Below are positions 1 through 57,348 of a stretch of 57,348 bases of DNA, one piece after another. Where the stretch lies: the NCBI RefSeq assembly GCF_003946445.1, contig NZ_RHOF01000024.1, positions 1 through 57,348 on the forward strand, written 5' to 3'. Both the position numbers and the translations under genes were made by a program. The stretch is from Loigolactobacillus jiayinensis. GTDB lineage: Bacteria > Bacillota > Bacilli > Lactobacillales > Lactobacillaceae. Each line of letters opens with the position of its first letter. The first letter of the stretch is position 1. The notes beneath the pieces are model-generated. The model ran no database searches. It saw nothing but the letters and a program-made list of their open reading frames with translations, and was not told the origin of the DNA.

Positions 1-75
1 CGCTAATAGATTACCACTTTGAGCAATCTATCAACAGGATAAAGTATAGAGCCTAATTGGTGAAAGGTTTTTTAG

Positions 76-101
76 TTTTAGGCTTAAATTTAAGCCTAAA
101 A
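76..101. repeat. 26-bp perfect palindrome in the AT-rich region before the Apf-like gene
   Basis: Thirteen bases (TTTTAGGCTTAAA) are followed directly by their reverse complement. It sits in a very AT-rich upstream region, positions 1-330, where the string AATCTAAAAAT occurs twice (143-153 and 197-207) and GCCTAAAA-like strings recur. No ORF is convincing here. It could be a protein-binding site or a terminator for a gene off the left edge; no function is proven. Confidence 0.6.
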
Positions 102-325
102 AGACAATTTCAAGCTAAAAATCTTACTTTTAATCATTTTCTAATCTAAAAATGATAATTATTTTTTTATTTTACGCCTAAAATCGGCTTTTTTGTAATC
201 TAAAAATAAGTGTAAAAAAGACCTGTAGATTAGGAACGTATGGTCTAAGTGGAAAAAAAGTGTTGCAAGAGATTACAACAGCATGACAATATTGCATGAA
301 AATCCCGTTCTGTAATGGTTTAGGT

Positions 326-354
326 ATTTGTTTGTCACAGCGAGTTGCTATAAT
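326..354 (+). promoter_or_regulatory. Promoter with extended -10 for the Apf-like gene
   Basis: TATAAT at 349-354 is preceded by TG at the extended -10 position (TGCTATAAT). The -35 region is weak, as is usual with extended -10 promoters. It leaves an untranslated leader of about 75-80 nt before the ribosome binding site AGGAG at 430-434. Confidence 0.6.
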
Positions 355-442
355 CATCCTCGTTGATTAAATTAAATCAGCATTCACGTGAACGTCGTTA
401 TTAACAAACAAATCTTACAAACCCAATTTAGGAGTGATTTTT

Positions 443-1057
443 ATTTTATTAAGTAACCGTATTAAAATGTTAGTTTTATCTACTGTTGGTGCCGCTAGTT
501 TATTCGTTGGTGGCGTTGCTCAGGCAAGCGCGGCTACAGTAACTGCTCAATCGGGCGACACGGTCGCTAAGTTGGCTAATGCAAATGGCGTTTCTATTAC
601 TGCCTTTGAACAAGTAAATAGCATCAGCTCAAGCACACATTTAATCTATGCGGGGCAAACTTATACGCTTCCTGGAACAACGACAACAACTGCAGCACAA
701 CCTGCAGCAACACAAACGACAACACAAGCAGCGCCAGTGCAACAACAAACACAATCGACACAAGCTACGACAGCCGCAGCAACAACTACGACCGCAGCTT
801 CAACAACTGCAGCTTCAACGACAACTAGTTCGAGCTCAGATGAAGCTGCTAAAGCATGGATTGCTAATAAGGAATCCGGTGGTAGCTACACAGCTACAAA
901 CGGTCAGTATATTGGTAAATATCAATTAAGTTCTTCATACTTAAATGGTGATTACTCAGCAGCTAACCAAGAAGCAGTTGCTAACAACTATGTGACTTCA
1001 CGTTATGGTTCATGGACTGCAGCACAATCATTCTGGCAAGCAAATGGCTGGTACTAG
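443..1057 (+). CDS. Apf-like secreted LysM protein with C-terminal lysozyme-like domain
   Basis: Secreted cell-surface protein of the aggregation-promoting-factor type, expected to bind peptidoglycan and affect cell shape or adhesion. It has a signal peptide ending near AQASA, one LysM domain (TVTAQSGDTVAKLANANG through AGQTYTLP), a long Thr/Gln/Ala/Ser linker, and a C-terminal Apf module (AWIANKESGGSYTATNGQY to QANGWY) that ends the protein as in Apf homologues. The start is unusual. The only good ribosome binding site, AGGAG at 430-434, is 8 nt from an ATT codon at 443. The GTG at 434 overlaps that site, and the ATG at 467 would remove the Arg/Lys residues of the signal peptide. I therefore favour ATT at 443, with GTG 434 as the alternative. 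A terminator follows at 1115-1152. Confidence 0.8.
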   Translation: MLLSNRIKMLVLSTVGAASLFVGGVAQASAATVTAQSGDTVAKLANANGVSITAFEQVNSISSSTHLIYAGQTYTLPGTTTTTAAQPAATQTTTQAAPVQQQTQSTQATTAAATTTTAASTTAASTTTSSSSDEAAKAWIANKESGGSYTATNGQYIGKYQLSSSYLNGDYSAANQEAVANNYVTSRYGSWTAAQSFWQANGWY

Positions 1058-1114
1058 GCTTAAATAATTATAGTAGACAATTTTAAAATATAAAGCCATT
1101 TAGATTAATGGTGA

Positions 1115-1152
1115 TGGCCTGTTTCCTACTTAGTGGGAGGCAGGTCTTTTTT
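1115..1152 (+). terminator. Rho-independent terminator after the Apf-like gene
   Basis: A hairpin of about 11 bp (CCTG...CAGG outer pairs with several G-U pairs inside) is followed by TCTTTTTT. The rest of the gap up to the YitT gene (1153-1314) shows no ORF; a GGGCGCCC palindrome followed by TTTTT lies near 1303-1315. Confidence 0.7.
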
Positions 1153-1314
1153 AGTAGCAACACCAGCACGCTACGTTAAATGTGGCGTATTTGGGTGTCA
1201 GCTATTGCGTAGATTAAAGGTGATTTTGCGCGGATCATTTGTCTATTTAATGGCTGGCTACACTGATGTACCTTAATTTTTGTACTGATGCGCGGCAATC
1301 AGGGCGCCCTTTTT

Positions 1315-1343
1315 AGGACATCGTTCAACTTTTCTGTCATAAT
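1315..1343 (+). promoter_or_regulatory. Likely promoter of the YitT-family gene
   Basis: AGGACA at 1315-1320, a 17-nt spacer, and CATAAT at 1338-1343 with TG in the extended -10 position. Start of transcription would be near 1350, about 25 nt before the ATG at 1375. Confidence 0.45.
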
Positions 1344-1374
1344 AGAAGGTAACCTGAAGAAATGAGGTGGCTAA

Positions 1375-2205
1375 ATGCCACGTATTACCCGTTTCCAAAT
1401 TCGTCAAGTTCTGCTGATGATTGTTGCTTTAGAAATCATCGCTGTCAGTATCAACTTATTTTATGCGCCTCATGCCGTTGCGGCTGGTGGTGTGACTGGG
1501 ATCGCCATTTTAGCGAAAGCTGCATTTGGCTTGTCAGTTTCAACTGTAGTATTAGTCTTAAATACTATTTTATTAATTATTGCCTATTTTTTCTTAGAGC
1601 GAGCAACTGTATTGCGAATCGCATTTGGTAGCTTTGCGTTACCATTATGTTTAGCCCTAACGCCGCAAGTTAAGGTCATTGAAGATCAATTATTGGCTGT
1701 CATCGTCGGTGGCGTGGTTTTTGCGCTAGGGGTATCGTTATTGTACCGGATGGACGCTTCCAGCGGTGGGACAACAGTGCCGCCAATGATTTTAAAGAAA
1801 TATTTTCAGATTAAGCCGGCAGTTAGTCTTTTATTGATCGATGGCTTGATTTGTATAGGTAATTTATTTACCACTAATTTTGAAGCTTTTGCGTTGGCGT
1901 TATTATCGTTAGTCGTGACGTCACTATTGATGAATTATATTGAAACTGGCCTAGATCGCAAACGCGTTATTTACGTGATGAGTGAGCAGGAAGCAAAAAT
2001 AAAAGCGTTGCTAGTTGACGATATGGCCCGCGGCTTAACTGCTTTGCAGGTGACGGGTGGCTTTAGCGGTGATGCACGGGAAATGTTAATGCTAGTGGTA
2101 GAAAACCAGGATTATCCCTATGTGATCAAACAAATTCGTAGTATTGATTCTAGTGCATTTTTGATGGTGCATGATGTTGCTGAAGTACATGGCGGAATTT
2201 TGTAA
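1375..2205 (+). CDS. YitT-family membrane protein with C-terminal DUF2179 domain
   Basis: Integral membrane protein of 276 residues. Residues about 10-190 form five or more hydrophobic segments of the YitT (DUF161) family, with the family feature GGVTGIAIL near residue 40 and a GGTTVPPMI stretch near 130. Residues about 190-276 are a soluble DUF2179 domain (VIYVMSEQEAKIKALL, then RGLTALQVTGGFSG and MLMLVVENQDYPYVIKQIRSID). The family is widespread in Firmicutes and its substrate is not established. ATG 1375 is preceded by GAGGTGG at 1362-1368. It is followed after 69 nt by kup, which has its own leader, so co-transcription is possible but not shown. Confidence 0.85.
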   Translation: MPRITRFQIRQVLLMIVALEIIAVSINLFYAPHAVAAGGVTGIAILAKAAFGLSVSTVVLVLNTILLIIAYFFLERATVLRIAFGSFALPLCLALTPQVKVIEDQLLAVIVGGVVFALGVSLLYRMDASSGGTTVPPMILKKYFQIKPAVSLLLIDGLICIGNLFTTNFEAFALALLSLVVTSLLMNYIETGLDRKRVIYVMSEQEAKIKALLVDDMARGLTALQVTGGFSGDAREMLMLVVENQDYPYVIKQIRSIDSSAFLMVHDVAEVHGGIL

Positions 2206-2246
2206 GAACTGAATAAAAAGTGTTATTATCTAGATACATTGTTACA

Positions 2247-2261
2247 AATTTTCAGAAAATA
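2247..2261 (+). promoter_or_regulatory. CodY-like box upstream of kup
   Basis: The 15-mer AATTTTCAGAAAATA matches 14 of 15 positions of the CodY consensus AATTTTCWGAAAATT. It lies 14 nt before the kup ATG, just ahead of the ribosome binding site, where a bound repressor could block transcription. Assignment to CodY is inference from the consensus. Confidence 0.6.
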
Positions 2262-2274
2262 GCAGGTAAGGTTA

Positions 2275-4266
2275 ATGCAAAAAAGCAGTTTACGCAATAA
2301 ATTATCAGTGGCTGGCGTTTTAGTTACCCTGGGGATCGTTTATGGGGATATTGGTACGTCGCCGTTATACGTTATGAATGCGATTGTTGCTGATGCTGGC
2401 GGGTTACAGCACGCCACACCAGATTATATTATTGGCAGTATTTCGTTGATTTTTTGGACGCTGATGTTAGTGACAACGGTGAAATACGTGCTCATTGCAT
2501 TGCGGGCAGATAATAATGGTGAAGGTGGTATTTTTGCGTTGTACGCCTTAGTCCATAAGCACGCTCGCTGGTTAATGATTCCGGCGTTGATTGGTGGCGC
2601 TGCGCTATTGGCTGACGGAACGTTGACGCCAGCTGTGACAGTGACCAGTGCGGTGGAAGGACTGAAAGGACAAGCGTTTGGCCATTTAGTTTTTAGCCAA
2701 GATCAAACTGTTGTTGTCTTTACCACAATTATTATTTTGTTGCTACTATTCATGATCCAGCGGTTCGGGACTGCAACGATTGGTAAGGCTTTTGGACCAA
2801 TCATGTTTTTATGGTTTGCTTTGATCGGCGTGATTGGCTTGGCCAATTTATTGCCAAACCTTGAGGTGCTTAAGGCGTTGTCACCAGTTTATGCGATTAA
2901 AACGTTGTTTAGTCCCACTAATAAAGCCGGTATTTTTATTCTCGGTAGTGTTTTTCTGGCGACAACTGGGGCCGAGGCATTGTACTCGGACATGGGCCAT
3001 GTAGGCAAGAAAAATATTTACGCTAGTTGGCCGTTTGTTTACGGTATGCTGACGCTGAGCTATTTTGGCCAAGGCGCCTGGTTAATTCGCAATTATCACT
3101 CACAAGCTGTAACTGGTTTTACCAATCCCTTTTTCCAAGTGATTCCGGCTAATCTAAAATTATTTGTGATCATTGTGGCTACTCTGGCCGCAATTATCGC
3201 GTCGCAAGCCTTGATTACTGGTTCATTTACGCTGGTATCTGAGGCAGTTCGTTTGAAAATTTTACCGCGCATGCTGATCAAATACCCGAGCACTGAGCGT
3301 GGTCAGATTTATATTGGGAGTGTCAACTGGCTACTGTGTATGGTGACGATAGCGGTAACGTTGTTTTTCCGTACTTCCGAGCATATGGAAGCAGCGTATG
3401 GTTTAGCCATCACAGTGACGATGTTGATGACGACATTACTGTTGCATGCTTATCTTGAACAAAAAATTAATCGCTTAGTGGCCCTATTGATTGCGCTATT
3501 TTTCGGTAGTGTTGAGGTGATTTTCTTCATAGCTAGTGTGGTTAAATTTGCTCATGGTGGGTATGTGACAGTATTGATCACGTGCTTGATTTTATCAGTT
3601 ATGGCAATCTGGTATTATGGTAACAAGATTCGTGACCGGCATGAATCTGAGCGTGAGTACGTGTCATTATTGGCATATCGCAATCAATTAGTTGAATTAT
3701 CAGCTGATGAAACGGTACCCTTGTACGCAACAAATTTAGTTTACATGGCTAAAATGAAGCCTGGCCATATGATCAAGCGCAGCATGTTGTACTCGATTTT
3801 AGATAAACGACCAAAGCGGGCGCGGGTTTATTGGTTTGTCACGGTGGTGATCACTGATGATCCGTATACGTTAAAATATAAAGTTGATATGATGGATACT
3901 AAAAGTGTGGTCAATGTGACGTTATATCTTGGTTTTCGGCGTAATCAGTGGATCAACGTCTACATTCGCCAGATTATTCAAGACCTTATGCGTGAAGGCG
4001 AAATTGATTATCAACCACAACGATACACGACAATCCCCGATCGCCATGTTGGTGATTTTCGCTTTGTTGTGCTACGTGAATTACTGTCACCAGCGACGAA
4101 TATTTCTAACTGGGAGCGGCTGATCATTGGTGCACGGATTTGGCTACAAAATCATACCGCGTCACCGGTACAATGGTTTGGCCTAGAATTTAGTGATGTC
4201 ACTATCGAAGCCGTTCCGTTGATTTTAGGTCGGCGGTATCATGTTAAATTAAAACAGATCAAATAA
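2275..4266 (+). CDS. kup: Kup-family potassium uptake transporter
   Basis: Secondary potassium importer of the KUP/HAK/KT family, 663 residues, the usual length. It has about twelve membrane segments and a cytoplasmic C-terminal region of about 200 residues. Diagnostic near the N-terminus is [14 protein letters not shown] (residues about 19-32), followed by a membrane segment ending in [17 protein letters not shown], a family hallmark. It sits in the cytoplasmic membrane and supplies K+ for osmotic balance; lactic acid bacterial Kup proteins are known c-di-AMP targets, but nothing here shows that directly. The start ATG at 2275 has AGGTAAGG just upstream. A CodY-like box lies at 2247-2261. 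A bidirectional terminator follows. Confidence 0.95.
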
Positions 4267-4311
4267 AAAATGATCGGCTACGGCAAAACGCCATAGTCGA
4301 TCATTTTTTTA
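4267..4311. terminator. Bidirectional terminator between kup and the DUF308 gene
   Basis: Long hairpin AAATGATCGGCTACGGC ... GCCATAGTCGATCATTT with A-run before and T-run after, serving the convergent genes on both strands. Confidence 0.85.
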
Positions 4312-4830
4312 CTGGTGTCGAGTTTGCCACCAAGTCACAATTTCACCAATACTCATAATAATCAAAATAACACCAAAAATTTGGAAGCCAAGTAAGACAC
4401 TTTTAAATGGATTAAAGAGTAAAAAGGCACCAGCTAAGATCACCAAAACACTATAGATCAACGCGCCCCAGGGCTTAACATTAACAACTTGACGTTGATT
4501 CCAAGCTTGGCCAAATTTGAAAATACCGTACATCAGTAAGATAATACCGAGAAAGATGGGTAAGATACTGACAATGCCACGAGCAAAAATCAAAATGAAA
4601 AGCGCGGCAATGATCTTAAACGCACCACTAAAAAAAGCTAGTGAGTAGAAATTTGTTTGCTGTCGTGCTTGGCGACTACTAGTGATACTGATAATTCCAG
4701 AAATTAATAGATAAAGTGAAATTGCGTAGACGCCAAAACGGAAAACAGGATGCGGGTACAGTGTGATAATCAGTCCAAAGATAAAATAAACTAAGGCACG
4801 AAGCCATGTATAACGTTGTAGTCTTTGCAT
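4309..4830 (-). CDS. DUF308/HdeD-family membrane protein
   Basis: Small integral membrane protein of 173 residues with six hydrophobic segments arranged as three repeats, each ending in a G-rich helix (LVYFIFGLIITLYPH, IIAALFILIFARG, ILAGAFLLFNPFKS). This repeat pattern and length are those of the DUF308 (HdeD-like) family. In enterobacteria HdeD is linked to acid tolerance; in lactobacilli the function is unknown. Single gene, convergent with kup. A plausible ribosome binding site (AAGGATG) lies 5-6 nt before the ATG. Confidence 0.8.
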   Translation of the reverse strand: MQRLQRYTWLRALVYFIFGLIITLYPHPVFRFGVYAISLYLLISGIISITSSRQARQQTNFYSLAFFSGAFKIIAALFILIFARGIVSILPIFLGIILLMYGIFKFGQAWNQRQVVNVKPWGALIYSVLVILAGAFLLFNPFKSVLLGFQIFGVILIIMSIGEIVTWWQTRHQ

Positions 4831-4884
4831 AAAATCATCCTTTTTTGGTATGTTGTTGCTCTGATTCTACCATGAAAGCATGTC

Positions 4885-5805
4885 TTAAATCGAATTTTCT
4901 ACACTGCCGAGTTGTTGGCAGGTCCCATATTCAACTTGAATGGTGATATGTTGAATATTGTACTTGGCACGTAATTGTTGATCTAAATCATTTAAGAAGC
5001 AATCATTATTATCAGTTGTATTACGCACCAAGTGAACACTTAATGCATTATCAGTTGTGCCAATCGCCCAAACATGTAAGTCATGGACTTTGGAGACGCT
5101 GGGCTGTGCGGCAATGCATTTGGTGATTGCCGCCACATCAACGCTATTTGGGACACCATTTAAGGAAAGGTTGATGGCATCGCGCAACAAGCCCCAAGTA
5201 CCAATCAAAATGACGACGGCGATGATCAAGCTGACTACGGGATCAAGCCAACTCCAATCAGTGAGCAACATGATGATCCCAGTGATGACGACACCTAATG
5301 AAACGCCAGTATCGGCGGCCATATGCATAAAAGCGCCCTTAATATTTAAGTCATCTTTTTGGCCATGCAGGAATAAGAAGGTGGTGATACCGTTGACGAT
5401 CACGCCTAATAAGGCAACGATAATGACGGTCCAGCCATGCGGTGCTGCTGGTGTTTGCAATCGTTGTAAGGCCTCGATAATAATACCGCCAATCGCAACT
5501 AATAAGAAAACGGCATTGAATAAAGCCGCTAAAATCGACGCACTTTTGTAACCATAAGTTCGTTTAGCAGTTGGCGCTTTTTGACTGAGCCAGACAGCTA
5601 ACCAGGCAACTAACAAGCCCAGTACATCACTAAAGTTATGGCTAGCATCAGCGATTAAAGCCATTGAATTTGTTGAAAAACCAAAACCTAATTCAGCAAT
5701 AATATAAATTAGATTGAGACTAATACCAATAATAAATGGTGTTTGTTTTTGTGTAATAGTCAAACGACCACGGCCTCTCTCAATTTTATATGAGTATTCG
5801 CTCAT
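4885..5805 (-). CDS. czcD: CDF-family divalent cation efflux protein (CzcD-like)
   Basis: Proton-coupled exporter of Zn2+ or a similar divalent metal, in the cytoplasmic membrane. Six membrane segments are followed by a cytoplasmic domain of about 85 residues. Metal-binding HxxxD pairs are visible in TM2 (DASHNFSD) and TM5 (HMAAD); the HD-HD pattern fits Zn/Co-type members. The start is uncertain. The promoter TTGGCA-17-TATAGT puts the transcription start close to the ATG at 5805, giving a leaderless mRNA, and an operator-like inverted repeat covers the same place. A TTG at 5763 with GAGAGG upstream gives an N-terminus (TITQKQTPF) that looks natural for the family. The region upstream of 5763 may therefore be regulatory. 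No regulator gene is adjacent. Confidence 0.88.
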   Translation of the reverse strand: MSEYSYKIERGRGRLTITQKQTPFIIGISLNLIYIIAELGFGFSTNSMALIADASHNFSDVLGLLVAWLAVWLSQKAPTAKRTYGYKSASILAALFNAVFLLVAIGGIIIEALQRLQTPAAPHGWTVIIVALLGVIVNGITTFLFLHGQKDDLNIKGAFMHMAADTGVSLGVVITGIIMLLTDWSWLDPVVSLIIAVVILIGTWGLLRDAINLSLNGVPNSVDVAAITKCIAAQPSVSKVHDLHVWAIGTTDNALSVHLVRNTTDNNDCFLNDLDQQLRAKYNIQHITIQVEYGTCQQLGSVENSI

Positions 5806-5807
5806 AT
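5788..5807. promoter_or_regulatory. Inverted-repeat operator at the CDF exporter start
   Basis: ATATGAG - 6 nt - CTCATAT. The shape and spacing resemble sites of ArsR/SmtB metal sensors (CzrA/CadC type). It lies exactly at the predicted transcription start. Regulator identity is inference. Confidence 0.6.
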
Positions 5808-5811
5808 GTTT

Positions 5812-5840
5812 ACTATAACACATTATAAAAAGTTTGCCAA
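5812..5840 (-). promoter_or_regulatory. Promoter of the CDF exporter
   Basis: On the minus strand: TTGGCA (5840-5835), 17-nt spacer, TATAGT (5817-5812). Predicted +1 near 5805. Confidence 0.65.
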
Positions 5841-5901
5841 CCTAAATTTTATTTTGTGTAAGCGATTTATATCATTTTGGTTTTATGGTTATTTAGGGGA
5901 C

Positions 5902-5935
5902 AAAAAAGCCATGACAATAAAGTTGTTGTCATAGC
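5902..5935 (-). terminator. Terminator of the glycerol operon
   Basis: On the minus strand ATGACAA ... TTGTCAT is followed by GGCTTTTTT, about 20 nt after the glpF stop. Confidence 0.75.
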
Positions 5936-5952
5936 CTTTTGTCATTATTTGT

Positions 5953-6672
5953 TTACGGAATTAAAAGGAAAAGTGCGGCCCCAATTGCACCACCGACCAT
6001 TGGCCCGATGATTGGCACCCAACTATAGGCCCAATCAGAACCGCCTTTGTTGGCGATTGGTAAAACTGCGTGGGCGAGACGCGGTCCCAGATCACGGGCA
6101 GGGTTGATAGCGTACCCAGTCGTTCCACCTAATGACAGGCCAATCGCGATGATCAACACACCAACGACCAGCGGATTTAAGCCGTCAGTGAAGTTGCCGC
6201 GAGTGAAAGTTAAAAGGGCAAAGACTAAGACGATCGTGCCGATAACTTCACTGATGAAGTTAGCAAAATAACTGCGGATTGCAGGACCAGTTGAGAAAAT
6301 ACCGAGGATCGTAGCTTCGTCTTTAGTTGCCCGCCAGTGTGGTCCGTAATGGATCCAAACTAAGGCAGCACCGACAAAACCACCAGCAATTTGTGCTGCT
6401 GAGTAAGGCAATACCGACGACCAAGGCAAATTACCAGCAACGGCCATCCCTAATGATACAGCAGGATTCAAATGGGCGGGGCTGAGAAAGGCGGAAGCGT
6501 AAACGCCTAAGGTTACGGCCATGCCCCAACCTAAAGTAATAGCGACCCAGCCGGCATCTTTAGCTTTTGATTTGTTTAAACTGACGCCAGCGACAACACC
6601 GTCCCCAAGTAATACAAGAACTAATGTGCCAATAAATTCACCGAGCAGTTGTAGCGATAGACTATTATTCAT
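5953..6672 (-). CDS. glpF: Glycerol uptake facilitator (aquaglyceroporin)
   Basis: Membrane channel of the MIP family, 239 residues with six helices and two half-helices. Both signature loops are present: HLNPAVS near residue 67 and AINPARDLGPR near residue 190. The Asp after the second NPAR is the residue that typifies glycerol-conducting GlpF rather than water-only aquaporins. It lies 13 nt after glpO as the last gene of glpK-glpO-glpF, so glycerol entry, phosphorylation and oxidation are encoded together. ATG 6672 is preceded by AGGTGA. Confidence 0.93.
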   Translation of the reverse strand: MNNSLSLQLLGEFIGTLVLVLLGDGVVAGVSLNKSKAKDAGWVAITLGWGMAVTLGVYASAFLSPAHLNPAVSLGMAVAGNLPWSSVLPYSAAQIAGGFVGAALVWIHYGPHWRATKDEATILGIFSTGPAIRSYFANFISEVIGTIVLVFALLTFTRGNFTDGLNPLVVGVLIIAIGLSLGGTTGYAINPARDLGPRLAHAVLPIANKGGSDWAYSWVPIIGPMVGGAIGAALFLLIP

Positions 6673-6685
6673 AAGGTCACCTCAT

Positions 6686-8518
6686 CTAGTTGTTGTTTTT
6701 AAGCAGACTTAAATCGGATTCAGCAATTGCTTGATTTAGTTGGTCTAATCGTTGTTGTTTTTCAGCTGGCTGCCAGCCTAAATAGCGCGCCATTTCGTTG
6801 ACGACGCCGACTTTGACCGTGTCTAACGTTTCACGTTGAAATAGAATATGATTGGTTCGGCGTAACAAGTAATCAACGGGAGTTAACGTCATTTCCTCGG
6901 TTAGCGCATAGCGTAGGCCTAGTGTTTCAGCTAACGTTAAACCAGGCGCCGCGGAAAGTTCATCGATTAGCGCAAAAACGTGCGTTACATTGGCACCGTA
7001 GAGATTAGCAAGTTGTAATGCATCTGCTGCCGGTAAGCCTTTAGCTTGGCCTTGTTGTGCTAAAGTAGCCAATGCTGCATCGACATTTGTGGAATCAAGT
7101 GCGCCACCAGATACAGCTAAGTCTTTGGAGTCAATTGGGTCGAAGTGAGCGTCAAAGCGACTGGCCAGTAAATGACTGATCAGCGTTATTGCACCAGCTG
7201 CCATTTTACGATAGTCAGTAATTTTTCCGCCGGCTAAGGTGATCAGACCATCATCTGCTACGGACAGATCACTACCACGAGAAACAGCAGAAGGATTTGA
7301 TTTATGCTCACTTAAAGCGCTGTCAACATTTTTTAAAACTTGTTCAACATCACTGCGTGTCGCTTGCTTGTTTTCGTAGTTATTGACGACATCAATTACA
7401 GCAGCAAAGCTTTGATCAGATAATTTACCGGAATCACCACCATTGTAATCAGAGCTACTATTAGCGGCAATTAGTGGTCGTAAGCCGGCCCAGCTGGCTT
7501 CAATGTCATCAATGGTCAAGTGAACATCGGGATAACGATTGTTAATAATAGCAAGCAGATAATCAACGTCTTCACGCGTTGCAACGGGATGCTTAAAGTC
7601 AGCAGTATAATCAGTATCTGTAGTGCCAAAATAAGTTTTATTTGCCCGCGGCACTACAAAAACCATACGGTCATCTTGATCACCGGTATCAAAATAAGTG
7701 GGTTGCGGTACCGGTAGGCGGTCAGCGGCGACCACTAAATGAACGCCCTTAGTTGGTCGCATTTGTGGCGTGATTTTAGCATCAGGGTCTAATTGGCGAA
7801 CAAAGTCAGACCAAGGGCCAGCCGTATTGATCACTAAACGCGCATGAACGGTGAATTCCTCATCAGTCATTAAATCTTTGACTTGGGCACCAATGAGGTT
7901 ACCTTGTTCATCATGTAGTAACTGAGTTGCCTGCACATGGCTGGTCATAATACCACCATCAACTTGGGCTTGCTTGATGTTTTCAATTACTAAGCGTGCA
8001 TCATTACTGATATAGTCCAAATAAACGCCACCGCCAACCAAGTTTTCAGCTTTGAGTTGTGGTTCCCGTTGTAAAACTTCGTCGCGGGAAAGGGTATAGT
8101 TTGTATATTTAGGATCAGTGACGTCAGCTAAACGATCATAAAGATCCATTGCAACCTTAAGCGAGAACATGGTAAACGTTGCGCCAGGTTCATCATAAAT
8201 AGGAATCAGCATTGGGTCAGGTCGCGGAATATGTGGTGCGATATGCTGAATTGCTGCCCGTTCCTTAACGGTATCAGCAACTACTTCCACATCGAATGTT
8301 TTCAGATAACGAATACCACCATGAACTAACTTGGTCGAACGTGAGGAAGTTCCTTCGCTGAAATCTTGCATTTCAATCAAGCCAGTCTTAATTCCCATTG
8401 CGCTAGCTTGTAACGCAACGCCGGCACCAGTTATCCCACCGCCGATAATTAACAAGTCTAAGTGTTCCGCCTTTAAACGAGCAATATTTTCTTGACGTGT
8501 TGCTGCAGAAAAAGCCAT
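6686..8518 (-). CDS. glpO: Alpha-glycerophosphate oxidase (FAD)
   Basis: FAD enzyme oxidising sn-glycerol 3-phosphate to dihydroxyacetone phosphate. In lactic acid bacteria the electron acceptor is O2, yielding H2O2. The FAD-binding Rossmann motif DLLIIGGGITGAGVALQASA is at residues about 21-40. The family stretch TSSRSTKLVHGGIRYL follows near residue 60, and a segment near residues 350-400 (rich in S, D and G) matches the extra insertion that marks oxidases relative to GlpD dehydrogenases. Length 610, as in GlpO. I start at ATG 8518, which has AAGGAGG 8 nt upstream; an in-frame GTG 18 nt earlier overlaps that site. It sits between glpK and glpF. Distinguishing oxidase from dehydrogenase rests on the insertion and on taxonomic context. 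Confidence 0.9.
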   Translation of the reverse strand: MAFSAATRQENIARLKAEHLDLLIIGGGITGAGVALQASAMGIKTGLIEMQDFSEGTSSRSTKLVHGGIRYLKTFDVEVVADTVKERAAIQHIAPHIPRPDPMLIPIYDEPGATFTMFSLKVAMDLYDRLADVTDPKYTNYTLSRDEVLQREPQLKAENLVGGGVYLDYISNDARLVIENIKQAQVDGGIMTSHVQATQLLHDEQGNLIGAQVKDLMTDEEFTVHARLVINTAGPWSDFVRQLDPDAKITPQMRPTKGVHLVVAADRLPVPQPTYFDTGDQDDRMVFVVPRANKTYFGTTDTDYTADFKHPVATREDVDYLLAIINNRYPDVHLTIDDIEASWAGLRPLIAANSSSDYNGGDSGKLSDQSFAAVIDVVNNYENKQATRSDVEQVLKNVDSALSEHKSNPSAVSRGSDLSVADDGLITLAGGKITDYRKMAAGAITLISHLLASRFDAHFDPIDSKDLAVSGGALDSTNVDAALATLAQQGQAKGLPAADALQLANLYGANVTHVFALIDELSAAPGLTLAETLGLRYALTEEMTLTPVDYLLRRTNHILFQRETLDTVKVGVVNEMARYLGWQPAEKQQRLDQLNQAIAESDLSLLKNNN

Positions 8519-8582
8519 ATTAATTGCCTCCTTCACCTGGCAAAATGCTATCTATGCGCAATAAATGTTAATTTTTTGGATA

Positions 8583-8625
8583 GTAAAAGAGGTTGTGCAT
8601 AAATGTTTTATGGGACAGCCTCTTC
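8583..8625 (-). terminator. Leaky terminator between glpK and glpO
   Basis: On the minus strand AAGAGGCTGT ... ACAACCTCTT followed by TTAC. The U-tract is short, so partial read-through into glpO-glpF is likely. The glpK-glpO gap is 150 nt. Confidence 0.55.
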
Positions 8626-8668
8626 TGACGTAACAGCGTTAACTTATGATACGGACATTTGATAAAAG

Positions 8669-10252
<1,584 letters not shown>

Positions 10253-10288
10253 TTAACTATCCCCATTATAAATGATGTGTCAAAATAT

Positions 10289-10302
10289 AGAAAGCGCTAT
10301 CA
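10289..10302. promoter_or_regulatory. cre site upstream of glpK
   Basis: AGAAAGCGCTATCA matches 13 of 14 positions of the cre consensus TGWAANCGNTNWCA. It lies about 110 nt before glpK, overlapping the likely -35 region (a TATAAT on the minus strand is near 10263-10268). It implies CcpA-mediated glucose repression of glycerol use. Confidence 0.7.
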
Positions 10303-10589
10303 TTTCCCGATAGTCACAGGATACCGCGTTTTTGTTGTTTTGTGAACCTATTTGCGTCAGAAAAAAAGCAAGTATTTTAAATGTAAATTATTGTACAGGT
10401 TAAATTTGTGCTCTGACGGGCTGAACGGTGAATATAGTATAAAATTGTGTATAAAATAATTTGTGTAATTGTGATAATTTGTAATAAACAGTTGGTCTTT
10501 TATTTTAAAAATGGCCAAGAAAAAAGCTTTAAAATTAGCGTGCGATAAAACTAATTTTGGTTCTTTCTGAACTTTGTCTGCAAGCTGAG

Positions 10590-10830
10590 TAAGTTAGTCT
10601 CCATTCTGTCGCCAGTGGACGGAACGAGTGCGACTTGAACTTGGCGGTCCTTGCCATAGTTCAATCGACAACGGGAAGCACGTTCTATTGGGCGGTTAAG
10701 TGCTAAGTTCCTGATGCTTTTCAAATTTAGTTGTTAAAAACGAGCGACAGTGGCGCGTTGGCGAGCTAATTTTTTCTAGATAAACGTAAAAATGGATCTC
10801 GCCAGCCACGCAATTTTCTAAAATTACGTA
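10590..10830. other. Hairpin-dense non-coding stretch between glpK and the DeoR gene
   Basis: No credible ORF in 10303-10902. Several inverted repeats follow one another: TTCTGTC/GACGGAA (10604-10624), GAACTTGGC/GCCATAGTTC (10637-10662), and TGGCGAG/CTCGCCA with outer pairing (10751-10812). GC content is higher than the flanking AT-rich spacer. It may be a small RNA, a palindromic repeat family or a decayed gene; I cannot assign it. Confidence 0.4.
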
Positions 10831-10944
10831 AGCTAATTAGGTTTACCTTGCGCTAAACAGAAGGCCTAAGTTACACTTAGAGCAATAGGATTTTATGGTA
10901 GCTATAATATTTTAAAACGGTATTATCGTAAAGAAGGTGGGTCT

Positions 10945-11700
10945 ATGTTAATCAGTGAACGTCAAGAAAAAATCTTGGCGGTGGTTAATTCACAACGCTT
11001 CACCACGATTGCTGAATTAGCCGCGTTGCTAACTGTATCGGATATGACTGTACGCCGTGATTTAGATCAATTGGCTAGTGCGGAAAAAGTCACTAAGGTC
11101 CGTGGCGGGGTTCAAAGTGTACAAGCAGTTGCATTTAATGATTTATCGGTTGAACAGAAGCAGGATCTTAATTTACCTGAAAAACGGCAAATTGCTAAGA
11201 CAGCTGCGCGCTATGTTTTATCAGGTGAGACGATCTATTTAGGCAGCGGGACGACGATTGCATTATTAAGCGACTATTTTGAGCAAGACTATTTACGGAT
11301 CACGACTAACAGTTTAACCGTGTTCAACGTATTGCTTAAGCACCATCCGCGTTATGAAATCACGTTGATTGGCGGCAATTTGCGCCAGCGTTCCGGCGTA
11401 TTTATCGGTGGGATCACTGAAGATACGCTACAGCGACTGAATTTTGACCACGCCTTAGTTAGTGCAGATGGCATCGCAAACGGCCAATTGATGGATGTTG
11501 TCACCGAAGAGGGCCGCTGCCAAGGAATCGCGATGGCGCAATCGCAGGAGTGTATTGTCTTGGCTGATCATAGCAAGCTAGAGCATCCAGCATTTTATCC
11601 CTTTGCGCGTTTACAGGATGCGCGTTACCTGATCACAGATGAGCTCGCTGCTGATCAATTAGCGCATTATCAAGCCGATACTGAAGTAGTTATGATTTAA
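10945..11700 (+). CDS. DeoR-family transcriptional regulator
   Basis: Sugar-phosphate-responsive repressor of 251 residues. The N-terminal winged helix-turn-helix has the DeoR signature (RQEKILAVVNSQRFTTIAELAALLTVSDMTVRRDLDQL), residues 5-43. The C-terminal DeoRC sensor domain contains ETIYLGSGTTIALLSDYF and TNSLTVFNVL, the phosphosugar-binding fold. The ATG at 10945 has AAGGTGG upstream, with TATAAT at 10903-10908. It sits between the glp operon (divergent) and galE (97 nt downstream, own promoter-like sequence). Its target could be either one; galactose or tagatose metabolism and glycerol use are both reasonable guesses. Confidence 0.88.
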   Translation: MLISERQEKILAVVNSQRFTTIAELAALLTVSDMTVRRDLDQLASAEKVTKVRGGVQSVQAVAFNDLSVEQKQDLNLPEKRQIAKTAARYVLSGETIYLGSGTTIALLSDYFEQDYLRITTNSLTVFNVLLKHHPRYEITLIGGNLRQRSGVFIGGITEDTLQRLNFDHALVSADGIANGQLMDVVTEEGRCQGIAMAQSQECIVLADHSKLEHPAFYPFARLQDARYLITDELAADQLAHYQADTEVVMI

Positions 11701-11797
11701 TTTTTGGCGGGTAACTTTGTGCTACAATAAGTTCGTTAATCGGTTTAATGCGGCTCAACGCGCTAAAACTAATTTTAATTTCAAGTAGGAGGCAGGT

Positions 11798-12790
11798 ATG
11801 GCAATTTTAGTAGCAGGTGGTGCCGGATATATTGGCTCACATATGGTGGATCGTTTAATTGAAAAAGGACATGATGTGGTCGTTGTCGATAATTTATCAA
11901 CGGGGCATAAAGCTGCAATTAATGAGCAAGCACGCTTTTATCAAGGTGATACCCGGGATAAAGCTTTTCTGACCAACGTTTTTAAGCAGGAAAAAATTGA
12001 TGGCGTTATTCATATGGATGCTTTTTCATTGGTTGGCGAATCAATGAAGGATCCGTTAAAATACTTTGACAACAATATCTATGGCATGATCGTTTTGCTG
12101 GAAGTAATGAAGGAGCAAGGCGTTAAATACATGGTATTCTCTTCAACGGCCGCTACTTATGGCGAGCCAGAGAACGAATTGATTGCGGAAACAGATACTC
12201 AAGAGCCAATCAATCCCTATGGTGAAAGTAAATTAGCAATGGAACGCATGATCCGGTGGGCTGATGAAGCTTATGGCATTAAGTTCGTTGCGTTACGCTA
12301 TTTCAACGCTGCCGGCGCCAAAGCCGATGGCAGCATCGGTGAAGATCATCATCCTGAAACGCATTTGATTCCAATTATTTTACAAGTCGCTGCCGGACAA
12401 CGCGATGAATTACAAATTTTCGGTGGTGATTACAAGACACCTGATGGGACCAACGTGCGTGATTATGTGCATGTTCTAGATTTAGCTGACGCGCATATGT
12501 TAGCTTTGGCGTACCTCCAAGCTGGCAACCCAAGCCAAGCCTTTAATCTTGGTTCGTCCACTGGTTTTTCTAATCAGCAAATGTTAGAAGCTGCACGTAA
12601 AGTCACTGGCAAGACAATTCCTGCTAAAATTGCGCCTCGTCGTGGTGGCGATCCTGATTCACTAGTTGCTGATAGCCAAAAGGCGCGTAAAGTCTTAGGC
12701 TGGCAACCACAATATGATGATGTTGAAGATATTATTCGTACTGCTTGGGCCTGGAAACAAAGCCATCCGCAGGGATATGGCGATAAATAA
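11798..12790 (+). CDS. galE: UDP-glucose 4-epimerase
   Basis: Interconverts UDP-glucose and UDP-galactose using tightly bound NAD; short-chain dehydrogenase superfamily, 330 residues. The NAD motif [16 protein letters not shown] is at residues 4-19, the catalytic Ser/Thr region is SSTAATYG near 124, and the YxxxK motif is in [13 protein letters not shown] near 150. [12 protein letters not shown] near residue 72 replaces the more usual HFAA-type stretch, a variation seen in lactobacilli. AGGAGG precedes the ATG. A TACAAT with TG extension at 11723-11728 may be its promoter. No galK, galT or galM is adjacent, so its role may be in making cell-surface sugars. Confidence 0.93.
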
Positions 12791-12852
12791 GTAGGCATTT
12801 TAAATCGTTATAAGCTAGGCGGAATCATTCAGCAAATCAAGGCACAATAATA

Positions 12853-12900
12853 GCACAAAAAATAACCCACTGAAATTTAATTTCGGTGGGTTATTTGTGC
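12853..12900. terminator. Bidirectional terminator between galE and the FAH-family gene
   Basis: GCACAAAAAATAACCCACTG ... CGGTGGGTTATTTGTGC, with A/T runs on both strands. Confidence 0.8.
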
Positions 12901-12908
12901 TTATAAGC

Positions 12909-13709
12909 CTAGCGCATGGTCAGATTTAACTGACCTAAACCAGTGATTTCACCAGTGACTTGATCACCGGGTTTTAAGAAGATTTGTGGCTCATGGCCGA
13001 CGCCAGTACCGCTGGGCGTGCCGGTGAAAATCAAATTACCAGGTTGTAGTTCAACAATACTGGACAGATAGCTGATCAGCTTTGGTACCGTGAAAATCAA
13101 TTGGCTAAGTGGTGCCTGTTGCATGATTTCACCATTAACTTTAGTAGTGATCACAGCTTGATCTAATGCCGTCATTTCATCAGGTGTTGTTAACCAGGGA
13201 CCAATTGGCGCAAAGTTGGCAAATGACTTACCTAACGAAAATTGGGGCGGGGTGTTTGCAAATTGGACTTCACGGTCAGATAGATCTTCACCGACCAGAT
13301 AGCCAGCCACATGATCAGCGGCCTGGGCAACGTTGATATCGCGGCCACCTTTCCCAATCACAACCACTAATTCAGTTTCCCAATCAGTTTGTGCGCCATG
13401 TGTGGCAACGGTCGTATTAGGTGCGGCCAACGAACTACTGAATTTTGTGAACACGCTGGGGACCTTAGGCAATTCCATATGAATTTCTTTAGAGTGGTCT
13501 AAAAAGTTCATACCAATAGCAAAAATCTGATTGGTTGCTGGAATTGGTGCGGTCAGCTGGTCAGGTGTAAAAGTTTGTGCGGTACCTAATTGCCATTTTG
13601 CTGTTGTGGCCTGTAGGGCGGCTGGAATCGTTGCGTAATTAGTGATGATGTGGCCGCTAGTAGAACTATCAATTAGAAATGGTTGCTGTTTTAACATACC
13701 AATTTTCAT
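12909..13709 (-). CDS. Fumarylacetoacetate hydrolase family protein
   Basis: Cytoplasmic metal-dependent hydrolase or decarboxylase of the FAH superfamily, 266 residues. An N-terminal cap region precedes the catalytic domain from about residue 60 (IFAIGMNFLDHSKE). Metal-binding acidic residues are in DWETELVVVIGK (near 108) and VGEDLSDREVQ (near 140). The C-terminal part has the family stretch LQPGNLIFTGTPSGTGVG. Substrates of such stand-alone lactobacillus members are unknown; acylpyruvate or oxaloacetate-type substrates are typical. AAGGAG precedes the ATG. A terminator hairpin from the upstream operon ends only about 25 nt before the start, so expression may rely on read-through. Confidence 0.85.
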   Translation of the reverse strand: MKIGMLKQQPFLIDSSTSGHIITNYATIPAALQATTAKWQLGTAQTFTPDQLTAPIPATNQIFAIGMNFLDHSKEIHMELPKVPSVFTKFSSSLAAPNTTVATHGAQTDWETELVVVIGKGGRDINVAQAADHVAGYLVGEDLSDREVQFANTPPQFSLGKSFANFAPIGPWLTTPDEMTALDQAVITTKVNGEIMQQAPLSQLIFTVPKLISYLSSIVELQPGNLIFTGTPSGTGVGHEPQIFLKPGDQVTGEITGLGQLNLTMR

Positions 13710-13733
13710 TTTATATCTCCTTAGATGTGGGTA

Positions 13734-13763
13734 GCAAAAAAGCCCCTAAGCTACAGGGCCTTA
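13734..13763 (-). terminator. Terminator hairpin just upstream of the FAH-family gene
   Basis: On the minus strand AAGGCCCT - GTAGCTT - AGGGGCTT with one mismatch, followed by TTTTT. It ends the two-gene operon 14828/13774 and leaves too little room for an obvious separate promoter before the FAH gene. Confidence 0.65.
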
Positions 13764-13773
13764 CTATCAAAGG

Positions 13774-14847
13774 TTAAACGATGATTGCTGTCTTTAAAGT
13801 TTCTTCCAGCCATTCACCAAAGAATGGATAGATTTTGGATAGCTCATAAATCTGCGTATCAGGATCTTGATAGTGTAGTGTCAAGGTCTCATCTTGTGAG
13901 TTGACCGTGATACCCAATTCTTGTTGGTTAGGTAATTCTAATTGGAAGCTACCAATTTGGGCGCCAGTTCGCATTAAAATGTTATTGCTAGATGCAGTAA
14001 CAAATAAATTATCTAGGCAAGGTAACGTATCAATGGCAACAGCTTCAACGGTTAGCGTCAAAGTCTGGTTAGTCAGTTCTGGTAAATGTTGTGCTTCCCA
14101 ACTAAATGTACCACCAGCAGTGACGTGTGGCTGACCAGCCGTGGTGACGTCGTTGCCGGTTTCATCGACAACTTGGAAGCTGCGAACATCGTAGTTGCCG
14201 ATCTCCACATTGATTTTAACCGGAATAGCGACATTATTGCTGACTTTTAACGTTGCCGTGAAGGTCTTCGCATCAGGGAATTTAACACCAAAATGAAGGT
14301 CATTAACTGGCTGCAATACAGTTTCTTTTGGTGACAAGAAGCGCAGATCAGCAGCGTACAGCAACTTGATCAGTTGCAACATAGCAGGAAACATTTTTTC
14401 CGTGATCAGGCTTTCAGTTTTATCACCATTAATATCGGCTAGAACAGGTAGTTCGTGGGCCGTTAAATGGGCTTGCATATGCAGTGCTTGATCAATGGCA
14501 AATAATAAATGATTGGCACCTGACTCATCGGCATAGTTAATGTTAATTGTGGTGCCCTGTTCTTGCTGCACGACTTCTAACCATAGATGATCTAATAAGT
14601 CTGACTTACCGATCACCTTATCGTCACTAAGTGCTTCCCATAACTTGTCCATGAACAGACGTGTATAGCTGGCACCAAATTCAAATAAAGCAGCATCATT
14701 ATGCGCCCAGTGTGCCTTGTCAGTGAAAACTTGGCGCTTTTGTTGGTATTGTCGGGCCAAGCTGGTACGAATCTTAGCGATATCAGCAGGAGCTTCGATA
14801 ACATCACGTAATTGTGGTTGTTTAAAATTAAGCATTGTCGTCGTCAC
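13774..14847 (-). CDS. Protein of unknown function (357 aa), second gene of a two-gene operon
   Basis: Not recognised. No signal peptide or membrane segment is visible. The N-terminal third is charged and helical (IAKIRTSLARQYQQKRQVF; LWEALSDDKVIGKSDLLDHLWLEVV); the C-terminal part (about 190-350) looks beta-rich with alternating hydrophobic residues (TFTATLKVSNNVAIPVKINVEI; QTLTLTVEAVAI), suggesting an immunoglobulin-like or sandwich domain. The start overlaps the end of the upstream gene by 20 nt, which indicates translational coupling and joint function. Confidence 0.7.
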   Translation of the reverse strand: MTTTMLNFKQPQLRDVIEAPADIAKIRTSLARQYQQKRQVFTDKAHWAHNDAALFEFGASYTRLFMDKLWEALSDDKVIGKSDLLDHLWLEVVQQEQGTTININYADESGANHLLFAIDQALHMQAHLTAHELPVLADINGDKTESLITEKMFPAMLQLIKLLYAADLRFLSPKETVLQPVNDLHFGVKFPDAKTFTATLKVSNNVAIPVKINVEIGNYDVRSFQVVDETGNDVTTAGQPHVTAGGTFSWEAQHLPELTNQTLTLTVEAVAIDTLPCLDNLFVTASSNNILMRTGAQIGSFQLELPNQQELGITVNSQDETLTLHYQDPDTQIYELSKIYPFFGEWLEETLKTAIIV

Positions 14848-15709
14848 TCTCCCTTTGTGTCGCTAATTGTGGGCCAGCTGCCAAACTTGCCATGTAGCTA
14901 TCGGAAATATGTTGTAGTGAGTTTTCAAATTGTTTTAATGAACTATATTGGCTGATAATGGCTTGATATTCGTAATTAGTAACGGCGGATTCAACTTGAA
15001 TCTGGCGCTTTTCTTCATCATACCGAGCTTGAGCTTCAGCGCGGGCAGCACTTAATTGTGATTGTAACGTTGCTACTTCGCTGCCATCGCCACTAGGTTG
15101 TACTGGTGTGGTTGCGGCATCTTCTTCAGGTTGGTCAATAAAATTTTTCATTAGACCTTTGAAACCACCACCAGCGCGATCACGGTTACTGCGGGTTGGG
15201 GCATCAGGTTCAGCCGCTACAGCAGCTTGTGCTTTTTCAAGTCGACTTTGTAAATGATCAGCTTCACTATAGGCATCGTCGTGCAAACTAGCTAAACGCT
15301 TTTTGAGATAGTTTTCAGGATCAGCCGCGTAAGTTTCTAAATCAGGTAAAATTTGACGCTCAGCTTCAGAATACTGCATAATTTGGCGTGTCCAAACATC
15401 GAGCACACCAAATTGCCGCCGATGATACCAGTCGCCAAACATGACGATACCGTCAGCACTGACTTCAAAGAAGGGGATGTAAGTTTGCAACCATTCGATG
15501 AGGCCTTTTTGCAAATAAGCACGCAATTCACTTTGTGCTTGTTTATCGTAGGCTAAGATGTAGCCTGGAACTTCGGAGAGGTCGAGTCTTAGTGCATCAG
15601 CGGTTGCGTCAATTCCACGGTAAAGATCAAGATCGGAGTGGTCTTGCCAAGCCGCCGCAAAATTAGTAAAAAACCGTTTTTGATAGTCCAGTGATTTTTC
15701 AATATCCAC
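14828..15709 (-). CDS. Coiled-coil-containing protein of unknown function (293 aa)
   Basis: Not recognised with confidence. It is cytosolic and acidic. Residues 1-120 are globular and Trp/Tyr-rich (DWYHRRQFGVLDVWTRQIMQY). A middle stretch (about 130-160) and a C-terminal stretch (about 215-280) are likely coiled coils, separated by a low-complexity linker rich in E, D, P and A. The GTG start at 15709 has GGGGG 9-10 nt upstream. It overlaps the next gene by 20 nt. Lactobacillus homologues of such coiled-coil proteins are sometimes labelled SbcC-like, but no ATPase motifs are present, so I give no function. Confidence 0.65.
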   Translation of the reverse strand: MDIEKSLDYQKRFFTNFAAAWQDHSDLDLYRGIDATADALRLDLSEVPGYILAYDKQAQSELRAYLQKGLIEWLQTYIPFFEVSADGIVMFGDWYHRRQFGVLDVWTRQIMQYSEAERQILPDLETYAADPENYLKKRLASLHDDAYSEADHLQSRLEKAQAAVAAEPDAPTRSNRDRAGGGFKGLMKNFIDQPEEDAATTPVQPSGDGSEVATLQSQLSAARAEAQARYDEEKRQIQVESAVTNYEYQAIISQYSSLKQFENSLQHISDSYMASLAAGPQLATQRESDDDNA

Positions 15710-15846
15710 GGAAAAATTCCCCCCAGCAATTTATTTTTGCTCTTGTTACTATTCTACAGCTTTTAGTACGCGGTTGGAAAGTATATTAAATTTAAAAATT
15801 TGTTAGGTATTGCACATAGTTCATGGTAAAATTGTGACAAGCAATA

Positions 15847-15860
15847 TGTAAGCGCCAACA
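15847..15860 (+). promoter_or_regulatory. cre-like site before the first FMN-binding-type gene
   Basis: TGTAAGCGCCAACA matches 13 of 14 cre positions. It lies 30 nt before the start codon, so bound CcpA would act as a roadblock. Confidence 0.55.
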
Positions 15861-15889
15861 AAAAATATTTTATAGGGAGCTGACGTTCT

Positions 15890-16903
15890 ATGTATGGGTT
15901 AGGTAAAAAAGCTTTGGTTGTTGTAGCAACAGTTCTAATGGCCAGTCCGGTAGCCTTTTTGGGTAAGACACAGCAGGTACAAGCTGCCAGTGCTGATCAA
16001 GTCGTTTTGAAGCAAATGACCACTGCACCACATGGCGAAAAATCTTTTGCAATTACGACGGTAGCACTGCGTGGGGATAAAATTGTTGCGTCACACATTG
16101 ATGAATTCCAATTCGTCAAAAAAGGGGCTGACGGCATGACGCCAGTACCCAATAGTGATGGTGACTTTGCTAAGGGCATGAAAAAGAAACAAATGCTGAT
16201 TTCAAAGGATGCAAACGATGAAGGCTATAGTGAGTTGATGAAAGAAGAGGGCAAGGCAACAAAGACACGCTCTGCATCAATGACTGCGATTGAAGAATAC
16301 ACTGTAGGTAAGACGGTGAAGGAACTTAAAACAACACTAGCAAAGAAGGAAGCCTTACAGAAAAAGGTGATTTCTGGGGCAACTTTAACCGATACCAATA
16401 GTTATGTAAAATCGGTGGTTACCACAGCAACTAAAGGCTTCACGACCACAGGTATCAGTGTAGCCGATGATAATATTACGCTGAAACAAATTGATGGGGC
16501 ACCACATGGCAATAAATCTTTTGCGGTGACCACGGTGGCTATGAGTGGCGATAAAATTGCTGCCGCTGCGATTGACGAATTCCAATTTGTTGCTAAAAAA
16601 GGGTTCAAAGGGGTACCGAATAGCAACAAAGAATTTGGCGATAGCTATGCCAAAGGCCAAATCCTGATTTCAAAACAAGCGAATGATAAAGCTTATAGTA
16701 AGTTGATGAAGGACGAAGCTAAAGCAACGCAATCGCGAAATAAATCGATCAATGCGATCACTAAATATGCGGCTGGTAAAACCGCTACAGAACTAAAAAA
16801 TGATTTAAATGCCCATGATAAAATGACTGATGTCGTTTCTGGGGCAACCTTAGAAGATACCAATGGCTATATTAAAACTATTGTCGAAGCGGCAAATGAA
16901 TAA
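15890..16903 (+). CDS. Secreted protein with two FMN-binding-type repeats (copy 1)
   Basis: Exported protein of 337 residues with a signal peptide (cleavage near VQAASA) and two homologous repeats of about 150 residues. Each starts LKQ...APHG.KSFA.TTVA..GDKI....IDEFQFV and ends with VISGATLTDTNSY (about residue 162) or VVSGATLEDTNGY (about 316). The SGAT-x-T/E ending is the place where FMN_bind-domain proteins receive covalent FMN from the transferase ApbE. By analogy with two-domain PplA it may carry electrons outside the cell. It has no lipobox cysteine, so it is probably released or wall-associated. AGGGAGC precedes the ATG. A close paralogue lies tail to tail at 16980. FMN attachment is inference. 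Confidence 0.75.
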   Translation: MYGLGKKALVVVATVLMASPVAFLGKTQQVQAASADQVVLKQMTTAPHGEKSFAITTVALRGDKIVASHIDEFQFVKKGADGMTPVPNSDGDFAKGMKKKQMLISKDANDEGYSELMKEEGKATKTRSASMTAIEEYTVGKTVKELKTTLAKKEALQKKVISGATLTDTNSYVKSVVTTATKGFTTTGISVADDNITLKQIDGAPHGNKSFAVTTVAMSGDKIAAAAIDEFQFVAKKGFKGVPNSNKEFGDSYAKGQILISKQANDKAYSKLMKDEAKATQSRNKSINAITKYAAGKTATELKNDLNAHDKMTDVVSGATLEDTNGYIKTIVEAANE

Positions 16904-16933
16904 GTAGTGCGGAATAATCCAAATTAAATCAAC

Positions 16934-16965
16934 AAAAAAATCCTGCCAGTAACGGCAGGATTTTT
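16934..16965. terminator. Bidirectional terminator between the two FMN-binding-type genes
   Basis: AAAAAAATCCTGCC - AGTAAC - GGCAGGATTTTT, perfect stem with A/T runs on both sides. Confidence 0.9.
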
Positions 16966-16979
16966 AGTTACGCTAGATT

Positions 16980-17996
16980 TTATTTGTTGATGGCATCAAC
17001 GATTGATTGAACATAACCGTTAGTATCTTCAAGTGTAGCACCAGAGACAACGTCGGTCATCTTAGAATGAGCATTTAAATCACTCTTCAATTGATCGGCA
17101 GTCTTGCCAGCCGCATACTTGGTGATGGCATTAACGGAAGTCATCCGATCTTGTTTAGCCTTGCCCATTTTCTTCATCAAAGCACTGTAAGCTTTGTCGT
17201 TAACTTGTTTAGAAATTAAGACTTTGCCTTTAGGATAAGCTTTGCCGAAGTCGGACTTGCTGTTTGGCACACCTGTGAAGCCTTTTTTGTCAACAAATTG
17301 GAATTCATCGATGCTGGCAGCAGCAACCTTATCACCACTCATAGCAACGGTTGTAACGGCAAATGAATCAGTGCCGTGAGGAGCAGCTTCAACTTGTTTC
17401 AAAGTAATGTTGTCGTCAGTTACATCAGTACCAGCAGTTGCGTAACCCTTAGTGGCTGTTTGTGCGATTGACTTAACGTAACCGTTTGTACTAGCTAAAG
17501 TAGCGCCAGAAATGACTTTGTCTTGCATTTTCTTGTTCTTAGCTAAGGCAGCGTTGAGTTGTTTAGCTGTTTTACCAACAGCATACTTTTCAATTGCATC
17601 AAGTGATTGTAAACGGCCTTGAGTTGCTTTAGCTTCTTTTTTCATTAAGCCGCTATAAGCTTCGTCGTTAGTCGCTTTAGAAATCAACATTTGCTTGTTC
17701 TTAACGCCTTTAGCGAAACCTTTGGTACTATTTGGTACTGGGGTCATACCATCGGTGCCTTTTTTAACGAATTGGAATTCGTCAATATAAGCAGCGACAA
17801 TCTTGTCACCTTTCATGGCAACAGTAGTGACGGCAAATGCTTGCTTACCGTGCGGTGCAGTATCCAATTGTTTCAGTACAACTTGGTTATTGTCGGTAGC
17901 GGCTTTAGCCCCACCAACAGCAGAGAACGTTGCAACTGAGCCGCCCATTAAGATTGCAGCTGCCAACGTTACGATTTTACGACCTAATTTATTCAT
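16980..17996 (-). CDS. Secreted protein with two FMN-binding-type repeats (copy 2)
   Basis: Paralogue of the convergent gene at 15890, 338 residues, with the same plan: signal peptide (n-region NKLGRKIV, cleavage near GAKAA), then two repeats each ending in a SGATL motif (VISGATLASTNGY and VVSGATLEDTNGY). In the first repeat Ser replaces Thr two positions after SGATL. Identity between copies is high over the whole length, indicating gene duplication. The start ATG has AAAGGAGC upstream. The 5' region carries an inverted repeat and a cre-like match, so both copies may be under carbon control. No apbE gene or electron-transfer partner is in the window. Confidence 0.75.
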   Translation of the reverse strand: MNKLGRKIVTLAAAILMGGSVATFSAVGGAKAATDNNQVVLKQLDTAPHGKQAFAVTTVAMKGDKIVAAYIDEFQFVKKGTDGMTPVPNSTKGFAKGVKNKQMLISKATNDEAYSGLMKKEAKATQGRLQSLDAIEKYAVGKTAKQLNAALAKNKKMQDKVISGATLASTNGYVKSIAQTATKGYATAGTDVTDDNITLKQVEAAPHGTDSFAVTTVAMSGDKVAAASIDEFQFVDKKGFTGVPNSKSDFGKAYPKGKVLISKQVNDKAYSALMKKMGKAKQDRMTSVNAITKYAAGKTADQLKSDLNAHSKMTDVVSGATLEDTNGYVQSIVDAINK

Positions 17997-18026
17997 TACA
18001 TCCAGCTCCTTTGATATGTAAAATTA

Positions 18027-18051
18027 GAAACGCTTGCTGAGAACGTTTCCT
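18027..18051. promoter_or_regulatory. Inverted repeat / cre-like site before the second FMN-binding-type gene
   Basis: GAAACG (18027-18032) and CGTTTC (18044-18049) form an inverted repeat with an 11-nt spacer. 18038-18051, read on the minus strand, matches 12 of 14 cre positions. On the same strand a TACAAT with a TG extension lies upstream. LacI/CcpA-type control is inferred. Confidence 0.45.
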
Positions 18052-18133
18052 GAATGTACGTTGTTATTGTAGCACTTTGCATGTGATTTGCATAACTATT
18101 TATGGGAACAATTTAAGGTCGTTAGCACAATAA

Positions 18134-18160
18134 CAAAAAAACCGCCTTAAAAGGCGATTT
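18134..18160 (-). terminator. Terminator of the aldo/keto reductase gene
   Basis: CGCCTT - TT - AAGGCG stem followed on the minus strand by GTTTTTTTG. Confidence 0.8.
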
Positions 18161-18164
18161 TAAC

Positions 18165-19025
18165 TTACCAAGAAATTGAATCTGGATTGGTGGCAACACC
18201 GGCAACACCATGTAGTTTATCGATTGCAGCAACATCAGCCGTGCTTAATTCAAAATCAAATAGTTGTGTATTTTCTTGGATCCGCTGAGCGTGTACTGAT
18301 TTTGGCAATGGTAAAAAGCCGTGCTGTAATGACCAGCGCAGAACAACCTGTGCGACTGTCTTGTGATATTTTTCCGCAATCACTTTGAGCTCAGGTACAT
18401 TGAAAATTTTACCAGTACCGAGTGGGCTATAAGCTTCGGATAAAATATTGTGGTCATTATTGTAGGCAACAACTTCTGCCTGTAAGTCACTAGGGTTTAA
18501 GAAAATCTGATTCACTTGTGGCGTAACCGTTGCAGTTTTAAGCAATTCTTCGATATGCTTTGGCCGAAAATTAGAGACACCAATTGCCCGTAATTTACCC
18601 GCAGTTTGCGCTTCTTCCATTGCACGCCACGAACCAGAATTGGCTTCGATCCATTCATCACGAAAAGCGATTGGATTTGGCCAGTGAATTAAATAGAGAT
18701 CTAAATAGTCGAGACCAAGATTAGTTAATGACTTATCGATGGCTTTTTCAGTGTTTTTATAGCCGTGGTCTTCACCAGTTAATTTAGATGTGACCCATAA
18801 GTCTTCACGGTTGACGCCACTTTCACGGATGCCTGCACCAACGCTGACTTCGTTGCCATAGGCGAAGGCAGTATCAATGTGGCGATAACCAGCGGCAATT
18901 GCAGCTTTGACGGATTCTTTAGCAACGTCACCATCTGGCGTTTGCCACGTACCAAAACCGACGATTGGAATCTTAGTGCCATTATTTAAAGTGAATGTAT
19001 CGGTTAATTTAGTTAATTGAACCAA
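18165..19025 (-). CDS. Aldo/keto reductase
   Basis: NADPH-dependent carbonyl reductase of the AKR5-like group, 286 residues, single TIM barrel. The catalytic tetrad is visible: Asp in HIDTAFAYGNE (about residue 50), Tyr in the same stretch, Lys in WVTSKL (about 80) and His in LIHWP (about 114). The phosphate-binding C-terminal motif is LPKSVHAQRIQEN. It probably reduces small aldehydes or 2,5-diketo-gluconate-like compounds; the natural substrate is unknown. Single gene with its own terminator; the start region is AATTCCCCCATT on the plus strand, giving a GGGGG ribosome binding site. Confidence 0.92.
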   Translation of the reverse strand: MVQLTKLTDTFTLNNGTKIPIVGFGTWQTPDGDVAKESVKAAIAAGYRHIDTAFAYGNEVSVGAGIRESGVNREDLWVTSKLTGEDHGYKNTEKAIDKSLTNLGLDYLDLYLIHWPNPIAFRDEWIEANSGSWRAMEEAQTAGKLRAIGVSNFRPKHIEELLKTATVTPQVNQIFLNPSDLQAEVVAYNNDHNILSEAYSPLGTGKIFNVPELKVIAEKYHKTVAQVVLRWSLQHGFLPLPKSVHAQRIQENTQLFDFELSTADVAAIDKLHGVAGVATNPDSISW

Positions 19026-19238
19026 AATAATTCCCCCATTTCTAACTCTACTATAACAATAGTTTGGTGGATTGAACTGCTTTTTGTTGCAAAGATTTAT
19101 TTGAACATATTGTGTAAGTGTGTGATGAGATAGAAAAAAAGAGCAGCTGCAGCTTAAAAATAACTAGATTTTTACTTTGTTAATGAATTAAACAATAAAA
19201 ATCAGCGCGCTAGCAAACGCGCTTGAAATAAATTACAG

Positions 19239-19267
19239 TTGACAGTACTGTTTTTCGATGATAGGCT
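19239..19267 (+). promoter_or_regulatory. Promoter of the T-box leader
   Basis: TTGACA at 19239-19244, exact 17-nt spacer, TAGGCT at 19262-19267 with a TG extension. A hairpin AGCGCG/CGCGCT lies just upstream at 19204-19223. The rest of 19026-19203 shows nothing recognisable. Confidence 0.7.
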
Positions 19268-19273
19268 ACAAGT

Positions 19274-19502
19274 AATTTAAAAAGTGAACTTAACAGGACA
19301 AAAAGTAGTTCGTTTATCTGGGTGTCAGGAAGTCGGTGGTTGCTGCGAACCGATCAGGATAAGCTAACCAAATACCGTTCTGTGTTCAAACGGAATTCGA
19401 GCGCCGTTATCTGCTTGCAGAGTGGCGTGTTAAGCGCAATCTGGGTGGTACCACGGCATCAGTCGTCCCTGTTACATTTATTTGTAGCAGGGACTTTTTT
19501 TA
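19274..19502 (+). promoter_or_regulatory. T-box riboswitch (probably tyrosine) controlling the NhaC-family gene
   Basis: A tRNA-sensing transcription attenuator. The canonical T-box GGGTGGTACCACG is at 19443-19455 and the terminator GTCCCTG ... CAGGGAC with eight Ts at 19465-19502. Stem I base-pairs GAAC/GTTC and ACAGGAC/GTTCTGT enclose a specifier loop with AGTA on the 5' side (19304-19307) and TAACCAAATACC on the 3' side (19365-19376). UAC at 19373-19375 gives tyrosine; AAU or AUA in adjacent registers are alternatives. The UGGU of the T-box pairs with an ACCA tRNA end, meaning discriminator A, which suits tRNA-Tyr and excludes tRNA-Asn (G73). Confidence 0.9.
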
Positions 19503-19568
19503 TACTCAGAATGGATAAAAAGGCGTGTATTAATTTATTTGAAATTGATTTTATTGGAGGAGAACGCG

Positions 19569-19613
19569 ATGCAACAACATTGTGGTGGTAAGGCTCGTTA
19601 TCGGTGCTGCTGA
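19569..19613 (+). CDS. Possible 14-codon leader peptide between the T-box and the transporter
   Basis: ATG at 19569 lies 8 nt after a perfect GGAGG (19556-19560) and opens a 14-codon ORF, MQQHCGGKARYRCC, that stops 41 nt before the transporter start. It contains three Cys and one Tyr. Strong initiation signals suggest it is translated, perhaps to couple or tune the downstream gene. It could be chance. Confidence 0.4.
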   Translation: MQQHCGGKARYRCC

Positions 19614-19654
19614 TCAGTTGAAGAATCAGTAGTGAAGATGAGGAGAGAAAAAAT

Positions 19655-21049
19655 ATGCAGAACAAAATGAAAAAATTAGGTTTTACTGAAGCGTTGATCG
19701 TTTTAATTATTGTGTTAGCCGTCATGGGTATTGGTGTGATCGGGTTTGGCTTGTCACCGCAAGTGCCAGTTATGTTAGCGATGAGCTTAGTCATGATTTG
19801 GGCCAAATGGCGTCATTCTGATTGGGCTACCGTCAACGTAGGAATCGCTGAAGGAATTGAAAAAGGAATCATACCGATTTTTATTTTTATCTTGATTGGT
19901 GCGATGATCAGTACATGGATCGCTGCTGGAACGATTCCCACCTTGATGGTAGTTGGGTTTAAATTGATCAGTGTTCGCTGGTTCTTGCCCTCTGTTTTTG
20001 TGGTGTGTGCTTTAGTGGGGGCGGCAGTTGGTAGTACGTTTACTGTTGCTTCTACGGTTGGTTTGGCGTTTTTCGGTATGGGGATGACAATGAACTTGAA
20101 TCCAGCCATGGTCGCTGGTGCGATTATTTCCGGCGGGATCATGGGGGACAAGTTGTCGCCCTTATCGGAAACCAATAATCTGGCTGCTGCCGTGGTTGAT
20201 ATTGATTTATTTGATCATATGCGCAATCTATACTGGTCGATTCTACCTGCTGGTGGGATCACGTTGATTATTTTTAGTTTCCTAGGCCATACCAGCACTA
20301 ATGCTAGTTTGGCGCGGATCCAGCAAACGGTTAGTATTTTGAACCAGCATTTTGCTATTTCTTTTTGGGCGATGATCCCGATTATCTTAGTGTTTGCTTG
20401 TGCTGCGTTGAAGGTACCAGCGATTCCAACGATGCTGTTAAATGTGTTTGTAACCGCTGGATTATTGTTAGCGGAACAACCACATTTAGGCTTGAAAAAT
20501 TTGGCAACAATCATTACTGACGGTTTTGTTGCACACACCGGTAGCGGTAGTGTTGATAAATTATTGTCGCGTGGGGGTATTGTTAGTATGATGCCAACAG
20601 TTGCCTTGATTGTTTTAACCTTGTCACTTGGTGGCTTGCTAGTTAAGTTTGGGTTGATCGAAGCAGTCATGACACCAATTGCACAACGATTAAATAATAA
20701 TGGTAAATTGATTCTAGCTGGTTTAGCGGCTTGTATTGGGGTCAACTTATTTGTTGGTGAACAGTTTCTATCAATTATTTTACCAGGTCGTGCCTTTAAA
20801 AAAGCCTTCAATCAAGGTGGCTTAAGCGACGAAACCCTAGGTCGTGTACTGGAAGATGGTGGTACGGTGATCAATTACCTAGTGCCCTGGGGTGTTGGTG
20901 GGGTCTTTTTGGCCAACACATTAGGTGTTCCTACTATAGAGTATCTACCGTTTGTTTTCTTCAGCTTGCTGTGTCCAGTGATGTCATTATTAAGTGGCTT
21001 CACCGGAATTGGTTTGTTACGTTTAAAAAAGCCAGTTAAATCGCTATAA
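19655..21049 (+). CDS. nhaC: NhaC-family antiporter, probable tyrosine transporter
   Basis: Membrane protein of 464 residues with about twelve helices, in the NhaC Na+/H+ antiporter family. The family-typical GGIMGDKLSPLSETNNLAA is near residue 165, and GEQFLSIILPGRAFKKAF is near 370. Members preceded by tyrosine T-boxes (YheL-like) have been predicted by comparative genomics to import tyrosine, possibly by exchange or Na+ symport. The T-box just upstream supports an amino-acid role here rather than pH homeostasis. GAGGAGAG precedes the ATG. A terminator follows at 21060-21090. Confidence 0.85.
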   Translation: MQNKMKKLGFTEALIVLIIVLAVMGIGVIGFGLSPQVPVMLAMSLVMIWAKWRHSDWATVNVGIAEGIEKGIIPIFIFILIGAMISTWIAAGTIPTLMVVGFKLISVRWFLPSVFVVCALVGAAVGSTFTVASTVGLAFFGMGMTMNLNPAMVAGAIISGGIMGDKLSPLSETNNLAAAVVDIDLFDHMRNLYWSILPAGGITLIIFSFLGHTSTNASLARIQQTVSILNQHFAISFWAMIPIILVFACAALKVPAIPTMLLNVFVTAGLLLAEQPHLGLKNLATIITDGFVAHTGSGSVDKLLSRGGIVSMMPTVALIVLTLSLGGLLVKFGLIEAVMTPIAQRLNNNGKLILAGLAACIGVNLFVGEQFLSIILPGRAFKKAFNQGGLSDETLGRVLEDGGTVINYLVPWGVGGVFLANTLGVPTIEYLPFVFFSLLCPVMSLLSGFTGIGLLRLKKPVKSL

Positions 21050-21059
21050 TAGACTTCAA

Positions 21060-21090
21060 GGCTGCCGCTAATTTGCCGGTAGCCTTTTTA
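21060..21090 (+). terminator. Terminator after the NhaC-family gene
   Basis: GGCTGCCG - CTAATTTG - CCGGTAGCC followed by TTTTTA. Confidence 0.8.
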
Positions 21091-21114
21091 CTTGTAAACG
21101 AAAGGTTGATCAAA

Positions 21115-21675
21115 TTGTTAAATTTTAAGAATGCCGGCCAACCTGGCCAAGTACGCACGGAACAACAGCTTTATCATGGTTATATTTTTGACTTAGTTCA
21201 GCGTCAAATTAAAACGCCAGATCAAATGATGGTGACCCGCGACGTTATTTTGCATCGACCAGCAGTGGCGATCCTAGCCTTGACTGACAAGCAACAAGTT
21301 GTGGTCAATAGTGAGTATCGGGCTGGCGTTAATCAGGAAAGTATCGCGTTGCCAGCCGGCTTGTTAAACGAAAATGAGGATGTAACCACTGCAGCAGCGC
21401 GCGAACTAAGTGAAGAAACTGGCTACGTGGCGCATGATCTACAAGTGCTGACGACTGTAGCCTCGTCAGAAGGGTTTACTGATGAACGGGTTACTTTAGT
21501 TTTGGCTCATGTGCATGCAAATGAAAAAGTAGCTACTAATTTTGATACTGATGAATTTGTTAATAGTCAATTGGTGCCATTAGCTGATTTAATTGCGTTG
21601 ATCAAAACTGGTACAGTGCAGTCAGCACAGACTGTAGCGGCAGTCAGCTACTATTTGGCCTTTTGTCAGCAGTAA
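21115..21675 (+). CDS. Nudix hydrolase, ADP-ribose pyrophosphatase type
   Basis: Cleaves nucleoside diphosphate derivatives such as ADP-ribose, 186 residues. A perfect Nudix box, G-x5-E-x7-RELSEETGY, lies within GLLNENEDVTTAAARELS and following residues, about residues 83-105. The preceding QESIALPAG and following TTVASSEGFTDERVTLVLA are typical of the ADP-ribose group. I start at TTG 21115 with AAAGG 9 nt upstream, giving MLNFKNAGQPGQ; the longer frame to 21073 would run through the terminator hairpin. Confidence 0.85.
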   Translation: MLNFKNAGQPGQVRTEQQLYHGYIFDLVQRQIKTPDQMMVTRDVILHRPAVAILALTDKQQVVVNSEYRAGVNQESIALPAGLLNENEDVTTAAARELSEETGYVAHDLQVLTTVASSEGFTDERVTLVLAHVHANEKVATNFDTDEFVNSQLVPLADLIALIKTGTVQSAQTVAAVSYYLAFCQQ

Positions 21676-21724
21676 CTTTTCTGCTACCCTAAACATTTAG
21701 TTGGAAGTATGGTATGGTGTTAAT

Positions 21725-22279
21725 ATGATGAATAAAACAGAGCGAGAAAAAATGACTGCCGGTGAAGCTTATCAGCAATTTGACCCTGAATTGGTCGAGC
21801 GCCGTAAGTTTATGCGCCAGCAGTTAAAAGAAATCAACGCAATCGTTGACAATGAAACCCGTAACCAGCGTTTTAAGGCGTTAATAGCAGATACCGGTGA
21901 TGACTTCTTCGTCGAAAGTGAATTTAAATTTGATTATGGCTTCAATATTCACATTGGCGATCATTTCTACGGTAACTACGACATGACGTTTTTAGACACT
22001 TGCCCGATCACTATCGGCAGTCACTGCTATTTTGGCCCTAATGTCGGCCTTTATACGCCAGTCCACCCGCTAGATGCGGCGCGGCGTGATGCAGATGTTG
22101 AAATGGGCGCGCCCATCACGATTGGCAATAGTTGCTGGTTTGGCGGCCGTGTTACCGTGTTGCCTGGCGTTACGTTAGGCAATGAGGTTGTTGTTGGTGC
22201 TGGTTCTGTTGTTACAAAATCGTTCCCAGACAAGGTCGTGATCGCCGGTAATCCAGCGCGTATCATTAAGCAATTATAA
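21725..22279 (+). CDS. Maltose/galactoside O-acetyltransferase family protein
   Basis: Acetyl-CoA-dependent sugar O-acetyltransferase, 184 residues, left-handed beta-helix. It has an N-terminal Mac domain (EREKMTAGEAYQQFDPEL) and hexapeptide repeats from about residue 70 (FDYGFNIHIGDHFYGNYDMTFLD, CPITIGSHCYFGPNVGLYTPVHPLD). The catalytic His is in the TPVHPLD stretch. The C-terminus VVGAGSVVTKSFPDKVVIAGNPARIIK is canonical. The ribosome binding site is weak; ATG 21725 or 21728 are both possible. Likely role: acetylating non-metabolised sugars for export. Confidence 0.88.
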   Translation: MMNKTEREKMTAGEAYQQFDPELVERRKFMRQQLKEINAIVDNETRNQRFKALIADTGDDFFVESEFKFDYGFNIHIGDHFYGNYDMTFLDTCPITIGSHCYFGPNVGLYTPVHPLDAARRDADVEMGAPITIGNSCWFGGRVTVLPGVTLGNEVVVGAGSVVTKSFPDKVVIAGNPARIIKQL

Positions 22280-22290
22280 TTACAGAGAAT

Positions 22291-22492
22291 GATTGGAAAA
22301 GTTGATAAAATTTGCTTTTCCAATCCCGTTTTCACTAACTTTATTGAAAACAACTAGTGGAAACGGGCCTAAAAAGGTGGATTGGTGGCGTATCGCCATA
22401 TTGCAAAGACTGCACCACAATCGACAGGCCTTTTTACCCATTCTGGTCACGAATTCCTTGCGCTCAATTGCATTGAGCAAGCTTAATTCCAA
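22291..22492 (+). other. Block of successive strong hairpins of unknown function
   Basis: Four inverted repeats follow each other in the gap before the BCCT riboswitch. They are ATTGGAAAAG/CTTTTCCAAT; CCCGTTTTCACTA/TAGTGGAAACGGG (12 of 13 Watson-Crick, one G-U); TAAAAAGG/CCTTTTTA enclosing GATT/AATC and GTGG/CCAC pairs; and CTTGCGCTCAAT/ATTGAGCAAG, whose flanks GAATT/AATTC can extend the stem. The third resembles a terminator for the upstream acetyltransferase. No convincing ORF is present. Confidence 0.5.
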
Positions 22493-22511
22493 AAAAAAGA
22501 AAGAAGGCAAT

Positions 22512-22730
22512 ACTGCGACTGAAACTCACCTAGAACGGGGGTAACCTCGCGTGGCACTATATGTACCGGTGATCAAGGATGAATCCGGGAATTAACGACT
22601 GGGGACTGGGAGCGCCTGTGTTAAATAGCATAAGTGGTTATTTAATGATTGAGATGGCGCTATAATCTGTTGGCAAAAGTTTGCCACAGTACCAGGACGA
22701 ATCAGTAATTTTCCTCTAGGGCACGTCAGT
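22512..22730 (+). promoter_or_regulatory. Probable c-di-AMP (ydaO/yuaA-type) riboswitch
   Basis: Several blocks resemble the ydaO consensus in the right order. They are CTGAAACTC, AGAACGGGGGTAACC (22532-22546), AAGGATGAATCCGGG (near 22575-22589), GGGGACTGGGAGC (near 22601-22613), and a 3' block GACGAATCAGTAA...CCTC (near 22697-22717). Closing helix ACTGCG/CG-T-CAGT, internal helices AGCGCC/GGCGCT with TTAAATA/TATTTAA inside, and the hairpin CTGTTGGCAAA/TTTGCCACAG are all visible. A terminator-like hairpin follows directly. Controlling an osmolyte transporter fits the class. Family assignment is from remembered consensus, not a covariance search. Confidence 0.6.
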
Positions 22731-22744
22731 TGTGGACGTGTTTT
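22722..22744 (+). terminator. Terminator-like hairpin, expression platform before the BCCT gene
   Basis: CACGTC - AGTTGTG - GACGTG followed by TTTT. Its 5' arm shares bases with the 3' side of the riboswitch closing helix, so the two structures compete. Confidence 0.6.
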
Positions 22745-22760
22745 CAGGCGCAGGTTTATA

Positions 22761-24386
22761 ATTTTAAAAGCAAAACAAATTGATCGAACCGTTTTTGTAC
22801 CAACTGTAAGTCTTTTCGTGTTAATGTCGGTGGCACTGTTACTTGGTGGCCATTCATTGCAGCATTGGTTAGCGTCTTTAATGGATGGCATTACGACTAA
22901 TATGGGCTGGCTATTCTTCGGTGTATATATTCTGAACTTCGTTTTTTTTGTTTACTTAGCGACCAGCCATTTTGGTCGCATTCGCTTAGGCAAAGCGACC
23001 GACAAACCAAAGTACAATAATTTTCAATGGGGTAGTATGGTCTTTGCCACAGCAATTGATGCTAGTATTTTAATGTTGAGCATGGTCGATCCGTTGCGAG
23101 CCGTTGCACATCCTGCTTTTAATGTTAAGCCGTTCTCGCATTTAGCTTATTTTGATGCCAGTATGTTTGGTCAGTTCGACTGGGGCCCAATGGCGTGGAT
23201 GATGTTTGCGTCGGCAACGATTGCTATCGGTTACGCCATGTACAACAAGCATCGCTCTGTACAACGTTTAAGCGAGGCCATCACCTTACTTGATGGTCAA
23301 CAAGGCTATAAAAAAGTACTGCGCACGTTTGTCGACTTTTTAGTTGTTGTCGGCATTATGGGTGGTATCGGTTCTTCCGTTGGTTTGGAAATTCCAATTT
23401 TGGCCACTGTTGTTCATAGCTTTACCGGCGTTCCCGATAATTTTATGCTGAAGCTAGCATTGTTTGCGATTCTATTTGTCTTATTTGCTTTAACTGTTTT
23501 TGCTGGTCTCGAAGGTGGGATCGATCGGTTAAGTGCTGCTCATATTTGGACTGCCGTTGGCTTTTTAGTCTTCGTCTTATTATTAGGTCCAACTAAGTTC
23601 ATTGGTCATTTAGAGTTAGGTAATTTAGGACACCTAGTTACACGATTTATTCCGTTAAGTACTGGGCTTGTCGGCAAGAACCCCGTAACGACCAACGCTA
23701 ATACAATTTTCTATTGGGGTTGGTGGTTATCATACATGCCATTTACTGGGTTGTTCATTGCCCGGATCTCCAAAGGACGGACAATTCGACAGATCATCGT
23801 CGGGATGTTGTTATTTGGCGCTCTTGGCTGTATGAGTTTCTACGCCATTCTTGGTGGCTACTCGTTGTACTTACAACATAGCGGTATTGTGAACTTGGTT
23901 GCTATTTTAAATAATCAAGGGCAAGCTGCCGTCATCGCTAAAGTTTTGAGTACTTTGCCATTTAAAGTTGCCGTTTTAATTTTCTATGCGTTGTCATGCT
24001 TTATTTTCTTAGCAACAACCATTTCTTCGTCAGCATTTATTGTTTCCTCGCTGACCAGCTTGAAATTAAAGAATGGTCAAGATCCAAGTCGCTTCAATCG
24101 GATGATCTGGGTTGCGGTCTTTATCTTCTTTTCAATGGGGATCGTCGTTGTTGGTGGTTTCAAAACCGTCCAAACGATTTGTATCTTAGCTGGTTTACCG
24201 TTAATTTTCGTTTGTCTCTTGTTGTTAGGTTCAATCGTACAGATGGTATGGGCGGATCAAACGGTTTACGCAACCAAACGAACACGGGCTGGCTTGGAGC
24301 ACGATGCTGAAGTGCAAGTGCAGAAATTACGTAAAAAACAACAAGGCAAGGTTGCTCACAATGGCTTAGCACCAGTCAGATATTAA
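22761..24386 (+). CDS. BCCT-family transporter (glycine betaine/carnitine/choline type)
   Basis: Osmolyte importer of the betaine-choline-carnitine family with about twelve membrane helices. The N-terminal IDRTVF, then FGRIRLGKATDKPKYNNFQW, is diagnostic. The usual substrate motif region appears as TIFYWGWWLSYMPFTGLFIARISKGRTIRQ near residue 310 of the shorter version. The first ordinary in-frame start, GTG 22818, would cut away half of the first helix and has no ribosome binding site. Homologues extend upstream to a basic N-terminus like the one encoded here (LKAKQIDRTVF). CAGG at 22751-22754 is 6 nt from an ATT at 22761, which I take as the most likely start. Preceded by a c-di-AMP-type riboswitch and terminator. 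Confidence 0.85.
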   Translation: MLKAKQIDRTVFVPTVSLFVLMSVALLLGGHSLQHWLASLMDGITTNMGWLFFGVYILNFVFFVYLATSHFGRIRLGKATDKPKYNNFQWGSMVFATAIDASILMLSMVDPLRAVAHPAFNVKPFSHLAYFDASMFGQFDWGPMAWMMFASATIAIGYAMYNKHRSVQRLSEAITLLDGQQGYKKVLRTFVDFLVVVGIMGGIGSSVGLEIPILATVVHSFTGVPDNFMLKLALFAILFVLFALTVFAGLEGGIDRLSAAHIWTAVGFLVFVLLLGPTKFIGHLELGNLGHLVTRFIPLSTGLVGKNPVTTNANTIFYWGWWLSYMPFTGLFIARISKGRTIRQIIVGMLLFGALGCMSFYAILGGYSLYLQHSGIVNLVAILNNQGQAAVIAKVLSTLPFKVAVLIFYALSCFIFLATTISSSAFIVSSLTSLKLKNGQDPSRFNRMIWVAVFIFFSMGIVVVGGFKTVQTICILAGLPLIFVCLLLLGSIVQMVWADQTVYATKRTRAGLEHDAEVQVQKLRKKQQGKVAHNGLAPVRY

Positions 24387-24389
24387 AAA

Positions 24390-24438
24390 ATAAACGTCCA
24401 CTTAGCTTAACGGTTTTACCGTTGCTAGGTGGACGTTT
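24390..24438. terminator. Bidirectional terminator between the BCCT and DUF454 genes
   Basis: AACGTCCAC(TTAGC) ... (GCTAG)GTGGACGTT with A/T runs on both sides. Confidence 0.85.
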
Positions 24439-24816
24439 TTATTTTTCTGGTTTGGCGGTCGGCCGTTTTTTCAGATACCAGCTAATGCCGATAACTAAGC
24501 TGACGTAGATAATAACAAGCAGGATACGAATTAAATGATGATCGACTAGTACTGCTGAAAGTAAGAAAACTAAGCCCATCATGCCAAACATTCGCTGTTT
24601 GGCGGCACGAGTCATCCGCTTTTCTAAAAAAGGTGTGGCGTATTTTTGATAAAGCGGCATGCTTACTAATTTAGCATGGAGTTTTGGTGAACTGCGGCAC
24701 CAGAAAAACCCAGTCAATAAATAAAAAACCGTTGTCGGCAAAACTGGTAGCACAATGCCCATTGTGCCGAGGCCAAAAGTGAAGGTGCCAAGGAAAAGAT
24801 AAATATATTTTTTCAT
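24439..24816 (-). CDS. DUF454 (YbaN-family) inner membrane protein
   Basis: Small membrane protein of 125 residues. The N-terminal LFLGTFTFGLGTMGIVLPVLPTTVFYLL and CRSSPKLHAKL are the DUF454 signature; two more hydrophobic segments follow, and the C-terminus is basic. Function unknown across the family. Convergent with the BCCT gene; single-gene unit. Confidence 0.85.
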   Translation of the reverse strand: MKKYIYLFLGTFTFGLGTMGIVLPVLPTTVFYLLTGFFWCRSSPKLHAKLVSMPLYQKYATPFLEKRMTRAAKQRMFGMMGLVFLLSAVLVDHHLIRILLVIIYVSLVIGISWYLKKRPTAKPEK

Positions 24817-25016
24817 AGTGGGTACCTGACCTTTTAACGTTTATTAAAAGTATAGCATGCGGCCATTCAGTGTGCACTCATTGTGAATAAGCCGGCAACT
24901 AGACGTGATCAGAAAATATTCCATAGACGCACTTTCGAACAAGCAATCAGGCGTTAACTTTAACTGCTTGTGTAAACTGCTGTATAGCTAGCGGATGAGC
25001 AAGCGACTAGGCAAAT

Positions 25017-25055
25017 TAAAAAGCCTTGGCCCAAAATAAATTGAGCACAAGGCAA
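25017..25055 (-). terminator. Terminator of the CNNM/CorC gene
   Basis: On the minus strand GCCTTG ... CAAGGC followed by TTTTTAATT. Confidence 0.7.
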
Positions 25056-25066
25056 TAACTAAACAA

Positions 25067-26374
25067 TTAGTTAGTTTCTGGTAGCCGAGTCACTGTGACC
25101 CAGGTAACGTGCTGATTGTCACCCACTTCGGCAACAACAAAGTTAAAAGGCGCAACAGTTAATTCTTCGTGCAAACCGATAGTGGGCTGCTTTTCCAGTA
25201 AATAACCAGATAGCGTTACTGCATTACTTTCCTCAAGCGAGGGAATACGCGTTTTGAAGGCAACCTCAAAATCACTAAGGGTGATCTTGCCATTGACGCG
25301 GTAACTGCCGTCAGCTTGCTTTTGCACATAATCTTTATCGCGGTCATTTTCATCTTGAATATCGCCGAGTAATTCTTCATTGATATCTTCATCGGTCACA
25401 ATGCCAGCAGTACCACCGTATTCATCGGTAACTAGCGCAAATGGTGACTTAGTGCGTACCATCATTCGATAAATTTCGTTGATCAGCATATTTTCTGGAA
25501 CGCGCGCAATTGGTCGAATCAGTTTTTGTACGGAAACACTGGGATCGACGGCGTTTTGTTTAGCCAAATCATAGGCGTAGACGTAACCACGAACTTGATC
25601 ACGGTTTTGCTCAACCATCACTGGAAAGCGGGTCAGGCCAGTTTCTAAGTAGTGTTGGTAGGCAGCGGCAACATCGTTTTGATCGCTGATAAAGCTGGCG
25701 GACGTTCGATCGACCATAACATCCTTAGCTTCGCGGTCATTGAAATCAAAGCCACGGGAGATAAAGGTTGCATCGTCAGGATCGATCGTACCACCGCGGA
25801 CAGCTTCACGCGTAATGCCAAGAATTTCAGCTTGAGTGAAAATATCTTCGCTTTCGGTTGCCACCGTATAGCCGAGTAGTTTCAACACAGCCGCGGCCGA
25901 GAGATTCATAAACCAAACTAGCGGAAAGGCAATCTTTTGAAACCCACTAACGGGGCGGGTGATCAAGAGCACGATTTTGTTAGGCCGATCAATGGCCATC
26001 GATTTAGGCACTAATTCGGTTAAGACAACTTCCAAATAGGTTAAAACAATGATACTAACAGTTGAAAGTAGCCAATTTTCCGGCAAGTCAACACCAAACT
26101 GGGCGAAAAGCAAGACGATCGTTTCCGACAACGTACTTTCCCCAATGGCCCCCATTAAGATACCCGTGAAGGTGATTGCGACTTGGGTCGTTGATAGCGT
26201 ATCGTTTAACTTTTCTAATAGATGCAGCGTGACTTTAGCGGTACGATTACCGTTGTCAATCAAGCCTTTTAAGTAAGATGGTCGCACTTTGAGTACGGAA
26301 AATTCAGCCGCCACGAAAATGGCAGCAATAAAACCAACCACAATAATGATCAGCCAATTAATAAGTAAGCCCAT
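25067..26374 (-). CDS. CNNM/CorC-family (hemolysin-like) membrane protein with CBS pair
   Basis: Ion transport or magnesium-homeostasis protein of 435 residues. An N-terminal CNNM domain with three to four helices (residues 1-190; VAAEFSVLKVRPSYL) is followed by a CBS pair (about 205-330; DVMVDRTSASFI, FALVTDEYGGTAGIVT) and a C-terminal CorC_HlyC domain (about 345-430; DGSYRVNGKITLSDFE). Homologues export Mg2+ or sense it. GGAGGAATTCGT precedes the ATG. The 345-nt region upstream shows no recognised Mg2+ riboswitch. Confidence 0.92.
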   Translation of the reverse strand: MGLLINWLIIIVVGFIAAIFVAAEFSVLKVRPSYLKGLIDNGNRTAKVTLHLLEKLNDTLSTTQVAITFTGILMGAIGESTLSETIVLLFAQFGVDLPENWLLSTVSIIVLTYLEVVLTELVPKSMAIDRPNKIVLLITRPVSGFQKIAFPLVWFMNLSAAAVLKLLGYTVATESEDIFTQAEILGITREAVRGGTIDPDDATFISRGFDFNDREAKDVMVDRTSASFISDQNDVAAAYQHYLETGLTRFPVMVEQNRDQVRGYVYAYDLAKQNAVDPSVSVQKLIRPIARVPENMLINEIYRMMVRTKSPFALVTDEYGGTAGIVTDEDINEELLGDIQDENDRDKDYVQKQADGSYRVNGKITLSDFEVAFKTRIPSLEESNAVTLSGYLLEKQPTIGLHEELTVAPFNFVVAEVGDNQHVTWVTVTRLPETN

Positions 26375-26719
26375 ACGAATTCCTCCAGTAAATAAATTCT
26401 ATTACCATTAGTTTAGCGGATTCATAGACTTTGCGCTACTTCTATGGTTTTTAAGCTGTAGCTGAACCGACTATTGCCAATATGCACCTATTGAATTAGT
26501 AGAAATAGGTCCCAAAAGTAGCCGCCAAGGCATGTTTTAGTTTCATGCTAAAGTCGTAGCTGAAAATCAATAATAAGCGTGATGGCGAAAACTTAATTTT
26601 TTGTTAAGCTAAAACTAACGATAAAAGTTAGCATGTCCATTAAAAGCGGCGTCATGTCTGGCGCTAGAATGGGCACGATAGTTTTCGGGACTTACTATAT
26701 TAAAACAGGAGGCGGCACG
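26375..26719. other. Intergenic region between divergent CNNM and small membrane protein genes
   Basis: No ORF with good initiation signals and no known riboswitch motif on either strand. TATATT at 26696-26701 may be the -10 of the plus-strand gene. Short inverted repeats (CTAAC/GTTAG near 26615-26635) occur. Nothing else stands out. Confidence 0.5.
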
Positions 26720-26881
26720 ATGCGATTTCTGAAGCGTTTTGATTTTTGGCTGGCAGTGGTGTTCATTAATTTGTTTATTATTTGTTTACCGCATAATGTA
26801 GAAGAGATTCATTGGTTGAGCTTAATGTTGACTGCAGCAGGGGCTTTACTGGCAAGCATTAGTGCGGCACGCGAGTTATGA
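26720..26881 (+). CDS. Small two-helix membrane protein (53 aa)
   Basis: ATG 26720 has a strong GGAGG 6-7 nt upstream. The product has a basic N-terminus (MRFLKRFDFW) and two hydrophobic segments (LAVVFINLFIICLP and LSLMLTAAGALLASI) separated by a short polar turn. Function unknown. A terminator follows directly, so this is a stand-alone gene. Confidence 0.7.
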   Translation: MRFLKRFDFWLAVVFINLFIICLPHNVEEIHWLSLMLTAAGALLASISAAREL

Positions 26882-26891
26882 CTACATATTA

Positions 26892-26918
26892 TTAAGATAG
26901 CGGCGGCTATCTTTTTTA
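26892..26918 (+). terminator. Terminator of the small membrane protein gene
   Basis: AAGATAGC - GGC - GGCTATCTT followed by TTTTT. Confidence 0.8.
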
Positions 26919-26931
26919 ATTGCGCCAACAA

Positions 26932-26972
26932 AAATGAGGCCGTGATATAAATTGACTTATATCACGGTCTCA
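26932..26972 (-). terminator. Terminator of the small heat-shock protein gene
   Basis: On the minus strand GAGACCGTGATATAA - GTCAAT - TTATATCACGGCCTC, a 15-bp stem with one G-U, followed by ATTTTTG. Confidence 0.85.
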
Positions 26973-27012
26973 CAGGGAATTAGGTTAAATGAACTTATTT
27001 CAGCACCAAGGT

Positions 27013-27453
27013 TTATTGAATTTCAATCTGATGTTTAGTGGCTTCAGCAGATTTTGGTAGCGTAATCGTCAAAACGCCATCATTGTACTTAGCCGTAATT
27101 TTATCTTGAGCAACACCGGGTAGTTGATATTGCCGTGAGAATTGACCGTAGCGCCGTTCACGATGAACTAATTGATCGTTTTCGTCACGCTCGTCAGTTT
27201 TCTTTTCATTTTTAGCACTCACGGTGAGAATGTCATTTTGATAATCGATCTGCAAATTCTTTTTATCAATACCAGGTAAATCAATGGTTGCGGTGTAAGC
27301 TTTATCGTTTTCCTTAATATCAGTGCGCATTGCGTCACTGAAATCAGGGTCTTGGAAGCCATCATCAAAGAAGCCATGCGCTAGCCGATTGAAGAAGCGA
27401 CCTGCGCCAAAATCCATTAAGTCATTTTGCCGATTCATTAAATCATTTGCCAT
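27013..27453 (-). CDS. hsp20: Small heat-shock protein, Hsp20/alpha-crystallin family
   Basis: ATP-independent holdase chaperone of 146 residues in the cytoplasm. An N-terminal arm (NRQNDLMDFGAGRFFNRL) precedes the alpha-crystallin domain (about 40-130; DIKENDKAYTATIDLPGIDKKN, ILTVSAKN). The conserved GVLTITLPK is at 125-133 and a short IEIQ tail follows. GGAGG lies 9 nt before the ATG. The promoter region carries both a CtsR-like box and a perfect CIRCE element, so it is doubly controlled by heat-stress repressors. Confidence 0.95.
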   Translation of the reverse strand: MANDLMNRQNDLMDFGAGRFFNRLAHGFFDDGFQDPDFSDAMRTDIKENDKAYTATIDLPGIDKKNLQIDYQNDILTVSAKNEKKTDERDENDQLVHRERRYGQFSRQYQLPGVAQDKITAKYNDGVLTITLPKSAEATKHQIEIQ

Positions 27454-27482
27454 AACAAAAGCCTCCAGTTATTTTTTTATTT

Positions 27483-27508
27483 TGTAGGTATTTGATTACC
27501 TTACAAAT
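27483..27508 (-). promoter_or_regulatory. Hairpin in the 5' leader of the small heat-shock gene
   Basis: TTGTAAGGTA - ATCAAA - TACCTACAA (one bulge) in the untranslated leader, about 30 nt upstream of the GGAGG. It does not pair with the ribosome binding site in an obvious way, so a thermosensor role is only a possibility. Confidence 0.35.
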
Positions 27509-27516
27509 TCTATTAT

Positions 27517-27533
27517 AGTCAAAGTTGGTCAGA
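27517..27533. promoter_or_regulatory. CtsR-like box
   Basis: AGTCAAAGTTGGTCAGA approximates the CtsR direct repeat RGTCAAA-N3-RGTCAAA. It lies between the -10 (TATAAT, minus strand, 27517-27512) and the -35 region of hsp20. Confidence 0.6.
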
Positions 27534-27542
27534 TTTCCAGTA

Positions 27543-27569
27543 ATTAGCACTCAAACATTTAGAGTGCTA
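27543..27569. promoter_or_regulatory. CIRCE element (HrcA operator)
   Basis: TTAGCACTC - N9 - GAGTGCTAA, a perfect match to the CIRCE consensus, just upstream of the hsp20 -35 region. Confidence 0.95.
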
Positions 27570-27725
27570 ATTTGCAATTGTCCATTAGTTACTTGATAAT
27601 AAGAGTATGAACGAACATGATACGGCTTAAATTATGGCATTAGCCGCGTAAATTTTTGCAATTAAAGTGAAAATATGTTTACCATAAGAAGCGTGATTTT
27701 AGATTTTTAAGAAGGTGATGAGCAA

Positions 27726-28901
27726 ATGACATTACTAAAAATGTCGCATTTGAATAAGATTTATGGCGGCACAAAGGCTGTCGACGATTTTAATATGGAA
27801 ATTGAAAAAGGCGAATTTATTTGTTTTATCGGGACGTCCGGTTCAGGTAAAACAACGACGATGCGGATGATCAACCGCATGCTTCATCAAACTTCAGGAA
27901 CGATTGAAATTAATGGTGAAGATATTGCCAAGATGGATCCGGTAAAATTACGGCGAAAAATCGGTTATGTGATTCAGAACGTTGGTTTAATGCCCCATAT
28001 GACGATTCGGGAAAACATTGTATTAGTACCAAAATTATTAAAATGGCCCGAAGAAAAGCGTAACGAAAAGGCCAAAGAAATGATTAAAATGGCCGAACTA
28101 CCTGAAGATTATTTGGATCGCTATCCGGCTGAGCTCTCTGGTGGTCAGCAGCAACGAATTGGTGTTGTCCGTGCATTGGCAGCGGATCAGGATATTATTT
28201 TAATGGATGAACCCTTTGGTGCGTTGGACCCAATCACACGTGAATCTTTGCAAGATCTAGTTAAGGATCTACAAGAGCGTTTGGGCAAAACCTTTATTTT
28301 TGTGACCCATGATATGGACGAAGCGCTAACTTTAGCGACACGAATCGTGATCATGTCGCATGGTAAGCAAGTTCAGGTGGATACACCGGATAATATTTTA
28401 CGTCATCCAGCTAATGAATTTGTAGAAAGCTTGATTGGTCAAGATCGTTTGATCCAAGCGCGGCCTAGTATTACGACTGTCGGTCAGGTTGCGACTAAGG
28501 CCGTTTCTGCCCGTGAATCGCAAACACTTAAAGAAGCGTTAGGCGAAATGCATAACAAGCGTGTTGATACGCTACTAGTGACTGATGATGACGGCGTACT
28601 GCGCGGCTTCGTTGGGATTGAACAAATCAACCAATATTACGGCACCGGTAAAGAAATTGGCGATATTATGGATAAAAACATCTTCTATGTAAAAGAAGAT
28701 TCAGTTATTCGTGATACAGTTGAGCGGATTTTGAAGCGTGGTTTTAAAAACGTACCAGTAATTGATCATGACCATCACTTGGTTGGTATCGTAACCCGAG
28801 CGACGCTGGTCGATATGGTGTACGATGCGCTTTGGGGTGAATCCGATAAACCAGAAAAAGCGGATCAGCCGGATAAAGCCGAGGCAGGTGATCAAGCGTG
28901 A
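27726..28901 (+). CDS. opuCA: Osmolyte ABC transporter ATP-binding subunit OpuCA
   Basis: ATPase of a glycine betaine/carnitine/choline importer, 391 residues. Walker [10 protein letters not shown] is near residue 37, the Q-loop region is [11 protein letters not shown], the signature LSGGQQQR is near 139, and Walker B is [13 protein letters not shown]. Two CBS domains span about 255-375 ([22 protein letters not shown] and [20 protein letters not shown]). In Listeria the OpuCA CBS pair binds c-di-AMP, which shuts uptake. The C-terminal tail is acidic with [13 protein letters not shown]. First gene of opuCA-CB-CC-CD; AAGAAGGTGATG precedes the ATG; the stop overlaps the next start. Confidence 0.95.
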
Positions 28902-29533
28902 TCGCATTCTTTCAAGAATTTGGCGGCCAATTACTGTTAAAAACCTGGCAGCATATTTATATTTCGGCGATTGCTCTATTTTTAGGGGTTATCGTGGCGA
29001 TTCCATTAGGCGTGCTACTGACTCGCTATAAAAGAATCGCGGGCTTTACCATTGGCTTGGCTAGTGTTCTGCAGACAGTGCCAGCGATGGCCTTACTGGC
29101 AATGATGATTCCATTATTTGGGATCGGGGCACTACCAGCTATTGTGGCGCTATTCATCTATTCTTTATTGCCAATTCTACGCAATACTTATTTGGGTATG
29201 GAAAATGTTGACCCAACATTGCGCGATGCAGCTAAGGGGATGGGGATGAGTAACCTACAATCGATCATGCGCGTCGAGTTACGCATGGCAGCACCAGTGA
29301 TTATGGCTGGTGTGCGTTTGTCGGCTACTTATGTGATTGCTTGGACTGCGTTAGCTTCATATATTGGCGCTGGCGGACTTGGTGATTTCATTTTTAATGG
29401 CTTAAATTTATACCGGCCAGATTTAATTTTAGGTGGCTCAATTCCGGTAATCATTTTGGCCTTGATTGTTGACTTCTTGCTTGGTCGGTTGGAGTTGTTG
29501 CTAACGCCACGAACGAAACAGGAGGGAAATTAA
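28898..29533 (+). CDS. opuCB: Osmolyte ABC transporter permease OpuCB
   Basis: Membrane permease subunit of 211 residues with five to six helices. The permease (EAA) loop appears as [35 protein letters not shown], the contact site for the ATPase. It starts with GTG overlapping the opuCA stop by 4 nt and its own stop overlaps the opuCC start, both signs of tight translational coupling. Confidence 0.94.
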
Positions 29534-30462
29534 TGCGTAAATCTAAATTATTTAAATTAACGCTACTCTTTCTGTCCTTGGTTATGGTTATGTCAGGCTG
29601 CGGTTTTCCTGGTCTTAGTAGTGACAGCAAAGATACAGTCAGAATTGCGGCTCAGAATACGACTGAACAGCAGATCATGGCGGCAATGCTACAACAATTG
29701 ATTGAACACTATTCTAATTTGCATACGACGGTAATCAGTAATCTTGGTTCTGGCACGGTCAGTTTCAATGCGCAAAAACGTGGCGATGCTGATCTCACTG
29801 CTATTCGGTATAACGGGACGGATTTTCAAACTGTATTAAATGAATCTGGTGTTACTGATCCGGCCAAGGTTGACCAAACGGTGCGAAAAGAATTTAAAAG
29901 TAAGTACCATATGACTTATTTCCCGAGTTACGGCTTTGCCGATACGTATCAATTTATGGTCACGCAAAAGTTTGCTAAGGAACATAATTTGAATACGGTC
30001 AGTGACTTGAAAAAGGTTGCCCCTAGCATGAAGGTTGGGATCGATCAGATTTGGATGAATCGTAAGGGTGACGGCTATGCTGGTTTTAAGAAGGATTACG
30101 GCTTCAGCTTTGGCCGCGTGTACCCAATGCAGATTGGTCTAGTTTATAATGCCTTAGCGAGTGGTAAAATGGACGCCGTGTTAGGTTATTCAACGGATGG
30201 GCGTATCGCTAGTTATAATTTAAAGCTACTAAAAGATAATTTAAATTATTTCCCACCATACAATGCTAGTGTTGTCGTGAATGATTCGGCCTTGAAGCGT
30301 CATCCACAATTAAAAGGAATTTTGAATCGTTTAAATGGTAAAATTTCAGTGACAACAATGCAGCATTTGAATTATCAAGTCGATAATAACTTGCAAGAAC
30401 CAGCAGTTGTTGCGAAGCAGTTCTTACAAAAACATAATTATTTTGAAAGGAGTGACGATTAA
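29533..30462 (+). CDS. opuCC: Osmolyte ABC transporter substrate-binding lipoprotein OpuCC
   Basis: Lipid-anchored extracellular binding protein of 309 residues. The signal peptide ends in the lipobox VMSGC with Cys23 as anchor. The mature part is an OpuAC-type periplasmic-binding fold (RIAAQNTTEQQIMAAMLQQLIEH; YFPSYGFADTYQFMVTQKFA; LKDNLNYFPPYNASVVV) that captures glycine betaine, carnitine or choline. GGAGGG lies upstream of the ATG; genes overlap on both sides. Confidence 0.94.
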   Translation: MRKSKLFKLTLLFLSLVMVMSGCGFPGLSSDSKDTVRIAAQNTTEQQIMAAMLQQLIEHYSNLHTTVISNLGSGTVSFNAQKRGDADLTAIRYNGTDFQTVLNESGVTDPAKVDQTVRKEFKSKYHMTYFPSYGFADTYQFMVTQKFAKEHNLNTVSDLKKVAPSMKVGIDQIWMNRKGDGYAGFKKDYGFSFGRVYPMQIGLVYNALASGKMDAVLGYSTDGRIASYNLKLLKDNLNYFPPYNASVVVNDSALKRHPQLKGILNRLNGKISVTTMQHLNYQVDNNLQEPAVVAKQFLQKHNYFERSDD

Positions 30463-31130
30463 TGCAAAGTATGAATATCTTAGAACAACTTTTCTATTAT
30501 TTTGCGCATAATGGGATGTATGTGCTTGAGCAGTTTAATCGTCATTTTTTAATTTCAATTTATGGGGTGTTGCTGGCAGCAATTGTTGGGATTCCAATCG
30601 GCATCTTTATTGCGCGTAATCGCAAGCTGAGTGGTTGGGTGATCGGTATCGCCAATGTGATTCAAACAATTCCATCCTTAGCAATGTTGTCGATTATTAT
30701 GTTAGGCTTGGGCTTAGGCGTAAATACAGTTATCGTGACGGTGTTCTTCTATGCGCTGTTGCCAATCATCAAAAATACCTATACTGGTATGGTCAACGTC
30801 AATAGTGACGTGTTAGATGCAGGTAAAGGGATGGGGATGACGCGTGTACAAGTGTTACGGATGATTGAAATACCGTTATCGCTGTCGGTGATCATGGCTG
30901 GCCTGCGTAATGCACTGGTACTGGCTATCGGTATCACCGCGATTGGCTCCTTCGTTGGTGCTGGTGGTCTAGGTGATATTATTATTCGTGGGACTAATGC
31001 GACGAACGGTGGTGCCATTATCTTAGCAGGGGCATTGCCAACTGCTTTAATGGCAATTATCGCTGATTTAGTGCTTGGTTTCTTCGAGAAAAAATTTGAT
31101 CCCAGTACACGCAAAACAGCAAAGGATTAG
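30462..31130 (+). CDS. opuCD: Osmolyte ABC transporter permease OpuCD
   Basis: Second permease subunit, 222 residues, paralogous to OpuCB. The EAA loop appears as MVNVNSDVLDAGKGMGMTRVQVLRMIEIPLSLSVI. GAAAGGAG precedes the ATG. Last gene of the operon; no terminator directly follows, and a new promoter begins only 15 nt after the stop. Confidence 0.94.
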   Translation: MQSMNILEQLFYYFAHNGMYVLEQFNRHFLISIYGVLLAAIVGIPIGIFIARNRKLSGWVIGIANVIQTIPSLAMLSIIMLGLGLGVNTVIVTVFFYALLPIIKNTYTGMVNVNSDVLDAGKGMGMTRVQVLRMIEIPLSLSVIMAGLRNALVLAIGITAIGSFVGAGGLGDIIIRGTNATNGGAIILAGALPTALMAIIADLVLGFFEKKFDPSTRKTAKD

Positions 31131-31144
31131 CTGGGTGTAATCGC

Positions 31145-31173
31145 TTGCAATTGAGTGCAAGACCTGCTATATT
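31145..31173 (+). promoter_or_regulatory. Strong promoter of the structured RNA
   Basis: TTGCAA (31145-31150), 17-nt spacer, TATATT (31168-31173) with a TG extension (TGCTATATT). Predicted +1 at about 31180. Confidence 0.75.
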
Positions 31174-31179
31174 TAAATT

Positions 31180-31459
31180 AAGGAAGACGGAGAGACTAAT
31201 CAAGGTATGACGAGTTAGTCGTCACCTGTAGACGCCAACGTGAGATTGCGTAGAAAAACAATCAGCGTTGCGCTAAGTTAGTTAGGCAATTAGGGTAACG
31301 AATCGTATCGTGCTAGGTGAAACTAGCGAACGGCGCTGATCGCGGGATCAGGTTATCACGAAAGCTATAGTGATTGCGCTAAATCACTGAAAATTGGTCT
31401 CGGAAGTTGTCTTCCGCTAGTATCGATCCGCAGGCTGCATCAAGGCCTGCGGTTTTTTT
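31180..31459 (+). ncRNA. Structured RNA of about 280 nt, family not recognised
   Basis: It starts right after a strong promoter and ends in a strong terminator (CCGCAGGC - 9 nt - GCCTGCGG with seven Ts, 31428-31459). The 5' GGAAGAC (31182-31188) pairs with GTCTTCC (31409-31415) and is continued by GAGAC/GTCTC, so the whole molecule is closed by a long helix. Inside are hairpins TGACGA/TCGTCA, GCTAG/CTAGC, CTGATC/GATCAG and ATCAC/GTGAT. The ATG of the Tag-like gene is 20 nt downstream, so it is either a riboswitch-like leader of that gene or an independent small RNA. I tested by eye the common classes (6S, RNase P, tmRNA, SRP, T-box, common metabolite riboswitches) and none fits. Confidence 0.7.
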
Positions 31460-31478
31460 GTGTTTTAAGGAGGCGATA

Positions 31479-32021
31479 ATGATGCAAAAAAACGATCAAA
31501 ATGATTGGACGGGTAACGGCGTGACTGAATATTCGGCCTATTTTGGGACACCGACGCATGATGATCATATTTTATTTGAATTGCTAACGGTTGGTGTATT
31601 TCAAGTTGGCCTAAGCTGGCAGGCAGCGGCCAGTAAGTTGCCGCTTTATCGGCGTGATTTTGCTGGTATGGTCATTACTAAGGTAGCTGCCTTTAGTGAA
31701 ATCGATGTGGAGCGAATCGCTGCAGATCCAGCAATGATTCGTAATCCACGTAAAATTCAGGCGACTATCACCAATGCTCAAGCAATTATTATGGTGCAAA
31801 AGGAGTTCGGCAGCTTTGCCAATTATCTCTGGCAGTTTGTTGAGCAAGTGCCACTATTGATCACTTACGTGACGCCAGATGAAGTTGAAACGCGCTCAAG
31901 TTTAGCCAGTAAAGTTGCCCACGATATGAAACATCGCGGGTTTAAATTTGTTGGACCAGTAGTAACTCATATGTTTATGAAAGCTGCTGGACTGATTCAA
32001 GATGAGATTCTGGATCAATAA
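31479..32021 (+). CDS. Tag-family DNA-3-methyladenine glycosylase I homologue, probably altered activity
   Basis: Helix-hairpin-helix superfamily, 180 residues. Family stretches are clear: DDHILFELLTVGVFQVGLSW, IAADPAMIRNPRKIQATITNA, and KHRGFKFVGPVVTHMFMKAAG. The catalytic and base-recognising Glu of E. coli Tag (Glu38 in LEGQQAGLSW) is Gly39 here. The zinc-snap residues (N-terminal Cys and His, C-terminal HxxxC) are also missing: the C-terminus reads QDEILDQ. The fold is kept, but ordinary 3-methyladenine excision is doubtful. AAGGAGG precedes ATG 31479 (ATG 31482 also possible). Located 20 nt after the terminator of the structured RNA. Confidence 0.8.
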   Translation: MMQKNDQNDWTGNGVTEYSAYFGTPTHDDHILFELLTVGVFQVGLSWQAAASKLPLYRRDFAGMVITKVAAFSEIDVERIAADPAMIRNPRKIQATITNAQAIIMVQKEFGSFANYLWQFVEQVPLLITYVTPDEVETRSSLASKVAHDMKHRGFKFVGPVVTHMFMKAAGLIQDEILDQ

Positions 32022-32075
32022 GTAGCCTGGCTGAACTGTAGCAAAATTTCTTATCCTGAAATAAGGAATTATAAT

Positions 32076-32104
32076 TTGAAATCAGTAGTTAAAACGTGTA
32101 GCAT
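32076..32104 (+). promoter_or_regulatory. Promoter of the MarR/MFS operon
   Basis: TTGAAA (32076-32081), 17-nt spacer, TAGCAT (32099-32104). The operator palindromes begin 3 nt downstream. Confidence 0.6.
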
Positions 32105-32106
32105 AG

Positions 32107-32133
32107 TTCGTATACGAAATGTTCGCATACGAA
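32107..32133. promoter_or_regulatory. Double palindromic operator of the MarR regulator
   Basis: TTCGTATACGAA (perfect 12-bp palindrome, 32107-32118) and TTCGCATACGAA (one mismatch, 32122-32133) separated by ATG. The outer bases also form AGTTCGTAT/ATACGAACT. Position around +1 fits autorepression. Confidence 0.75.
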
Positions 32134-32153
32134 CTATTGTGAGGAGAACTGAT

Positions 32154-32588
32154 TTGAAAAACGAAACACAAGTTAAAGATTTGATTCTGTCGTTGCGTTC
32201 GCTGCGCAAAGAAACACGGCGTATTTTTTATTTTCAAGCAACTAAACAACAATTGACGGAGAACTGGGTGATTGCCTTAGGCGCATTAAATACCAAAAAT
32301 TCCAGCTCACTTGAAGACCTTGCGCACGCGTTACGACTTGGCAGCAGTACCACGTCGGGGATCGTTGACCGAATGGTAGCTGAAGCGCTAGTGACGAAGG
32401 AACGTGACCCGTTGAATAAGCGTAAGATCAATATTAGTCCAACCGAAAAAGGGATGCAGAAATACAAGGCGACTTATGCCGATTTTTGGGCAAAGTTGGC
32501 CCCAGTTAACGAGCTGGATACTGATAAGTTAGCAGCACTTTTGACCACGCAGACAGCATTATTGAAAAAGTTAGAAGGTATCGATTAG
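32154..32588 (+). CDS. MarR-family transcriptional regulator
   Basis: Dimeric winged-helix repressor of 144 residues. The DNA-binding part has SSLEDLAHALRLGSSTTSGIVDRMVAEALVTKERDPLNKRKINISPTEKG, with the wing tip DPLNKRK typical of MarR. TTG 32154 is chosen because GAGGAGA lies 8 nt upstream; the longer frame would read through the operator. The stop overlaps the GTG of the drug exporter by one base, so the pair is a classic autoregulated efflux operon. Inducer unknown. Confidence 0.9.
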   Translation: MKNETQVKDLILSLRSLRKETRRIFYFQATKQQLTENWVIALGALNTKNSSSLEDLAHALRLGSSTTSGIVDRMVAEALVTKERDPLNKRKINISPTEKGMQKYKATYADFWAKLAPVNELDTDKLAALLTTQTALLKKLEGID

Positions 32589-34000
32589 TGAGCACGACAA
32601 AGAGCAACCAGCGGATAATGCTAGTTTTGGTTATGGGGACGTTTTTGGCATTTTTAAATCAGACCTTGATGAATGTCGCTTTACCGAGTATTATGCGTTC
32701 CTTTAATATTTCCGCTGCTCAAGGGCAGTGGCTATCCAATGGGTATATGCTGGTCAATGGGATCATGGTGCCGCTAACGGCCTATTTGATTCAACGGTTC
32801 ACGACGCGGCAACTTTATCTGGCAGCAATGAGTGTTTTTGCGCTAGGGACGATCATTGCGGGGCTGGCACCTAGTTATCTGATTTTGATCAGTGGCCGGA
32901 TGATCCAGGCTGCTGGTGCGGGGGTAATTGCACCACTCATGAATGTTTCAATCATGAACATGTATGCGGCAAATAAACGTGGTACCGCAATGGGCTGGGT
33001 TGGTTTAGCCTTGAACTTTGCCCCAGCGTTAGGACCAACGATTTCTGGATATTTGGTTGTCCAATACAATTGGCGGTCACTATTTTATCTGGTTGCGCCG
33101 CTGATTATTTTAGACATTATTTTTGCAGCATTCATGTTGCGCAATTTAGGTGAAAGTAAAAAGCTAAAGCTAAATTGGAGTGGTGTTGTTCTATCGAGTC
33201 TTGGTCTGGGCGCATTATTGTTAGGCTTTAGTAATGCTGGTGGGGCACCTATTTTATCAAAAAGCGTGTTAGGCTTCAGTGTAATTGGACTGATCATTGT
33301 CGTGATCTTCGTCTACCAACAAACACATATTAGTAACAAGTTACTGAACTTTAATGTTTTTAAAAGTCATAATTTCATTATTGCTGTCGTCGTTAATGTG
33401 TTTTTGATGATGGCGTTGTACGGTGGGATGTTGCTGCTACCATTGTATATTCAAAATATCATGCATTACAGTGCTATTTATTCTGGTTTGGCAATGTTAC
33501 CTGGGGCGATAATCATTGCCGTTATGTCGCCAATCAGTGGGCGCATGTACGATCAATGGGGCGCAAAATACCTTGCCTTCAGTGGGACGCTAGTTTTATT
33601 GTTGGGAACATTGATGTTAAGCCGTGTAACCTTGCATTCTAGTTTTGCCTATATCACGACTGCACAGGCTGTACGGCAGTTAGGACTGTCAGTGGTGACG
33701 ATGCCGATTCAGACTGAGGCGTTCAATTCGTTACCGCAGGCGATCATCCCCGACGGTTCAGCGATGTACACCACGATTCGCCAGATTGCGGGTTCGTTTG
33801 GGACAGCTTTATTGATCGGAATTATGAGTGTTTTAGAGAAAAATAATATCGCGCAATTGGTGACGCAGCATAGTCGCAAGGTAGCCACACAGTTAGGCTC
33901 GTTGCAGGCGATCAAAACAACCTATCTAATTGCAGCAGTTTGCGTATTGATCAGTTGTTTACTCACATTAAGTTTCAAAAAGCGCGCAGAACTAGATTAA
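32588..34000 (+). CDS. MFS drug exporter, DHA2 (14-TM) family
   Basis: Proton-driven multidrug efflux protein of 470 residues with about fourteen helices. Motifs include FLNQTLMNVALPSIM in TM1, GQWLSNGYMLVNGIMVPLTAYL in TM2 and the DHA2 motif C region GWVGLALNFAPALGPTISGYL in TM5. GTG start overlapping marR. Substrate not predictable, but control by the adjacent MarR implies induction by a toxic compound. Confidence 0.92.
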   Translation: MSTTKSNQRIMLVLVMGTFLAFLNQTLMNVALPSIMRSFNISAAQGQWLSNGYMLVNGIMVPLTAYLIQRFTTRQLYLAAMSVFALGTIIAGLAPSYLILISGRMIQAAGAGVIAPLMNVSIMNMYAANKRGTAMGWVGLALNFAPALGPTISGYLVVQYNWRSLFYLVAPLIILDIIFAAFMLRNLGESKKLKLNWSGVVLSSLGLGALLLGFSNAGGAPILSKSVLGFSVIGLIIVVIFVYQQTHISNKLLNFNVFKSHNFIIAVVVNVFLMMALYGGMLLLPLYIQNIMHYSAIYSGLAMLPGAIIIAVMSPISGRMYDQWGAKYLAFSGTLVLLLGTLMLSRVTLHSSFAYITTAQAVRQLGLSVVTMPIQTEAFNSLPQAIIPDGSAMYTTIRQIAGSFGTALLIGIMSVLEKNNIAQLVTQHSRKVATQLGSLQAIKTTYLIAAVCVLISCLLTLSFKKRAELD

Positions 34001-34007
34001 GCTAAAT

Positions 34008-34058
34008 AAATAAGTAAAGTGCAGAAAAAGTCTAACTTTTGCGCTTTACTTATTTTTT
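34008..34058 (+). terminator. Terminator of the MarR/MFS operon
   Basis: AATAAGTAAAGTGCA ... TGCGCTTTACTTATT followed by TTTT. Confidence 0.8.
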
Positions 34059-34166
34059 ATGCCCTAAATCAACGTTCCAAATTATAAGTGTGAATTTGAT
34101 TAGAAAATAAAATAATCAAAAAAACTTAAATGCTGATATATAGGGACTTACTATCAACTTTTTGTG

Positions 34167-34181
34167 AATATTATGAGAATT
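34167..34181 (+). promoter_or_regulatory. CodY-like box upstream of livJ
   Basis: AATATTATGAGAATT matches 12 of 15 CodY consensus positions and lies just upstream of the likely -35. A branched-chain amino-acid importer is a classic CodY target, which supports the reading. Confidence 0.45.
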
Positions 34182-34214
34182 CACGTTGACGAGTACGTGA
34201 ATTTATGTTAGTTT
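34178..34214 (+). promoter_or_regulatory. livJ promoter with overlapping inverted repeat
   Basis: TTGACG (34186-34191), 17-nt spacer, TAGTTT (34209-34214) with TG extension. The inverted repeat AATTCACGT - 8 nt - ACGTGAATT (34178-34203) covers the -35. Confidence 0.5.
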
Positions 34215-34223
34215 ATTAAAAAC

Positions 34224-34241
34224 AAATTAGAATTCTAATTT
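34224..34241. promoter_or_regulatory. 18-bp perfect palindrome in the livJ leader
   Basis: AAATTAGAA followed by its reverse complement TTCTAATTT, just after the predicted transcription start; possible operator. The same half-site TTAGAATT recurs upstream of tpx and of the MFS gene at 53546. Confidence 0.5.
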
Positions 34242-34266
34242 ATTAATACATAGGAGATGGAGACAT

Positions 34267-35457
34267 ATGAAAGGTAAAAAATTTTTCGCCATGCTGGGCG
34301 CCGTCGCAGCAACTGGCTTATTATTAGCTGGGTGTAGTGGCAGCGGGAGTGCTGCAGGCGGCGGCAACAAACAATCAGGTAATACGATCAAAATTGGTGG
34401 TAACTTTGAGCTTTCTGGTAGCGCGGCTGCATATGGGCAAGCAATGCAACGTGGGACTAAATTAGCCATCAAGCAAATCAATAAAGACGGTGGGGTCAAG
34501 GTCGGTAACAAGAAGCTGAAACTAGAGTTAGTTCAAAAAGACAATAAGAGCGATAACTCACAAGTTGCTTCCGTTGCCTCTAACTTAACAACCCAAAGTA
34601 AAGTTGTTGCTACTGTCGGCCCAATCACATCTGGTGCCGATTTGGCTGCTTTACCTAACCAGACTAAAGCCAAGGTACCATTTATCACACCTGGTGGGAC
34701 GCAAGATGCTTTAACAGTACAAAAGAATGGTAAGGTGCAGCCTTATATTTTCCGGTCTTGTTTTGAAGACAGTTATCAAGGTAAGGCTTTAGCTAAATAC
34801 GTTTATAACAATATGAAGTTGAAGAAAGTTGCTATTTTAGCTGATAAGTCGACTGATTATGGTCAAGGATTAACGAAAGCCTTCAAGAAAGAGTTCAAGG
34901 GGCAAGTTGTTCAAACTGAATATTATCAGGCTGGCGATAAAGATTTCCAAGCTTTATTAACAAAAATGAAGGGCAAGAACTTTGATGCCATCTTCGTTCC
35001 TGGTTACTATTCTGAAGCAGGCTTGATCGTTAAGCAGGCACGGCAAATGGGTATTACGCAACCAATTTTAGGTGCTGATGGTTTCGCTGATCCAAAATTA
35101 GTTAAAATTGCCGGCAAAGAAAATGCGACTAACATTTATTACACGACCCATTTTGATGCTAAGGCCAACAATAACGCTAAGGCAGCAGCTTACATGGCCT
35201 TGTACAAGAAGACTTACCACGAACAAGCTGGGACCTTTGATGCTTTAGCTTATGATGCAACTTACATGATCAAACAAGCAATTGAAGATCAAAAATCAGC
35301 TGATTCCACTAAAATCGCTACTGGTTTAGCTAACTTGAAGAACTTCAAGGGTGTTACTGGTACGATCACCATGGACAAGAAACATAACCCGCAAAAGCAA
35401 GTTATCATTTCTAAGGTTGAAGAGGGTAAAGAAGTTAGCGCTACGGCAGTTAAATAA
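34267..35457 (+). CDS. livJ: Branched-chain amino-acid ABC transporter binding lipoprotein
   Basis: Lipid-anchored binding protein of 396 residues with lipobox LLAGC (Cys23) and a Gly/Ser-rich linker. The Leu/Ile/Val-binding fold is seen in IKIGGNFELSGSAAAYGQAMQRG, the SGADLAALPNQTKAKVPFITPGGT stretch and the FDALAYDATYMIKQAIE region. GGAGATGG precedes the ATG. First gene of livJHMGF; the 170-nt gap to livH contains a hairpin, consistent with excess binding protein over permease. Confidence 0.94.
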   Translation: MKGKKFFAMLGAVAATGLLLAGCSGSGSAAGGGNKQSGNTIKIGGNFELSGSAAAYGQAMQRGTKLAIKQINKDGGVKVGNKKLKLELVQKDNKSDNSQVASVASNLTTQSKVVATVGPITSGADLAALPNQTKAKVPFITPGGTQDALTVQKNGKVQPYIFRSCFEDSYQGKALAKYVYNNMKLKKVAILADKSTDYGQGLTKAFKKEFKGQVVQTEYYQAGDKDFQALLTKMKGKNFDAIFVPGYYSEAGLIVKQARQMGITQPILGADGFADPKLVKIAGKENATNIYYTTHFDAKANNNAKAAAYMALYKKTYHEQAGTFDALAYDATYMIKQAIEDQKSADSTKIATGLANLKNFKGVTGTITMDKKHNPQKQVIISKVEEGKEVSATAVK

Positions 35458-35505
35458 TAGCATCACTATTTTAATCGTAGTGTTCAAGAATCGCTGAAAC
35501 TCATT

Positions 35506-35527
35506 GCTGAAAAGCATGATTTTCAGC
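35506..35527 (+). terminator. Intercistronic hairpin between livJ and livH
   Basis: GCTGAAAA - GCATGA - TTTTCAGC perfect stem without a long T-run. It probably attenuates or stabilises the livJ transcript rather than ending the operon. Confidence 0.5.
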
Positions 35528-35627
35528 GTTTCTTAGCTTAATGGATAATTAGTAATCTAATTACGGGTAAATTAATCACAAGCTCATAATTATAATCGTT
35601 TTTAAAATTATTAAGGGGGACTTGCCT

Positions 35628-36506
35628 GTGCAGACAGTCTTACAACAACTGGTGAATGGTTTATCATTAGGTAGTATTTACGCTTTGCTAGCGCTGGGCT
35701 ACACCATGGTTTACGGCATCATCAAGTTGATCAACTTCGCTCATGGCGATATTTATATGTTAGGTGCGTTCTGGGGCTACTACGTCATTCATCAGTGGCA
35801 TTTTAGCTTCTGGCCCGCCTTATTGTCAGCAATGGTCTTTTGTGCTTTAGCTGGGGTGATCATCGAGTATTTAGCTTATCGACCGCTACGCAATTCACCA
35901 CGAATTGCCGCGTTGATCACGGCAATCGGTGTTTCGTTCCTGTTGGAAAATGGGATGTCGTACTTGTTCAGTTCTAACGTACGTAGTTTTCCACAAGTCA
36001 TGGATGTTAAAAGCTATAATTTGTTTGGCATTAAAGTATCCAATATTCAAGTTTTGATTTTAGTCGTTTCCATTGTATTAATGATCTTATTGCAATTAAT
36101 TATTCGCCGCACAAAAATGGGTAAGGCAATGCGGGCTGTCAGTGTTGATCCTGATGCAGCACAATTGATCGGTATCAATATTGATCGGACCATTTCCTTT
36201 ACCTTTGCGTTAGGCTCTGCCTTAGCCGGCGCTGCTGGTGTCATGATTGGGTTATATTACAACTCAATTGATCCATTAATGGGAATGACGCCTGGGATCA
36301 AAGCCTTTGTTGCCGCTGTATTAGGTGGGATCGGCTTGATTCCAGGGGCCGCATTAGGTGGCTTCGTCATCGGTATTTTGGAAACAGCCACGCAGGCGTT
36401 AGGTTTTTCCGCCTTCAAGGATGCGGTGGTTTATGTTGTTTTGATCATTATCTTATTGGTTCGCCCTGCCGGTATCTTAGGTAAGAATATCAAAGAGAAA
36501 GTGTAG
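35628..36506 (+). CDS. livH: Branched-chain amino-acid ABC transporter permease LivH
   Basis: Membrane permease of 292 residues, eight helices. The N-terminus QQLVNGLSLGSIYALLALGYTMVYGIIKLINFAHGD is the LivH hallmark. GTG 35628 has GGGGG 8 nt upstream; TTG 35622 is too close to that site. It continues directly into livM. Confidence 0.94.
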   Translation: MQTVLQQLVNGLSLGSIYALLALGYTMVYGIIKLINFAHGDIYMLGAFWGYYVIHQWHFSFWPALLSAMVFCALAGVIIEYLAYRPLRNSPRIAALITAIGVSFLLENGMSYLFSSNVRSFPQVMDVKSYNLFGIKVSNIQVLILVVSIVLMILLQLIIRRTKMGKAMRAVSVDPDAAQLIGINIDRTISFTFALGSALAGAAGVMIGLYYNSIDPLMGMTPGIKAFVAAVLGGIGLIPGAALGGFVIGILETATQALGFSAFKDAVVYVVLIIILLVRPAGILGKNIKEKV

Positions 36507-36515
36507 GTGGCAGCG

Positions 36516-37469
36516 ATGAAAAAGAATTTAAAATACAATGCCATTTGGCTTGCCATAGCGGTTGTCGGCTATGTCTTGATCTACGCTTTAGAAATGGTTG
36601 GTGTGATCGATCAGTTTGGTGAAACAACCTTAGTTTTAATCGGCATCAATATTATCTTAGCGACTAGTTTGAACTTAGTCATTGGTTTTGCCGGCCAATT
36701 TTCATTGGGTCACGCGGGCTTTATGGCGTTAGGCGCTTATAGTTCTGCGTTAGTAACGCAGGCCATTCCAACGGTTGGTGGCTTTTTAATTGGTTTATTA
36801 GTTGGTATTATCGTTTCTGGGATTGTTGCCTTAGTCGTTGGGATCCCAACTTTACGGTTAAACGGTGACTATTTAGCCATTGCAACGATGGGTGCGGCTG
36901 AGATCATTCGGATTATTTTAAATAATTTGAAAATCACTAACGGACCTGCTGGGTTGTACAATATCCCCATGTTAGCAAATTGGGGCACGGTTTATGTATT
37001 AGTGGTTATTACAACCTTGATCATCGTTAACTTTGTTCATAGCCGTAATGGTCGTGCCGTTATGTCTGTGCGTGAAGATGAAATTGCCGCTGAATCAATC
37101 GGTATCAATACCACTAAATACAAGATCATCGCCTTTGTCTTAGGTGCCGCAATTGCCAGTATTGGTGGTGCGTTACACGCAAACTATATTCAGACGATCA
37201 ATCCAACTGATTTCGGGATCATGGAGTCGATCAATATTTTGATCATCGTCGTTTTAGGTGGGATCGGTAGTATTACTGGGACTTTTGTGGCCGCCTTTGT
37301 TCTGGGCTTGCTGGACATGGTTTTGCAAAACTTTGGGACGTTACGGATGGTGTTATATTCCTTAGCACTGATCTTGATCATGGTGTTCAAACCATCTGGC
37401 CTGTTAGGTACATGGGAATTCTCCGTTCGCCGGTTATTTACCCATAAAAAAGCGAAGGGGGATGCGTAG
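36516..37469 (+). CDS. livM: Branched-chain amino-acid ABC transporter permease LivM
   Basis: Second permease, 317 residues. Family stretches: INIILATSLNLVIGFAGQFSLGHAGFMALGAYSSAL near residue 50 and IGINTTKYKIIAFVLGAAIASIGGALHA near 195. ATG 36516 is preceded by AGGTGG; an in-frame GTG at 36507 overlaps that site. Confidence 0.94.
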   Translation: MKKNLKYNAIWLAIAVVGYVLIYALEMVGVIDQFGETTLVLIGINIILATSLNLVIGFAGQFSLGHAGFMALGAYSSALVTQAIPTVGGFLIGLLVGIIVSGIVALVVGIPTLRLNGDYLAIATMGAAEIIRIILNNLKITNGPAGLYNIPMLANWGTVYVLVVITTLIIVNFVHSRNGRAVMSVREDEIAAESIGINTTKYKIIAFVLGAAIASIGGALHANYIQTINPTDFGIMESINILIIVVLGGIGSITGTFVAAFVLGLLDMVLQNFGTLRMVLYSLALILIMVFKPSGLLGTWEFSVRRLFTHKKAKGDA

Positions 37470-37471
37470 TC

Positions 37472-38248
37472 ATGGCCTTACTTGATGTTAAAAATTTGAC
37501 CAAAAACTTTGGTGGCTTGGCTGCCGTTTCCGATGTCACCATGCATTTAGACAATAATGAATTAGTTGCCTTGATTGGACCAAATGGTGCTGGTAAAACG
37601 ACGCTGTTCAACTTGTTGACTGGCGTGATCATTCCCTCTGAGGGGACAGTTAGTTTGCAGACTGACAATGGTCTGCAAGTGTTGAACAAACAAAAACCGT
37701 ACAAAATTGCGGCAGCCGGAATGGCACGTACCTTCCAGAATATCCGTTTGTTCAAGGATCTGACTGTGGAAGAAAATGTTTTGATCGCTATGACCGATAA
37801 AAACAAGGAAGGGTTCATAGAAAGTGTCTTCCGTTTACCGGGTTTTTATAAGAAAGAAGCAGCCTTACACGAGCAAGTGGTTGAACTGCTAAGTATTTTT
37901 AAAATGGAAAACCAATTGGATACGTTAGCGCGTAACTTACCTTATGGGGCGCAGCGGCGTTTGGAAATTGTCCGCGCCTTAGCCACCAAACCAAAAATTT
38001 TATTTCTCGATGAACCAGCAGCAGGGATGAATCCAGAAGAAACAGCTGATTTGACACGGTTGATCCAGCAAATTCAGTCTGAATTTCATATTACTGTTTT
38101 ATTGATCGAACACGACATGTCTTTAGTGATGAACTTAGCAGAACGAATCTATGTTTTAGAATACGGTAAATTGATTGCAGAAGGTACGCCGAAAGAGATC
38201 CAAGGTAACCAGCGCGTGATCAACGCATACTTAGGAGGTGGCGAGTAA
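37472..38248 (+). CDS. livG: Branched-chain amino-acid ABC transporter ATPase LivG
   Basis: ATP-binding subunit, 258 residues. Walker A GPNGAGKTTL near residue 33, LivG-type RTFQNIRLFKDLTVEENV, signature region LPYGAQRRLE (a relaxed LSGGQ, usual for LivG) and Walker B ILFLDEPAAGMNPEE. The stop overlaps the livF start. Confidence 0.94.
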   Translation: MALLDVKNLTKNFGGLAAVSDVTMHLDNNELVALIGPNGAGKTTLFNLLTGVIIPSEGTVSLQTDNGLQVLNKQKPYKIAAAGMARTFQNIRLFKDLTVEENVLIAMTDKNKEGFIESVFRLPGFYKKEAALHEQVVELLSIFKMENQLDTLARNLPYGAQRRLEIVRALATKPKILFLDEPAAGMNPEETADLTRLIQQIQSEFHITVLLIEHDMSLVMNLAERIYVLEYGKLIAEGTPKEIQGNQRVINAYLGGGE

Positions 38249-38958
38249 TGGCCTTATTGAAAGTGACTGACTTGTCCGTCAATTACGGTGTGATCCAAGC
38301 GGTAAAAAAAGTTAATTTTGAAGTTAATACAGGTGAGATCGTCACGTTGATCGGCGCAAATGGTGCTGGTAAAACGACTATTCTAAAGACGATTTCTGGC
38401 TTGTTACGACCATCTGGTGGTACGATTACCTACGAAGACCAAGAAATACAAAAATATAAGTCGCAGAAAATTGTTGCTGCAGGTATTTCACAAGTACCAG
38501 AAGGACGCCATATTTTTCCTGGGTTAACCGTGGTTGAAAACTTGCAAATGGGTGCTTTTTTGCGTAAAGATCGTGATGGTATTAAAACTGATTTTGATAT
38601 GGTTTTCGATCGTTTTCCTGTTTTGAAGGAACGGCGCAATCAGGATGCGGCCACGTTATCTGGTGGCGAGCAACAGATGTTAGCCATGGGGCGTGCGCTA
38701 ATGGCCAAACCAAAATTGATTTTGTTAGACGAGCCATCAATGGGCTTGGCCCCAATTTTTATCAACGAAATTTTCGATATTATTCGTGTTATTCAGCAGC
38801 AAGGTACTACCGTGTTATTGATCGAACAAAATGCTGCCAAGGCTTTAGCGATTGCGGATCGCGGCTATGTGTTGCAAACAGGCAACATTTTGATGAGTGG
38901 TACGGGGAAAGAATTACTCGCCAACAATGACGTACAGAAAGCTTACTTAGGGGGTTAG
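38248..38958 (+). CDS. livF: Branched-chain amino-acid ABC transporter ATPase LivF
   Basis: Second ATP-binding subunit, 236 residues. Walker A GANGAGKTTI, the LivF-specific VPEGRHIFPGLTVVENL, signature LSGGEQQMLAMGRALM and Walker B LILLDEPSMGLAP. Overlaps livG by one base and is followed after 5 nt by the CBS-ACT gene. Confidence 0.94.
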   Translation: MALLKVTDLSVNYGVIQAVKKVNFEVNTGEIVTLIGANGAGKTTILKTISGLLRPSGGTITYEDQEIQKYKSQKIVAAGISQVPEGRHIFPGLTVVENLQMGAFLRKDRDGIKTDFDMVFDRFPVLKERRNQDAATLSGGEQQMLAMGRALMAKPKLILLDEPSMGLAPIFINEIFDIIRVIQQQGTTVLLIEQNAAKALAIADRGYVLQTGNILMSGTGKELLANNDVQKAYLGG

Positions 38959-38963
38959 GAAGT

Positions 38964-39587
38964 ATGAGTGTAGCAGATTACATGACGAAAAAACTGATCA
39001 CTGTGCGGCCAGAAACGCGGATCAACGATGCTGTCGACTTGATGAAGGAAAATGACATTCATCGCTTGCCAGTATTGGACGGCGGTCAATTAGTCGGTTT
39101 AGTGACGGAAGGTATCATTCAAGCCGCTTTACCATCAAAAGCCACTAGTTTATCAGTGTATGAAGTTAATTATTTACTGAATAAAACCACGGTCGCTGAC
39201 GTGATGGAAAAGGATGTACGGACTATACCGGCTGCTGCCGTTTTGGAAGATGCAATTTACCAAATGCGTCATTACAAAATTGGGGTACTGCCAGTTGTTG
39301 ATAATGGCCAGTTAGTTGGGATCATTACCAATAACGATATTTTCGATGCTTTCCTAAATATTGCGGGCTACGATCAAGGCGGCACCACCGTCACGATTAA
39401 AGTGACCCAAAACGTGGCTGGCTTCCTAGCCAAGGTCAGCGATGCACTAGCTGAGCATAACTACAATATTTTAACGTTGATGGTCACTGATCGTGCGGAT
39501 ATTCGGTTGATTGAATTGCACGTTGCTACCACAGACGAAGTTGGCGTTAAAGCTGCGTTGACTGGGGCTGGCTTCGAACTGCTTTAA
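38964..39587 (+). CDS. CBS-CBS-ACT domain protein (AcuB-like) in the liv operon
   Basis: Soluble sensor of 207 residues. CBS domain 1 is residues about 5-60 (MTKKLITVRPETRINDAVDLMKENDIHRLPVLD), CBS 2 about 75-130 (VADVMEKDVRTIP ... KIGVLPVVDNGQLVGIITNNDIF), and an ACT domain about 140-207 (TTVTIKVTQNVAGFLAKVSDALAEHNYNILTLMV). CBS pairs bind adenine nucleotides; ACT domains often bind amino acids such as Leu, Ile or Val. Its place 5 nt after livF, within the same transcript, suggests that it adjusts uptake to energy or amino-acid status. That role is inference. Confidence 0.88.
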   Translation: MSVADYMTKKLITVRPETRINDAVDLMKENDIHRLPVLDGGQLVGLVTEGIIQAALPSKATSLSVYEVNYLLNKTTVADVMEKDVRTIPAAAVLEDAIYQMRHYKIGVLPVVDNGQLVGIITNNDIFDAFLNIAGYDQGGTTVTIKVTQNVAGFLAKVSDALAEHNYNILTLMVTDRADIRLIELHVATTDEVGVKAALTGAGFELL

Positions 39588-39625
39588 AAGCCTGAAAAAG
39601 TAATCGAATAGTTGCTTTAGACGCT

Positions 39626-39683
39626 ACTCCTTTGTAGATAGGCAGACCAATCATTACGGTCTGTTTGTTTAGAAAGGAGTTTT
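39626..39683 (+). terminator. Terminator of the liv operon
   Basis: Long hairpin with ACTCCTTT ... AAAGGAGT at the base and AGACC ... GGTCT higher up, followed by TTTTT. The remainder up to 39827 shows no ORF. Confidence 0.75.
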
Positions 39684-39827
39684 TGTCTGGCGTGTGAGTT
39701 GGTATTGCCGAATGATAAGCGCCTTTTTGGTGAGTGTAATTCGTCGGGGAACGTTGGGTATCGGAAACACACAAACACAATGTTTTAAGTACTGTTGTGA
39801 AATATAAGTCACCAGAAATTAATTTTA

Positions 39828-39856
39828 TTGCGTGCAAAATGATGATATTCTATAGA
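39828..39856 (+). promoter_or_regulatory. Promoter of rnhA
   Basis: TTGCGT (39828-39833), 17-nt spacer, TATAGA (39851-39856). A leader of about 55 nt precedes AAGGATG and the ATG. Confidence 0.6.
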
Positions 39857-39917
39857 TATAGGTCACGCAACTAGGTGGCTGATACTAGACGAAACTCACT
39901 AGATAAGGATGACTTAA

Positions 39918-40796
39918 ATGGCAGCAAAAAAATATTACGCCATCGCCAAAGGTAGACAAACTGGCGTCTTTTATACAACTTGGACAGAAGCCAAGCGGTT
40001 TGTTGAAGGCTTCAAAGGTGCGCGTTACAAAGGCTTTACCGACAAAACAGCTGCTGAAGCGTGGTTGAAAGAAGGCGCGTCAACAGCTAAAGCAGCCAAG
40101 GCTGCACCGACAGAGAATCAGCCGTTGCCGGCAAATGCTATTCAGATCTACACTGACGGCGGTTCACGTAATACGGGTAACGTTCAAGGCGGCCACGTTA
40201 AAAGTGGCGACAGGGCTGCTTGGGCCTATTTAATCGAGTACCAAGGCCAACAAGTTAGTGATTCAGCTGGCGAGTTTGGTGCAACGAACAATAAAATGGA
40301 AATTACCGCGCTAGTCGAAGGCTTACGTAAAATTAAAGCGACCTGGGGCACTGCTTTGCCCATCGTGGTCATCGCGGATTCGCGCTACGTGCTAAATGCA
40401 ATCACTAAAAATTGGTTAGCCGGCTGGCAGCGGCGTGGTTGGCAACGTAGCGGCAATCAACCGTTAGCCAACAAGGAATTATGGCAACAATTAGCCCAGC
40501 TTTTACGCGAGTTTAAGCATCTTGATTATCGCTGGACTAAGGGGCACGCTACTAACGCAGGTAATGTCTTTGTTGACGCAGCATTGAACCGCACGATGGA
40601 TCAATTGACGCCGACACAGCTACATCCAGTCGCTGCTACAACGACAAAAAAGCCTGCAGCGGCAGTTAAAAAGCCCGTTGCACCAGTAACTGAAGTGACG
40701 GAGAAAAGTCACCGCGCGTCGGCTGAATCAATGAAAGCTATTCGAAAACAGCTCAATGAAATGGGCTATTTGCAAAAGCCTGGAAATGAGGATTAG
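39918..40796 (+). CDS. rnhA: Ribonuclease HI with N-terminal viroplasmin (hybrid-binding) domain
   Basis: Degrades RNA in RNA-DNA hybrids, 292 residues. N-terminal hybrid-binding domain about 1-52 (KKYYAIAKGRQTGVFYTTWTEAK; FKGARYKGFTDKTAAEAWL). The RNase H domain runs about 70-225 with the full catalytic set: Asp in IYTDGGSRN, Glu in NNKMEITALVEGL, Asp in VVIADSRYV, His in TKGHATNAGN and Asp in VFVDAALN. A linker and a basic C-terminal tail (about 225-292; HRASAESMKAIRKQLNEMGYLQ) follow. It directly abuts a small membrane protein gene. Confidence 0.95.
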   Translation: MAAKKYYAIAKGRQTGVFYTTWTEAKRFVEGFKGARYKGFTDKTAAEAWLKEGASTAKAAKAAPTENQPLPANAIQIYTDGGSRNTGNVQGGHVKSGDRAAWAYLIEYQGQQVSDSAGEFGATNNKMEITALVEGLRKIKATWGTALPIVVIADSRYVLNAITKNWLAGWQRRGWQRSGNQPLANKELWQQLAQLLREFKHLDYRWTKGHATNAGNVFVDAALNRTMDQLTPTQLHPVAATTTKKPAAAVKKPVAPVTEVTEKSHRASAESMKAIRKQLNEMGYLQKPGNED

Positions 40797-40949
40797 ATGC
40801 AGCGTTTAATTTCCGTATTGTTTTATGTAGTAGTGATCATAATAGTGGGTTACGTCATGCTGCAATATAGTGATTGGTTCTGGCTAGGTGCAGCTGGTTT
40901 GTTAATGTTGTTGAGTGTTGGCTTAGGCCGAATAATGCGCAAACGGTGA
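40797..40949 (+). CDS. Small two-helix membrane protein (50 aa)
   Basis: ATG follows the rnhA stop with no gap; GGAAATGAGG near the end of rnhA serves as ribosome binding site. The product has two hydrophobic segments (LISVLFYVVVIIIVGYVML and FWLGAAGLLMLLSVGLG) and a basic C-terminus RIMRKR. Probably translationally coupled to rnhA. Function unknown. Confidence 0.7.
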   Translation: MQRLISVLFYVVVIIIVGYVMLQYSDWFWLGAAGLLMLLSVGLGRIMRKR

Positions 40950-41041
40950 ATTTTACACTAATTTAACCAAAACGCGTTTGAGTTTTCTGGACTAATTGTG
41001 GTAGGCTGTAATGAGTTATTCTGAAGAAAGACGGTAAATGC

Positions 41042-42091
41042 ATGCAACGAAGTAAGCCGAAAAAGCATCATTGGATACGCTGGACCATCCTAACGCTACT
41101 GGCGATTATTTTAGTCAGCGGTGGTGTCTTTGTGTACCGCATTTATCACGTCACCGAAACGAGTTTTAATAAGATGTACGCGACTAATGGGCAAACACCC
41201 GCCAATGCCATCAAAAACGGACGCTCATTTTCCGTGCTGATCCTTGGTGTCGATACAGGCGCTGACGGTCGAATTGATAAAGGAAACTCAGATACGCTAA
41301 TGGTGGCGACGGTCAATCCAAAAACGCATAAAACGGTATTGCACAGTATTCCGCGCGATACATTGACGGAAATGGTTGGCGATAAAAAGCGTAATATGCA
41401 AAAGCTGAATGCCGCTTATAATTTAGGCGGTTCTAAAATGGCTAAGGCGTCGATCAGTAAGCTGCTGGGTATTCCAATCGACTATTATTTAACCATGAAC
41501 ATGGGTGGCCTAGAAACCATGGTCGATGCTGTCGGCGGTGTTACCGTCACTAGTAATTTAACGTTTACGTTTAATAATATTACGATCCAAAAAGGCACGC
41601 ACCATTTGAACGGCAAGGAAGCCTTGAGTTATGCCCGGATGCGTTATGACGATCCTAAGGGTGACTATGGGCGCCAATTACGGCAGCAAGCTGTGATTCG
41701 TGCTGTAGCTAAGAAATTGGCGTCAACGGATGGTTTAGCGCGCTATCAGAAATTAATGAAAGCACTAGAGCCTAACGTGCGGACGGATGTCCCATTTAGC
41801 CAACTCGTTCGTGGGGGCCTAAAATACCGCCACAACATGGACCATATTTCCTCTAAGCAATTACAAGGCACTGATGCTTGGATCAATGGCAGCTCTTATC
41901 AAATTGCCACAACGGCAGCCTTAAATAAAACGTCCAGTGAATTACGACAAGAATTGGCGTTGCCAGCGAAAAAGGTCAACAATGAAGAAACCAAGTTGAA
42001 CGCATTAAATCCGACATTTGACGGAAAAAATAGCCAATTATATAACACCTTTGGCCTAGACACCGTTTACTATACGGAAAACACGTACTAA
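41042..42091 (+). CDS. LytR-CpsA-Psr (LCP) family cell-wall polymer ligase
   Basis: Membrane-anchored enzyme of 349 residues that attaches teichoic acids or polysaccharides from lipid carriers to peptidoglycan. Basic N-terminus and one membrane helix (IRWTILTLLAIILVSGGVFVY), then the extracellular LCP domain about 60-225: SVLILGVDTGADGR, SDTLMVATVNPKTHKTVLHSIPRDT, NAAYNLGG, VDAVGGVTV, LNGKEALSYARMRYDDPKGDYGRQLRQQ. These include the Asp and Arg residues that bind the pyrophosphate head group. Monocistronic with a terminator shared with tpx. Confidence 0.93.
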   Translation: MQRSKPKKHHWIRWTILTLLAIILVSGGVFVYRIYHVTETSFNKMYATNGQTPANAIKNGRSFSVLILGVDTGADGRIDKGNSDTLMVATVNPKTHKTVLHSIPRDTLTEMVGDKKRNMQKLNAAYNLGGSKMAKASISKLLGIPIDYYLTMNMGGLETMVDAVGGVTVTSNLTFTFNNITIQKGTHHLNGKEALSYARMRYDDPKGDYGRQLRQQAVIRAVAKKLASTDGLARYQKLMKALEPNVRTDVPFSQLVRGGLKYRHNMDHISSKQLQGTDAWINGSSYQIATTAALNKTSSELRQELALPAKKVNNEETKLNALNPTFDGKNSQLYNTFGLDTVYYTENTY

Positions 42092-42121
42092 AATAGCCGC
42101 TTAGCATTATTGCATGGCGGT

Positions 42122-42168
42122 AACAAAAAACAGCTAGACTACCATTGCGGCGGTCTAGCTGTTTTTAT
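42122..42168. terminator. Bidirectional terminator between the LCP gene and tpx
   Basis: AAAAACAGCTAGAC ... GTCTAGCTGTTTTT. Confidence 0.85.
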
Positions 42169-42174
42169 AATGAG

Positions 42175-42666
42175 TTACAGTTTTGCCAAGAAATCAAGTG
42201 CAGCGCTGTAATCAGGTTCGTTAGTTTGTTCGCTGATCAATTCACGGTAAACAATTTTGCCGTTAGCATCAACGATGAAAATTGAACGGCTATTAATACC
42301 AGCTTCGGGAATGAAAACGCCCATTGCACGACCAAATGTTTCTTCGGCGTCAGAGAGCATTTCCATTTTCTTAACGCCTTCTGCAGCACACCAATCAGCT
42401 TGTTCGGCGTTAGTATTAGTGGAGACGGTTACGAAGCGAATGTTTGGCACCTTATCAGCATCGCCATTAAAGTGTTTGGTTTGGACACTGCAGACGCTAG
42501 TGTTGATATTAGGAATAACGCTAATCAAAGTTGTTTGACCAGTAAAGTCTGTTGCTGTCAGTGTTTTACCATCTTTATTAGTTAATTTAAAATCAGGTAA
42601 TTGACTACCGACTTCAGGAGCTGTACCAACAGTTGTTAAGGGATCACCATGCATTGTAACGTTCAA
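42175..42666 (-). CDS. tpx: Thiol peroxidase
   Basis: Atypical 2-Cys peroxiredoxin of 163 residues reducing H2O2 and organic peroxides with thioredoxin. Peroxidatic Cys59 is in NINTSVCSVQTKHFN and resolving Cys93 in AEQADWCAAEG, the classic Tpx spacing. It starts at TTG with GAGGTGAG upstream. The promoter reads TTGTGT-17-TATGAT with a TG extension (minus strand, about 42723-42695). In this H2O2-producing organism (GlpO in the same window) it is a plausible detoxifier. Confidence 0.95.
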   Translation of the reverse strand: MNVTMHGDPLTTVGTAPEVGSQLPDFKLTNKDGKTLTATDFTGQTTLISVIPNINTSVCSVQTKHFNGDADKVPNIRFVTVSTNTNAEQADWCAAEGVKKMEMLSDAEETFGRAMGVFIPEAGINSRSIFIVDANGKIVYRELISEQTNEPDYSAALDFLAKL

Positions 42667-42738
42667 TTAACTCACCTCATCATTATATTTGATAGCCCTA
42701 TCATAACACGAATTCTAATTGTACACAATTTATTACCG

Positions 42739-42766
42739 TAAAAAAATAAGCGTTCACCGCTTATTT
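42739..42766 (-). terminator. Terminator of the Ser-rich membrane protein gene
   Basis: AATAAGCG - GTGAA - CGCTTATT followed on the minus strand by TTTTT; overlaps the stop codon. Confidence 0.75.
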
Positions 42767-43342
42767 TGTATATTCAATCGTATAGCTGCCATCACCATTG
42801 GGGCTGACGGTAAAATTACTGTAGCCTTCAGCCATCCAGGTTGAGGCGTTGGCACGTCCCCAGGCAACAGCTTCACTAGTTGAGGAGAAGGTTTTACCAT
42901 CGCCACCAGCACTACTGTCAGCGCTACTGTCAGCGCTACTATCGGCTGAACTGCTATCAGTTGAGTTGCTATCGGTAGTAGTGTCACTGCTATCAGTAGT
43001 TGAGCTACTTGATTTAGCTTTATGGCTGGTTGCTTCGCTTGAACTAGCTACGGCACTGCTAGATTCGCTGGCAACCGCAGTCGTTGGTTCTGCAGCTTGG
43101 TTATCGTTGGCAATACTGGAAAATTCAGCGTAAACACCGAAAGCGACGATCAACACGACGATAATGATCAGGGACCAGCGATGACGCGTGATAAATGATT
43201 GGCGTGGTTGATCATGCACGGCACTAATTGGTTTTGTATTGTGCGGCGGTGGCGTTGTTTGCTTAGCGTTACTACGTTGGGCGCGGGTTTGCTTGGCGGC
43301 GTGCCGCGCCATCCGACTAGTTGGTTTATCGTCTTTACTCAT
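42761..43342 (-). CDS. Membrane-anchored protein with Ser-rich stalk (193 aa), unknown function
   Basis: A basic cytoplasmic N-terminus (residues 1-53, many K and R) precedes one membrane helix (WSLIIIVVLIVAFGVYAEF, about 56-74). A low-complexity stalk of Ser/Asp/Thr with SADSSADSS repeats follows (about 85-150), then a small C-terminal module (SEAVAWGRANASTWMAEGYSN and following residues, about 155-193). The module is exposed outside the cell by the stalk. I do not recognise the family. AAAGGAGC precedes the ATG. Confidence 0.75.
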   Translation of the reverse strand: MSKDDKPTSRMARHAAKQTRAQRSNAKQTTPPPHNTKPISAVHDQPRQSFITRHRWSLIIIVVLIVAFGVYAEFSSIANDNQAAEPTTAVASESSSAVASSSEATSHKAKSSSSTTDSSDTTTDSNSTDSSSADSSADSSADSSAGGDGKTFSSTSEAVAWGRANASTWMAEGYSNFTVSPNGDGSYTIEYTK

Positions 43343-43420
43343 TCAAAAAGCTCCTTTTATCAAAGCGGGTGTGTCTAAAATTGTACCATGCTGAGCAACA
43401 GGATGCAGTTTTGCGGCTAG

Positions 43421-44005
43421 TTATTTAGGATTATTTAACCAAGTCAGCGTTAGTTCTAGCAACTGATCCAGTGGTTGTACCACTGGGTCGACTAGGTGCA
43501 TGTGAACAGCATGAGCGTATTGTAACACATCACTGTTGATCAATAAAATAGCTAATGGGACAGGAAGCGGCCGGAAAATAGCGTTCATTTGGCCTCGCTC
43601 AATTACGGCTTGTAATTCAGGAAAAATTAAGTTTTGTTCAGCTGCGGGTACTGATAATTGGTCCAACAATGGTGAATCGAGAAACTGTTGTAAGGTTGCC
43701 AGTTGGCGCGATTGGTCCTGCGTAAATTGATAAAGTGCCCGCATATAGATTTGTACTTGTTGCGCAGGAGTTGAGACTAAATTTAATTTTTCAGCCAAAT
43801 ATTGCTGTAGCTCAGCGCGTTGATGCTGGAAAACATGGCGCAGTAAATCTTCTTTATCGGTGAAATAAATATAAATCGTGGACGGATAGACTTTGGCAGT
43901 GGCGGCAATCTTAGCCATTGTAATGCCACTTAGGCCAACTTGTAGAATCAACTCAGTGGTACTATCGATGATCTGGTTATATTTTTTTTCGTCTTTTTTT
44001 CGCAT
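43421..44005 (-). CDS. TetR-family transcriptional regulator
   Basis: TetR repressor of 194 residues. The N-terminal helix-turn-helix is IIDSTTELILQVGLSGITMAKIAATAKVYPSTIYIYFTDKEDLLRHVF. The remaining helical domain binds ligand and dimerises. I start at ATG 44005, giving MRKKDEKK; a longer frame to TTG 44062 would place the start next to an AGGAG with no spacer. Neither has a well-placed ribosome binding site. No obvious target gene is adjacent. Confidence 0.85.
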   Translation of the reverse strand: MRKKDEKKYNQIIDSTTELILQVGLSGITMAKIAATAKVYPSTIYIYFTDKEDLLRHVFQHQRAELQQYLAEKLNLVSTPAQQVQIYMRALYQFTQDQSRQLATLQQFLDSPLLDQLSVPAAEQNLIFPELQAVIERGQMNAIFRPLPVPLAILLINSDVLQYAHAVHMHLVDPVVQPLDQLLELTLTWLNNPK

Positions 44006-44148
44006 AACTGAAGTATAAGGGAAGGGGCTGTTTTGGTCAAAACAGTTAATTGAATTTAACAACTCCTAAAAATGTTCTCCAAGTGGCGCTTGATTTCAGC
44101 GTTCAACGTGTCTTCGGTGAAAATAAGCAATAGCGGATAGCGCTGAAC

Positions 44149-44186
44149 AAAAAAAGAACTTCTGCCAAGAATAGCAGCAAGTTCTG
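44149..44186 (-). terminator. Terminator of the second TetR gene
   Basis: AGAACTTGCTGC ... GCAGAAGTTCT followed on the minus strand by TTTTTT. Confidence 0.8.
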
Positions 44187-44198
44187 AATTTATCGTTA

Positions 44199-44795
44199 TT
44201 ACATTGTCATATCAACTTCGTTAGTTAAGCTTGCAACTTGGCTGGTTGCGTTAAATACCCGCGTGACGCGTGTGACCCAGAGATCAGCAGGTAATTCTTC
44301 CTTAAACATGATTTCTAGAACTAAAACCATTTGGTGGGCTAATACTTGCGCGGTCAGTGAATCAGTTAAGCGTTGGTCGATCAAGGCTGCCTGAATACCC
44401 GCCTCATAAGTGGCCCACATCTGTAATAAACGATTGCTAAGCTCAGGATTGCGAATCACGTTGGCCATAAGTTCACGCGTGATCAGCATTAAATTGGTCG
44501 TGGTTTCATCGGTCGGCAAGGTTTCAGTGAATTGATGAAATGCTGGCCATAAGTTAGCAACGGATGTTTGTTGTTGAATTAGATGACGAACACCACTAAG
44601 CAACGTGGTTTCGTTGTTGAACATAATATCGTCTTTGCTTTTGAAATAAGTAAATAGCGTTTTTGGTGCGATACTGGCTTGCTTCGCGATTTCGGCAACC
44701 GTTACTTTATCAAAGCCTTTCTCGTCGAATAAGTGCATCGCGACAGCAACGATCTCCTGCCGCTTGAGCGCTTTTTTGCGTTCACGCAGTCCCAT
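44199..44795 (-). CDS. TetR-family transcriptional regulator
   Basis: TetR repressor of 198 residues. Helix-turn-helix: IVAVAMHLFDEKGFDKVTVAEIAKQASIAPKTLFTYFKSKDDIMF. ATG 44795 is chosen because GGAGG lies 8 nt upstream. A 14-bp palindrome overlaps its promoter region, suggesting autoregulation. It is flanked by another TetR gene and the AI-2E-family gene; the target is unknown. Confidence 0.88.
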   Translation of the reverse strand: MGLRERKKALKRQEIVAVAMHLFDEKGFDKVTVAEIAKQASIAPKTLFTYFKSKDDIMFNNETTLLSGVRHLIQQQTSVANLWPAFHQFTETLPTDETTTNLMLITRELMANVIRNPELSNRLLQMWATYEAGIQAALIDQRLTDSLTAQVLAHQMVLVLEIMFKEELPADLWVTRVTRVFNATSQVASLTNEVDMTM

Positions 44796-44828
44796 AAGTA
44801 ATGCCTCCAATTAATTGTTATAACCCGT

Positions 44829-44842
44829 TCAATATATATTGA
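44829..44842. promoter_or_regulatory. Palindrome at the TetR gene promoter
   Basis: TCAATATATATTGA, a perfect 14-bp palindrome 34-47 nt upstream of the start codon, overlapping -10-like sequences. Candidate autoregulatory operator. Confidence 0.5.
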
Positions 44843-44997
44843 GAATATACGAGTTAATAGCTCCCAATAACGCGTGGTAGCGCATTTTGATAGTTAACAC
44901 GTAATTACATTACCAAATTATACAGCATCAAAGAAATAGTTGGGTAAATTCTGTGTAGATTTAGCAAATTATAGGCAAATTCTCATTGACTTCCCAT

Positions 44998-46143
44998 TCA
45001 GGACTCATCGTTAGACCTAGGATTGTACCAACTTGAATGTTTACGGTACCAATTGAATAGGCGGCTGATAATGATCTTCAAGACAGCATAACCGGGGATG
45101 CCTAAAATAACGCCGACTAAGCCAAATAATTTACCAGCAGTTAATAGCACGATTGCGATGGTGACTGGATGCATCGCCATATTGCTGCCCATCACCAGTG
45201 GCGAGATCACTTGAGTTTCCAACAGCCATTCAATGAAGAAGACAACGATAACAGCAAAGAACATTTGCAGCGAAGTTAGGCCACCGATGATCAAGGCTGG
45301 GATCATGGCCAAGGTGGAGCCAAGATAAGGAATTAAATTTAATGGGCCTGCTAGTAAGCCTAGAACTAGAGCAAAACGCAAGCCGATGATGCTATAGCCA
45401 ACCATAAAAATAATGGAGACGAAAAAGGCTACCGTGATCTGGCCTTGAATATATTGGCCGACCTTAGTGCTGATTTCATTGAGTAGATCTAACAAGGTGG
45501 CACGGTAGCGTCTAGGCAATAATTTAGCCACATAATCTGGAAAATGACGGCCGTCTTTGAGCATGAAAAAAAGCAAAAATGGAGCAGTAGCAAGCGTGAT
45601 CACAATATTACCAACGGCATTAATGATCGTGCCTAACTGGGAAAAAGTACCGTCGATCAAGTTGCCGTTTTTACCACCAAAGAATTTCGTGATATCATTA
45701 CCAATCTCATTCATATCAATAAAGTCAGGCCAGTGCTGTTCATCGGCAATATTAGTGACGACTTTGGTCAGCTCACGCCAATATTGCGGTGCTGAGCTAG
45801 CAAAACTTTGTACCTGTTGTTGCACTGCAGGAATAAATTGGCGCATGCCTAAGCTGATGAGCAACACTAAGATGATAAATAAACCGGCAATCGTCAGCAC
45901 ACGTTTAACGTGCCAACGGCGTTCTAATAAATTGACCAGTGGCACCATTAAGTAATATAAAACGCCAGCAACAATAAAAGGCGGCGCAATCGTCGCTAAA
46001 AACTGACCTAGCGGATCAAGTAGCCAAGTTAATTTAGTGGCGATCCAGATCACCACTAAGCCTAATAAAATATTAAGTAGATAGATGGTTCCCTTATTAT
46101 TGAGAAAAAGTCGTGCGAACCAAGTCGTCGGTTTGTTCGGCAT
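44998..46143 (-). CDS. AI-2E/PerM-family membrane protein
   Basis: Integral membrane protein of 381 residues in the UPF0118/AI-2E transporter family. It has two N-terminal helices, a soluble region (about 90-200), then five or six helices. Family features include GQYIQGQITVAFFVSIIFMVGYSIIGLRFALVLGLLAGPLNLIPYLG and the C-terminal TAGKLFGLVGVILGIPGYAVLKI. Some members export autoinducer-2, others act as Na+/H+ antiporters; which applies here is not known. The C-terminal tail is basic. Confidence 0.9.
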   Translation of the reverse strand: MPNKPTTWFARLFLNNKGTIYLLNILLGLVVIWIATKLTWLLDPLGQFLATIAPPFIVAGVLYYLMVPLVNLLERRWHVKRVLTIAGLFIILVLLISLGMRQFIPAVQQQVQSFASSAPQYWRELTKVVTNIADEQHWPDFIDMNEIGNDITKFFGGKNGNLIDGTFSQLGTIINAVGNIVITLATAPFLLFFMLKDGRHFPDYVAKLLPRRYRATLLDLLNEISTKVGQYIQGQITVAFFVSIIFMVGYSIIGLRFALVLGLLAGPLNLIPYLGSTLAMIPALIIGGLTSLQMFFAVIVVFFIEWLLETQVISPLVMGSNMAMHPVTIAIVLLTAGKLFGLVGVILGIPGYAVLKIIISRLFNWYRKHSSWYNPRSNDES

Positions 46144-46216
46144 AAGTAGCGCCTACTTTCTTAATATAATTGTAGCTCTAGCATAGCATTATTACTGTCA
46201 TAACACAGCTAAAGTA

Positions 46217-47401
46217 CTAATGCAGCAAGTAGTCTAGGGTTACCGTGCCAGCTGCTTTGGCGGCAATCAGGATGCTTTTTTCATTCAGCAGAAAGTTCGG
46301 GCTGTGATGAGGATGAGTAAGATGGTCAGTCGGCATACAACCAACATAGAAGAAACAGCTTGGCACCTGTTGTGCGTAATAGGCGAAATCCTCTGACGGA
46401 TCTTGGGGGCCATAATCGGTAACCGCGCTGATTTCTGGAAGTGCAGCTTGGTTTAGCGCAGCGACAACTTGTTGTGTTAATTGGGGGTCGTTAACTAATA
46501 CAGGATAATTGTCGTCGTAATCCAGTTGTGCAGTGACGCCGAACATGGCCTCAACGCCGTGAATAATTTGTTCAATTTGCGCACGAATTAATTTACGCGT
46601 GCTTTCCTGCATAACGCGAACGTCACCTTTGATCGTGACGCTTTCTTTAATGGCGTTGAAACTGCCAACACCATCGAAGGAGCCGATGGTCACACTGGCC
46701 GTTGCGAAAGGATCAATTCGACGTGCAACTACGGTTTGTAGCGCGGTAACAAAATAACTACCGGCGACAATGGCGTCATTGGCCAATTGCGGCATCGATG
46801 CATGACCGCCTTTACCGATGAATTTTACGGTAAAATTTGAGCGGCCAGTTTGACTCTCGCCTAAATGATAACCAATCGTGCCGGTAGCCATCGAGGTCAT
46901 TACATGGGCACCAATCACGTTATCAACGCCATCAAGACAGCCAGCAGCAATCATACTTTTGGCACCACCAGGAGAAACTTCTTCAGCCGGCTGATGCAAA
47001 ATACGAATCGAGCCACGCAATTGGTCCTTTAGTGCAATCAAATTTTTCGCCAGCACCAGTAAATAAGCGGTGTGGGCGTCATGACCGCAAGCATGCATAA
47101 CGCCTGGGTTCTGTGATTTAAAAGGTAAATCGTTGTCTTCTTGTACTGCCAACGCATCAAAGTCGGCGCGCAATGCTAATTTAGGTCCCGGCCGACCGCT
47201 ATCGATATCCACCACGATGCCATAACCAGTGCCGCAATCATGTACTTGGCAGTCTAAGTCTTGATAAAATTGTTTGATGTAAGCTGCAGTTTTTTGCTCA
47301 TGAAATGATAATTCGGGATGCGCATGTAAATGTCGACGAATGGCGATCATTTCAGCTTCAGCGGCATCTAAACGGGCCATTAGTTCAGTTTGTAAATTCA
47401 T
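46217..47401 (-). CDS. M20-family amidohydrolase
   Basis: Metal-dependent peptidase/amidohydrolase of 394 residues, subfamily of hippurate, indole-acetyl-amino-acid and N-acetyldiaminopimelate hydrolases. Metal ligands are in GVMHACGHDAHTAYLL (about residues 100-115) and LHQPAEEVSPGGAKSM (about 135-150, with the catalytic Glu pair). DYGPQDPSEDFAYYAQQVPSCFFYVG is near the C-terminus. A lid domain lies at about 185-300. Substrate not identifiable from sequence; no lysine-biosynthesis genes are nearby. Confidence 0.9.
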   Translation of the reverse strand: MNLQTELMARLDAAEAEMIAIRRHLHAHPELSFHEQKTAAYIKQFYQDLDCQVHDCGTGYGIVVDIDSGRPGPKLALRADFDALAVQEDNDLPFKSQNPGVMHACGHDAHTAYLLVLAKNLIALKDQLRGSIRILHQPAEEVSPGGAKSMIAAGCLDGVDNVIGAHVMTSMATGTIGYHLGESQTGRSNFTVKFIGKGGHASMPQLANDAIVAGSYFVTALQTVVARRIDPFATASVTIGSFDGVGSFNAIKESVTIKGDVRVMQESTRKLIRAQIEQIIHGVEAMFGVTAQLDYDDNYPVLVNDPQLTQQVVAALNQAALPEISAVTDYGPQDPSEDFAYYAQQVPSCFFYVGCMPTDHLTHPHHSPNFLLNEKSILIAAKAAGTVTLDYLLH

Positions 47402-47656
47402 TAGTTAGCTTCCTTTCACATTAGAACACTTTAAATATAGCATAGAAAAAGCTAAAATATTGAGTTCGGTGTTTGGTCCATTAGCTCCGAGCAAAGATAG
47501 TAGCGTCAAATGTGGCCCCAATGGTAATATAATGAAGCAAACGCTTTCGCAATAATTTTTTCAGCTGTAGGATTATATGATCACTGTAGTAAAACAATGG
47601 CTGTCGTAGAACAAATCTGGTTGTTGTATTTTAGAAATCATAAAGGAGTAAAGCTT

Positions 47657-48277
47657 ATGACTAGTGAACAGCGCCGTGACCCACTTAAGGACGATTTATT
47701 GACCCCGGAAAATGCTGCCTTTTTACTCATTGACTATCAACCAATTCAAGTTAATTCAATCAATTCAATGAATCGCTCGCAAATGGTAAAAAATGTGAGC
47801 TATGCGATTAGGTTGATGCAAGCTTTCAAAATTCCTATTATTTTGTCCACAGTTAATGTTAAGACGCATAAAAATCCCGATACAATTCCACAGCTTAAAA
47901 CATTGATGCCTGATGTTCCCAGCTATGATCGTACAACAATCAATGCTTGGGAGGATGAAGAATTTTATGCGGCGGTTAAAAAAACTGGGCGCAAGAAATT
48001 AATTATTGCTGCACTATGGACGGAAGCTTGTCTAACTTTCCCGGCAATGGATGCATTACGTGAAGGTTTTGATGTTTATCCAGTAGTCGATGCTGTCGGT
48101 GGCACAACTAAAACTGCACACGATGCTGCATTGCGACGGGTAGAAAATGCTGGGGCACAACCAACAAGTATTCCGCAACTAGCGTGTGAATTGCAACGCG
48201 ATTGGAATCGCGCTAGCACAGTGGCTGATTTTTCTGATGTTTTAACAGATTTTGGGGCTTTTTTACATTTCTCGTAA
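47657..48277 (+). CDS. Isochorismatase-family cysteine hydrolase
   Basis: Cytoplasmic hydrolase of 206 residues, YcaC-like branch. The catalytic triad is visible: Asp26 in LLIDYQP, Lys near 113 in KKTGRKKLIIAAL, and Cys125 in WTEACLTFPAMDAL. The cis-peptide VVDAVGGTTKTAHDAAL follows. ATG 47657 has AAAGGAG 8-9 nt upstream. An 11-of-14 cre-like sequence (near 47537-47550) lies upstream, too weak to rely on. Substrate unknown, possibly a small amide. Own terminator at 48302-48336. Confidence 0.88.
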   Translation: MTSEQRRDPLKDDLLTPENAAFLLIDYQPIQVNSINSMNRSQMVKNVSYAIRLMQAFKIPIILSTVNVKTHKNPDTIPQLKTLMPDVPSYDRTTINAWEDEEFYAAVKKTGRKKLIIAALWTEACLTFPAMDALREGFDVYPVVDAVGGTTKTAHDAALRRVENAGAQPTSIPQLACELQRDWNRASTVADFSDVLTDFGAFLHFS

Positions 48278-48301
48278 CAACTATCTATTTAAAATCAAAG
48301 T

Positions 48302-48336
48302 AAGCGTCACTGGCATTTTTGCTAGTGGCGCTTTTT
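48302..48336 (+). terminator. Terminator after the isochorismatase-like gene
   Basis: AAGCGTCACT ... AGTGGCGCTT followed by TTT. Confidence 0.8.
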
Positions 48337-48386
48337 CAGAAAATAAAAAATGTTTTTATTGATATCAATGGCTTTTAGCCAATACA

Positions 48387-48391
48387 CGAAC
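48387..48391 (+). promoter_or_regulatory. PurBox-like site upstream of the NCS2 permease promoter
   Basis: CGAAC within ACACGAACATTAAATG, matching the lactococcal/bacillar PurR box core CGAAC with AT-rich flanks. It lies about 43 nt upstream of the -10 at 48434. Confidence 0.5.
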
Positions 48392-48410
48392 ATTAAATGT
48401 AAATTCAGCC

Positions 48411-48439
48411 TTGAATATTCCTAATCGTAGCACTATACT
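48411..48439 (+). promoter_or_regulatory. Promoter of the NCS2 permease gene
   Basis: TTGAAT (48411-48416), 17-nt spacer, TATACT (48434-48439), leaving a leader of about 200 nt. Confidence 0.65.
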
Positions 48440-48454
48440 ATTTTCAACCTATTT

Positions 48455-48481
48455 GTTCGTCTATTGCCGGTAAATACGAAC
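48455..48481. promoter_or_regulatory. Inverted pair of PurBox-like sites
   Basis: GTTCG (48455-48459) and CGAAC (48477-48481) face each other across 17 nt, the arrangement PurR uses in Bacillus. They lie just downstream of the promoter, where PurR would repress. Confidence 0.5.
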
Positions 48482-48571
48482 GTAAAATCATTTATCGACT
48501 TAAACTAGGGTAATAAACGAATGATTAGGCGAGTTGGATAGTGCTCTGAAATAGATTTTTGGTTAAATATC

Positions 48572-48612
48572 AGGAACATCAAAAGTTATTAGCGTTCCTT
48601 AGCTAATAACTT
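48572..48612 (+). promoter_or_regulatory. Mutually exclusive hairpins in the permease leader
   Basis: AGGAAC (48572-48577) can pair with GTTCCT (48594-48599). Alternatively AAGTTATTAGC (48583-48593) pairs with GCTAATAACTT (48602-48612). The 11-bp second stem and the first cannot form together. No T-run follows, so control at translation is more likely than termination. Confidence 0.45.
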
Positions 48613-48643
48613 AACCTTATACTGTGGAATAGAGGAAAACATT

Positions 48644-49990
48644 GTGGCAAGCGAGAAAAATTTAATTATCGGACCTGATGAACCGCTGAAGAATCATACT
48701 GCAGCAGTGCTAGGGCTGCAGCACGTATTAGCAATGGATGTTTACGTGCCACCGTTTATCATTGCTGGGTTATTGGCAATGAGTATGGATGCTAAAATGG
48801 GTCTGATTCAAGCCACTTTTTTTGCTGCGGGGATTGGAACCATTTTGCAAACTAAGTTTTTTATGAAAATGCCTATGACACAGGGACCTTCGTTTGTACC
48901 AATTGGTGCCATTGCGGGTATTTATTTAGCTAATGGTGGTGGCCGCAACGGCTTAGCCACAGTGTTCGGCTCGTTGTTAGTGGGCGCTGTTTTAGTGATT
49001 CTATTTGGCCTAACTGGTTTCTTTCAGAAAATCATTCGTAAATTGGTGCCGTCATTAGTCGGTGGAACGATCATTACCGTAGTTGGTTTATCACTAATTC
49101 CTTCGGCTTTAAACGATAATATTTTTCATGCAAGTGGTAATTTAAATCAGAATGTTTTACTAGGTGTGTTGACTGCTGCCATTTTAGTTACCTGCGTTGC
49201 AATCAGTTTGCGGTTTCCGCGGTTGGAACGTATTTTTAAGGTGAGTTCGATCATCATTGCGTTGTTAGGTGGGTCAATTATTGCAGCCGCGATGGGGCGT
49301 TTCTCTTTTAAAACAGTGGCGGCTGCGCCATGGTTTAGTTTGCCGCATTTTGCGGTGACCAGTTACGGTTTTCATTTTTCATTATCGGCGATTTTGACTA
49401 TGGTCATTATTTATGCAGTGTTGTTGACGGAAACATCAGGCACGTGGTTCGCCATGAGCGCTGTATTGCATCAACCGATGACAGATAAGCAATGGAATCG
49501 CGGTATTATTGGCGAAGGTATCAGTTGCTTGATTGCTGCCTTGGCTGGCGCAACACCAGTAACGGGGTACTCAACCAATGCCGGCGTTGTTTCGATTACC
49601 GGTGTTGCCAGTAAAAAAGCCTTTGTTGCCGCCGGCGTTTGGTTTATCGGTTTTAGTTTTATTGGTAAATTAGCGGCATTTCTAGCGGCAATTCCAGCTG
49701 CCGTTATCGGCGGGGTCTTCGCCATTATTTGTTCAACGATTATGTTGAGTGGTTTGCAAGTGATTCGCCAGCAAGAATTTGCTGAACGTGATCTTTATAT
49801 TCTTGGAATTCCAATTATTATGACCTTGGCATTAATTTTAATTCCAAGTCAATTAACCAAGGAAGCACCGCAAATGATTCAATATTTACTTAGCTCACCA
49901 ATTGCGGTCAGTGCGTTATTGGCTATTGTGCTGAATCAAATTTTACCGAAAAAAATGGTTGCTAAGACAGCAATGCCCGTTGAAGATTAA
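48644..49990 (+). CDS. NCS2-family nucleobase permease (purine/xanthine type)
   Basis: Proton-coupled nucleobase importer of 448 residues with about fourteen membrane segments. The NCS2 motif GLQHVLAM is at residues 24-31, the TM3 region reads TQGPSFVPIGAIAGI, and the signature TM10 region ATPVTGYSTNAGVVSITGVASK is near residue 305. Branch features resemble xanthine/uric acid rather than uracil permeases, and PurBox-like sites upstream favour a purine. GTG start with GAGGAAAA upstream. Confidence 0.88.
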   Translation: MASEKNLIIGPDEPLKNHTAAVLGLQHVLAMDVYVPPFIIAGLLAMSMDAKMGLIQATFFAAGIGTILQTKFFMKMPMTQGPSFVPIGAIAGIYLANGGGRNGLATVFGSLLVGAVLVILFGLTGFFQKIIRKLVPSLVGGTIITVVGLSLIPSALNDNIFHASGNLNQNVLLGVLTAAILVTCVAISLRFPRLERIFKVSSIIIALLGGSIIAAAMGRFSFKTVAAAPWFSLPHFAVTSYGFHFSLSAILTMVIIYAVLLTETSGTWFAMSAVLHQPMTDKQWNRGIIGEGISCLIAALAGATPVTGYSTNAGVVSITGVASKKAFVAAGVWFIGFSFIGKLAAFLAAIPAAVIGGVFAIICSTIMLSGLQVIRQQEFAERDLYILGIPIIMTLALILIPSQLTKEAPQMIQYLLSSPIAVSALLAIVLNQILPKKMVAKTAMPVED

Positions 49991-50149
49991 TTAGCTTAGC
50001 GCTATACTACTTAGTATTGACTTGGGCCTCAAACGACTGCTTGTAGTATTTTGCAAGGAATGCTGTACTGACAAGATAGTCGTTGCAGGCAACACAACAT
50101 AGGTATCTTTACGGATGCCCTTAATTAAATAAGTATTTGCTATAAGTTA

Positions 50150-50187
50150 GTGACGTCACACTTGAGTTGAGTGTGGCGTTTTTTTTC
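50150..50187 (+). terminator. Terminator after the NCS2 permease
   Basis: ACGTCACACT - TGAGTTG - AGTGTGGCGT followed by TTTTTTT. Confidence 0.8.
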
Positions 50188-50225
50188 AAATACTTAGTTA
50201 AACTTACATTTGAAAGCAGGGATGA

Positions 50226-51620
50226 ATGATGCAACAGCGTCTTTCCCGCGCGACAATTTTAAGTATTATCGCGACGGGATTATTGAGTTTTATGGGAACT
50301 TTGGTGGAAACATCGCTTAATGTAACCTTTGCGACTTTGACCAAGCAAATGAACGTTAACTTGGCAACGATTCAGTGGCTGACCACTGGCTATTTACTGT
50401 TAACGACTTTAACCATGATTGCGTCGGCCCATTTAATTAAACGTTATCCGGTTAAAACATTATTTTTAGTCGCAATTACTTGTTTTACGCTGGGTGATTT
50501 ATTGAGTGCAGTAGCGCCTAGTTTCCCAATTATCCTATTAGGTCGTTTGATTCAGGCTTTTTCAACTGGCTTGTCGATTCCACTGATGTTCCACATTATT
50601 TTAACGTCAGTACCACCGCGGCGTTTAGCGACTTATAACGGTATGGCCGCAATGCTGATTGCGTTGGGCCCTGCGTTAGGCCCAACTTATGGCGGTTTAC
50701 TGACCGCAGCATGGTCGTGGCGAATGATTTTTTGGTTACTACTGCCGCTGATCGTGATCATTTTCTTTATTGGTTTGTTTAATTTGGACTTACAGCCATT
50801 GGCGCGCCAAGATCGGTTTGATTTCTGGGGTTTTGGTATACTGGCATTGATTTTATTCTTAGTTGACTATACGTTTAACCGTGCGGCTAAGGTCGGCTTT
50901 CTCAGCTGGCATTTCTGGGGCTTATTACTGGTCAGCATTATATTGATGCTTGGTTTTTATATTTATAACCAGCATTCTAGCCGGCACTTGATCGACTTTT
51001 CGATTTTGAAAAATGGCATCGTCAGCTGGCATTTATTAGGCTATTTCTTATTGCAATTCATCAATATCGGTTTAGCATTTGTTATTCCACAAGTAGCACA
51101 ATATATTCTTGGGCAAAATTCGTTTGTCGCTGGGATGATTTTATTGCCGGGGGCCTTACTCGGTGTGCTTGTCGCACCATTAGCTGGCCGCTGGATGGAT
51201 CGCTTGCAGACGCCATTACCAATTGTGATCGGCCACGCTATTTTTCTAATTGGGGCCGCGTTGTTCGTTATTTATGATCACAACTTAACGGTGGGTCTGT
51301 TGATCGCCTTTTACTTTATTCTACGTTTAGGTTTCAACATGGCGTTTGGTAACACGATCAGTCACGCTAGCGTTCAAGTACAGCCTAAGCAAAAAGCCGA
51401 CATCAACGCGACATTTAATATGACGCAGCAGTATGCTGGCTCATTGGGCACCAATATTTTTGCCGCGGTTATTGGTGTTTTCCAACTGAAACATATTGCT
51501 TTAAGTGTGAGTACTGCGCAAGGGGCTTTGGTCGATTACTGGTTGATCGCAGTGTTGGCGATCATCGGGTTGTTTGCTGCTTGGATCAGTTATCGCTTGA
51601 CGATGGAAAAAACTAAATAA
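50226..51620 (+). CDS. MFS exporter, DHA2 family
   Basis: Fourteen-helix drug/proton antiporter of 464 residues. TM1 LSFMGTLVETSLNVTFATL and TM2 TIQWLTTGYLLLTTLTMIASAHLI carry the DHA2 pattern; the motif C region is MLIALGPALGPTYGGLLTAAWSWRMIFW. Substrate unknown; no regulator is adjacent. AGGGATGA precedes the tandem ATG codons at 50226 and 50229. Own terminator follows. Confidence 0.9.
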   Translation: MMQQRLSRATILSIIATGLLSFMGTLVETSLNVTFATLTKQMNVNLATIQWLTTGYLLLTTLTMIASAHLIKRYPVKTLFLVAITCFTLGDLLSAVAPSFPIILLGRLIQAFSTGLSIPLMFHIILTSVPPRRLATYNGMAAMLIALGPALGPTYGGLLTAAWSWRMIFWLLLPLIVIIFFIGLFNLDLQPLARQDRFDFWGFGILALILFLVDYTFNRAAKVGFLSWHFWGLLLVSIILMLGFYIYNQHSSRHLIDFSILKNGIVSWHLLGYFLLQFINIGLAFVIPQVAQYILGQNSFVAGMILLPGALLGVLVAPLAGRWMDRLQTPLPIVIGHAIFLIGAALFVIYDHNLTVGLLIAFYFILRLGFNMAFGNTISHASVQVQPKQKADINATFNMTQQYAGSLGTNIFAAVIGVFQLKHIALSVSTAQGALVDYWLIAVLAIIGLFAAWISYRLTMEKTK

Positions 51621-51621
51621 T

Positions 51622-51655
51622 TAATGGCGTCCAGTGCTGGGCGCCATTTTTGCGG
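51622..51655 (+). terminator. Terminator after the DHA2 exporter
   Basis: ATGGCG ... CGCCAT with TTTTTG following. Confidence 0.7.
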
Positions 51656-51663
51656 TTTATGGG

Positions 51664-52272
51664 TTAATATTGCATAACTGGCGTCCAAAATAGGGCGCCG
51701 TTTTTTGTTAGCGCGTCCAGCTGTGGCTGTAATTTTGCGCGTAAAGCTTGCGGCACAATTGCTTCAATGATCAGTGGCGCATTGTGATGGCCAACTTTGG
51801 CTTGCCAAACGACTTGATCACGACTATAACCTGCCATGGCCTGGCTAACCGTTGCCCATTCAACCTGTTGCTGTTGGAGTAAATGAAGTAATTTGTCAGC
51901 ATCATCCATGCCGATAAAATGATGAGTGCGTTTGATGAAAATTTTTAGCAAATAGGCTGGGGCAGTGGCGGCGCTGTCGATGATGGTGAACTGACCTTGC
52001 TGATTCATTAACTGCTGGAGCGGTTGTTGCAACTGTTGTGCAGTTGGTGCCGCAACAATACTTTCTAAGGTTACTGTTGCGTTATCTGTGGTGGTACCAT
52101 CAAATTCATCGTTGTGTAAGTCATCCTGTTGATCTAGACTTGCGTTACTTTTTCGGATGGTAAAGCCGACATTATAACGTTGTAGCAGTTGACTGAGGGC
52201 TTGGAGTAAGTTTTGTTTTTGTGCAGTACGATCGGCAGTACCACAAGTAATTCTAATTAGTTGTTCAGCCAT
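51664..52272 (-). CDS. DUF190-like protein under fluoride riboswitch control
   Basis: Soluble protein of 202 residues that looks like two related halves. The second half (about 105-200; LLKIFIKRTHHFIGMDDADKLLHLLQQQQVEWATVSQAMAGYSRD ... PLIIEAIVPQALRAKLQPQLDAL) follows the DUF190 (UPF0166) pattern of a PII-like ferredoxin fold. The first half (IRITCGTADRTAQKQNLLQALSQLLQRYNVGFTI, then VTLESIVAAPTAQQLQQPLQQLM) is a divergent repeat of the same pattern. DUF190 genes are often linked to crcB in other bacteria. Here two crcB genes lie upstream on the same strand, and a fluoride riboswitch with terminator stands directly before this gene. GGGGG at 52281-52285 is its ribosome binding site. Confidence 0.75.
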   Translation of the reverse strand: MAEQLIRITCGTADRTAQKQNLLQALSQLLQRYNVGFTIRKSNASLDQQDDLHNDEFDGTTTDNATVTLESIVAAPTAQQLQQPLQQLMNQQGQFTIIDSAATAPAYLLKIFIKRTHHFIGMDDADKLLHLLQQQQVEWATVSQAMAGYSRDQVVWQAKVGHHNAPLIIEAIVPQALRAKLQPQLDALTKNGALFWTPVMQY

Positions 52273-52286
52273 TTTAGATTCCCCCT

Positions 52287-52329
52287 AAAAAAATAACACC
52301 TAGGTCCACAGAAAGAGACCTAGGTGTTA
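52287..52329 (-). terminator. Riboswitch-controlled terminator before the DUF190-like gene
   Basis: On the minus strand TAACACCTAGGTC - TCTTTCTGTG - GACCTAGGTGTTA, a perfect 13-bp stem, followed by TTTTTTT. Its 5' arm contains the AACACC that forms the aptamer pseudoknot. Confidence 0.9.
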
Positions 52330-52361
52330 TCAGCTGACGCGGTTTTAGCAAACACCATTGC
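52323..52361 (-). promoter_or_regulatory. Fluoride riboswitch (crcB motif)
   Basis: On the minus strand: stem GCA/TGC with the conserved loop ATGGTGTT, then AAAACCGC, GCTGAT and AACACC. This reproduces the crcB-motif core (AUGG-UGUU loop, AACCGC, GCUGAU, CCU). Loop bases GGTGTT pair with AACACC to form the pseudoknot. AACACC is also the start of the terminator stem, so fluoride binding should prevent termination and switch the DUF190-like gene on. TGGTAGGAT near 52383-52391 (minus strand) may be an extended -10 promoter. Confidence 0.88.
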
Positions 52362-52419
52362 TTTTATATTTTACGCCTTTATCCTACCACGTTTCCGCTG
52401 AAAAGGGTTAAAGTCTGTC

Positions 52420-52782
52420 TTAAAAAAGGTGGCCGATCGTTAAGCCGATCACGACACAAATAATACCGCCGATCAGGGAACAGCCTAGATAAAGTAACGC
52501 TAGCCGACCGTATTTTTCTTGTTGTAAAAGCAAGGCTTCATAGCTCATGGTGGAAAAGGTAGAAAAGCCGCCACAAGCGCCGGTACCTAGCAATAAGTAA
52601 GCATTAGCATCAGTACCGAAATGACTGGCTAAAATGCCCAGAATCAACGCGGCTAGTAGATTGATTACCAAGGTGGCAAACGGGAAGCGGCTGAGAGCGT
52701 AGCGTTTAATCAATTTTGTGACATCATAACGTAAAATTGCACCAACAGCAGCGCCACCGCCAACTAAGAAATAAGTTGTCAT
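52420..52782 (-). CDS. crcB: Fluoride channel subunit CrcB/Fluc (second of pair)
   Basis: Four-helix fluoride-specific channel protein of 120 residues exporting toxic fluoride. Signature GTGACGGFSTFSTMSYE is near residue 68, with the polar track residues of Fluc. The start overlaps the upstream crcB stop by 4 nt. Paired crcB genes in Gram-positive bacteria form heterodimers with opposite membrane orientation, which the two sequences here probably also do. Confidence 0.94.
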   Translation of the reverse strand: MTTYFLVGGGAAVGAILRYDVTKLIKRYALSRFPFATLVINLLAALILGILASHFGTDANAYLLLGTGACGGFSTFSTMSYEALLLQQEKYGRLALLYLGCSLIGGIICVVIGLTIGHLF

Positions 52783-53174
52783 TTGCTCGCCTCCCGCTTA
52801 GTCAAATGAATTAGATCAAGGCGACTAGCACGTAAACCAAGATAAGCACCGATAACGCCGCCAATCAGGCTTAACAGTGCATAGCCTGTGGCCAACAAAT
52901 AGGCATGGGCTTGGTATAATTGCATGATCTCTAATATGTAAGAAGAAAAAGTGGTAAAGGCACCCACAAAGCCAGTCCCGATACCCAGCGTTAACTGCGC
53001 CGGGAAACCGTCGATTTGAGCCAAAGTATTGGTCAAAAAAACCAATAAAAAACTACCAATCAAGTTGATCAAAAAAGTGGCCAGCGGTAAATGACCAAAA
53101 ACAACGAATTGGTCAACACCATAGCGGGCCATACCGCCAAAAATGGCAAATAAGCCAATTAAAAGTTCATCCAT
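52779..53174 (-). CDS. crcB: Fluoride channel subunit CrcB/Fluc (first of pair)
   Basis: Fluoride channel half of 131 residues with four helices. Signature GTGFVGAFTTFSSYILE is near residue 66. GGGAGGGG precedes the ATG. It overlaps the second crcB by 4 nt. The 5' region has a TATAGT -10-like sequence (minus strand, near 53218) but no fluoride riboswitch; the only one in the locus lies downstream, before the DUF190-like gene. Confidence 0.94.
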   Translation of the reverse strand: MDELLIGLFAIFGGMARYGVDQFVVFGHLPLATFLINLIGSFLLVFLTNTLAQIDGFPAQLTLGIGTGFVGAFTTFSSYILEIMQLYQAHAYLLATGYALLSLIGGVIGAYLGLRASRLDLIHLTKREASK

Positions 53175-53432
53175 GTTAACCCCTCCCGTAAAGTTACAAA
53201 TTAATGTGAAAACTATAATGTAAGCACTAGTTTATCACTAAAATTTAATTTTGTGTAGCGGTACTTTAGCACGAAAAGCTAGATATTGCCCAAATATTTC
53301 ATGAAAGTAGCGTCAAATCAGTAAGACTATTTTAATAGTGACCAACCTTGCGTTATACTAAAATATGTCGCAAAATTACTTTTACTGTTAGCGCCTAACT
53401 AAAGCTAGCGCGACTATAATGGAGGCTGCAAC

Positions 53433-53495
53433 ATGTTAAACAATCGTTTATTTCATTGGTTGATCATGCGTATTGAAAATCCTTTTTCGCTATAA
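53433..53495 (+). CDS. Possible 20-codon ORF before the MFS gene
   Basis: ATG 53433 follows GGAGG (53421-53425) by 7 nt. The 20-residue product begins MLNNRLFHW and has a hydrophobic core (LFHWLIM). It lies 50 nt upstream of the MFS start. A TATAAT sits directly in front of the GGAGG, which argues against a transcript starting there. Could be a leader peptide or chance. Confidence 0.3.
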   Translation: MLNNRLFHWLIMRIENPFSL

Positions 53496-53527
53496 TTAGA
53501 ATTTTGAAATTGTTGGTAAATTCTAAT
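53495..53527. promoter_or_regulatory. Inverted repeat before the MFS gene
   Basis: ATTAGAATTT - 13 nt - AAATTCTAAT, perfect 10-bp arms, ending 10 nt before the ribosome binding site AAGGG. Possible operator or leader hairpin; half-site shared with the livJ leader palindrome. Confidence 0.5.
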
Positions 53528-53545
53528 TGAAAAGAAGGGTTAATT

Positions 53546-54733
53546 TTGAATTCAGAAAAAGAATTATCAGGTAAAACTGTTTTATTAATGGCAATCGCCG
53601 CTGGGGTTATTGTGGCCAATCTAAATTATATTCAGCCGATCGAAGGCTTAATTGCGGCTAGTTTTCAAGTATCTAAGGCAACGGTTGGTGTAGTTGCAAT
53701 GTTAACGCAGCTGGGTTATGCATTTGGTTTGTTACTGATCGTGCCCTTAGGGGATATTTTCAATCGCTATCACTTAATACAAGTTATGTCTGCCTTATCG
53801 ATCATTGCCTTATTGGTTGCTTTTTGGGCGCCGACTGTAACGATTTTCGGTATCGCTTCGTTGTTAATTGGGATTACTTCGGTTGCACCGCAGATCATTA
53901 TTCCCTATGCGGCTTCATTAGCACCAGCGTTGCATCAAGGGAAAGTGCTTGGTAATGTGTTAAGTGGGTTGCTGACTGGGATCTTGTTATCACGTTCAGT
54001 GAGTGGCTTGCTGGGTAGCGTGATGCGTTGGCAATATGTTTATCTCATTGCCGCGGCGGCTGGGATTATTTTATTATTGATTTTGCACCGCTATTTACCC
54101 CGTGATTTGCGGGCCCAGCAGGATCTACGTTATGGGCGGGTGTTGGGCTCATTACCGCGATTATTACGGCAGGAAAAATATTTACAAGGTGCCGCTATTA
54201 ATGGCTTCTGCTTATTCGGCGTTTCCAATGTTTTATGGTCAACCTTGGCTTTTTACTTAGCTGATCAGTATCATTTCGGCAGTAATGTGGCTGGCTTGTT
54301 AGGCTTGCTAGGAATCACTGGGGTGTTGTTTGCTTCAGTTATTGGCCGCTTAGTTGACCGCTATTCACCACGGATAACGATTGGTTTGGGGATTACTTTT
54401 TCTGCCGTCGCTTTTCTGATTTTTGCTAGCTTAGGCCACTTTTTTATTGGCTTAATGGTGGGCATCGTTCTGCTGGATTTAGGAACACAATTTGGTCAGG
54501 TTTCGAATCAAGCCATTGTGCAGTCGTTAAATCGTGAAGCTAGCAGCCGGAATAATTCAATTTTTATGTTCAGCTATTTTCTTGGTGGGGCGCTAGGCAC
54601 GTGGTTTAGCACCTTGGCGTGGAGTCACTTTGGCTGGACTGGCGTTTGTAGCGTAGCGGCACTCTTTTTGGTGATCGCGGTATTAGGTCACTTTATTTTA
54701 CGCGAACCTAAGCAACTGCGGTCAATGCAATAA
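53546..54733 (+). CDS. MFS transporter, 12-TM drug exporter type
   Basis: Major facilitator of 395 residues with twelve helices. TM1 carries GVIVANLNYIQPIEGLIAASFQVSKATVGVVAMLTQLGYAFGLLLIVPLGD, where the loop 2-3 motif is the reduced PLGDIFNRY. The closest recognisable type is the YgaY/sugar-efflux group with an N-Y-Q-P motif in TM1. TTG start with AAGGG 8 nt upstream. Substrate unknown. Confidence 0.88.
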   Translation: MNSEKELSGKTVLLMAIAAGVIVANLNYIQPIEGLIAASFQVSKATVGVVAMLTQLGYAFGLLLIVPLGDIFNRYHLIQVMSALSIIALLVAFWAPTVTIFGIASLLIGITSVAPQIIIPYAASLAPALHQGKVLGNVLSGLLTGILLSRSVSGLLGSVMRWQYVYLIAAAAGIILLLILHRYLPRDLRAQQDLRYGRVLGSLPRLLRQEKYLQGAAINGFCLFGVSNVLWSTLAFYLADQYHFGSNVAGLLGLLGITGVLFASVIGRLVDRYSPRITIGLGITFSAVAFLIFASLGHFFIGLMVGIVLLDLGTQFGQVSNQAIVQSLNREASSRNNSIFMFSYFLGGALGTWFSTLAWSHFGWTGVCSVAALFLVIAVLGHFILREPKQLRSMQ

Positions 54734-54820
54734 ACTAATTTTATTTACACTTGCGAGCGTAAGTGGTATTTTAAATATGTAAACAGCGATGACGTTCGCA
54801 AACTATTACTTAGAGTAATT

Positions 54821-54873
54821 GATGACGTCTACTTAAGGAGAATTTCTCTTTAGGTAGGCGTCTTTTCTTTTTT
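54821..54873 (+). terminator. Terminator after the MFS gene
   Basis: Stem of about 17 bp with G-U pairs (GACGTCTACTTAAGGAGA facing TCTCTTTAGGTAGGCGTC) and a T-rich tail TTTTCTTTTTT. Confidence 0.85.
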
Positions 54874-54919
54874 ATGGGTTTCAAATAAGTGCTGAAATTA
54901 GTTTAGGAGGTGTGATCCA

Positions 54920-57268
54920 TTGAAGCAATCTAAAAGCAATCAGTCTGAAGCGGCTTATACTGGATCGGGGCTAAGTGATCGAGCTGCTCAGCAGTACCAA
55001 ATACAGCACGGCTACAATGAAATTCCGACAACAAGCGAGCAACCGTTAGTTGGGGTTTTGAAGAGAATGTGGGGACCAACGCCGTGGTTATTGGAAGCAG
55101 CAATGATTTTTGAGCTATTGTTAGGCAAAGGCACGCAAGCTTTTTTCGTGTTCGCCTTACTATTATTTTCAGCCGTTGATGGTGAGATTCAAGAGCAACG
55201 CGCCAAAAAAGCTGTCGGCACGTTACAACGGCAACTAAACGTGACGGCCAGGCTATTACGAAATGGGCAATGGCAATTTCAAGCAGCTCGAGTTTTGGTG
55301 CCAGGCGACATTGTCCACGTTCGTGCAGGCGATATTGTGCCAGCTGACCTGGTAATCAGTAGTGGCGCGGTTGAGGTTGATGAAGCGGTACTAACCGGTG
55401 AAAGCAAAACTATTTTAAAAGAAAATGGCGGCACGCTTTATTCTGCAGCAACAGTTGTTCACGGCGAAGCGATAGGGCGCGTTACCCAAACCGGCGTTAA
55501 TAGTGCTTATGGGAAAACCGCCAAATTATCACGGACCGAGACCGCACCTGGGCGTTTGCAGCAACTGTTGTTTAATATTGTGCGCTATTTGGCCTATGTG
55601 GATGTTGTTTTAGCCATTATGCTAGTTATTGCGGCTGTATTTCGTGGGACTGCTTGGCAAGACTTATTGCCCTTTCTAGTCATTTTATTTATTGCCACAA
55701 TTCCGATTTCGATGCCGTCTAGCTTTACGGTTGCCAATTCACTTGAAGCTAAGCACTTAACCCAAGAAAAAGTGTTAGTCACTGGACTAACGGGTATTCA
55801 GGAAGCCGCAAATATGGCGGTTTTATTGATCGATAAAACTGGGACAATTACGGATAATCAGCCAGCAGTTGGTCAAATTAAAGCATTGCAGCATTTCTCA
55901 AAGCAACAAATTTTACGCTTTGCGCTAACCGCAACGGATGAAACGGCTGCCGATTCAGTTAGTGTAGCGGTGACTAACGCAGCGATGACTGAAAAAATAA
56001 CGCCACTTCAGCGCACCGATTTTACTGCATTTGATCCTACAACTAAGACGGCCAAGGCCAGTTATTTAGAAAATGGTCAGCCGCAGCAGGTTATTTTAGG
56101 GTCACCGGATGTTGTTGCGGCAACGGCGACGGTTCCGGCCAACTTTCAGCAGGAACTCACTAGTCTGGCTCGTCATGGTGCGCGCGTTTTGGCAGTAGCT
56201 CTACAAACAACCGAATTACCAGAAATTGTTGGCTTGATCGAATTAGTTGATCAACCGCGGTCTGATGCAGTTGCGGCAATCAAAGCTATTCAAAGCCGTG
56301 GCGTAAGAATTATGCTATTAACAGGTGATACAGCGGTCACGGCACAAGCTGTCGCAACCCAAGTGGGCATTGGCTCACGGATTGGAACGCTGACAGACGC
56401 CCAAACGGACCCACTTGCTTTTGACGGCTTTGCGAATGTTTATCCGCAAGATAAATTAGCTATCGTCAAAAAATTACAAGCATTAGGCCTGGTCGTTGGT
56501 ATGACTGGTGATGGCATTAACGATGCACCAGCATTACAGCGCGCCGATGTTGGTATCGCAGTTGCTAATGCTACGGATATCGCTAAGTCAGCGGCTAAAG
56601 TTGTTTTAACACGTGCAACCCTAGCCGATATCGTCAAAGTGATCGACAGCGGGCACCGTGTCTATCGGCGGATGATGACTTGGACGATTACCAAGTTGTC
56701 ACGGACAGCACAGTTGGCTGCACTGCTGACCTTAGGATTTATCTTTGCTGGCTTTTTCCCAGTTTCATTAAATCTAATTGTTTTTATTGTGATCATGAAT
56801 GATTGTGTGACCCTGACTTTAGGGACGGACCGTGCGTGGCCAACTCGGGTTCCAGAGCGCTGGAATCTAGGCCGACTAGCTAAAATTGCTGGTATTTTTG
56901 CGGTAGCGTGGGTCGTTATTGGCCTAGCCATGTTTTGGTATTATTTAGCCGTCGCGCAATTAAATGCAGGGGAAATTAGCACATTGATGTTTGTTTACTT
57001 GATTTACAGTGCGATGACGACAATCATCATGACGCGAACCCGTGATCATTTTTGGGAATATGCCCCGAGCAAATCAGTGGGTTGGGTGGTGCTACTTGAT
57101 ATTGTTTTGGCGACGATCATGGCCTTGACTGGTTTTGTAACCACTCAAGTTAGTTGGCCCTGGCTGTTAGCAGTGCTGGTCATCGTTGTGCTGGCAACCT
57201 TGATTTTAGATCGAATCAAAATGTGGTACTATCAAAAAACTGAAATTTTAGGAACTGAACAAAAATAG
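54920..57268 (+). CDS. P3A-type P-ATPase, probable proton or cation pump
   Basis: Ion-pumping ATPase of 782 residues. It has an N-terminal cation-ATPase domain (GLSDRAAQQYQIQHGYNEIP), an A-domain with the TGES loop (DEAVLTGESK, about residue 160), TM4 IATIPISMPSSFTVANSLEAK, the phosphorylation site DKTGTIT (Asp about 305), and the hinge MLLTGDTAVTAQ and GMTGDGINDAPAL. The order and the short N-terminus resemble bacterial homologues of plasma-membrane H+-ATPases (P3A). The TM6 region has the acidic MNDCVTLTLGTDRAW. Metal-binding motifs (CPC, HMA) are absent. Proton export for acid tolerance is the likely role, but the ion is not proven. GGAGGTG precedes the TTG start. Confidence 0.9.
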   Translation: MKQSKSNQSEAAYTGSGLSDRAAQQYQIQHGYNEIPTTSEQPLVGVLKRMWGPTPWLLEAAMIFELLLGKGTQAFFVFALLLFSAVDGEIQEQRAKKAVGTLQRQLNVTARLLRNGQWQFQAARVLVPGDIVHVRAGDIVPADLVISSGAVEVDEAVLTGESKTILKENGGTLYSAATVVHGEAIGRVTQTGVNSAYGKTAKLSRTETAPGRLQQLLFNIVRYLAYVDVVLAIMLVIAAVFRGTAWQDLLPFLVILFIATIPISMPSSFTVANSLEAKHLTQEKVLVTGLTGIQEAANMAVLLIDKTGTITDNQPAVGQIKALQHFSKQQILRFALTATDETAADSVSVAVTNAAMTEKITPLQRTDFTAFDPTTKTAKASYLENGQPQQVILGSPDVVAATATVPANFQQELTSLARHGARVLAVALQTTELPEIVGLIELVDQPRSDAVAAIKAIQSRGVRIMLLTGDTAVTAQAVATQVGIGSRIGTLTDAQTDPLAFDGFANVYPQDKLAIVKKLQALGLVVGMTGDGINDAPALQRADVGIAVANATDIAKSAAKVVLTRATLADIVKVIDSGHRVYRRMMTWTITKLSRTAQLAALLTLGFIFAGFFPVSLNLIVFIVIMNDCVTLTLGTDRAWPTRVPERWNLGRLAKIAGIFAVAWVVIGLAMFWYYLAVAQLNAGEISTLMFVYLIYSAMTTIIMTRTRDHFWEYAPSKSVGWVVLLDIVLATIMALTGFVTTQVSWPWLLAVLVIVVLATLILDRIKMWYYQKTEILGTEQK

Positions 57269-57348
57269 TCATAGCTGATAGATGCTTAAGTAAACAGGTA
57301 CAAACAAAAAAATACCCGAATTGTCAACCCAAGTGCAACACTTACTAG
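57269..57348. other. Right edge of the window
   Basis: Eighty bases after the P-ATPase stop with no ORF; an A-run at 57306-57312 may belong to a terminator continuing past the edge. Confidence 0.4.

Follow-up and report, generated by a model that had tools for sequence, protein, structure and literature searches.

A structured RNA, predicted to be an independent gene, conserved in the genus Loigolactobacillus

The locus and its transcription signals

The DNA analysed here, referred to as the window, is a stretch of 57,348 nucleotides from Loigolactobacillus jiayinensis. Between two protein genes it holds a predicted structured RNA of about 280 nt that is present as a single copy in its own genome, a number that does not suggest a mobile element. 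The upstream neighbour, which by gene order we take to be opuCD, and the downstream neighbour, a Tag-like gene that is outside the RNA unit, frame a short series of features:

30462..31130, plus strand: upstream neighbour opuCD, osmoprotectant ABC transporter permease (Pfam BPD_transp_1, 6.1e-28; gene order)
31136..31149, plus strand: TGTAATCGCTTGCA, a site resembling the CcpA box (cre) that overlaps the -35 hexamer (pattern match, conservation)
31145..31173, plus strand: promoter-like sequence TTGCAA-17-TATATT, the -10 preceded by TG (sequence; TATATT and TG conserved in homologues)
31180..31459, plus strand: predicted structured RNA of about 280 nt ending at a T run, with a conserved core at 31181-31418 (covariance model, covariation, shuffled-alignment control)
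31428..31459, plus strand: intrinsic terminator, stem 31428-31452 and T run 31453-31459 (conservation)
31479..32021, plus strand: downstream neighbour, Tag-like 3-methyladenine DNA glycosylase family (Pfam Adenine_glyco, 3.8e-48, for 31482-32021)

An initial annotation had described an exactly spaced promoter and a strong terminator around this RNA, and both are present. The -35 hexamer TTGCAA (31145-31150) and the -10 hexamer TATATT (31168-31173, plus strand, with TG ahead of it) are separated by a 17-nt spacer, and the terminator combines a nine-pair stem, seven of the pairs being G-C, with seven T. Taken alone, the hexamer match is weak evidence, as two sites of this type occur in 1.5 kb against 2.6 expected from shuffles; the promoter gains its support from conservation, because TATATT preceded by TG recurs in all six homologues. 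Terminator-like sites in the 1.5-kb stretch number eight against 1.1 expected, and the one at 31428-31459 has the most pairs. The L. backii copy has a terminator stem of different sequence in which the pairing is retained. Judged by these signals the RNA is its own transcription unit, a predicted transcript that would start at 31180, 7 nt past the -10.

The Tag-like gene was said to begin about 20 nt past the terminator, which agrees with a first ATG at 31479, 19 nt after the T run; a second in-frame ATG follows at 31482. The gene was first described as degenerate; its protein matches Adenine_glyco well, over profile positions 14-171 of 177. Relative to E. coli Tag, a number of the zinc and active-site residues near the N terminus may have been replaced. 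Further along, an inverted repeat at 32105-32138 (GTTCGTATACGAA / GTTCGCATACGAAC) lies just 5' of a MarR-type regulator (Pfam) and an MFS-transporter-like ORF, and from its sequence looks like an auto-regulatory operator. Elsewhere in the window, a fluoride riboswitch (crcB motif) at 52314-52371 on the minus strand scores 35.3 bits and barely exceeds its gathering score of 34.

Homologues and known families

A DNA search finds the RNA in six of eight Loigolactobacillus genomes: the window's own (G000), L. backii (G001), L. binensis (G003), G004, L. iwatensis (G005) and L. zhaoyuanensis (G007). The covariance model R1, which was built from the six copies and has 238 positions and 70 pairs, scores the same six genomes at 224-277 bits, the window copy at 31181-31418 reaching 259.9 bits with its own sequence in the model. 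The two other genomes of the genus gave no R1 match at E<=10 (G002) and just a 9.8-bit piece with E 1.89 (G006).

Beyond the genus, 301 family genomes returned seven matches in the DNA search, six of them within Loigolactobacillus (own genome included); the seventh, in G279, covers 21 nt inside a 134-aa ORF and was dropped. Run over 397 family genomes, R1 recovers the six genus matches and three more at 14.7, 12.6 and 11 bits (G048, G111 and G253). We deem these three chance, since they span 83-175 nt of the 238 model positions; re-scored among 28 loci they have E values of 0.0043, 0.02 and 0.068. An Acetobacter contig chosen by pattern scores 14.4 bits in the same 28-locus search, with E 0.0056. 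Among 395 order genomes, partly the same as the family set, R1 matches its own genome alone at E<=0.1; all searches of more than 40 genomes were run with stricter filters, by which weak relatives may be missed. A pattern scan of genome contigs yields 20 stretches, four of which R1 backs at more than 200 bits, all from Loigolactobacillus. In viral contigs the pattern fits five stretches, all of them without an R1 score at E<=10, and a second exact pattern fits none; plasmids and phages hold no homologue by blastn at E<=1e-5. Nothing convincing was found outside Loigolactobacillus in the family and order genomes, plasmids, phages and viral contigs searched.

The RNA had resisted assignment to any class when it was first read, and comparison with Rfam 15 leads to the same outcome. 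A search at gathering level gives nothing in the RNA region. Relaxed to E<=10, positions 31100-31500 match isrK (17.4 bits against a gathering score of 50, E 0.16) and bxd_5 (12.2 bits) alone. The isrK model recurs at one of the homologous loci (21.3 bits, E 0.62) and was taken as chance because it aligns just to the 3' end and terminator. Over the RNA in the five homologous loci, no known aptamer class matches at E<=1. The 6S RNA model (RF00013) leaves 31100-31500 unmatched at E values up to 10, and the true 6S RNA lies elsewhere in all eight genomes, as do the small SRP RNA and RNase P RNA. OLE, ROOL and GOLLD, which are included in Rfam 15, likewise give no family-model match in 31100-31500 up to E 10. 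In the literature, no title among the matches listed deals with the RNA described here, and no Loigolactobacillus small-RNA paper was found. By the sequence searches made, the RNA is a new family.

A conserved multibranch fold

Folding of 31181-31458 yields a minimum free energy of -96.9 kcal/mol. The mean for 200 dinucleotide-shuffled sequences is -77.8 (sd 4.2), which corresponds to z -4.56, and none of them is as low. The predicted fold is composed of these parts:

31182..31190, plus strand: 5' strand of P1, pairing with 31407-31415; six of nine pairs invariant
31192..31201, plus strand: 5' strand of P2, pairing with 31392-31401; nine of ten pairs invariant
31203..31226, plus strand: hairpin 1; both-side changes in three pairs
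31234..31273, plus strand: hairpin 2, two stacked stems; both-side changes in two pairs, 100% of cells paired
31294..31357, plus strand: central three-way domain; both-side changes in five pairs, within its two hairpins
31370..31387, plus strand: 3' hairpin; both-side changes in three pairs, 77.8% of cells paired in the model-fitted alignment
31401..31416, plus strand: local hairpin CGGAAG-UUGU-CUUCCG, competing with P1 for the CUUCC strand; possible in all six copies

The closing pair of strands named at the outset, GGAAGAC and GTCTTCC, is found at 31182-31188 and 31409-31415, with 221 nt from the end of the first to the start of the second, and P1 forms in each of the six single-sequence folds. 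So do P2 and a hairpin at the site of hairpin 1, the latter shifted in register in L. backii and L. iwatensis. The several internal hairpins proposed there can also be modelled: hairpins 1 and 2, those of the central domain and the 3' hairpin each carry both-side changes. The central domain is closed by 31294-31299/31352-31357; one arm (31304-31306/31333-31335) bears the hairpin 31311-31316/31323-31328, and a second hairpin is formed by 31336-31341/31346-31351. This domain appears in three of the six single-sequence minimum free energy folds (window, L. backii and L. iwatensis), and G003, G004 and G007 show other central pairings.

Selection on the structure was analysed with six sequences from two clades. 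For the six-sequence MAFFT core alignment, RNAalifold gives -66.0 kcal/mol against -27.8 (sd 3.7) in shuffled alignments, and a structure conservation index of 0.83 against 0.46 (sd 0.05). None of 300 column shuffles, which keep gap pattern and conservation class and not dinucleotides, is as low in energy or as high in index. In the model-fitted alignment, 13 of the 70 pairs show changes on both sides and standard pairs make up 94.5% of pair cells, and neither value is reached in 500 shuffles; controls in which the partners are slid by one to three columns give at most five pairs and 47.7%. One of five covariation measures is unsupportive: the alignment has 27 further standard pair types where the shuffles give 30.5, and 493 of the 500 equal or exceed the alignment. 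An unfitted alignment has both-side changes in 16 of 79 pairs, terminator included. P1 and P2 hardly vary, so covariation is no test of them and their support comes from invariance alone. The gathering of relatives and the covariation analysis that had been suggested as a check on chance folding therefore speak against it, with homologues in six of eight genus genomes and compensated change in 13 pairs: as far as these alignments can tell, the fold is preserved by selection.

The sequence itself is also constrained. RNA identity is 82-94% across the four copies linked to opuCD; for opuCD itself it is 35-40%, near saturation, at four-fold sites and 77-81% over the whole gene. L. backii and L. 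iwatensis share 97.5% of the RNA and 74% of four-fold sites. In comparisons across the clades, identity is 69-73% for the RNA, 31-37% for opuCD four-fold sites and 74-77% for the whole gene; the RNA is therefore no better conserved than the gene at that distance.

Such constraint bears on what the RNA might do. Invariant columns make up 142 of the 246 in the alignment, and P2 is fixed in sequence beyond its pairing, which exceeds the needs of a simple seed-type sRNA. Together with the rich multibranch fold, this would suit a protein-binding or scaffold RNA, 6S- or OLE-like, in which the conserved fold would be the working part. The proposal assumes the same independent gene and overlaps with the trans-acting regulator that we favour below, a reading that leaves the partner open. 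It is not 6S, which is accounted for elsewhere in every genome, and we regard it as a tentative alternative, less likely than that regulator.

The invariant CGGAAG sits just 5' of the last P1 strand and could take part in an exchange. The local hairpin CGGAAG-NNGU-CUUCCG has six pairs and is formable in all six copies, with P1 favoured by 4.8-6.9 kcal/mol. In the model, GGAAG is unpaired when P1 is formed, and its invariance therefore asks for another cause: exchange between P1 and the local hairpin is a possibility, as is a protein or tertiary contact. A possible pseudoknot, CGCC/GGCG, was seen by eye, where variation is too low for a test. An alternative in which the P2 5' strand pairs with AGUUAGUC, a joining stretch, was considered by eye and rejected, as it is not retained in L. 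backii and L. iwatensis.

Changing neighbours

The RNA lies between opuCD and tag in four carriers (G000, G003, G004 and G007), and in the window and L. zhaoyuanensis tag comes directly next. In L. binensis other DNA intervenes between RNA and tag, some 150-230 nt according to which start codon is taken. G004 has a group II intron in this position (Rfam group-II-D1D4-3, 128.3 bits, L002 1885-2059), together with an ORF that looks like the reverse transcriptase of the intron. Insertion just past terminators is known for some group II introns, and this one, extending from about L002 1802, seems to start one base past the terminator T run, as judged by a GTGCG start, the group II consensus. In the RNA-less G002 and G006, the Tag-like gene follows opuCD without another gene in between.

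L. backii and L. iwatensis are organised differently. Here the RNA follows purD, about 12 kb from opuCD, and purine-operon-like genes intervene, PurD being identified by Pfam and the remaining genes by eye (L069 and L056 in L. backii; L070 and L055 in L. iwatensis). Because this PurD shares just 55-57% identity with its counterpart in the four other carriers, where purD is located elsewhere, the purine operon is probably a foreign arrival as judged by sequence. The next gene after the RNA encodes a 149-aa protein (L056 9359-9808; L055 8498-8947) that occurs in two of the eight genus genomes and has no Pfam match at E<=0.001. No tag lies within 8 kb downstream of the RNA in L. iwatensis, and the L. 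backii contig ends soon after the RNA. Read from these gene orders, the RNA persisted through changes of both neighbours and is separable from each.

Of the two roles first suggested for the RNA, an independent element in the space after opuCD is the one that the comparison upholds, with structure and sequence kept while the neighbours change. The other, a ligand-gated leader acting in cis on the Tag-like gene, is very unlikely. A complexity of riboswitch size and the tag ORF that begins shortly past the terminator in the window and L. zhaoyuanensis would suit it. Against it, the downstream gene differs between the clades (tag in four carriers, the unrelated 149-aa gene in two), the intron in G004 and the other DNA in L. 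binensis come between RNA and tag, tag follows opuCD in two species that have no RNA, and the window tag has its own Shine-Dalgarno-like AAGGAGG past the terminator. Inspection by eye of sequence and fold also saw no upstream complement to the terminator arm that could serve as an anti-terminator. On these grounds a riboswitch or cis-leader class was rejected.

An attenuating spacer, that is a structured terminator merely insulating the opuC operon from tag, would explain the position of the RNA in four of six carriers and the adjacency of opuCD and tag in the species without it. It is hard to credit, as an insulator can do without a promoter of its own and without 235 nt of selected fold, and in L. 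backii and L. iwatensis the RNA follows purD and precedes another gene. A dual-function RNA or short mRNA for a small peptide deserves equally little weight: although the window has a frame ending LRRKTISVALS, with LRRKTISAVLS as its counterpart in G003 and G004, this frame is found in just three of six copies, no frame of at least 10 codons (ATG, GTG or TTG starts) is common to all six, and peptide coding was rejected for lack of such a conserved frame.

A cre-like box over the promoter

The site TGTAATCGCTTGCA that overlaps the -35 hexamer is the sole site of the 57-kb window fitting TGNAANCGNTNNCA, a motif based on the cre consensus of CcpA and picked after seeing the sequence. As the site is palindromic, it counts as two strand matches, against 0.60 expected from shuffles; 12 of 100 shuffles have at least two. 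A looser motif, TGNANNCGNTNNCA, matches three times against 2.26 expected and is no rarer than chance. All four opuCD-linked copies carry the identical box (13 of 14 positions), although the promoter spacer beside it has diverged. L. backii and L. iwatensis have TGTATCCGTTTCCA, which fits 12 of 14 positions and lies 10 nt nearer the -10, a score of at least 12 being reached at 33 plus-strand positions of the window.

A similar arrangement has been described for 6S RNA. According to PMC8414754, about one third of lactic acid bacterial species have a cre upstream of the 6S promoter that overlaps the -35; it is read there as inhibitory, with CcpA as the proposed repressor of 6S. By analogy, the Loigolactobacillus RNA would be repressed on preferred sugars. 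In that paper a strong cre at the 6S promoter is noted for L. backii and L. bifermentans and said to be missing from L. coryniformis and L. rennini; a simple trade between 6S and the RNA therefore misfits some species of the genus.

A trans-acting regulator as the preferred reading

The RNA has the marks of an independent sRNA gene, with its own promoter and terminator and conservation apart from its neighbours. In our judgement it is very likely a genuine gene of Loigolactobacillus for an independent structured RNA, and one under selection. Our preferred reading goes further and takes it for an independent, CcpA-controlled, structured RNA regulator acting in trans, to which we assign a probability of roughly one half.

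On this reading a Loigolactobacillus genome would hold one copy of the RNA gene. The promoter at 31145-31173 would start the transcript near 31180, to end at the terminator 31428-31459, and P1 and P2 would close a ring bearing the two 5' hairpins, the central three-way domain and the 3' hairpin. CcpA with its HPr co-factor, bound to the cre-like box over the -35, would keep the gene repressed while a preferred sugar is present, and once the sugar is gone the RNA would accumulate. It would then act in trans, most likely as a regulator binding mRNAs or a protein. Contact would most likely be made by its conserved segments, namely both strands of P2, the joining segment AAGUUAG, the internal loop CGUAUCGU/AACGGCG and, towards the 3' end, CGGAAG. 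More speculatively, target binding may open the P1 clamp, with CGGAAG pairing to the P1 3' strand as a gating step.

A bolder proposal can be built on that step: a new mid-sized RNA class of one genus, working as a carbon-state-dependent device in trans, in which a target or ligand at the 5' end swaps P1 for the local hairpin, opens the ring and exposes the working surface. We consider this version improbable. More generally, the finding would mean that sizeable RNA genes are still undescribed even in food-related lactic acid bacteria, perhaps because standard discovery pipelines need more sequences than a family of one genus can supply.

Comparison with known RNAs

6S RNA is a rod with a central bubble, whereas the Loigolactobacillus RNA is predicted to be a closed multibranch ring. 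The two are alike as independent structured RNA genes with their own promoter, and the cre over the -35 described in PMC8414754 for 6S (RF00013) of some lactic acid bacteria may have a counterpart in the cre-like box. If the CcpA link holds true, the RNA would add a lineage-specific layer to sugar control.

In this respect it would resemble RsaI of Staphylococcus and SR1 of Bacillus, independent sRNA genes that are tied to sugar supply and linked to CcpA. Both are shorter than the Loigolactobacillus RNA, which is set apart by its length and by the absence of an Rfam match. RsaI is named in PMC9217828, in a passage that does not describe its control.

Also comparable are OLE, ROOL and GOLLD, which according to PMC12286853 are heavily structured RNAs with poorly understood functions, a description that would fit the new RNA as well. 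ROOL and GOLLD are given there as phage-linked; with 659 nt for one ROOL RNA and more than 800 nt for many GOLLD RNAs, they are far longer than the Loigolactobacillus RNA, which at about 280 nt is chromosomal.
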